Source: Verrucomicrobiota bacterium
GTDB taxonomy: Bacteria; Verrucomicrobiota; Verrucomicrobiia; Limisphaerales; JAKPVM01
Direction of reading: 5' to 3'
Length of the DNA: 36,937 nt
Assembly (NCBI GenBank): GCA_029572555.1
Contig: JAKPVM010000274.1
Location: forward strand, 1-36,937
In this document: piece after piece, positions 1 to 36,937 of the stretch
Layout: every line of letters begins with the position of its first letter
Numbering within the stretch: the stretch's first letter is position 1
The notes under the pieces: model-generated
The model's input: the letters and a program-made list of their open reading frames with translations, nothing else
Database searches by the model: none
Told to the model about the DNA's origin: nothing
Made by a program: the position numbers and the translations under genes

Positions 1-356
1 TTCAAATCTAACCTCCAACAGGAGGTGACAGAGCCATTATTATGGTTCTCAATTATCGCTCTGACACCCCTAACGGGGTTTTCCTCTGTGTTAATGTCTA
101 TGCTATAATCCTGCCACTCCTTGCGGAGTTTCAAAATGCCAGCAAGAATGCTGGCATCACAAAAGAACCTCGTAAGAGGTGGCATTATTATAGCAAACGG
201 AATACAAAAACATCATAAACCGCCCAAAGCGGTGACAGAGCCATTATTAGGGTTCTCAATTATCGCTCTGACACCCCTAACGGGGTTTTCCTCTGTGTTA
301 ATTTCAATGCTATAATTCTGCCACTCCTTATGGAGTTTTATAATGTCAGCCTTCGG
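1..356. repeat. Cluster of short palindromes containing an imperfect direct duplication (24-131 and 231-338)
   Basis: Ungapped 108-bp repeat at 207-bp offset with about 6 mismatches; embedded hairpins such as CCTCcaacaGAGG, CCCCtaacGGGG, ACTCCttgcGGAGT, GCCAGCaagaatGCTGGC, CCTCgtaaGAGG, CCGCccaaaGCGG, TCAGCcttcGGCTGA. Confidence 0.85.
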
Positions 357-542
357 CTGATTGATATTTTACGGACAAAATGTTTTTCGCAATATTAATT
401 GTCAGAGTTATAGATATATATTTTTAATATTGTATGCTAATGATTCAAATAAAAAATAATCCAGCACTTTTTATTTTGTTGTGGGATGGCTGTGAAAATA
501 TTTTGCTTTTCTTAATCTCAAACTTTCTTTATATAAAGATTT

Positions 543-1586
543 ATGAAAAGCCAGAATTGCGATTATAAATTTTGTTTTGGACCCTGGAATCTAAGCGAAG
601 GCTCAGACCCTTACGGTCCCCCAACAAGGCCTACACAAAGCTTTGAGTGGAAATTACGACAGCTTAAAGAAAACGGCTTTGACGCGATGATGTTTCACGA
701 CGATGATGCCGTTCCTGATATTGACAATAAACCCTACCAACAAATTTTAAGAGAAGCAAAAGAGTTAAGAAAATGGTTGAATGACGTCGGTGTTGCGGCT
801 GAAATGGTTGCGCCTCGCCTCTGGTTTAGCCCGATGACTATTGATGGCGGATTCACAAGCAACGACGCAAAGTGCCGAAAATACGCTATTGACCGTTCGC
901 TCAGAACAATTGACATAGCGCGCATTCTTGGAACAAACTTAATTGTATTATGGCTTGCCCGTGAAGGCAGTTATATTAGGGAATCAAAGAATGCGAGAAA
1001 ATGTGTCGATTACCTCGTTCAAGCCTTAAATAAAATGCTCGCTTATGACAGGCGCATACGGATTGCTATCGAACCAAAACCTAACGAACCAATGGATATT
1101 GCCTATGTGCCGACAATTGGACACGCACTTGCCCTTGCCATATTAACCTCAGACCCCAAACGAGTTGGATGTCTGATTGAATCAGCGCACGCAATCCTTG
1201 CCGGTCTTGACCCTGCGGATGAAATTGATTTTGCCTGCAGTTTTGAGAAACTCTGGTCTCTTCATTTGAATGATCAGAACGGACTAAAGTTTGACCAGGA
1301 TAAACCATTTGGCAGCGTGAATTTACGTTCTGCGTTCAATCAGGTGCGAGCGCTTGAACGAAACGGTTATGGCAAAAAAGGCGAATATGTCTGCTTTGAT
1401 GTTCACCCATACAGAACTACAAAACCAGAAAATTGGGCTGAGCATTTAATTAACAGTCGTAAAACTTTCTTAAAGCTTGTTCAAAAAGCAAGGTCGTTTG
1501 ATGAATCTGCGGCTCAAAAATTAATTGCCCAACGGAATTATCAAGCGCTTGAACAAATGGTAATTGACCATTTGCTTGGAAATTAA
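543..1586 (+). CDS. Xylose isomerase-like TIM-barrel sugar isomerase
   Basis: 347 aa; motifs resembling class I xylose isomerase: FHDDD, IAIEPKPNEP, GHALA, ESAHAILAGLDP, HLNDQNGLKFDQDKPFGS. Confidence 0.82.
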   Translation: MKSQNCDYKFCFGPWNLSEGSDPYGPPTRPTQSFEWKLRQLKENGFDAMMFHDDDAVPDIDNKPYQQILREAKELRKWLNDVGVAAEMVAPRLWFSPMTIDGGFTSNDAKCRKYAIDRSLRTIDIARILGTNLIVLWLAREGSYIRESKNARKCVDYLVQALNKMLAYDRRIRIAIEPKPNEPMDIAYVPTIGHALALAILTSDPKRVGCLIESAHAILAGLDPADEIDFACSFEKLWSLHLNDQNGLKFDQDKPFGSVNLRSAFNQVRALERNGYGKKGEYVCFDVHPYRTTKPENWAEHLINSRKTFLKLVQKARSFDESAAQKLIAQRNYQALEQMVIDHLLGN

Positions 1587-1618
1587 AGCCTGTGATTTTC
1601 AAAAAATGTCTGTAAGAA

Positions 1619-3157
1619 ATGAAGATTAAAGTTGGTGCTTTGATGTCGCGTTGTGGAGTGAAGTTTGGCACAAGCGGGGCGCGTGGACTTTCTGAAGATA
1701 TCACTGATTTTGTTGCTTATGTATACACTCTCGGGTTTTTATCCTATTTGGAATCAATAGGAGAATTGCCCTCATCAAATTTGTCCACTGCTTATGCTGC
1801 AAACGATAAGTCGTCCTTATTTCAACTGCGGACAATTGCGGTTGCGGGTGATTTAAGACCAAGCACAGATAGGATTGCTTATGCAATTTGCCGCGCAATT
1901 GAGGACTATAAATGCAAACCAATTTATTGCGGGAAAATTCCGTCGCCTGCACTCGCGCTTTTTGGATTTCAAAATTCTATCCCATCTATAATGGTTACGG
2001 GAAGTCATATCCCTGCGGATAGAAACGGTATAAAATTTAATAAAAAAGATGCCGAACTTTTGAAAGATGATGAAGAAGGTATCAGACAACAGATAGTAGA
2101 AATTGATGATTCAATCTTTGATTCAAGCGGTTTTTTAAAGGATGCAACAAGACTCTTAAACAAAATAAATCCAGAGGCGCGAATTAATTATATAAACCGT
2201 TATGTGGAGTTTTTTGGGGAAAACTCGCTCAGTTCAATGCGCATCGGTGTTTACCAACACTCATCAGTTAGTAGAGATATCTTGATTGAAGTGTTAAAAC
2301 GTCTTGGCGCTAATGTTACTCCGCTCGGTTTTTCAGACCAGTTCATACCTGTTGATACTGAGGCGATTAGACAAACTGACATTGAACTGGCAAAAAAATG
2401 GGCAAGTGAATATAAGTTCGATTCTATTGTTTCAACTGACGGAGATGGCGATAGGCCACTTATTAGCGATGAATATGGTAACTGGATTAAAGGCGATATT
2501 GTCGGGCTTTTATGCGCAAAATACCTTCAAGTAGATTCAATAAGCGTGCCTATAAGCTGCAACACTGCTATTGAAAAATGCGGATATTTTGCTGAAGTAA
2601 AAAGAACAAAAATCGGTTCTCCTTATGTAATTTCATCAATGCAAGAAGCAACTGAAAAGGGCAGGCAAATTGTCGCTGGGTTTGAGGCAAACGGCGGATT
2701 TTTGCTCCAGACAAAAGTTGTAAAAAATGGCAAAACGCTTTTACCATTGCCCACACGCGATGCCCTGCTACCTATATTATCAATACTCATTTTATCAAAG
2801 ATTTCAGGAAAAAAAATCTCTGCGCTTCTCTCAGAATTACCTGCCAGATATACAGCCAGCGATAGATTAGCAAATTATGAACAGAACCGTTCACGCGCAA
2901 TTCTTGAGAAGTTCAGTTCTGATAACGAAGAAAAAAATTTAAAGGAGTTTGAAAAATATTTTGGAATTGTCTGCGGAAAGCCTGTTAGTATAAATCGTTT
3001 AGATGGCATTCGTGTAACGTTTGAAAATGGAGAGATAATTCATCTCAGACCTTCCGGGAATGCCCCTGAATTTAGATGTTATACTGAATCAGATTCACAA
3101 GACAGCGCAATTGAAATCAACCAGCAATGTTTAGAAATCATTAAAAACATCAAATAA
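1619..3157 (+). CDS. Phosphoglucomutase/phosphomannomutase family (alpha-D-phosphohexomutase); start may be 1649
   Basis: FGTSGARG N-terminus, phosphoserine motif VTGSHIPADRNGIKF, metal motif STDGDGDRPL, GFEANGGF, and C-terminal RPSGNAPEFRCYTES. Confidence 0.93.
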   Translation: MKIKVGALMSRCGVKFGTSGARGLSEDITDFVAYVYTLGFLSYLESIGELPSSNLSTAYAANDKSSLFQLRTIAVAGDLRPSTDRIAYAICRAIEDYKCKPIYCGKIPSPALALFGFQNSIPSIMVTGSHIPADRNGIKFNKKDAELLKDDEEGIRQQIVEIDDSIFDSSGFLKDATRLLNKINPEARINYINRYVEFFGENSLSSMRIGVYQHSSVSRDILIEVLKRLGANVTPLGFSDQFIPVDTEAIRQTDIELAKKWASEYKFDSIVSTDGDGDRPLISDEYGNWIKGDIVGLLCAKYLQVDSISVPISCNTAIEKCGYFAEVKRTKIGSPYVISSMQEATEKGRQIVAGFEANGGFLLQTKVVKNGKTLLPLPTRDALLPILSILILSKISGKKISALLSELPARYTASDRLANYEQNRSRAILEKFSSDNEEKNLKEFEKYFGIVCGKPVSINRLDGIRVTFENGEIIHLRPSGNAPEFRCYTESDSQDSAIEINQQCLEIIKNIK

Positions 3158-3187
3158 CTTCTACAATTAATCCTTTTAAATTGACGC

Positions 3188-3213
3188 ATTAAATAAAAGG
3201 TGGTTTATTTAAT
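3188..3213. promoter_or_regulatory. Perfect 10-bp inverted repeat attaaataaa-aggtgg-tttatttaat upstream of the HPF/sigma-like fusion
   Basis: Seen directly in the intergenic gap; function (operator or hairpin) not determined. Confidence 0.4.
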
Positions 3214-3315
3214 CAGATATGGTTAAAGGCCATTGCAATTTTAATAAACCGTTTGAGGGGCATTGGTCGCACCTGAAGGCAGAAAATCATCTTTTATTTC
3301 TTACTTTTACACATT

Positions 3316-4368
3316 ATGGAAAACAAAATTTACCTACCGTGGAACCTTGCAACCCGGCAATTTCGTGCACACGAGCAACTAAAGGACTGGGTTCAACGGG
3401 AGATTACTAAACTTGAACGGCACCTTGTAAATTTTCCACATGAGCAGGTGCATCTCCATGTTCTTGTGGAAATGCATAAGTCCAGTAAAAACTTTACCGC
3501 AAGTCTGACTTTGCGCCTTCCTTCAAATTTATTAAACGCAAAATGTCTTGATGACGACCCAATTTCTGCAATCTCCGGCGCAATGAAGTCGTTAATAAAA
3601 GAAGTTGATCGTTTTAAATCAGAACTAAGACATACTAAAGATAGAAGAAGGTTCAGACAAAAAATTGAGGAGACCGGAACAAAACCAATTGCCTTTGCCC
3701 CTGAACCGTTGCCAGAAGAAAAAGCCCCGAAAGATTTGGGTCAGCTTCTTGCACAGGTAATAGAAGATAACTATGACAGAATCTTTGATTACGTAAAAAG
3801 ACAGATAGAACACCTTGAAATTAACGGAGAAATCCCTAAAGGCTCTGTTGATCCTGAAGCTGCGCTTGATGAAGCAATCAATACTACCCTTGCATCAGTG
3901 GATAAAAAACCGGAAAATATCGGCTTTATTCAGTGGTTATATCAAATGATTAATTCCGAAATTGAGCGGAGACGTAAATTGTTTAAAAGACAAAAATCAA
4001 CTACCATTTCTTTTGATGAATTTGAAGAAGCAATTAGTGAACCTGTGGATGTGGCGCCACTTATTGAATCAATGTTGAATGAAATACCACTGGACGAACA
4101 CACAATCCAATCTAAATCTTACCTATCGTCTCCGGTTTCTGCCCCAGACGAAGCCCTTGCAGAAAAAGAGTTTGTGGATACCTTGATTGAAAGTTCAAAA
4201 CATTGGGACAAAAACCAACGCGATGTGTTTGACCTTTATTTTATAGAAGGTTTTAACGAAAAAGATTGCGCTATGATTCTAAAGTTGCCACCAGAAGAGA
4301 TAAAAAATGCGATCCAAAAAATACACGAAATAATAAGAGAAAAAATCATTGAGGAATCTTTTCGGTAA
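3316..4368 (+). CDS. HPF/RaiA (ribosomal S30AE)-like domain fused to sigma-70-like region 2 and region 4 segments
   Basis: N-term ATRQFRAHEQLKDWVQREITKLERHL...VHLHVLVEMHKSSKNFTASLTLRLPSNLLNAK...DDPISAISGAMKSLIKEVDRFKSEL is HPF-like; C-term FVDTLIESSKHWDKNQRDVFDLYFIEGFNEKDCAMILKLPPEEIKNAIQKIHEIIREKI is sigma region 4-like HTH; middle DEAINTTLASVDKKPENIGFIQWLYQMINSEIERRRK is region 2-like. Confidence 0.75.
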   Translation: MENKIYLPWNLATRQFRAHEQLKDWVQREITKLERHLVNFPHEQVHLHVLVEMHKSSKNFTASLTLRLPSNLLNAKCLDDDPISAISGAMKSLIKEVDRFKSELRHTKDRRRFRQKIEETGTKPIAFAPEPLPEEKAPKDLGQLLAQVIEDNYDRIFDYVKRQIEHLEINGEIPKGSVDPEAALDEAINTTLASVDKKPENIGFIQWLYQMINSEIERRRKLFKRQKSTTISFDEFEEAISEPVDVAPLIESMLNEIPLDEHTIQSKSYLSSPVSAPDEALAEKEFVDTLIESSKHWDKNQRDVFDLYFIEGFNEKDCAMILKLPPEEIKNAIQKIHEIIREKIIEESFR

Positions 4369-4406
4369 AAAAGATTAATATTCACATTTGTGGATAGATT
4401 ATCCGT

Positions 4407-4480
4407 AATTCTAATCTGAAATTGCAATAGGCATATCAAATTCCTGAAATTAGAATTGTCAGTAAGGATGTTGGCATCAT
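4407..4480. repeat. Intergenic inverted repeat (aattctaat...attagaatt) followed by a degenerate copy of the left-edge repeat motif
   Basis: tgtcagtaaggatgttggcatca at about 4458-4480 resembles tgccagcaagaatgctggcatca in the 1-356 cluster. Confidence 0.5.
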
Positions 4481-4512
4481 TTTTATTTTTTGTCCTCCAA
4501 AATCCTAATAAC

Positions 4513-6024
4513 TTATTCAATCAATTCTCTCTTGATTTTTATTTCTGGTGGCCAGGAACGTTTAAAGCCTTCGCCTTGAAGTTTTCTTGTGGCATCAATT
4601 CCGAGTTTTGTCCCGACGCCGATAATATCGGTTGCGTGGTCAAGCACATCAGCCGGTCCTTTTGTAAATACGCAATCCCGTTGTGGGTCAGTGTTTGAAC
4701 ATAATTTAAAAAGCACCTCGCTTGTGTTGTTGACATCAACATCATCATCAACAATCACAATATATTTCGTAAACATCATCTGCCCCATCCCCCACAGCCC
4801 ATACATAATTTTATAAGCCTGCATTGGATAGGTCTTTTTTATGCTTGCAAAAAGAAGGTTGTGAAAAACGCCTTCCGCGGGCAAAGCAATGTCGACAAGT
4901 TCAGGAAAAGTCATCTTTAATACAGGAAGAAATATCTTTAACGAGGCGTTGCCAAGATAAAAATCTTCCATCGGCGGTTTCCCAACAATTGTTGCGGGAT
5001 AAACAGCAGTTTTTCTATGTGTAATTGCTGTAACGTGGAAAACCGGATAAGGCTCGGGCATTGTGTAAAAGCCAGTATGGTCGCCAAACGGTCCCTCTTC
5101 CCTTAGTGGTTCTTGCGGGTCAATGTATCCTTCAATTACAAAATCTGCATTTGCAGGCACTTCAATGTCATTTGTCTCGCACTTAACAAGTTCAACTGGC
5201 TTTTTTCTTAAAAACCCAGCAAGCAAATATTCGTCCATTCCATCAGGCAGCGGCGCGCTTGCGCAAAATGGAAACACAGGGTCGCCGCCTAAAAAAACAC
5301 TCACTGGCATTCTCTCTCCTTTTTCGAAATATCGTCTCCCGTGTCTTGCGCCAACCTTTTGCATCTGCCAATGCATTCCTGTTGTCTGGCTGTCATAAAC
5401 CTGCATCCTATACATCCCAATATTCCGTTCGCCACTATCCGGGTCTTTTGTTACGACACAAGGAAGCGTAATAAATCGTCCTGCGTCTAATTGCCAGCAT
5501 TTCAAGATTGGTATATTCAATAAAGTTGGAAAATTTCCGACCTCGTTTAACTGTTCAAGTTCAGAAATTGATGGGGCTTTTTGCCATGGTTCAGTTCTCC
5601 TTGTTTGCGGTTCAAACTTATGAACGACCTCTTTACATTGCCCGTCTTTGACAAATTTAGGTTTGCAATTTCTAAGGCTTAAAAGATTGGATAACAATTT
5701 TATTGCGTCTTTAAAATCTACTGGCGGTTTAATCTTTAAAATACCATCTAATTCTCTCGCCACAGAGTCCACAGAATCAACACCCAATGCAATTGCCATT
5801 CTGCTCCAGGAGCCCATTGTATTGATTGCAACAGGAAACGGAGATTGCTCGCCATTGATGGTCGGTTTTTCAATCAACAGCGCCTTGCCGCCACCGGGTT
5901 TTTTCATCTCGATATTTGCGGCTGCGGTGATTTCAAGTTCAGTGGCAAGTTGTTGGCTCACCCTCTTGAGTTCATCTCGTCCCTCAAGTTCATCTAAAAA
6001 TTTACGGAAGGATTCAAACGCCAT
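4513..6024 (-). CDS. ubiD: UbiD family (prenylated-FMN) decarboxylase
   Basis: 503 aa; FRKFLDELEGRDELKRVSQQLATELEITAAA, REEGPFGDHTGFY, KYIVIVDDDVDVNN, GTKLGIDATRKLQGEGFKRSWP closely resemble UbiD. Confidence 0.92.
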   Translation of the reverse strand: MAFESFRKFLDELEGRDELKRVSQQLATELEITAAANIEMKKPGGGKALLIEKPTINGEQSPFPVAINTMGSWSRMAIALGVDSVDSVARELDGILKIKPPVDFKDAIKLLSNLLSLRNCKPKFVKDGQCKEVVHKFEPQTRRTEPWQKAPSISELEQLNEVGNFPTLLNIPILKCWQLDAGRFITLPCVVTKDPDSGERNIGMYRMQVYDSQTTGMHWQMQKVGARHGRRYFEKGERMPVSVFLGGDPVFPFCASAPLPDGMDEYLLAGFLRKKPVELVKCETNDIEVPANADFVIEGYIDPQEPLREEGPFGDHTGFYTMPEPYPVFHVTAITHRKTAVYPATIVGKPPMEDFYLGNASLKIFLPVLKMTFPELVDIALPAEGVFHNLLFASIKKTYPMQAYKIMYGLWGMGQMMFTKYIVIVDDDVDVNNTSEVLFKLCSNTDPQRDCVFTKGPADVLDHATDIIGVGTKLGIDATRKLQGEGFKRSWPPEIKIKRELIE

Positions 6025-6061
6025 AAACTATTTTTCGCATAATAATGTTTAATCTGCAATT

Positions 6062-6427
6062 CTATCTCTCAAGAATAATTACATCGCCGGGTTCCAACGG
6101 CAAATCTTCCCCTGCTGTAAAAAAGTCGCTTGCCTTTATCTTATAAGATTCTTCGCCGCGAGTAATTGTAATATATTTAGGGTCTCGAATCCCGCGCCAG
6201 CGAGCAGCAATCAGAGCCTTTGCAAGCGTCATATCTTTTGTGTAAGGAATAACCGAATTCATCACGTCCCCTTTAACAGTTATGATTTGCTGTTGCGATT
6301 GAGATTTTGCAGCTATCTGCCCCTGCATAAACGTCTCGCTTGCCTTCTTATTCGCTGCAGAACGGGTAGTGCAAGAAGCCATCACGACCAAAACTAAACA
6401 GAGCCCTATATACTTTAAGTTGCTCAT
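6062..6427 (-). CDS. Small lipoprotein with SLBB-like soluble-ligand-binding domain
   Basis: Lipobox LVVMASCT; ITVKGDVMNSVIPYTKDMTLAKALIAA...DLPLEPGDVIILER resembles SLBB/polysaccharide-export type sequence. Confidence 0.65.
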   Translation of the reverse strand: MSNLKYIGLCLVLVVMASCTTRSAANKKASETFMQGQIAAKSQSQQQIITVKGDVMNSVIPYTKDMTLAKALIAARWRGIRDPKYITITRGEESYKIKASDFFTAGEDLPLEPGDVIILER

Positions 6428-6546
6428 TCCATATCTATTTTATTTCAATTTTAACTATAATATAAATCACTATCTCATTGAACAATTTTTATCTTTTAAA
6501 TCTTTTCAAATATAGAAGTTTTGTGGTAAATTTAAATCTAAATGGT

Positions 6547-6634
6547 GCCGGTGTGATGGAATGGCAGACATACAGGACTTAAAATCCTGGGGCTATAAAA
6601 AGCCGTGCGGGTTCGAGTCCCGCCTCCGGCACCA
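6547..6634 (+). tRNA. tRNA-Leu (UAA)
   Basis: Acceptor GCCGGTG/CTCCGGC with encoded CCA, anticodon loop CTTAAAA in stem CAGGA/TCCTG, long variable arm, TPsiC GGTTCGAGTCC. Confidence 0.95.
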
Positions 6635-6710
6635 ATTTGGTTTAAAAATAGATTTTGATTGTTAGTAAGATAATTATACTTTGTTAATTCCAACCAAGAC
6701 TACTTGGACA

Positions 6711-7500
6711 TCAGTAACTTATGTTTCGAAAATTAAGATCATTTTGTATCAATTCGTATTCAATATATTTTAAAGGTATGCAATTTTTATTCTTCTTATT
6801 AAACTTCTCAAAACTTTCTAAAATTTTTCTGTAATTTTCCGATGATTTATTTTTTATTTTTTTAGAAATTAAAACTGGTTGTATATCGCTTATTCTATTG
6901 GGAATATAATATTGTTCTAACCAATCAACATATCTTTGAATCTGAATAATATTGTCGGTGCTTGCCTCAACAGATTTTAGTTCAACAGGTAAAACAATTT
7001 TTATATCACCTTTAACTAAAGAAAGCATTACATCTATCCTTTGCATTCCCACACCGCAAGAAACCTCATTCCCTAACCACTCAAAAGTTAAACCATTAAG
7101 TAAATTCTCATCTAAACTTTTATTAGTTCCTCTACCAATATTTTGGATAACATACGCCTGTAAATGAGTTTCAAAGGCTTTTTTATCTCCGTATTTTTTA
7201 ATCAACCTTGGAAGAATGTTTATTTTCTCTTTTCTCCCCGTGGTTAATAATTTTATATGCCAACGAAAAAACAGGATCGTCAAATCTTCCTATTCTTTTT
7301 AATTTTAATCCTTCTGATATGATTGTTTTAGGTGCATTTTTGAAATACTCCCTATATACACTAAAGGAGATTTCACTATTTTGAATAAGAAAATCTCCTA
7401 TTTCACCAAATTCTTTTTGTACAATATTAAGAACTTTTAAGCAAATTTCTTCATTCAGGTTTGTGAAAGACGTTATTTCTTGACTATCAATTATCATCAT
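6711..7500 (-). pseudogene. Putative PD-(D/E)XK restriction-type endonuclease split into two ORFs by an apparent +1 frameshift (7198-7500 and 6711-7283)
   Basis: Frame 1 (...SLAYKIINHG) reads naturally into frame 2 (RKEKINILPRLIKKYG...); nuclease-like QRIDVMLSL...IVLPVELKSVEAS in the downstream part; overlap lies at a G4 run (CCCC at 7236-7239). Confidence 0.6.
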
Positions 7501-8231
7501 AAATACCTCTTGCTTATTGCGAGATTATAGTCGTTCTCAACTTGTTCATAGGTGGCAAATTCACATTTATCATTTAGTACTTTAAAAGCGCACTTGTCCA
7601 GTTCTTTCCTAAATTTTTCTTCTCTATTTTCAAATGAAACGCAGCAAAAAATTGTTCTAAAATCTTGTAACTCTACAAACTTAACAAATGCATTCCTAAA
7701 ATTGGTAGAATGTTCTACTTCAAATATTTTTAATGGAAATTTTCTTTTATTAAACCAAATTACATCAAAATATCTCACTGTTTCATTGATAATATTCTCA
7801 TAAGTAAACATAGGAACATCAGAAAGCGTAGCTAAACTTCCGAGTGTTTTATTATCAAAAATCCAATTCTTATCATTAGTATAAGTATCCTCAACTTCAT
7901 CTCTGCTATTTCCAATTTCAATTAACATTCCTTGAATTTTTGCGTGTAGCCGTTCCCTCTTATCAGATTCTGTTTTAGGTGGAACTATCTTTGGTAGTTT
8001 ATCAAGATATTTTGTTAATGCATAAACTCCTAAACCTATTCTTGTAAATCGTTGTTTGTCTCTTTGAACTCTCTCCTGAATAGTCTTTTCTGGAGTCAAT
8101 CCACGAATATTTTTTCTGTCTTTGTATTTCCAAATATTTTTATAAATAAGTTTCAATGGCGCAAAGTATCCATTATTTAACATTACTTGCTCAATTGCAT
8201 CGGAATATGTTAAATTATTATTTTGCTGCAT
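7497..8231 (-). CDS. Putative restriction endonuclease with N-terminal HARE-HTH-like domain
   Basis: TYSDAIEQVMLNNGYFAPLKLIYKNIWKY...RFTRIGLGVYALT resembles HARE-HTH; RYFDVIWFNKRKFPLKIFEVEHS resembles a PD-(D/E)XK core; ATGA overlap with downstream ORF. Confidence 0.65.
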   Translation of the reverse strand: MQQNNNLTYSDAIEQVMLNNGYFAPLKLIYKNIWKYKDRKNIRGLTPEKTIQERVQRDKQRFTRIGLGVYALTKYLDKLPKIVPPKTESDKRERLHAKIQGMLIEIGNSRDEVEDTYTNDKNWIFDNKTLGSLATLSDVPMFTYENIINETVRYFDVIWFNKRKFPLKIFEVEHSTNFRNAFVKFVELQDFRTIFCCVSFENREEKFRKELDKCAFKVLNDKCEFATYEQVENDYNLAISKRYL

Positions 8232-8908
8232 ATTTTATCTTCTCCTATAATTAACTTATTTCTATTTGCTATTTCTACCACTCCCGGCGACAACTCCACT
8301 CCAATTCCATTCCTACCCAATCTTTTACACTCAATCAGTGTTGTACCACTCCCTAAAAAAGGGTCTAAAACCCATTCTCCTTGTTTAGTATATCTTCTCA
8401 AAAACTGATTAGGAATTTGCGGTATAAAATTACCCCAGTAACCAGCATTGTGAGCACCTGATTTATCTCTTTTGTATAAAATCCACAAACTTTCTGTTAA
8501 AATATCGCCGTATTCTTTCCAACGATTAAGATTCAAATCGTTTATCTTGCTGGTTTTGATTTCTGTTAAACTTTTTTTGAGGCGGCTAACATAATATTTT
8601 GCTCTCTCTATAGTTTGAGACCTTAATATTTGGTTTAAATCTTCTAAAAGTATTTGTTTATTGATTCTTATTGTGCCTCCGTTTGAACAAATATTTAACA
8701 ATCCGAAATCATCTTTTCTCGGTGCGTTGATAATATCAATTATTTTCTGTATTTCAGATTTTATTTTGCTAATTTCATCTATGTTTCCGATTTTAGATAA
8801 AATTTCAATGAACATTAATTGGTTAATTATGGATTCTGTTCCCCAGTCAGTTTTTTTGTCAGAATCAAAATCAAATAAAGTCAAATTGTCGCTTTTCATA
8901 TTAACCAA
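8210..8908 (-). CDS. DNA methyltransferase-like protein, probably C-terminally truncated
   Basis: SAM motif I region WVLDPFLGSGTTLIECKRLGRNGIGVEL at 8339-8365 and flanks, but no DPPY/SPPY/HPPY catalytic motif anywhere in the ORF. Confidence 0.7.
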   Translation of the reverse strand: MVNMKSDNLTLFDFDSDKKTDWGTESIINQLMFIEILSKIGNIDEISKIKSEIQKIIDIINAPRKDDFGLLNICSNGGTIRINKQILLEDLNQILRSQTIERAKYYVSRLKKSLTEIKTSKINDLNLNRWKEYGDILTESLWILYKRDKSGAHNAGYWGNFIPQIPNQFLRRYTKQGEWVLDPFLGSGTTLIECKRLGRNGIGVELSPGVVEIANRNKLIIGEDKICSKIII

Positions 8909-9041
8909 TTAATATAAGTTAAAAATTATTATTTTAATTTACCAACTTTACAATAACATTCAACAAAAGTATTCAGTACAAACATTAAAATCCTTTATCT
9001 CTTATCCATCTTTGTTTAAAACTACGCAATAAATTTCCACT

Positions 9042-11723
9042 TCATTTCACAATCTCTCTCTGAATAATACAACCGATGCTGCGGGGACCTATATCGAAAT
9101 CAAGTTCAGCCATATCTTTGATTTCTTTAAATTTTATAAGTCGATTATTCCAGACATCATAATATTGACGTCCTTTAATATGTTTGACGCGCAAAAGATT
9201 GCCACGAATTGTTTGAAAATTGGCATTGTATAATGTCCACAATGTATATTGTGGCGTGGAAAATCTATTGGCAAAAAGATGAGGTATCTCGGTTTTAACA
9301 AGCGGTTCAACTTCGGTAGAAGTAAAGGCATCAGAAAATTTGCGCTGTATCGCAAATACCTTTTGATAAAAAGCGGTAGCGTGTTTATCAGAACTTGTCC
9401 GAGCCTCGCTTTTTAAATAATAACCCTCGCCATTAAAGAATGGATATTTTAATAAAAACCAGTTCCCATTCTCCTGCGGGACTGAATAGATAATTTGAAA
9501 TGTCTTGAAGTCGGGAAATGCAAACCTGAAAAGATTAACATAATGCGGCGCAATTCGTTCGTGGCTTAATTCTCTATCCCTTAAATTCATCCACCAATCT
9601 TCTTTTCCTAAATATGCTGTTGGATAAAGATAAGAAAATGAGCCGTCTGTATATTGGCTTGTAACATCTGATGGGGCAAATTCAGTGTATAACACGATGT
9701 TGCTCGGAATTGTCTGGCGAATCTCTTTTAGCAAAATGCCTTCTCCCGGCGCCATACCAGCGGGAATACCGTGGTTATGGTTTGTAGCGTAGCAAATCCG
9801 ATTTTCAAGGTTTCTGCCAAATTCATCTACATAAAGTCCGTCAGGGCGGATTTCCTCCGCAATTCTTTTGTAAGTTCCTTTTAGATAATTTCGCCACTCC
9901 GTCACATAAGGACACATTGACAAACAATCATTATAATACTTTGCCAACGCGCCGGTTGAATTTCTTATAGCCCATTGCTCGCGTTCATATCCAGCCGGTT
10001 TTACTGCCGTTGGCGATACTAAATAACCATCAATATACAAACCGACAGGTAGACCCGACTTCTGAATGTGCCTTATGACTTCAATAAACCTCTCTTTGCC
10101 ATCTTTATCATCTTTGCCAAACTGGAAAAAGTGAGAGTAATCGCCCCAATGTCCATACTGCTTTGTCATTGCCCAGCCGAACAGATGCGCATAATCGCAA
10201 GAACCAAATTTACTATAAGCATCATTTATCTGCGGGATAAAATTCAAATTCTCCGCAGCATAACAACTGACATAAGAAAACACCTTTCTGAACCAATCCG
10301 GACGCAGAGACTGTTTAACATACCAGGAATTTTTCCAGTTAATATATTTATAGAACTGGTCTTTCCAATCGCCTGCGACAGCAGAAATTAACACAGGGAC
10401 AGAGTCCCAACTCTGGTTCGGATTTATGGTTTGCTCAACAAATTCCAATGAATAATTCCCGCCAGAATCATCTTTCCCAATGTTATACCAGCGGAAAATC
10501 TCTTTTAAATCCTGTGGCATAAAACATATTCCACCGCCATTTTTTACGCTGAAAAAGCCATCAACCTGCATCGGGTGTAGTTCCCCTATCCTATCACGAA
10601 ATTGCGCCTTTACCTTGTTTATAACGCCGCCAACCCTTGAAGCGAAATACCAGGTATCGTCCCAATCTTTGAACTGAATCCCATTGATTGTAGGAAAAAA
10701 CAGTTTCCCCTTTATCGCGGAATTTCCCACATTTTTGACATCAAGCGAAACAACAGTCTCATCCGGGTTCACCTTTCGTGCAGTAAACTGGGCGGTGAGA
10801 TTAAGATTACCAGTCTTGTATGCAAGATTGGCTATGAATAAGTTCGTTGTTTTCTGGACATCAATAACCTCCCACATTGTAGATTTCAACTCTGTTTTTA
10901 TGTTTATCTGGTCTGTTTCAACGAAAAGCGAAAAAATCGGTTTGTCGGATAACAATACCTTTTCTCCCCAGACTGCCGATTCAACCGTTCCCCATGCCAA
11001 TCCGCGAGAATTGTTAAATTCGATATTCATCGGCGCGGGCTTTGACTTTGAAGCATAATACCAGACCTTCGGAAAAATCGGTTCTTCAACCACAGGCTTT
11101 TTGGTATTCACAGTAATTGCCCAGATGCCAAATGCGGCGTTTTTCATTTTGTCGTGAAGAGCAAGTGTTATTGGATTTTTATCCTTTGGCGGATGAACAA
11201 CATAAAGTCCAAGCCCGTTTTCTATACCATATACTGGTTTGCGAACATTCAAGGGTATAAACTGGTCGCTTGTGCCGTCAGAGTACATTAACTCAATAGT
11301 CATCCGTTCTAGTTCATCAAGGATGGCAACTTTTAATAACCTATCTCCGCCATCACCAAAAAGTTCCTTGTCGGGAAAATCCGCAGAAAGCATAATAAAA
11401 ATTTCCCGCGCTCCACGTGGAAGCATAACAGAAATTGATTCTTCATTTTCGACCTGTGTAGCAAAAATTTCATCAAACTCTTCAGGCAAATCAAACGGCA
11501 CACCATATCTAATTAAATGTGGGTTCAACGGATAATGTTCTGAAAGCAAAATCTTTGGAGGTATCGTTGTTGATTCAAAATTTGTTATTGTGATGAAACC
11601 TTTTAAACCCGGCTTCCAGTATGAACCTCGCTTTTCAAACTCATCAAAGATTCGCGCAAAAAGTGTAGTCGGGATTAAAACTGTTATTAAAATCAAAATC
11701 CTGATTTTGTCGGGCGTCTTCAT
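9042..11723 (-). CDS. Secreted DUF6259-like (TIM-barrel, glycosidase-like) protein; ORF extends to 11750
   Basis: Signal peptide MKTPDKIRILILITVLIPTTLFA; QINDAYSKFGSCDYAHLFGW...GLPVGLYIDGYL...DGLYVDEFGR pattern. Confidence 0.6.
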   Translation of the reverse strand: MKTPDKIRILILITVLIPTTLFARIFDEFEKRGSYWKPGLKGFITITNFESTTIPPKILLSEHYPLNPHLIRYGVPFDLPEEFDEIFATQVENEESISVMLPRGAREIFIMLSADFPDKELFGDGGDRLLKVAILDELERMTIELMYSDGTSDQFIPLNVRKPVYGIENGLGLYVVHPPKDKNPITLALHDKMKNAAFGIWAITVNTKKPVVEEPIFPKVWYYASKSKPAPMNIEFNNSRGLAWGTVESAVWGEKVLLSDKPIFSLFVETDQINIKTELKSTMWEVIDVQKTTNLFIANLAYKTGNLNLTAQFTARKVNPDETVVSLDVKNVGNSAIKGKLFFPTINGIQFKDWDDTWYFASRVGGVINKVKAQFRDRIGELHPMQVDGFFSVKNGGGICFMPQDLKEIFRWYNIGKDDSGGNYSLEFVEQTINPNQSWDSVPVLISAVAGDWKDQFYKYINWKNSWYVKQSLRPDWFRKVFSYVSCYAAENLNFIPQINDAYSKFGSCDYAHLFGWAMTKQYGHWGDYSHFFQFGKDDKDGKERFIEVIRHIQKSGLPVGLYIDGYLVSPTAVKPAGYEREQWAIRNSTGALAKYYNDCLSMCPYVTEWRNYLKGTYKRIAEEIRPDGLYVDEFGRNLENRICYATNHNHGIPAGMAPGEGILLKEIRQTIPSNIVLYTEFAPSDVTSQYTDGSFSYLYPTAYLGKEDWWMNLRDRELSHERIAPHYVNLFRFAFPDFKTFQIIYSVPQENGNWFLLKYPFFNGEGYYLKSEARTSSDKHATAFYQKVFAIQRKFSDAFTSTEVEPLVKTEIPHLFANRFSTPQYTLWTLYNANFQTIRGNLLRVKHIKGRQYYDVWNNRLIKFKEIKDMAELDFDIGPRSIGCIIQREIVK

Positions 11724-11866
11724 TTTTTCAAAAGTTATAATTAACCGCAAATAAGTTTACGTTTGGATTATATAACCTCTTATTGATTCTAAAAACTGTT
11801 TTTTAAATAAAAAACCTCCTAATGAGCAATAACATAGCCAGATAAAATTCCTAAATATTTTATAAA

Positions 11867-12838
11867 TTATCTCTTATATCCATCTGGATGTTTTCGGTGC
11901 CATTCCCAGGCAGAAGAAACAATCTTTTCAAGCGATGGATATTGCGGCTTCCAATTGAGGTCGCAGTGTGCTTTATCTGCCTTTGCTATTAACTTAGGGG
12001 CATCGCCGGGGCGACGGGGTCGTTCTATTGCAGGAATCTTTTTTCCGGTAACTTTTTCGCACATATTAATTACTTCTTTAACTGAATAACCATCGCCATT
12101 GCCAAGATTATAAAAACCAACAATACCGGGCTTTAACGCCGCTATGTGTGCGGTTACAAGATCATAAATGTGAATATAATCGCGGATACAGGTACCATCA
12201 GGCGTCGGATAATCGGTGCCATAAATTTCGCATACCTCTTTTTTACCAAGAACCACTTTAAGGACATTTGGGATTAAATGCGTCTCTTTTTTGTGGTCTT
12301 CACCGAATTTTTCTGTAGCCCCCGCAGCATTGAAATATCTAAATGCCACAAATTCAAGTCCGTATATTTTGTTGTACCAGGAAAGAATCTTTTCAAACAT
12401 CAATTTAGATTCGCCATAAGGATTTAACGGATTTTGTGGCAGGTCTTCGGTTATAGGAACTCTTTCTGGCATACCATAGGTTGCGCAAGTCGAACTAAAG
12501 ATGAATTTTTTTATCCCTGCAATTCGCCCCGTTTCAAGCAAATTGAGAGCGCCATAAACATTGTTTTTAAAATAACGTCCGGGCTGTTCCATTGATTCAC
12601 CAACAAGGGCAAGCGCAGCGAAATGCATTATCGCATCAATAGAATGTTTCTTAAACACAGCGCCGATTGCATCAGAATCCTCAATATTAGCTTCAACAAA
12701 CACTGCGCGTGTATCAACTGCGTCGCGGTGTCCTTCAGAAAGATTATCAACAACAACGACATTGAATCCTCTGTTTAAGAGTTGTTCAACGCAGACAGAA
12801 CCGATATAACCTGCGCCACCTGTAACCAAAATATTCAT
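11867..12838 (-). CDS. galE: UDP-glucose 4-epimerase
   Basis: VTGGAGYIGS, SSTCATYG, NPYGESK, CIRDYIH, GNGDGYSVKEV. Confidence 0.95.
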   Translation of the reverse strand: MNILVTGGAGYIGSVCVEQLLNRGFNVVVVDNLSEGHRDAVDTRAVFVEANIEDSDAIGAVFKKHSIDAIMHFAALALVGESMEQPGRYFKNNVYGALNLLETGRIAGIKKFIFSSTCATYGMPERVPITEDLPQNPLNPYGESKLMFEKILSWYNKIYGLEFVAFRYFNAAGATEKFGEDHKKETHLIPNVLKVVLGKKEVCEIYGTDYPTPDGTCIRDYIHIYDLVTAHIAALKPGIVGFYNLGNGDGYSVKEVINMCEKVTGKKIPAIERPRRPGDAPKLIAKADKAHCDLNWKPQYPSLEKIVSSAWEWHRKHPDGYKR

Positions 12839-12956
12839 AAATTAAGTTTATTATTAATCCATATCTTGCTTTTTACAACTAAAATGTTCCACCTTATCTT
12901 TGCCTTATTACTTCATAAATTAAAAATCAACCGCGCTTGTTAGTGAACTACCAATA

Positions 12957-12990
12957 GATTTAATAACCACCAGCAGTGGATTATTAAATC
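12957..12990. terminator. Stem-loop gatttaataaccac-cagca-gtgg(a)ttattaaatc at the 3' end of the S4-domain gene
   Basis: Near-perfect 14-bp stem with one bulge overlapping the stop codon; no clear T tract on the minus strand. Confidence 0.45.
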
Positions 12991-13376
12991 AAACCGAATT
13001 TTTTCATCATTCTCCGGTTCCGTTTTGTTGGTCTTCCAAAGCCGGGATCAAAGTAAAAAGGCATAGTCTGTTTTATCTCTTTTAATTTTTCGTATTCCTC
13101 CGTTGGGGTTAAGTCTTCCACAAATTGTATGGCAACCTTAGCGCTGACTCTTTGTTCAATTATACCGAGAACTTTATAAGTTTTAGTTAGTTCTCCTTTT
13201 TGAACGGTCATTACTTCGCCAATTTTAACCTGATGCGATGGTTTAACACTTATCCCGTTAATTTTTATATGCCCTGCCTTACAGGATTCAATTGCCTGCG
13301 AACGTGTTTTGAATACCCGCACTGCCCAGAGCCACTTATCTAATCTAACATCATCAATCACAAATGCTTCACTCAA
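12984..13376 (-). CDS. S4-domain RNA-binding protein, Hsp15-like
   Basis: VRLDKWLWAVRVFKTRSQAIESCKAGHIKINGISVKPSHQVKIGEVMTVQ. Confidence 0.88.
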   Translation of the reverse strand: MSEAFVIDDVRLDKWLWAVRVFKTRSQAIESCKAGHIKINGISVKPSHQVKIGEVMTVQKGELTKTYKVLGIIEQRVSAKVAIQFVEDLTPTEEYEKLKEIKQTMPFYFDPGFGRPTKRNRRMMKKFGLI

Positions 13377-13432
13377 ACAACAATTCGGCTATCAGTCATA
13401 ACAAGAAACTAATTGTGATGGATTACACCATA

Positions 13433-13666
13433 CTATTTTCCGCCTTGCGCCGACTGCTTGGCGTGAACACGCGCCCATCGTTCCTTCTGAGCAGCTGCAA
13501 TACGAGCGCGAGCCTCAGCGCTAATCTTTCTTTTAGCATGTTTTGCTTTTGGAATCTCCTTAGTTGGAGCAACTCCAGTAAAAATTTTATCAAGCTCTTT
13601 TTCGAGTCGCTTTATTTGTTTTATAATTTGAACAGCGCGTTCCAATTTGTCTAATGTAAGTCTCAT
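13433..13666 (-). CDS. Small Lys/Ala/Arg-rich basic protein of unknown function (ORF extends to 13729)
   Basis: MRLTLDKLERAVQIIKQIKRLEKELDKIF...KISAEARARIAAAQKERWARVHAKQ; coiled-coil-like head with basic tail. Confidence 0.6.
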   Translation of the reverse strand: MRLTLDKLERAVQIIKQIKRLEKELDKIFTGVAPTKEIPKAKHAKRKISAEARARIAAAQKERWARVHAKQSAQGGK

Positions 13667-13749
13667 TATCTTTATATTTTTATTGTCTAATATTTTGATA
13701 CTAATAACATACAAACCAATTGATTGCAACTTATTTATCTAAATATAAA

Positions 13750-14262
13750 TTAACTTTCAACATCTAATAATAATCTTTTCCATTTTAAACCTGCGGAAAA
13801 GCCGCCAGGTTTGCCATTTTTAGCAATTACTCTATGGCACGGTATAATGATAGGGATTGGATTTGCTCCACAGGCAGAACCAACGGCGCGTGCGCCATTA
13901 TAACATCCAATAAATTCAGACATCTCGCTATAAGTCTTTGTCTTACCAAAAGGTATATTTAATAAAGCAGACCATACTTTTTTTTGAAAATCAGTCCCAG
14001 ATGATAAATCCAGCGGCGGCAAGTTAGTAGAAGGCTTTTTATTGAAATAGTTATTTAATAATTCATTTGTTAGTTTGATACAACTTTCAATACTATCCCT
14101 ATCTATATTTACCTCCTTCAGATAAGATACATAAGGAACATCCGAAAATTCAGATTCCTTAATAATAGAGGGAAAAATCAATTTGCATAAACCTATATCA
14201 GAATAAAATGCAGTAAATTTGCCATATTTTGTGCTAAATACTGCCTTTGCTATACATTTCAT
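13750..14262 (-). CDS. ogt: Methylated-DNA--protein-cysteine methyltransferase
   Basis: IPFGKTKTYSEMSEFIG...AVGSACGANPIPIIIPCHRVIAKNGKPGGFSAGLKWKRLLLDVE. Confidence 0.94.
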   Translation of the reverse strand: MKCIAKAVFSTKYGKFTAFYSDIGLCKLIFPSIIKESEFSDVPYVSYLKEVNIDRDSIESCIKLTNELLNNYFNKKPSTNLPPLDLSSGTDFQKKVWSALLNIPFGKTKTYSEMSEFIGCYNGARAVGSACGANPIPIIIPCHRVIAKNGKPGGFSAGLKWKRLLLDVES

Positions 14263-14268
14263 TAACAA

Positions 14269-15828
14269 TTACTTTTGATATGGATCAAATTTTACAGGAG
14301 CAGAAAATGTTCGTCCATCAACGCCGTGAGGCGGTTGTTTATAGGCGAATTCATCATTATCCTGGACCTCTTTTTTCAACTTATAAAGTTCCTGTTTTAA
14401 CTTGGCAACAATAGGTTGTTTGTCTTTATCATTATAAAAATTTTTGAGTTCAAGCGGGTCATTCTTTAAATCGAAACACTCCCACTGGTCTAACTTCCAG
14501 TAATAAATAAGTTTATATGTCAAAGTCCGCATTCCATAGTGCGCAGCAGTGTTATGGTCCCCGGGGTCGTGATAATATCTATAATAAAAACGTGTCCGCC
14601 AGTTATCCGGATGCTCGCCTTTCAATAGCGGCAAAAAACTCCTTCCTTGAATATCATCGGGAATTTTTACTCCTGCTATTTCCATAAATGTAGGGGCAAA
14701 ATCTATATTTAAAATGATTGAATCTTCTACTACCCCTGTCTTAACGCCATTTTTCCATCTTAAAAGGAATGGCATTTTTAAAGACTCTTCATACATAAAT
14801 CGTTTATCATAAAGTCCGTGGTCGCCAAGAAAGAACCCCTGGTCGCTGGTATAAATTACTATTGTATTATCGCTTAGTCCTTCTTTATCTAAATAATCAA
14901 GCAACACGCCAACACTATCATCAACAGATTGGATACAGGCTAAATAGTCTTGCATATACCTTTGATACTTATACTTATTCAATTCTATTCCAGTTAATAT
15001 GTTCGTCTTTCCATCAACCTGAATTTCCACAGAGGTCGGCTTTGTGCTCAGCCACTTATTCTTCTCGGCAGGGGATAAATTCGCTGGCGGTATAAGTTTA
15101 AGGTCGCGACGTGTCATATCATAAAATACCTTTTGCTTACAATTACGGATTGCGTCTGCCCGTGTGGAATAATCATCCCATAAAGTTGGCGGTTCAGGGA
15201 TAACTTTTTTAGCAAACTCAATTTTATATTTTTCGTTTGGTTCCCATGCCCGATGCGGCGCCTTATGATGGCACATTAAAAAAAACGGCTTATCTTTCGG
15301 TCTATTTTTTAAGAAATTCAAAGAAAGGTCAGTAATAATTTCAGTAACATAACCATTTATGACTTTTCTACCATCTTGCGTAAGAAATGCGGGATTATAA
15401 TACACTCCTTGACTTGGCAAAACAGACCAGTAATCAAAGCCCGTAGGTTGACTCCCTAAATGCCACTTCCCAATAATACCTGTATAATAACCGGCTGATT
15501 GAAGATATTTTGAAACCGTAGGTTGAGACCCATCAAAGGTATTAAACACCGGTACGCCATTCTTATGACTATATTTACCGGTCAATATAGATGCCCTACT
15601 CGGTGCACAAATTGAATTTACGCAAAAACAAGAGTTAAACTTAATCCCTTCCCTAGCTAATCTATCAATGTTAGACGTAGTATTTACCTTGCTGCCATAA
15701 GCGCTAATTGAATGCGCAGCATGGTCGTCGGACATTATAAATAATATATTTGGTCGTTTATCAGCGCCATTGGTTAATGAGACTGCAAACGGCAAAATAG
15801 AAATAATTAAATATCTTATCCATCTCAT
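14269..15828 (-). CDS. Secreted sulfatase (Cys-type); ORF extends to 15867
   Basis: RPNILFIMSDDHAAHSISAYGS, formylglycine motif CAPSRASILTGKYSH, GKWHLG; signal peptide from MRWIRYLIISILPFAVS. Confidence 0.92.
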   Translation of the reverse strand: MRWIRYLIISILPFAVSLTNGADKRPNILFIMSDDHAAHSISAYGSKVNTTSNIDRLAREGIKFNSCFCVNSICAPSRASILTGKYSHKNGVPVFNTFDGSQPTVSKYLQSAGYYTGIIGKWHLGSQPTGFDYWSVLPSQGVYYNPAFLTQDGRKVINGYVTEIITDLSLNFLKNRPKDKPFFLMCHHKAPHRAWEPNEKYKIEFAKKVIPEPPTLWDDYSTRADAIRNCKQKVFYDMTRRDLKLIPPANLSPAEKNKWLSTKPTSVEIQVDGKTNILTGIELNKYKYQRYMQDYLACIQSVDDSVGVLLDYLDKEGLSDNTIVIYTSDQGFFLGDHGLYDKRFMYEESLKMPFLLRWKNGVKTGVVEDSIILNIDFAPTFMEIAGVKIPDDIQGRSFLPLLKGEHPDNWRTRFYYRYYHDPGDHNTAAHYGMRTLTYKLIYYWKLDQWECFDLKNDPLELKNFYNDKDKQPIVAKLKQELYKLKKEVQDNDEFAYKQPPHGVDGRTFSAPVKFDPYQK

Positions 15829-15936
15829 AACACTATATTCTATTCTATTTAGAAAACTGGCAAACAAAATTATAAACCAAAAATTTTATAACATTATTTT
15901 ATAAACTATTGTAGATTAACAATGTCTAAACAATAA

Positions 15937-16575
15937 ATGGGTATGGCATCACAAAATGACCCCGACTACCCCCTTATTTTGAAAATAAAAAAAGGGGATA
16001 GTGAGGTATTTGCCATACTGGTTGATAAATATAAACAACCGCTAATGAATATGCTCGTGAGGATTGTCCACGACCCGGTTGAAGCAGAAGACCTTGCGCA
16101 ATCAGCATTTATTCAAGCATATAGGGCAATTAATAGATTTAACTTCTCTTCGCGTTTCATTACCTGGTTATTTACAATCGCAAGAAATCTCGCATTAAAC
16201 GAGTTAAGACGACGTTCGCGTCATCCTGCAGATTCATTAGAACAATCGGTCGAAACCGAAGAAAAAACCTTCACACAACAATATGAAGATAAAAAATCCC
16301 CCATTCCTTATGAAGATATTGTAAAAAGCGAACTGTTGTATAAAGTGGAAGAAGCCCTCGCACGACTGCCAGAAAACCAAAGAACGGCAATAACTTTATT
16401 CCAGCAGGAAGATATGTCTTATGAAGAAATCGCAAGGGTGCTTGGATGCTCATTGTCAGCAACAAAATCCATTATACATCGCGGCAGAGAAACCCTTAAG
16501 CAGGCGCTTAAACCGTACTTGAAAAGCGGAGAATGGCGGGAAGATTCTGAAGCCAAAAAATATAGCGACAATTGA
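15937..16575 (+). CDS. ECF-type RNA polymerase sigma-70 factor
   Basis: FAILVDKYKQPLMNMLVRIVHDPVEAEDLAQSAFIQAYRAI...LARLPENQRTAITLFQQEDMSYEEIARVLGCSLSATKSIIHRGRETLKQ. Confidence 0.94.
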   Translation: MGMASQNDPDYPLILKIKKGDSEVFAILVDKYKQPLMNMLVRIVHDPVEAEDLAQSAFIQAYRAINRFNFSSRFITWLFTIARNLALNELRRRSRHPADSLEQSVETEEKTFTQQYEDKKSPIPYEDIVKSELLYKVEEALARLPENQRTAITLFQQEDMSYEEIARVLGCSLSATKSIIHRGRETLKQALKPYLKSGEWREDSEAKKYSDN

Positions 16576-16620
16576 ATGAAACTTTTAGAACCTGTCGGTT
16601 TATTAAACAATGGAACGGCG

Positions 16621-17136
16621 ATGAATAAAACAGAGTTAAATAAATTAAAGGAACTTGCCTTCAAAGGCTTATTGGATGAAAAGTCTAAGGCAAGGTTGAG
16701 TCAATTGCTGAATTCTGAGGAATTGGCTCAAATTGAACAGGACATCGCATTAAGCAAGTTATTACAAAAACTACCATCTTATCCCGTCTCCTCAAATTTC
16801 ACAGCCCGTGTAATGGAGACAATTCAGACCAAAGGACCTGAAGTAGTTAATATTCCATTTTTACGTTTACTCTGGCAAAATCTTACCGGAAAACTTGTCC
16901 CTGTTTCTTTGTTGATTGTTTCTATCGCCATCGGTTATATCAGCTACAATGAAGCCAGAAAAACAAAACTCGCAGGTTCAATAATTGAACTGGAACGAGT
17001 TGCTATGTTAGATGGAAAAAATAGCGGCTTCTCAGTCGAAGTATTTAAGGACTTTGATGTTATACAAAAAATGAATTTGGCTGGTTCAAGTTCGATGGTT
17101 GACCTTGAACTTTTAACCGCATTGAAAAACCAATAA
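16621..17136 (+). CDS. Putative membrane anti-sigma factor (ORF opens at 16576)
   Basis: Immediately downstream of ECF sigma gene; N-terminal helical region then single TM VPVSLLIVSIAIGYI. Confidence 0.6.
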   Translation: MNKTELNKLKELAFKGLLDEKSKARLSQLLNSEELAQIEQDIALSKLLQKLPSYPVSSNFTARVMETIQTKGPEVVNIPFLRLLWQNLTGKLVPVSLLIVSIAIGYISYNEARKTKLAGSIIELERVAMLDGKNSGFSVEVFKDFDVIQKMNLAGSSSMVDLELLTALKNQ

Positions 17137-17144
17137 ACCCGACG

Positions 17145-18125
17145 ATGGCATCTAACAAACACAAATCTTTTAAGTTAATAATAACAATTTTTTGCGGTTT
17201 AACCATTTCGGGACAATTAGTAATTAACTTATCTGCCAAAGATGTTCAGCCCCAACCACCTGCTATCCCGAAACTAACACTTCAATCCCCAATATCATTT
17301 TTTCGGACTATGCTTGAAACAAACCGGGAGGCGCGGGAACAGTTCTTATCTGAAAAACCGCCAGAACAGCGGAAGATTTTAGAAGCAAAATTTAACGAAT
17401 ACCTTACCCTGCCGCCAGACGAACGAGAACTGCGCCTTTTTATGACCGAGTTGCGATGGTATTTATTAATAATTTTAAGAAATAACCCCACAAATCGAAC
17501 GGCATTGATGGAACAGATTCCTGACCGCTATAAATCACTTGTTACCGACAGAGTTAAACACTGGGAGAAACTTCCTTCAGATTTGCAAAAAGAACTGATT
17601 GAAAATGAGTTTGCGCTTCAATATATCCTGCGGCTAAATGATAACCAAAATAACACAGCAGTTCTATCTTCATTGCATCCACAACAACAGGCTAAAGTCC
17701 AACAATTGATTGCAAACTGGAATCGTTTTCCCGAACAACGTAAAAAAACGATTATCGAAAACTTCAATAAGCTATTTGAATTATCACCACAAGAACAACA
17801 ATCTGCGTTAAAAATCCTCCCTGCTGGCGAAAAAATCCGAATGGAAAAAACACTCTCGGCTTTTTCCGGCCTATCAAAAGAAGAAAGAGAACGATGTATT
17901 GCGTCGTTCAAAAAATTCTCGAGTATGAGCGAATCTGAGAGAGAACAATTTTTACGCAATGCGGCAAAATGGGCAGAAATATCCCCTGAAGAACGAGATG
18001 CATGGCGAAACATTGTCCGCTCATTTCAGTCCAATAGAAAAATCGAACTACCCCCTTTACCGCCCGGTATGGTTCAAGAGGCAACCGCAAACCTGCACTC
18101 CCCAAATATAAAACCGGCAAATTAA
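17145..18125 (+). CDS. DUF3106-like exported repeat protein
   Basis: Signal peptide; recurring motif of the type W..LSPEER...F..F..LP, e.g. FNEYLTLPPDERE, FNKLFELSPQEQQ, FKKFSSMSESEREQF, AKWAEISPEERDAW. Confidence 0.75.
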   Translation: MASNKHKSFKLIITIFCGLTISGQLVINLSAKDVQPQPPAIPKLTLQSPISFFRTMLETNREAREQFLSEKPPEQRKILEAKFNEYLTLPPDERELRLFMTELRWYLLIILRNNPTNRTALMEQIPDRYKSLVTDRVKHWEKLPSDLQKELIENEFALQYILRLNDNQNNTAVLSSLHPQQQAKVQQLIANWNRFPEQRKKTIIENFNKLFELSPQEQQSALKILPAGEKIRMEKTLSAFSGLSKEERERCIASFKKFSSMSESEREQFLRNAAKWAEISPEERDAWRNIVRSFQSNRKIELPPLPPGMVQEATANLHSPNIKPAN

Positions 18126-18272
18126 AATTACAGTACCTTCCGCCAGTCTTTAAAAGGTTCGCTCCTTACACACCTAATTATCGCGTGGATTTTCTGAAAA
18201 ATATTAGCAACTATCCCTGAAAATGGGTAACTTTTCAAAGGACTCATATCATCACATTTCGCAACTGTTTTA

Positions 18273-19568
18273 TTGCTATTAAGATACTCACGAGTAAAAT
18301 CAAAACAAGTGAGCCAAGACAAAACAAAACAGGAAAACGGAAGCCGTATAACTTCGTATCAATGGCGGGCTGGGATTGCGGCATGGTTGGGGTGGCTGTT
18401 TGATGGACTTGATATGCACCTCTATACCCTTGTTGCTGCGCCGTATGTTATGCAACTTGTCGGGGCAACGGCGACAAGCGATTTTATTGTAAAGGAGAAA
18501 AGTTCGTGGATTCAGGCTGCATTTCTTATTGGCTGGGCTGTGGGTGGCGGATTTTTTGGGCGGCTTGGGGATTTAATCGGAAGAAGCCGGACGCTTGCTT
18601 TAACAATTCTTACTTATGCCTGTTTTACTGGGCTATCCAGCATAGCGCAAAACTGGTGGCAATTATTGATTTTTCGGTTTATTACCGCTCTGGGCATAGG
18701 TGGTGAATGGGCTGTTGGCGCATCATTACTTTCAGAAACATGGGATAAAAGATGGAGACCGTGGATTGCCGCAGTTTTGCAAACGGGGGTTAACATCGGA
18801 ATTTTGTTTGCCTGCTTGACGGTCTACTTAATGGCTGGATTGCCTCCTCGGTATGTCTTTTTAGTCGGAATTTTACCAGCTCTTTTAGTCTTTTGGATAC
18901 GGAGAAAAGTCCCTGAACCGCAAGAGTGGCAACAAGCAAAATCAAGTCATAAAGCGCAACCAATCGGTGATTTGTTCAGGGGCGATGTCAAACGGATTAC
19001 AATATTGTCGTTGATAGTATGCGCCTGTTCGCTTACTGCGTGGTGGGCTTTTCTGTTCTGGAACCAGCAGCATTTCAGAAATTTAGCAATAGATGCCGGA
19101 TTAGATGTTAAGTCGCGCGAAAGGCTTGTAAGCGCAGCATTTTTCCTTGTAATCGGCGTATCTATACCCGGAAATTTCTTTGCTGGTTATCTTGCCAAAC
19201 TATTTGGTTATTCCCGAGCGATTGTAATAATGTTCATTGGATTTTTTGCTTCAATGGTCTTTACCTTTCTCATTCCTCGCAGTTATATCGAATTATTATA
19301 CTGGGCGCCGGCAATTGGCTTTTTCTCCGGTGTATTTGCATTGTTCACGATGTACCTGCCACCGCTATTCCCTACCCTATTGCGGACAACTGGCGCCGGT
19401 TTTTGTTTTAATATAGGCAGGATTTCAGCGGCATTTGGCACTGTATTTTTTGGTCTGTTTTCACAAGTTGGCAATTTTAGGCAGGCGCTTTTTTATGCTT
19501 CGTTTCTTTTCATTCCAGCAATAATTTGCGCCTTATTGTTGCCCGAGCCGAAAGATTTGAAACAATAG
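18273..19568 (+). CDS. MFS transporter, sugar/acid-type; TTG start uncertain
   Basis: WLGWLFDGLDMHLYTLVAAPYV, GGFFGRLGDLIGRSRTL, ALGIGGEWAVGASLLSETW; about 12 hydrophobic segments. Confidence 0.92.
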   Translation: MLLRYSRVKSKQVSQDKTKQENGSRITSYQWRAGIAAWLGWLFDGLDMHLYTLVAAPYVMQLVGATATSDFIVKEKSSWIQAAFLIGWAVGGGFFGRLGDLIGRSRTLALTILTYACFTGLSSIAQNWWQLLIFRFITALGIGGEWAVGASLLSETWDKRWRPWIAAVLQTGVNIGILFACLTVYLMAGLPPRYVFLVGILPALLVFWIRRKVPEPQEWQQAKSSHKAQPIGDLFRGDVKRITILSLIVCACSLTAWWAFLFWNQQHFRNLAIDAGLDVKSRERLVSAAFFLVIGVSIPGNFFAGYLAKLFGYSRAIVIMFIGFFASMVFTFLIPRSYIELLYWAPAIGFFSGVFALFTMYLPPLFPTLLRTTGAGFCFNIGRISAAFGTVFFGLFSQVGNFRQALFYASFLFIPAIICALLLPEPKDLKQ

Positions 19569-19649
19569 CGATTAATGTTGCCCCAGTAGTATTTAATGAT
19601 TAACATAACTCAGGTTTCGAGTATTTGTTATTAGAGAGGAATAGGACTT

Positions 19650-21320
19650 ATGAGAAATGCAGTGTCAAAATTGTTGGCGGCTAATAGCCTGATTATAGCC
19701 CTAATATTTTCAGGTTGTCAAAATTCACAAAAAATGGTGGTTGTTCAAAGATGGGACAAGTTTGAATGTGTATTGAAGAGTACGGTTAAATATAACAATC
19801 CCGTTCAACAGGCGATATTGATGGCAACATTTGTTTCGCCGTTAGGAGAAAAAAAGACCGTCTACGGTTTCTGGGACGGCAACGACGTCTGGAAGATTCG
19901 GTTTATGCCGGACATTGCGGGAACATGGACTTTTACCACCGCTTGTTCGGATAAATCAAATAAGGGACTTGATAATAAAAGTGGTTCATTCATTTGCACG
20001 GCATCTAAAAACAACAACCTATTTACAACGCACGGACCGATTAGGGTGTCAAGAAATCGGCGGTTCCTTGAACATCAAGACCGGACGCCATTTTTCTGGC
20101 TTGCGGATACTGCATGGAATGGACCGCTCAGGTCAAGTGATGAAGAATGGTCGTATTATCTTCGGGAAAGAGTAAGGCAGAAATTCAGTGCCGTTCAATG
20201 GGTAACTACTCAATGGCGCGCTGCTCCAGATGGCGATATAGATGGAAGGCTTGCTTATACTGGCAAGGAAAGAATTGAAATTAATCCGGAATTTTTCCAG
20301 CGGCTTGATAAAAAGGTTGATGAAATGAACCGCGCTGGTCTCTTGAGTGTACCCGTTATGTTGTGGGCAATTAATGGCGGTTCACAACCTGATATAAATC
20401 CCGGAGTTTCTCTACCGGATGACCAAGCTATTATCCTTGCGCGGTATATGGTTGCGCGCTGGCAGGGAAACCACGTTGTATGGATTTTAAATGGTGATGG
20501 CAATTATACAGGAGAACGGTCTGAAAAGTGGAAACGAATTGGCCGCGCTGTGTTTGAAAGTATTTCTCACGCCCCCGTAACACAACACCCCGGCGGCAGG
20601 ATTTGGATTTTAAACGAATTCATCAATGAAAAGTGGTATGATATTTGTGGATACCAAAGCGCCCACAATGAACGAGATGATAACTTAAAGTGGATTGTTT
20701 TTGGTCCGCCATCGCGTGATTGGAAAAAAGAACCGTATAGACCATTCATTAGCCTTGAAGCGCCTTATGAGTACCATATTAGCGATAAAACGAGAATGAG
20801 CGCCGATGTTGTCCGCCGAGCGCATTATTGGTCTTTATTGAATGCGCCGACGGCGGGCATTACTTATGGTGGACACGGTATCTGGGGGTGGGACGATGGA
20901 ACCCGCCCACCAGTTGACCATCCTTATACTGGCATCCCATTGCACTGGAAAAAAGCCTTAACAATGCCCGGCGCAGAACAGATGCGGCACCTGTATGAGT
21001 TCTTTACTTCAATTGATTTTTGGCGGCTGCGCCCGGAACCTGAACTTGTAGTAAATCAACCCGGTTTAATTGATGTCCGAAAATATGTATCATTATCTCG
21101 TTCTGAAGAAAAAGACATTGTTGTTGTGTATGCTCCGGATAATCAGGTCATTGAACTAAAATTGGAAGCATTAACCCGGATGCCAAAGTCCCCGAATATA
21201 AGTTGGTTCAACCCAAGAACGGGACAAACCAGACCGGCTGTTGCTGTTATTGGGGATAAGACTTGTCAGATTCCTGTGCCGGAAAAAGGTGATTGGTTGC
21301 TTTTAATAAAGCCTGAATAA
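19650..21320 (+). CDS. Lipoprotein-type glycoside hydrolase with DUF5060-like N-terminus and DUF4038/apiosidase-like catalytic domain
   Basis: Lipobox IFSGCQ; KKTVYGFWDGNDVWKIRFMPDIAGTWTFTT; RTPFFWLADTAWNGPLRSSDEEWSYYLRERVRQKFSAVQWVTTQW; GITYGGHGIWGWDDG. Confidence 0.82.
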   Translation: MRNAVSKLLAANSLIIALIFSGCQNSQKMVVVQRWDKFECVLKSTVKYNNPVQQAILMATFVSPLGEKKTVYGFWDGNDVWKIRFMPDIAGTWTFTTACSDKSNKGLDNKSGSFICTASKNNNLFTTHGPIRVSRNRRFLEHQDRTPFFWLADTAWNGPLRSSDEEWSYYLRERVRQKFSAVQWVTTQWRAAPDGDIDGRLAYTGKERIEINPEFFQRLDKKVDEMNRAGLLSVPVMLWAINGGSQPDINPGVSLPDDQAIILARYMVARWQGNHVVWILNGDGNYTGERSEKWKRIGRAVFESISHAPVTQHPGGRIWILNEFINEKWYDICGYQSAHNERDDNLKWIVFGPPSRDWKKEPYRPFISLEAPYEYHISDKTRMSADVVRRAHYWSLLNAPTAGITYGGHGIWGWDDGTRPPVDHPYTGIPLHWKKALTMPGAEQMRHLYEFFTSIDFWRLRPEPELVVNQPGLIDVRKYVSLSRSEEKDIVVVYAPDNQVIELKLEALTRMPKSPNISWFNPRTGQTRPAVAVIGDKTCQIPVPEKGDWLLLIKPE

Positions 21321-21405
21321 GATGGGCGATACAAAAGTCGGTGTCTGAATATCCTGTTTATTTGAAAAACTTTTTCTGGACTAATCTTAAAAACATAATC
21401 AAAGA

Positions 21406-22701
21406 TTAAATCTTAACAAGAGGTTCAATAGCGCTGATAAAATTTTTCGCCATAACAAGAGAATCAAAACGTTGTCTGGCAACTGGTATGCAGGTTTTTT
21501 GGTAATTCGAATAAATTGTTTTGTAGATTATTATTTTGTTCAACGCATCGTATAGGTGTTCAAGGGTGTTTGGTGCATAAAGGATTCCCGTGGATGTTTC
21601 CTCAACAATTTCAACAAAACTGCCATGACGCGGAAGGACAAGAGGCACACCAGCGGCCATTGCCTCAATAGTGTATAATCCGAACACCTCGCTATATACC
21701 GCAGGAACACAAAATATATCTATGCTGTTATAAAAATTGATTTTTTCCTTTTTCCCGACATTGGGATGAAACTCGACATCATCAAGATAACCTGCATATT
21801 CAATCTTTTGCTTGAGGTTATTGACGTATTTCCCATCTTTTGGGAGCAAAGTGCCTCCAATTTCTAATTTTAATTTTCTACTGCCGTTCCGATTTTTAAG
21901 TTCAAGGAATGCATCAATAAGTAAATGCAATCCTTTTCCCTCGCACATCCGGGCAAAATAACCGATGACAGTTGGTTCTTTATCGCTTTTATGTAGACCT
22001 GACACATTTTGAAATTCTTCGGTGTTTATGCCATTATAAACAACTTCTATTTTCTCATTAGTAAGAAGAACATGCCGCTTTAATGCCGTCGAGGCGTAAC
22101 GAGAAGGCACGATAAATAGGTCAACGTCTTTTGTTTTTTCTTCTATCAAACTCCATACCATTGAACGATAAATGGACGGCATTGAACTTATATAAGTGTC
22201 TTCGCCTTGAAATTGACAAACAATGGGACATTTTAATCTCTCGCGAATTTTTTTTGCCATTCCTATCAAGAGTGAATTTGAGATACAAACAAGGTCTGGT
22301 TTAAAATTTTTCTCCAGCCACCCCACCAGTTCTTCTAATTCGCGGCTTTGTTTTCCTTCCTCACCCTGTAACATTGAAACGGCAATATCACCGACGCTAT
22401 CGGCATCTGTTGTCGATGATAAGGCAGAAGCAATCTTTAATAATTGCTTGCTCGAAAATAGTCTTCTTATTGGGCAAGGAAGCAATCTGAACAATGCTGA
22501 TTTTTGGTCAAGATATACATTGACTCCATTAAAGAATAACGGGGTATCATCAGTTGAATCTTCAAGTTTAAGTGGCAAATATAGAGGCAGAATAATTGCA
22601 TTATGCCCGAGTTTGTTTAAGGCTGCAACAAGAGTGCCATCGTGTAGACACCCCCCACAATACATATTTCCAGCACCGGGTGTTAAAAAAGCAATTTTCA
22701 T
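21406..22701 (-). CDS. Glycosyltransferase (GT4-like)
   Basis: N-term FLTPGAGNMYCGGCLHDG; IVPSRYASTALKR, VVYNGINTEEF, GYFARMCEGKGLHLLIDAF, VPAVYSEVFGLYTIEAMAAGVPLVLPRHGSFVEIVEE. Confidence 0.93.
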   Translation of the reverse strand: MKIAFLTPGAGNMYCGGCLHDGTLVAALNKLGHNAIILPLYLPLKLEDSTDDTPLFFNGVNVYLDQKSALFRLLPCPIRRLFSSKQLLKIASALSSTTDADSVGDIAVSMLQGEEGKQSRELEELVGWLEKNFKPDLVCISNSLLIGMAKKIRERLKCPIVCQFQGEDTYISSMPSIYRSMVWSLIEEKTKDVDLFIVPSRYASTALKRHVLLTNEKIEVVYNGINTEEFQNVSGLHKSDKEPTVIGYFARMCEGKGLHLLIDAFLELKNRNGSRKLKLEIGGTLLPKDGKYVNNLKQKIEYAGYLDDVEFHPNVGKKEKINFYNSIDIFCVPAVYSEVFGLYTIEAMAAGVPLVLPRHGSFVEIVEETSTGILYAPNTLEHLYDALNKIIIYKTIYSNYQKTCIPVARQRFDSLVMAKNFISAIEPLVKI

Positions 22702-22774
22702 TTTAAACCTTAAAAACAGGCTATCTATTGCCCACCTTAACCGTTAAAAATTTTTCTAAAACTACACTCATTTT

Positions 22775-25393
22775 TTAGTTTTCCAATATTTTAATTGACG
22801 AAATTAACTTTATTGGTACTTCAAATGTTTCTTGTGTTACTGACTCCTGAATAACCACTTTATTGTTCGCAATGTTAATATTATTACATATCAGTTTGGT
22901 GTCATCATTAAGGACTACTTCCACATTAGGCTTGATGGCTATCGGTTTGTTTAAAACAAGTGCCTGTACTGTCTCGCCAACTTTATAATATCGCATTCCA
23001 AGTATTACAGAACTTAATACAATGTTATCACCTTCCATTGATTTAAACTCTGCCTCTATAAAATCATTGTTTGATAAAAGTGCGCCACAGCGGTTTTCAT
23101 TAATCGTGAATTGGTTATGGTTTAATTGATTAAAAAAAATAAGGCGTATATTCCTACTAGAAATTGAGACGTCTTGATTAAATTTTGTGTAAAGACGAAA
23201 TGCAGAATCATTGGCAGAAATTATATTGCATTTAATTTCACTGCCGTCAGTGAGAATTACTTGCGTTTTGAACGGTCTACTTTTCAAACCTTTTAAATTA
23301 AAGTCATCAAAATATACACGCACATTCTTAAAAAACTCTCCACTGCCAGCTATTAACCCGGCAAACATCCTCGTTGGAATTTGTTTTTCATAATGAAATA
23401 CTGAACCCCACCGTTTCCCGTCTTTTGAACTATATACGGAAAGCCTTCTACCGTTTCGTTCTGCCCGCAACCATACCGGTATCTTCATTTCATACCTGGA
23501 TACCTCATCCGGTCTATTATCATATTTTCTTAAAATCATCAGATATTTTTCTTGATAAGCAATTTGAATGCCATTCGCAATTTTTTCTGGTTTATCTACA
23601 ACGGAAATGCCGGCAAATGCAGAACTATCCACTTTTTCAAATCCCTTTAGCCTGACAACCATTTCAAAGTTCTCTTCCACCGGAGAGTTTAAAAAATAAT
23701 ACGATCCAAATGGTGTCTCTGTTTCGGCAGTGGCACTTGCTTCTATAATTATTGAATCTTCATTAACTAAATGTCTTCCCCGCATTTGAGTTATGCCGAT
23801 ATCAATTCCAGAATAATTGCAGATTTTGTTGGCTATATCGCTGTTTGTCTCTTCATCACTTGACTGCCCCCAATTTATCTTCAACTGTTTTATTTCATTC
23901 AACTCGTATGCAACAGTTTCGCTATTGTTTTTAGTAAGGCTAATTTTATTGTTCAAAATATCAAAATAACCTGATATTTTTTCGCCTGATTTAGTTTCAA
24001 TAATTGCTGTATCTCGTTGATTATCAACATATTTTTTAACCTGCATTATAGAACCAATCCGTCTAATCAAAACCAGATTTTTCTGGGGGATATCAACATT
24101 ATTCAATCCTGATACATCAGCAGTTATTCTCTCGTCATTGATTTTTAAATATTTTGTGAATAAAAGTGAGCCATCGCTTTTATATATTTCATAATCAGCA
24201 GGTTCATTTTGGGCAGTATTAAATGCGACGACCAGTGCTTCGGTTTTAGTCTTGTATTTTATCCTGCCAGCCCTTGTACTAACTTCTACTTCGTCCGGGA
24301 AAATCGCAAGAATTTCGCACTCAAGATATTCCCCGTTTGCCATCAAAACACCCATCGGTTTATATGCAAGTTTGTTTTCAATTTCGAAGGGTATTGGAGC
24401 AAATCGTATGTGCGCTATGCTATTTACTGGGACTGAATAATTTTGGTTTTCAAACAAAAAGTTGACCGTTTTCCCATCAAAACCATTTAATCTGCCATAT
24501 AATCGTGTGTGGTCCTTAATAACTAAAAATTGGTCGTCCTGCTTTGTTATTCTGTCCAAAATAAGGACATCAGAAACCCGAGATTGGGCAATAACATTTT
24601 CTTTTCCACTATAAATAAATAAACCGACATAAACCGTTTCTCTACTATCAAAGTCAATTGACCCAACAATGCTCCAATCCCTGCCATCTTTTGAATAATA
24701 ACCGAAGATTAATTTTCCAACTCTTTTCAGCCTTACCCAATTTGGAATTTGACCATCAGAAAGGTTCTTTTTTTCAATTTGTTTGCCTCTATACTGAAAC
24801 ACAGCACCTTCTTTTGAAGATAGTCCAATGCTTACGAAAGGTGAATTGGGTTCAAGTCCGGTTCTTGTCATAATCCCTGCGCAACCACTCGACTTATCAA
24901 TACTTCTAATCTTGGCTATAAAATCAAAATCCCAAAACAACTGGGTATAAGTAAAGTTGCAGGTATCGCCAGTCTCCGAAAAGCCGGCACCGGCGCCTTT
25001 AATCACAAAATAAGTAATGAGCGGCTCACGAGATTCAATGCCGTGTCTGACCGAACCTTTGGAAGCCTTAATATCCTGGTTTTTCCATCCAATAGGAAGA
25101 CTGTTGTAATCCTTCTTTTCCGTAAATTGCGGATAAATTAATTCTGCGGGGAGTATGGGGGTAAAAGGTTGAAATTGGATGTCCAATATTCTATCTATAC
25201 TTTGTTTTTTTCCATTAGGTTCAAGGATAACACCTTCTTTCGTTAATTTAATTTTGCCTTTTAATAATTCTAAATCATCAGTCAGGATTTCGTCCGCAAT
25301 TAAATATATGGATATAAAATGAAAAAAAGACAGACCGAGAAAAACCCAATAACACGGGGAAATAATTTTGTTTTTCAATCTATGATAATTCAT
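22775..25393 (-). CDS. Large secreted modular protein: two LamG/DUF1349-like domains separated and flanked by repeated short beta-type modules
   Basis: Repeated pattern of the kind LxDGsxixgxixxxxxxxvxLxxxxxxxxxVPxxxIxxIxF read about eight times; WVRLKRVGKLIFGYYSKDGRDW and WLRAERNGRRLSVYSSKDGKRW are paired concanavalin-type motifs. Confidence 0.6.
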   Translation of the reverse strand: MNYHRLKNKIISPCYWVFLGLSFFHFISIYLIADEILTDDLELLKGKIKLTKEGVILEPNGKKQSIDRILDIQFQPFTPILPAELIYPQFTEKKDYNSLPIGWKNQDIKASKGSVRHGIESREPLITYFVIKGAGAGFSETGDTCNFTYTQLFWDFDFIAKIRSIDKSSGCAGIMTRTGLEPNSPFVSIGLSSKEGAVFQYRGKQIEKKNLSDGQIPNWVRLKRVGKLIFGYYSKDGRDWSIVGSIDFDSRETVYVGLFIYSGKENVIAQSRVSDVLILDRITKQDDQFLVIKDHTRLYGRLNGFDGKTVNFLFENQNYSVPVNSIAHIRFAPIPFEIENKLAYKPMGVLMANGEYLECEILAIFPDEVEVSTRAGRIKYKTKTEALVVAFNTAQNEPADYEIYKSDGSLLFTKYLKINDERITADVSGLNNVDIPQKNLVLIRRIGSIMQVKKYVDNQRDTAIIETKSGEKISGYFDILNNKISLTKNNSETVAYELNEIKQLKINWGQSSDEETNSDIANKICNYSGIDIGITQMRGRHLVNEDSIIIEASATAETETPFGSYYFLNSPVEENFEMVVRLKGFEKVDSSAFAGISVVDKPEKIANGIQIAYQEKYLMILRKYDNRPDEVSRYEMKIPVWLRAERNGRRLSVYSSKDGKRWGSVFHYEKQIPTRMFAGLIAGSGEFFKNVRVYFDDFNLKGLKSRPFKTQVILTDGSEIKCNIISANDSAFRLYTKFNQDVSISSRNIRLIFFNQLNHNQFTINENRCGALLSNNDFIEAEFKSMEGDNIVLSSVILGMRYYKVGETVQALVLNKPIAIKPNVEVVLNDDTKLICNNINIANNKVVIQESVTQETFEVPIKLISSIKILEN

Positions 25394-25694
25394 TTTAATT
25401 ATAAATTGTTTGACGAACTAAATTATTCAAGTTTCAATCAAAAATTCAATTTTTTAATCTCTTTAACCATATATTCAAATTTAATCTTTTAAAAAGTCAT
25501 TCTATCCCATTTGGCAGAAAGTAAAATCTCTTATATTTTTGCTCTACATTAATTTTTTCTTACATTTTGCGATATATTACAAATCTGAATAATGTGTGTT
25601 TGCTATGACTGTTATTTTACTTGCAATATCTTTACTTTATTATTGTAAAAAAATAATAAGCATAATAGACTTTATAAACAAATTCAGCGTTACT

Positions 25695-28600
25695 ATGAAA
25701 GATGTAAAAATTCGGCAATTTGGTTTTGCAATGTGGATAATAATTATTCCATTAGCGCTACTGATTCTTCAAACGATTATTTCGCCGGCTGCGGATGTAA
25801 CAATCAGCGAGTTTATGGCATTAAACACTAAAACTCTTGCCGATGAAAATGGTACTAATTCAGATTGGATAGAGATTCATAATGTGACCGGAACAAATAT
25901 AAATCTTGAAGGATGGTTTTTAACTGATAATACAAACAACCTCACAAAATGGAGATTTCCTTCAACAAATATTCCGCCAAATGGATATATGGTTATTTTT
26001 GCCTCAGGAAAAGATAGAACTGTTCCCGGCAATCCACTCCATACAAGTTTTCAACTTGGTGGAAGCGGTGAATACCTTGCTCTTTTAAGACCTGATTTAT
26101 CGGTTGCTACTGAATTCTTTCCAACTTTTCCACAACAATATGATGATATATCCTATGGTGATGGTCGCGAAGTCCGCGCCACAATTCTAATTTCAAATCA
26201 TTTTAATGCCAAATATTTCGTTCCTAACGACAATTCGCTCAGCACAAACTGGACGACAGTTGATTTTAATGACTCCTCGTGGACATCAGGAAACTCTGGT
26301 TTTGGCTTTAGCAGATTAGCAGAACCAGCAAGAACAAACCTCTATGCATACTGGCCTATAAGAGAGGGATCAGGCACATCAGTAACCAACCTTACAGGAG
26401 GTATAAATGGAACATTAAACGGCGCTACCTGGACTAATGATTCAATGCACGGATATGTTTTGAGTTTTAGCGGCACAAATAGTTATGTTTCAGCAGGCAC
26501 AATTCCAAGATTTTCGCAATATACAAGCAATTTTACATGGTCATTCTGGTGGAAACAATTTACAATATTAAATAACAATTCAGTCATACTCGGAAACCGC
26601 TACGGCGGAGTTCAATCACCGGTACAATTTATAAAATTTACCCCTACAAAATTTGAATATTATCGCGGTGCTGATATCGGGTTTATGTATTATACAATTC
26701 CCAATAATGAGTGGGTGCATCTATGCGTTACTAAATATTCAAACTATTTTACTTATTATGCCAATGGAAAAGTAGTATCGGCTAACTTTGCCGGGGGCGA
26801 TGTTGAATCAAATCCGCTTTATTGGGGTGGTGATCCTGGCACAAGCGGTGAATATTCGGTTGGCTTAATAGATGAGGTTGCTTTGTGGACAAGGGCTTTG
26901 ACGACAGAAGAGGTGCGAAAAGTAGCCGCCGGTACACCTCTTTCTGGTTTAAGCGGTTACGCAAATACCGATGTAAAAAATAAAATGACGGGCAAATCCA
27001 GTCTTTATATTCGTTATACATTTAATATTTCTGATTCAACAATATTTGATACGTTGGTTTTACGCGTCAAATATGATGATGGATTTATCGCTTATTTGAA
27101 TGGCATTGAAGTAGCAAGAAAAAATGCTCCGCAAAATGCCGGATGGAATTCAACCGCTATTATTGATAGAGACGACTCTCTTGCTTGCGATTATGAGGAA
27201 ATAGATTTAACCCCATATCTTGGTTTGCTTGATGGCGGTATAAATGTTATTGCTATTCACGCAATGAATTCCTCAAATACCGACCCCGACTTTTTAATTA
27301 CTCCAGAACTTGAAGCTGATGAGGTCACAGGTCTTGGTGAACGGTATTTCGGAAATCCTACGCCCGGATTTGCCAATGACCCGGGCGTGATTGACTATGT
27401 AGATGATACGAAATTTAGTCACAATCGCGGAATTTATGATACGAATATTGACCTCACAATTACTTGCCAAACACCGGGAGCAGAGATTCGCTATACAATG
27501 AATGGGACTACTCCTTCTGAAACCAATGGTTTTATTTACTCAAATCCAATTCCAATCTACAAGACTACTATTATTCGTGCTGCCGCATTTAAACCGGGAT
27601 GGAAACCGTCTAATACAGACACTCATACGTATATATATATCAGCGATGTTACCCGTCAAACAAATCCCGGTTTCCCTTCAACATACCCTACAACATGGGG
27701 AGGACCAGTGGCGGATTACGCTATGGATTTGAGAGTTGTAACAAATGCAGCTTATAAAAATACAATTACTAACGATTTGAAATCCCTGCCAGTTGTTTGT
27801 ATTACAGTAAATCCAGACGAATTTTTCGGACCGCAAGGAATATATGCAAATCCATCATGGTCTGGCGTTGCTTCTGAACGTCCAGGAGCAATGGAAATGT
27901 TTTATCCCGATGGTTCAAAAGACGATTTTGGAGTAAATTGTGGAGTAAGAATTGCCGGAGGAGCAAGTAGAACCGGTACTCCTAAAAAAGGCTTGCGCGT
28001 TGTGTTCAGAGATAAATATGGACCGGGCAAGTTAAAATATAAGTTTTTTGATGACAGCGAACTTGACAGGTTTGACGCAATTCAATTTCGTCCAATTTAC
28101 AATATGTCATGGGTCAGGACGGATAATTCAGGACCATTAAATAATGCTAATGCGGATGGCGCAGAAAGGACACATGCCCTTTATGTAAGAGACCAGTTTA
28201 CACGCGAAAGCCAGATTATTATGGGTTCGCTAGGTTCTCACGGTAGATTTGTTCACGTTTACATAAATGGTCTTTACTGGGGCGTGTATAATCCAGCAGA
28301 GCGAACAGACGCATCATTTGCTTCTTCTTATCTCGGCGGCAGTAAAGAGGATTACGACGCAATATTTAGCGAATTGTCCACACCTACAGTTCCAAAAATT
28401 GCGGATGGCGACAGAATTGCATGGGATACAATGTTTAACATTGCAAACGCTGGGCTTACAACTCCGGCTCAATATGCCGCCATTCAAAATTATCTTGATG
28501 TTACAAACCTTGCGGATTATATGATGTTGAATTTTTATACCTGCACTGTTGATTGGCCCTGGCAGAACTGGAACGCAGTGCGACGTCGTTCATCCGATGG

Positions 28601-31600
28601 TAAATTTATCTTCCTTGTATGGGATGCAGAATATACATTGGAACTGCCCCCGTGGGTACCAGAAGATAGAACGACCGTTGGAACAGAGGCAAGAGAGGCT
28701 ATGTCGCCTGCTAAACTGTATTACCAGTTAAAACAAAACCCCGAATGGCGAATGTTATTTGCAGACCGCGCTCAAAAATTTTTCTTTAACGACGGACCAT
28801 TAACCACAAATCAGGCTATTCAAAGATTCGTTAAATTATGCGATACAATTGACCGCGCAATTGTTGGCGAGTCTGCTCGCTGGGGAGATGTGGTAAGGAC
28901 AACTCAGCCATATACTCGCGACGTTGAGTGGATTACCGAGAAAAACAGGCTACTAACACAGTTTTTCCCAAATAGAACTGCTCTTGTTATCCAGCAATTT
29001 AAAAGTGCCGGATTATACCCAACTATTTCCGCGCCTTCATTTAGTATGAACGGCGGAAGATTTTCGGGATATATGGTGCTTTCAGTTACTGCTCCACAGG
29101 GAAATATTTATTACACTACAAATGGGGCTGACCCAAGATTGCCGGGAGGCGCTGTGTCATCTAATGCCACCCTTTATACTTGCCCGGTTAGGTTATCATC
29201 AAGTTGTTTTGTTAAAGCCCGCGCAATATCTGGAACCAACTGGAGCGCAATAATTGAAGCGCCTTTTGTTGAATTAACACCGGTGCCGCTCATGATTGTA
29301 GAAATAATGTATAATCCATCAAGACCACCGGGTACTACTAATGATTTAGATGAATATGAATATATTGTGCTGAAAAACATAGGGTACAATCCCATCAATC
29401 TTGAAGGTGTAAAATTCACGGCAGGAATTACTTTTGTGTTTCCACAAATTATTTTAAATGCAGGAGAACGAATATTTGTTGTAAAAAGCACTAATTCATT
29501 TGAGGATTTCTGGAGGTATAAAATGGGCAGCGATGCGCCACTTCCAAAATACGTTGGCGAATTTGTTGGTTCATTAAGCAATGATGGTGAACGGATTAGA
29601 CTTGAAGGGGCGCTTGGCGAGGTCATTCAAGAATTTACTTACAACGATTGGTTCCCACTTACAGATGGATTGGGATTTTCGCTTGTCGTAAATAATGGTT
29701 CAAGTTTTACAGGAGAAACAGATTGGAGTTCAAAAAGCCAGTGGAAAGTAGGTCTGCTTGAAGGCTTTGTGCCATCACAACCTCCACAATATCAGATTTA
29801 TATAAATGAGGTTCTTTCAAGGGCGGTTTCACCAATGGTTGATGCAATAGAAATTTATAATGCGTCAACAACCAATGTTGACATCGGCGGGTGGTTTTTA
29901 ACCGACGATCCGTTTGAGCCAACAAAATATAAAATACCCGATGGGACAGTGATACAATCAAATCAATGTCACGTTGTGTATGCCACTGAGTATGACGGTG
30001 GAGCAAATTCTTTAATACCATTCGGGCTTGGTTATTCTGGCGATTCTGCATTTATATTCTCTGCTACCCCAAATCAACTTACAGGTTATAGTCATGGTTT
30101 TGATTTTGGTGCGGCACCCCCGAATGTTTCTTTTGGTAGATATGTTGACAGCGTCGGGCAGGAGCATTTTGTGTTGCAAAATGCACTTTCGTTGGGATCC
30201 TCAAATTCAGGACCAAGGGTCGGCACTATTGTAATTACTGAAATCAATTATTTTAGTCCCGATGGAACGGATGAATTCATCAAACTGGAAAATCTAACTG
30301 ATGGGGATATTCAACTTTTCAAACCGGATAATCCACAGGATGTATGGCGAGTAGGCGGAGTTGGTTTTAGCTTCCCGCCAAATACAGTTTTCCCAGCAAG
30401 AGGAACAATCCTTCTTGTCAGCACCAGTTCTGAATTATTCAGACAACGTTATAATATCAGCAATGATATTCAGATTTTCCAATACAACGGCGGTTTGCAG
30501 GACAATGGCGAAAATATATCCATTGAAATGCCTGATGTACCAACCGAACGCGGTCCAGTATATATAACAATTGATGAAGTCCGTTATAATGACAAATCTC
30601 CCTGGCCTATAGCAGCGGCAGGTTTAGGGGCATCTTTACATAAAATACAGAAAAACGCTTTTAGCGATGACCCCGGCAATTGGTTTGCTGCAACACCGAA
30701 CCCGAGTTGCTCTAACCTGTCGGGAACGTCACCATCTGTCATATCCATATCTGACGATAAGGTAGTTTATGAATATCAAGATGTAATAATGACTGCGCAA
30801 GTTTCCGGCTCTTCCACTATTTACTATCAATGGAAGGTGAATGGAACAAATATCCTCGGAGCAACAAATAATATATTAGTTTTGCATAAAGTTAGGTTTG
30901 CAGATGCCGGGAAATATACTTTAGTAGCTTATAACAATGTTGGGTCCGTTGAAAGCGCGCCGGTTAATTTGACTGTAATAAAATTACCTGAAATTATTCA
31001 ACAACCAGTCGATATTTCTATTAAAGCGGGATCAAATGTAACGTTCAAAGTTGTTGCGGTAAGTACAACGTTATTAAGATATCAATGGAAGTTTAACGGG
31101 GCTGAGATTGTTGGCGCTACTTCTGATTCGTATTCAATTTCTAATGTCCAGTTAAAAGATGCCGGAATTTACTCTGTTGCGGTTAGTGACGATGTGGGTT
31201 CTGTTGAGAGTGATACTGCTGAACTTATTGTGTTAATAGACCCGACCATCATCCAGCCTCCACTTTCCATTACCGTTCCAAAAGGTGGCAACGCTGTTTT
31301 AAGTGTTGAAGTAACAAATAACGCAACACTTCCGATAACTTATCGTTGGCGACGGGGTTCGACTTACCTGGCAACAAATGTTTTAATGAGTTGTAAATCA
31401 TTTATGCTGATAACGAACATTCAGGCTAATGGAAATTATCAAGTAATTATATCAAATCCATCAAGGCCATCTGGTTTTGCAAGCCTGTCAGCAACAATAA
31501 CAGTTCTTGCTGATACTGATAACGACGGTATCCCTGATATTTGGGAAACTACTTACGGTTTTGATGCAAACTCGCCCAACGATGCTATACTTGACAGCGA

Positions 31601-31895
31601 TAGTGATGGAATGAACAATCTTGATGAATATATTGCCGGGACAGACCCACTTGACCCAGAAAGTTGTCTTAAAATTCAGAATTTTGGTTCGGTCGATAAT
31701 TTGCAACTTCAGTTTATTGCAATATCAAACCATACGTATAGAGTTCAGATTAACAACACACTTATTAAAAATGACTGGGCAAATATTTTAGATTTTGTTG
31801 CAAGAAAAACCAATACCATAATTGTTTTAACAAATGTTATACAAGGAACATCAGGCTATTTCAGAGTGGTAACACCTGCTCAGCCGCAAAACTGA
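25695..31895 (+). CDS. Giant secreted multidomain protein: lamin-tail domains, LamG, CotH-like kinase, chitobiase C-term-like domains, Ig-like domains, thrombospondin type 3-like Ca-binding segment (ORF opens at 25596)
   Basis: VTISEFMALNTKTLADENGTNSDWIEIHNVTGTNINLEGWFLTD (LTD); LYAYWPIREGSGTSVTNLTGGINGTLNGATW (LamG); LPVVCITVNPDEFFG...VRIAGGASRTGTPKKGLRVVFRDKYG (CotH-like); DTDNDGIPDIWETTYGFDANSPNDAILDSDSDGMNNLDEYIAGTDP (TSP3-like). Confidence 0.85.
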   Translation: MKDVKIRQFGFAMWIIIIPLALLILQTIISPAADVTISEFMALNTKTLADENGTNSDWIEIHNVTGTNINLEGWFLTDNTNNLTKWRFPSTNIPPNGYMVIFASGKDRTVPGNPLHTSFQLGGSGEYLALLRPDLSVATEFFPTFPQQYDDISYGDGREVRATILISNHFNAKYFVPNDNSLSTNWTTVDFNDSSWTSGNSGFGFSRLAEPARTNLYAYWPIREGSGTSVTNLTGGINGTLNGATWTNDSMHGYVLSFSGTNSYVSAGTIPRFSQYTSNFTWSFWWKQFTILNNNSVILGNRYGGVQSPVQFIKFTPTKFEYYRGADIGFMYYTIPNNEWVHLCVTKYSNYFTYYANGKVVSANFAGGDVESNPLYWGGDPGTSGEYSVGLIDEVALWTRALTTEEVRKVAAGTPLSGLSGYANTDVKNKMTGKSSLYIRYTFNISDSTIFDTLVLRVKYDDGFIAYLNGIEVARKNAPQNAGWNSTAIIDRDDSLACDYEEIDLTPYLGLLDGGINVIAIHAMNSSNTDPDFLITPELEADEVTGLGERYFGNPTPGFANDPGVIDYVDDTKFSHNRGIYDTNIDLTITCQTPGAEIRYTMNGTTPSETNGFIYSNPIPIYKTTIIRAAAFKPGWKPSNTDTHTYIYISDVTRQTNPGFPSTYPTTWGGPVADYAMDLRVVTNAAYKNTITNDLKSLPVVCITVNPDEFFGPQGIYANPSWSGVASERPGAMEMFYPDGSKDDFGVNCGVRIAGGASRTGTPKKGLRVVFRDKYGPGKLKYKFFDDSELDRFDAIQFRPIYNMSWVRTDNSGPLNNANADGAERTHALYVRDQFTRESQIIMGSLGSHGRFVHVYINGLYWGVYNPAERTDASFASSYLGGSKEDYDAIFSELSTPTVPKIADGDRIAWDTMFNIANAGLTTPAQYAAIQNYLDVTNLADYMMLNFYTCTVDWPWQNWNAVRRRSSDGKFIFLVWDAEYTLELPPWVPEDRTTVGTEAREAMSPAKLYYQLKQNPEWRMLFADRAQKFFFNDGPLTTNQAIQRFVKLCDTIDRAIVGESARWGDVVRTTQPYTRDVEWITEKNRLLTQFFPNRTALVIQQFKSAGLYPTISAPSFSMNGGRFSGYMVLSVTAPQGNIYYTTNGADPRLPGGAVSSNATLYTCPVRLSSSCFVKARAISGTNWSAIIEAPFVELTPVPLMIVEIMYNPSRPPGTTNDLDEYEYIVLKNIGYNPINLEGVKFTAGITFVFPQIILNAGERIFVVKSTNSFEDFWRYKMGSDAPLPKYVGEFVGSLSNDGERIRLEGALGEVIQEFTYNDWFPLTDGLGFSLVVNNGSSFTGETDWSSKSQWKVGLLEGFVPSQPPQYQIYINEVLSRAVSPMVDAIEIYNASTTNVDIGGWFLTDDPFEPTKYKIPDGTVIQSNQCHVVYATEYDGGANSLIPFGLGYSGDSAFIFSATPNQLTGYSHGFDFGAAPPNVSFGRYVDSVGQEHFVLQNALSLGSSNSGPRVGTIVITEINYFSPDGTDEFIKLENLTDGDIQLFKPDNPQDVWRVGGVGFSFPPNTVFPARGTILLVSTSSELFRQRYNISNDIQIFQYNGGLQDNGENISIEMPDVPTERGPVYITIDEVRYNDKSPWPIAAAGLGASLHKIQKNAFSDDPGNWFAATPNPSCSNLSGTSPSVISISDDKVVYEYQDVIMTAQVSGSSTIYYQWKVNGTNILGATNNILVLHKVRFADAGKYTLVAYNNVGSVESAPVNLTVIKLPEIIQQPVDISIKAGSNVTFKVVAVSTTLLRYQWKFNGAEIVGATSDSYSISNVQLKDAGIYSVAVSDDVGSVESDTAELIVLIDPTIIQPPLSITVPKGGNAVLSVEVTNNATLPITYRWRRGSTYLATNVLMSCKSFMLITNIQANGNYQVIISNPSRPSGFASLSATITVLADTDNDGIPDIWETTYGFDANSPNDAILDSDSDGMNNLDEYIAGTDPLDPESCLKIQNFGSVDNLQLQFIAISNHTYRVQINNTLIKNDWANILDFVARKTNTIIVLTNVIQGTSGYFRVVTPAQPQN

Positions 31896-32020
31896 GACTA
31901 TACAAAATTAGTTGGTTGCAACATTTTCGTTTGAAGCACGAAAACAACTCGGGTATTTCACTTAAAATCTTCTTGTGTAATGGTAGATAAATAGATATTT
32001 TGGAAAAAATTAGTAGTTTT

Positions 32021-33526
32021 ATGAAAAAAACAAACCAAAATGTTATTCGTTTCAATGGGTGTCATTCCGGCTGTTCTCGGAGGCAGTTCATATTATCAAC
32101 GGCAAGCGCGCTTGCTTTATCCACCCTTGTTGGCTATGGAAAAACAAGAATTGAAGATGATAAATTATCCGAACTTCAGTTAAAAAACAAAATACGGGTA
32201 GGGAAAATTTATGTTGGCCGTTCAAACCCGGGCTGGCCTATGGCGGCTGTTGATTTAAAATCCGAAGTGAACAGATATGAAAATGAACTGCTAAAACTCA
32301 AGAATGAACTTGTTGATATTGAATTCATAGAGGGCGGACTTGTTACGAATGACAAGGAATTAGGACAGGCAAAAGAAAAATTTAAAGATGTTACCGGTAT
32401 CCTTGTATTGCACCTTACACTTGGCACCGGAGGACTGATTTCTGGCTTATTTGATTTAAATAAACCGGTAATGATATTTACAATGCCATATTGTGGACAC
32501 GAGTGGCATATAGTGCCATCATGGCAGAAACAAGGAAAGATGGTTGATATTGTGCCAAGCAGTAAGTTTGCTGATATTGTTGAAACCGTTAGACCGTTCC
32601 GCGCAATCCAGAGAATGCAAGAAGCCCGCATCCTCCACGTAAATTACCAGGATGCAGACCAGAAATATTGTGCATTAATGAAGGAAAAATTCGGCACTGA
32701 AATCATTTCTTTAAAACTTCCAGAACTTCAAAAGGCTTATAACGACGCATCAGAAGACGAAGTCAATGCAGATACTCAACGTTGGATTCGTGATGCCCAA
32801 AAGATCGTAGAACCTACAAGAGAAGATGTCAGGAAAGGCGCTCGAATGTATATCGCAATGAAAAATCTGCTTCGTAATTATAATGCTCAGGCGGTAACTA
32901 TGAATTGTCTTGGAATGGGGTTGATTGATAAAAATATGGGCTATCCGTGTCTCGGGTTTGTTAGGTTCAACAATGCATTACTCGCCGGTATTTGCGAGGC
33001 AGATTTAAAGTCCTCAATGACACAACTTATTTTTACATATCTCGTTGGACGAACAGGTTTCGTCACAGACCCAATGTTCGATTATTCAAATAATACGATT
33101 ATTCATGCCCATTGCGTTGCCGCAACAAAAATGGAAGGTCCAGAAACAAAACAATCGCCTTATAGAATCAGAACTCATCTTGAGGATAACCGCGGGGTTT
33201 CATTGCAAGTTAAATTGCCGATAGGAAAAAAAGTAACAATGGCGCGGTTAATAGGTTCAGATATATTGCTTTATAGCACTGGCGACGCTGTTGATAGTCC
33301 TTATGTAGAACGTGGATGTCGGAGCAAACTTGTTGTTAAAGTTAACAATATAGAAAAGTTTTTGACCAACTGGTCAAGCGGGCTTCATAGAGTTATTTTT
33401 TATGGTGATTATACGCGCGATGTAGAGCGATATTGCCGATTTATGAAAATTAAAATCGCGCAGGAAGGGATTGATGATATTCAAGGAGTAAGTGGTTTAG
33501 AATGGAACCCCTATGTTCATGCATAA
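32021..33526 (+). CDS. Fucose/arabinose isomerase-like protein with twin-arginine-type signal (ORF opens at 32000)
   Basis: SGCSRRQFILSTASALALSTLVG Tat-like signal; VTGILVLHLTLGTGGLI, PVMIFTMPYCGHEW, AVTMNCLGMGLIDKNMGYPCLGFVRFNNALLAGICEADLKSSMTQLI. Confidence 0.75.
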   Translation: MKKTNQNVIRFNGCHSGCSRRQFILSTASALALSTLVGYGKTRIEDDKLSELQLKNKIRVGKIYVGRSNPGWPMAAVDLKSEVNRYENELLKLKNELVDIEFIEGGLVTNDKELGQAKEKFKDVTGILVLHLTLGTGGLISGLFDLNKPVMIFTMPYCGHEWHIVPSWQKQGKMVDIVPSSKFADIVETVRPFRAIQRMQEARILHVNYQDADQKYCALMKEKFGTEIISLKLPELQKAYNDASEDEVNADTQRWIRDAQKIVEPTREDVRKGARMYIAMKNLLRNYNAQAVTMNCLGMGLIDKNMGYPCLGFVRFNNALLAGICEADLKSSMTQLIFTYLVGRTGFVTDPMFDYSNNTIIHAHCVAATKMEGPETKQSPYRIRTHLEDNRGVSLQVKLPIGKKVTMARLIGSDILLYSTGDAVDSPYVERGCRSKLVVKVNNIEKFLTNWSSGLHRVIFYGDYTRDVERYCRFMKIKIAQEGIDDIQGVSGLEWNPYVHA

Positions 33527-33608
33527 AAGTTAATAGATAAAAAATCGTTTTAAAAATTCGTTTCTATTATAATATATTTAATATATATTCTTATCTGCTT
33601 AAATTATT

Positions 33609-34223
33609 ATGATGGTTGGAAGGAATAAACATTTAGGTCTTGCTATAGCATTAATGATTGTATTTGCCATATCAAGGCTACCCGGGTTGATGCCGGAGAA
33701 TTTCAGCGCGGCATACGCTATCGCATTTTGCGCCGGTGTTTTCTTCCCCGGCGCAATGGCTTGGTGGTTGCCATTAGGCGCGTTATTTACAACAGATATC
33801 TTTCTTAATATTTTCTACTATAATGCCCCTGTCATTAGCCCATTTATGGTAGTGATTTATGTCTCTTACGCATTAATTGTATTAATCGGTAAAAAGATTG
33901 GCAGAAGCGCCTCATTTTTGTTTTTGCTTACAGGCGGATTATTAGGCGCGGTTTTATTTTATGTAATAACCAATACATTATCCTGGATAACCGACCCCGC
34001 TTATTCAAAAAGTCTTATTGGTTGGATTCAATCTATCACCGTTGGACATCCTGAATTTCCACCGACCTGGGTCTTTTTTAAAAATACAATTATTAGCACC
34101 GGCCTATTTACTGGCTTATTCGTCGGGTCGATGAAAATAGCCGAATCGGTCTCCGAAGATAAAGCAAAGGAAAACGAAGAAGAGCCGGAAGGTGAAACTT
34201 CCACAGAAAAGGCGGAGTCTTGA
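33609..34223 (+). CDS. DUF6580-like integral membrane protein
   Basis: LMIVFAISRLPGLMPENFSAAYAIAFCAGVFFPGAMAWWLPLGALFTTDIFLN; multiple TM segments. Confidence 0.72.
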   Translation: MMVGRNKHLGLAIALMIVFAISRLPGLMPENFSAAYAIAFCAGVFFPGAMAWWLPLGALFTTDIFLNIFYYNAPVISPFMVVIYVSYALIVLIGKKIGRSASFLFLLTGGLLGAVLFYVITNTLSWITDPAYSKSLIGWIQSITVGHPEFPPTWVFFKNTIISTGLFTGLFVGSMKIAESVSEDKAKENEEEPEGETSTEKAES

Positions 34224-34681
34224 AAGTTGGCGCAATTTCCGATACTCACGGATATTTCGATATAAAATTATACGATGTCTTTAACGGTGTTTCTCATATT
34301 TTCCATTCAGGCGACATAGGAGAAATTAGTATAATTGAGCGCCTGCAAGAAATTGCGCCAGTTACTGCCGTTAGAGGAAATAATGACGCCGGTATTTTTT
34401 TACCTTATATTAAATGCGTCCAACTTGGAAAATTTAAATTTTTGATTACGCATAAATTCGGTTCTGGTAAATATGATTTAATCGTAAGAGAAAAAATATT
34501 TATAGAAAATCCGAACGTTGTAATTTTTGGACATACACATTTCTTTGTAAATTATTATGAAGAAGGGAGGTTGTTTTTGAATCCGGGCTATTCAGGACAC
34601 CCCAATGGTATATGGGAAAGGACTGTCGCAATTATTAATTGCGATGGGGATCAACCTTTGGCTAAAATTATACAACTTTAA
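34220..34681 (+). CDS. YfcE/MJ0936-like metallophosphoesterase (TTG start)
   Basis: VGAISDTHGYFD, IFHSGDIGEISIIERL, AVRGNNDAG, ITHKFGSGKYD, FGHTHFFVNYYEEGRLFLNPGYSGHPN. Confidence 0.9.
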   Translation: MKVGAISDTHGYFDIKLYDVFNGVSHIFHSGDIGEISIIERLQEIAPVTAVRGNNDAGIFLPYIKCVQLGKFKFLITHKFGSGKYDLIVREKIFIENPNVVIFGHTHFFVNYYEEGRLFLNPGYSGHPNGIWERTVAIINCDGDQPLAKIIQL

Positions 34682-36297
34682 TTTTCAATCTTCTTAGAAT
34701 ATTTCCAGATATTCACGGGGACTTCATTCTTTTGAGGTTTTCCCGACGTGCTGCGTCCTTGATTAGCATAACGTTCAAGTAGTCCTGCTAATTTCTTAAC
34801 TATATCCGGATATTTTGCATATAAATTATTAGTCTCTCCAATATCATTTTCGAGGTCGTACAATTGTATTGGCGGCAGGTTATTTGATGAATCATTTGAA
34901 GATAATTTCACATTCTTTTTATTCGCAGGTCTTGGTTCACTCCAACCGCCAGAATCAGGGCATAAAATCAATTTCCATTTTCCCTGCCGAATTGCAAAAG
35001 AACCATTGATAGAATGGTGGACAGTCGCTTCTCTAATCGGCGTTTTAACCTTGTTAAACAGCGCTGGCATAACGCTAACGCTATCTTCTGCCGAATTTTC
35101 AGGCAGTTTTATTTTCAGCAAATCTGCGCAGGTTGCCATAAAATCTATAAGACAAACTGTTTCATCATATCTTTCGCCTGGATTAATCTTTCCCTGCCAC
35201 CTTACAAGTAATGGGATTCTGTGTCCACCTTCAAATATATCAGCCTTTGTGCCGCGATATTTGTAACTTGGGTTATGACCTTTTGATAAAAGTGTCTTGT
35301 AATCAGCGGAAGGTGAACACCCGTTATCGCTGGCAAAAAAAACAATCGTGTTCGTGGAAATACCAAGTTCATCAACGGTATTAAGAATTTGTCCAACAGA
35401 ATCGTCCGTTGCCATAACAAAATCGCAATAGGGATTAATCCCACTTTTACCCAACCATTTCTTGTCTGGCAGAATTGGCGTATGTGGCGATGCAAAAGCA
35501 AGATAAAGAAAAAATGGTTTGCCTTTGTCCGCGTAAGGCTTGCGCTCTTTTATGAATTCTATTGCCTTCTGCGTTAAAGTTGGAAGCACCTGTTCTGCGT
35601 TAAATCCTTTTGCGGCGGGACCTAATCTTGTCCTTTGATTTTCTTTCCCATACATCATTGGAAAGTTGAGTTTTGTGACGGGCAATTCAACAACCCTATC
35701 ATTTTCAATGAAAGTATATGGTACCATATCCAGAGACGCGCTAATTCCGAAATAATAATCAAAACCAACCGAGTTAGGACTGTTTTTAATCGGTTTTGAA
35801 TAATCTACATTCCACACTTGATTTGGATTTTCTATCCCGAGTTCATTAACTTTCTTGCCCTTTAGCAACACCCAATCCATACCTAAATGCCATTTCCCGA
35901 TGCAAGCGGTGTAATACCCGTTTTGATGTAACATTTTTGCAACTGTAAGCCTGTCTTTTTCTATTAACCTCGGGCTTAAACCTCCTAAAACGCCCGATTG
36001 AAGTTTAGAACGCCAGTTATATCGTCCAGTCATAATACTATAACGAGTTGGTGAACAGACCGCTGAACTGGAATGGGCATCGGTAAAAATTATGCCTTCA
36101 TTGGCAAGACGGTCAATATTTGGCGTTCGTATTTTTGACTCCGGATTATAACAACTTACATCGCCATAACCAAGGTCGTCAGCAAGAATAAATATAATGT
36201 TCATGTTCTCTGAACAAATTGCATCCTGACTAACAATTTGTAGAACAAGAACGGACAAAAATATCAATAAACATCGTATAACTTTCCGATGGTTCAT
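34678..36297 (-). CDS. Secreted arylsulfatase (Cys-type)
   Basis: NIIFILADDLGYGDVSCYNPESKIRTPNIDRLANEG, CSPTRYSIMTGRYNWRS, GKWHLGMD; N-terminal signal peptide. Confidence 0.94.
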   Translation of the reverse strand: MNHRKVIRCLLIFLSVLVLQIVSQDAICSENMNIIFILADDLGYGDVSCYNPESKIRTPNIDRLANEGIIFTDAHSSSAVCSPTRYSIMTGRYNWRSKLQSGVLGGLSPRLIEKDRLTVAKMLHQNGYYTACIGKWHLGMDWVLLKGKKVNELGIENPNQVWNVDYSKPIKNSPNSVGFDYYFGISASLDMVPYTFIENDRVVELPVTKLNFPMMYGKENQRTRLGPAAKGFNAEQVLPTLTQKAIEFIKERKPYADKGKPFFLYLAFASPHTPILPDKKWLGKSGINPYCDFVMATDDSVGQILNTVDELGISTNTIVFFASDNGCSPSADYKTLLSKGHNPSYKYRGTKADIFEGGHRIPLLVRWQGKINPGERYDETVCLIDFMATCADLLKIKLPENSAEDSVSVMPALFNKVKTPIREATVHHSINGSFAIRQGKWKLILCPDSGGWSEPRPANKKNVKLSSNDSSNNLPPIQLYDLENDIGETNNLYAKYPDIVKKLAGLLERYANQGRSTSGKPQKNEVPVNIWKYSKKIEN

Positions 36298-36352
36298 ATC
36301 CCAAAATTATATGAACGAAATCAAAAGTCGATAAATAATTAGGATGGTACGT

Positions 36353-36937
36353 TTATAATTTTTTAAGTCGTGCACCTTTTGGTGTGTCTTCAATCCACCA
36401 GCCTTTTGACCTTAATTCAATCCTTATAGCATCTGCCCGTGCATAATCTTTATTTTTTCTCGCGGCTTGACGTTCTTCTACAAGTTTATTTATTTCAGGC
36501 GGTATAACAGTCTCATAATGAATTGTGATTCCCAAAACGGAATTTATCTTATCCCACGAAGCTAATTCTACTGCAGCCTGTTCCTGAGTGAGTTTGTTTT
36601 CCTGAATTTGTTTGTTCAGATTTCGAATCCAATCAAAAACCACAGCCCACCCTGCGGGTATATTTAAATCATTATCGAGCGCATTCTCAAACTCATTTAC
36701 TACGGAAGACAATTTGTCGGATGAAGTATTGCCAGCAATTTCATTCAATTTTGCAATACAATCATCTATTCTGGCTATGGCTGAACGGGCACCGGTTAAT
36801 CCATCAAATGTAAAATTAAGTGGCTCGCGATAATTCGCAGATAACAAAAGATATCTTATCTCTCTGCCATTATAATGTTTTTTAAACAAATCTCTTAAAG
36901 TATAAAAATTACCGAGTGATTTACTCATTTTTTTGCC
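36353..36937 (-). CDS. cysS: Cysteinyl-tRNA synthetase, C-terminal part; gene continues past the window edge
   Basis: KMSKSLGNFYTLRDLF...REIRYLLLSANYREPLNFTFDGL; RNKDYARADAIRIELRSKGWWIEDTPKGARLKKL; open frame to the window edge. Confidence 0.93.
   Translation of the reverse strand, partial: GKKMSKSLGNFYTLRDLFKKHYNGREIRYLLLSANYREPLNFTFDGLTGARSAIARIDDCIAKLNEIAGNTSSDKLSSVVNEFENALDNDLNIPAGWAVVFDWIRNLNKQIQENKLTQEQAAVELASWDKINSVLGITIHYETVIPPEINKLVEERQAARKNKDYARADAIRIELRSKGWWIEDTPKGARLKKL

Follow-up and report, generated by a model that had tools for sequence, protein, structure and literature searches.

The window analyzed here, a stretch of 36,937 nucleotides from a 3.3-Mb, 83% complete draft genome (G000) belonging to an order of the Verrucomicrobia, carries a complete gene (P0001) at 3316..4368 on the + strand. 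As an earlier note on this DNA had read it, the gene is a single uninterrupted open reading frame, running from an ATG at 3316 to a stop codon at 4366-4368 without internal stop and encoding 350 amino acids. Upstream, after a gap of 158 bp, lies a gene of the phosphoglucomutase/phosphomannomutase family (1619..3157, + strand), which is not a proteostasis gene, and downstream a convergent gene encodes a UbiD-family menaquinone biosynthesis decarboxylase recognized by Pfam and NCBIfam (4513..6024, - strand). A scan for promoters and terminators around the gene returned sites no more frequently than in shuffled sequences.

The encoded protein joins a ribosomal S30AE (HPF/RaiA) domain to a C-terminal half resembling an ECF-type sigma factor (all coordinates within the gene are on the + strand). 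The S30AE domain spans aa 7-115 (3334..3660) and is matched by Pfam PF02482 (Ribosomal_S30AE) over aa 13-104 with an E value of 1.4e-9 and 38.9 bits against a cut-off of 23.7. A first linker (aa 116-139, 3661..3732) separates it from helices resembling sigma region 2 (aa 140-229, 3733..4002), which include a family-specific insertion (aa 165-174, 3808..3837). These are followed by a disordered linker (aa 230-276, 4003..4143) and by a four-helix domain resembling sigma region 4 (aa 277-349, 4144..4362), in which the former recognition helix occupies aa 326-341 (4291..4338). The NCBIfam model TIGR02937 (sigma70-ECF) covers both sigma-like parts (aa 144-343, E 5.7e-10) with 39.1 bits, slightly below its cut-off of 42.9; the homologue from genome G018 passes the Pfam cut-offs for both halves in a single open frame.

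Structure prediction agreed with the profiles. In an AlphaFold model of the window protein built with an alignment of 12 homologues, residues 9-106 adopt the beta-alpha-beta-beta-beta-alpha order of the S30AE fold, and the C-terminal half consists of three sigma2-like helices (141-169, 180-193, and 204-229), disorder over about 230-275, and four sigma4-like helices (277-349). Confidence was good within domains, and the relative placement of the domains was undefined (pTM 0.44-0.51). A second model, with the G018 homologue placed first, gave the same picture. Foldseek searches against the PDB paired the S30AE part with HPF structures, at a TM to target of up to 0.93, and the C-terminal part with the ECF sigma structures SigW, RpoE (sigmaE), and SigH. 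Profiles, AlphaFold, and Foldseek thus concur on all three modules that the earlier note had recognized, namely, S30AE in the first ~115 aa, region 4 in the last ~65 aa, and a region 2-like segment ahead of the latter. Its acidic linker is also real, with a net charge of -9, but this stretch sits between sigma2 and sigma4 and not between the two halves of the protein, where the linker is approximately neutral. The Pfam scan of the window protein returned neither a phospho-receiver domain nor, at E <= 1, the C-terminal dimerization domain of long HPF.

Scanning genome contigs with the window protein as a single sequence returned no match, and a profile search was required to reach homologues. 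Among 320 genomes of the order, it recovered 12 full-length fusions including the window copy, the 11 others being 26-34% identical to the window protein; two close homologues come from genomes catalogued as Verrucomicrobiia SKW90 and Verrucomicrobia RA.bin130. All 12 match both TIGR02937 and the yfiA/HPF model, and 10 of them match Pfam Sigma70_r4_2 at E <= 0.01. Chance can be excluded, since the architecture persists across these 11 other genomes at this level of identity. An assembly or frameshift artifact is ruled out by the presence of the same fusion in many independent genomes, and a chance sigma-like helix-turn-helix by profile, fold, and family-wide conservation. The check proposed in the earlier note, a search for homologues keeping both halves, therefore came out in favor of the fusion, in the order and beyond. 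The same 320 genomes held shortened forms: the gene ends after sigma2 in two species of one genus, several relatives consist of S30AE only, and no sigma remnants were found downstream of shortened members. Two further S30AE matches in frames longer than 300 aa were rejected as small S30AE genes lying in long open frames. Beyond the order, searches across the class and the phylum turned up almost nothing, and viral contigs contained no family member. We also noted a stand-alone sigma4-like piece of the family that lacks S30AE and is flanked by a metalloprotease-like gene and recQ (G133, L116:5631-6005), as well as a decayed fusion copy with several stops and frameshifts that still lies between an M50/CBS peptidase gene and cbpA (G048, L058, G048:C34:29788-30825).

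All fusion-bearing genomes that were checked own at least one other S30AE gene, nearly always a canonical one, so the fusion is an extra S30AE protein and not the housekeeping HPF. With canonical HPF/YfiA (RaiA), it shares the S30AE fold, the PF02482 profile match, and a basic domain, with net charges from +3 to +16. It differs in its added sigma-derived half, in changed basic positions of helix 2, and in its phylogeny. In a tree of S30AE domains, which are short and gave only moderate support at some nodes, the fusion family forms one clade (100/99) and the canonical proteins, including those of the same genomes, form another. S30AE-only relatives branch from within the fusion family, where their sister is a fusion (96/90), and the G130 fusion is the sister of the shortened G132 form (86/92); these positions imply that the sigma part was lost, wholly or partly, at least three times while S30AE was retained. 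Canonical basic columns 29, 32, 57, 91, 105, and 112 are retained in the family and columns 92, 98, 99, and 103 are gone. As several canonical helix-2 basic positions are among the losses, ribosome binding could be weaker or altered. More small, diverged S30AE genes were seen beside canonical HPF and the fusion in G018, G268, G052, and G111 (L117-L121).

The sigma-derived half of 12 fusions was compared with 30 ECF-type sigmas, namely, 29 loci of G000, G018, and G052 and E. coli RpoE. Positions were assigned to promoter contacts by alignment with E. coli RpoE and by what we take to be the general arrangement of ECF structures. The fusions share with ECF (group IV) sigma-70 factors (TIGR02937) the sigma2 and sigma4 folds in the right order, by both profile and structure, and retain the structural core of sigma4 (R302, L307, E311, G312, and an acidic residue at 317). 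In contrast, the basic, Ser/Thr, and small residues that ECFs carry in the -35-reading helix (positions 330-332 and 335-337) are lost. R335 occurs in 0/12 fusions versus 18/30 ECFs, S or T at 331 in 1/12 versus 18/30, R332 in 1/12 versus 21/30, A or G at 336 in 1/12 versus 28/30, and R337 in 3/12 versus 21/30, and the net charge of this helix is lower in fusions (p 2e-4). The same residue set is absent from the proteobacterial members described below. Within sigma4, conservation is lowest in the recognition helix (0.31, versus 0.55 for the supporting helices), the reverse of what promoter reading would lead one to expect.

Sigma2 departs from ECF factors as well. The Q-E-x-F signature of region 2.2 is lost, with Q185 replaced by D in 12/12 fusions (Q in 26/30 ECFs) and F188 lost in 12/12, and the -10 Asn N214 is found in 1/12 fusions versus 19/30 ECFs. 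The extra ten-residue insertion contains an invariant glycine, G171, which together with D185 and P199 is constant in 22/22 aligned members of three bacterial groups. Verrucomicrobial members retain W207, R302, and the hydrophobic cores of sigma2 and sigma4 to a high degree, so this half could, judging from sequence, still bind RNA polymerase. Pfam PhyR_sigma-like is matched by 7/12 members and the PhyR NCBIfam model by 5/12. With its promoter-reading signatures lost, the sigma module looks repurposed, an option that the earlier note had raised. Its other suggestion, that the protein links ribosome status to transcription, gains no support from the sequences, in which the -35- and -10-reading residues and the region 2.2 signature have disappeared family-wide.

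Most family genes are associated with chaperones and proteases. A proteostasis gene lies within 1.5 kb at 17/22 family loci and at 11/13 full-length verrucomicrobial or deltaproteobacterial loci, as compared with 0/18 canonical HPF loci and 1/30 ECF loci screened with the same queries, which were picked from family loci and hence favor the family, yet are generic chaperones and proteases. Neighbors identified by Pfam comprise FtsH, DegP, CbpA, MerR/CbpM, Lon, ClpB, Hsp20, GroEL, GrpE, M50, and rhomboid proteins. For example, the gene order is hsp20, degP, ftsH, fusion, cbpM, cbpA, rhomboid, lon in G018; ftsH, fusion, hsp20, lon, clpB in G090; clpB, fusion, cbpM, cbpA in G263; and groEL, fusion, grpE in G130. 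The window and G052 copies are exceptions, without proteostasis genes beside the fusion. No anti-sigma gene adjoining the fusions was recognized in the loci inspected by eye and with partial Pfam searches. An ORF of ~120-128 aa is conserved near the fusion in three genomes (L041:2428-2811, L043:6556-6915, and L046:6289-6672), with a common core RAF.VV.G..FNR.R.EL; the L041 and L046 copies begin MSDFR, and the L041 copy has no Pfam match.

A proteobacterial branch was revealed only by a plasmid collection, apart from one Deltaproteobacteria MAG in which a diverged full-length member lies immediately downstream of hsp20; a search of the class of this MAG gave no second fusion. Plasmids of Paraburkholderia, Burkholderia, Methylorubrum extorquens AM1, Agrobacterium, Shinella, Caulobacter, Sphingomonas, and Roseomonas carry full-length homologues, whose public annotation reads sigma-70 family, sigma-28, FliA, or hypothetical protein. 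The M. extorquens AM1 member lies at about 867374-868513 of megaplasmid NC_012811. The labels RNA polymerase subunit sigma-28 and flagellar biosynthesis protein FliA on the members in NZ_CP071828.1, NZ_AP023183.1, and NZ_CP015585.1 look like misannotation. These proteobacterial members are located in islands of the tLST (LHR/TLPQC) type. The alphaproteobacterial order is hsp20, hsp20, marR, ftsH, AAA ATPase, fusion, hdeD, with rhomboid, clpP, trxC, and cation antiporter genes farther away, and in Burkholderia anthina the fusion lies between hsp20 genes and groES, groEL, and dnaK. The family has no established name, and the earlier note did not take the architecture for a standard one, but it is no one-off, being widespread and tied to proteostasis and heat-resistance gene clusters.

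Searching with the alpha- and betaproteobacterial members returned about 290 plasmid records, mostly from Klebsiella, Enterobacter, Acinetobacter, and E. coli. Inspected records place the gene between hdeD-GI and trx-GI in E. coli and Klebsiella, and likewise downstream of hdeD-GI in Acinetobacter. In the published tLST gene order, the hdeD-GI/trx-GI interval is occupied by orf11 (PMC8290217), which is listed there with an identity below 30% to every protein of known function. Copies annotated as hypothetical are found at L160:8001-9146 (E. coli), L161:8001-9146 (Klebsiella), and L162:7001-8146 (Acinetobacter), and orf11 DNA was present in 152/5426 complete E. coli genomes. Profiles of 12 verrucomicrobial and 9 proteobacterial members aligned end to end with hhalign (99.9%, E 4.8e-34, 323 columns), and the verrucomicrobial profile aligned with orf11 alone at 97.2% (E 4e-11), showing homology over almost the full length. 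On these profile comparisons, tLST orf11 of E. coli and Klebsiella is a member of the S30AE-sigma fusion family, which is the most useful consequence of the analysis. The gammaproteobacterial form is 25-32% identical to alpha- and betaproteobacterial members, and its S30AE part, too diverged for Pfam to detect in orf11 alone, is one that we infer through those members; the Agrobacterium member passes the Pfam S30AE cut-off (24.1 versus 23.7 bits). The kind of neighborhood also matches most of the family, whereas the window copy lies outside any such island. In the family tree, verrucomicrobial and proteobacterial members are split (100/100), and long branches make it unsure exactly where the copies of the window and of the Deltaproteobacteria MAG belong. 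A sigma-24-like factor mentioned in the island of Methylobacillus flagellatus (PMC8290217) may be a further member.

Studies of the island concern how E. coli and Klebsiella survive heat and chlorine, and its orf11 now gains a domain identity. All 13 functional tLST genes were previously deleted singly in E. coli MG1655 lacZ::LHR, which carries the island, and orf11 is not among the seven whose loss lowered survival of 5-minute lethal heat or chlorine (PMC8407380). This result counts against orf11 being essential for acute resistance. The domain content suggests a role in ribosome preservation or in regrowth and recovery after stress, which would escape such acute-killing assays and fall outside their scope.

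HPF domains fused to other modules (long HPF; HibA, PMC13324472) and degenerate sigma modules (PhyR) are already known, and no S30AE-sigma fusion was found in the open-licence papers searched; here, several bacterial groups combine a reused sigma fold with a ribosome-hibernation fold. We consider it about 50% probable that the fusion is an extra, stress-linked ribosome-binding factor whose ECF-derived sigma fold would now bind a protein partner and no longer read promoters. Under protein-folding stress, the S30AE domain would most likely dock at the 30S decoding region of idle or stalled ribosomes. The C-terminal half, of apparent ECF-type descent with promoter reading lost, would most likely serve as a module for binding proteins, either recruiting a stress-response partner or being held by one. 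Both the ribosome binding and its timing under stress are thus predicted, as is the partner. More tentatively, the protein could be a conserved coupling factor, with S30AE sensing or occupying idle ribosomes and the sigma half targeting RNA polymerase, a sigma, or an anti-sigma. Ribosome state would then be passed on directly to the transcription of protein-quality-control genes, and the factor would be a standard part of mobile heat-resistance islands.

The complete sigma2-linker-sigma4 layout with its ECF fold, the chaperone operons adjoining the fusion genes, and the public sigma-70, sigma-28, and FliA labels of proteobacterial members could all be accommodated by a working alternative sigma of the heat-stress cluster, held at ribosomes by S30AE, released or recruited by stalled translation, and driving the chaperone operons. 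Such a protein should nevertheless keep what the family lacks throughout, namely, the DNA-reading residues of region 4, the region 2.2 Q/F, and the -10 Asn; the recognition helices of the family vary among relatives, and sigma4 or the whole module was repeatedly lost. We therefore regard a promoter-reading sigma as unlikely, and less likely than a ribosome-binding factor with a partner-binding sigma fold. Somewhat more doubtful still is a mimic of PhyR, whose sigma-like domain, degenerate in its promoter and RNA polymerase regions, binds an anti-sigma, NepR, instead (PMC8103513). Like PhyR, the fusion has a degenerate ECF-like module without promoter reading in a stress context, and it would titrate an anti-sigma to free a true stress sigma, with S30AE replacing the PhyR receiver as the switch. 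The PhyR profile matches of 7/12 and 5/12 members and one Foldseek match, to the sigma-NepR complex 5uxx, point this way. The fusion, however, has no receiver by Pfam, neither NepR nor another anti-sigma gene was recognized beside it in the loci inspected, and the PhyR similarity may merely reflect common ECF ancestry. To a similarly low degree, we would credit a sigma-derived half that works solely at the ribosome, either making a second contact or promoting dimerization for 100S particles. HPF is often extended by a second domain that changes ribosome binding, as in long HPF and in HibA (PMC13324472), an archaeal HPF/RaiA in which S30AE is likewise fused to an unrelated module and stand-alone S30AE forms likewise arise by loss of the extension. 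The partner in HibA is a CBS module and not sigma-derived. Against this reading, the Pfam scan found no long-HPF C-terminal domain.

Elsewhere in the window, a bona fide ECF sigma gene is followed by an unknown 186-aa ORF and a gene for a DUF3106 protein (15937-18125), possibly forming a sigma/anti-sigma operon. A tRNA-Leu gene adjoins a low-GC stretch (6547-8912) with an N6/N4 DNA methylase-like ORF (8210-8908), possibly the remnant of a mobile element, and 25596-31895 encodes a protein of 2099 aa that combines lamin-tail, CotH, Ig, and laminin-G-like domains and is probably a large surface or secreted protein.
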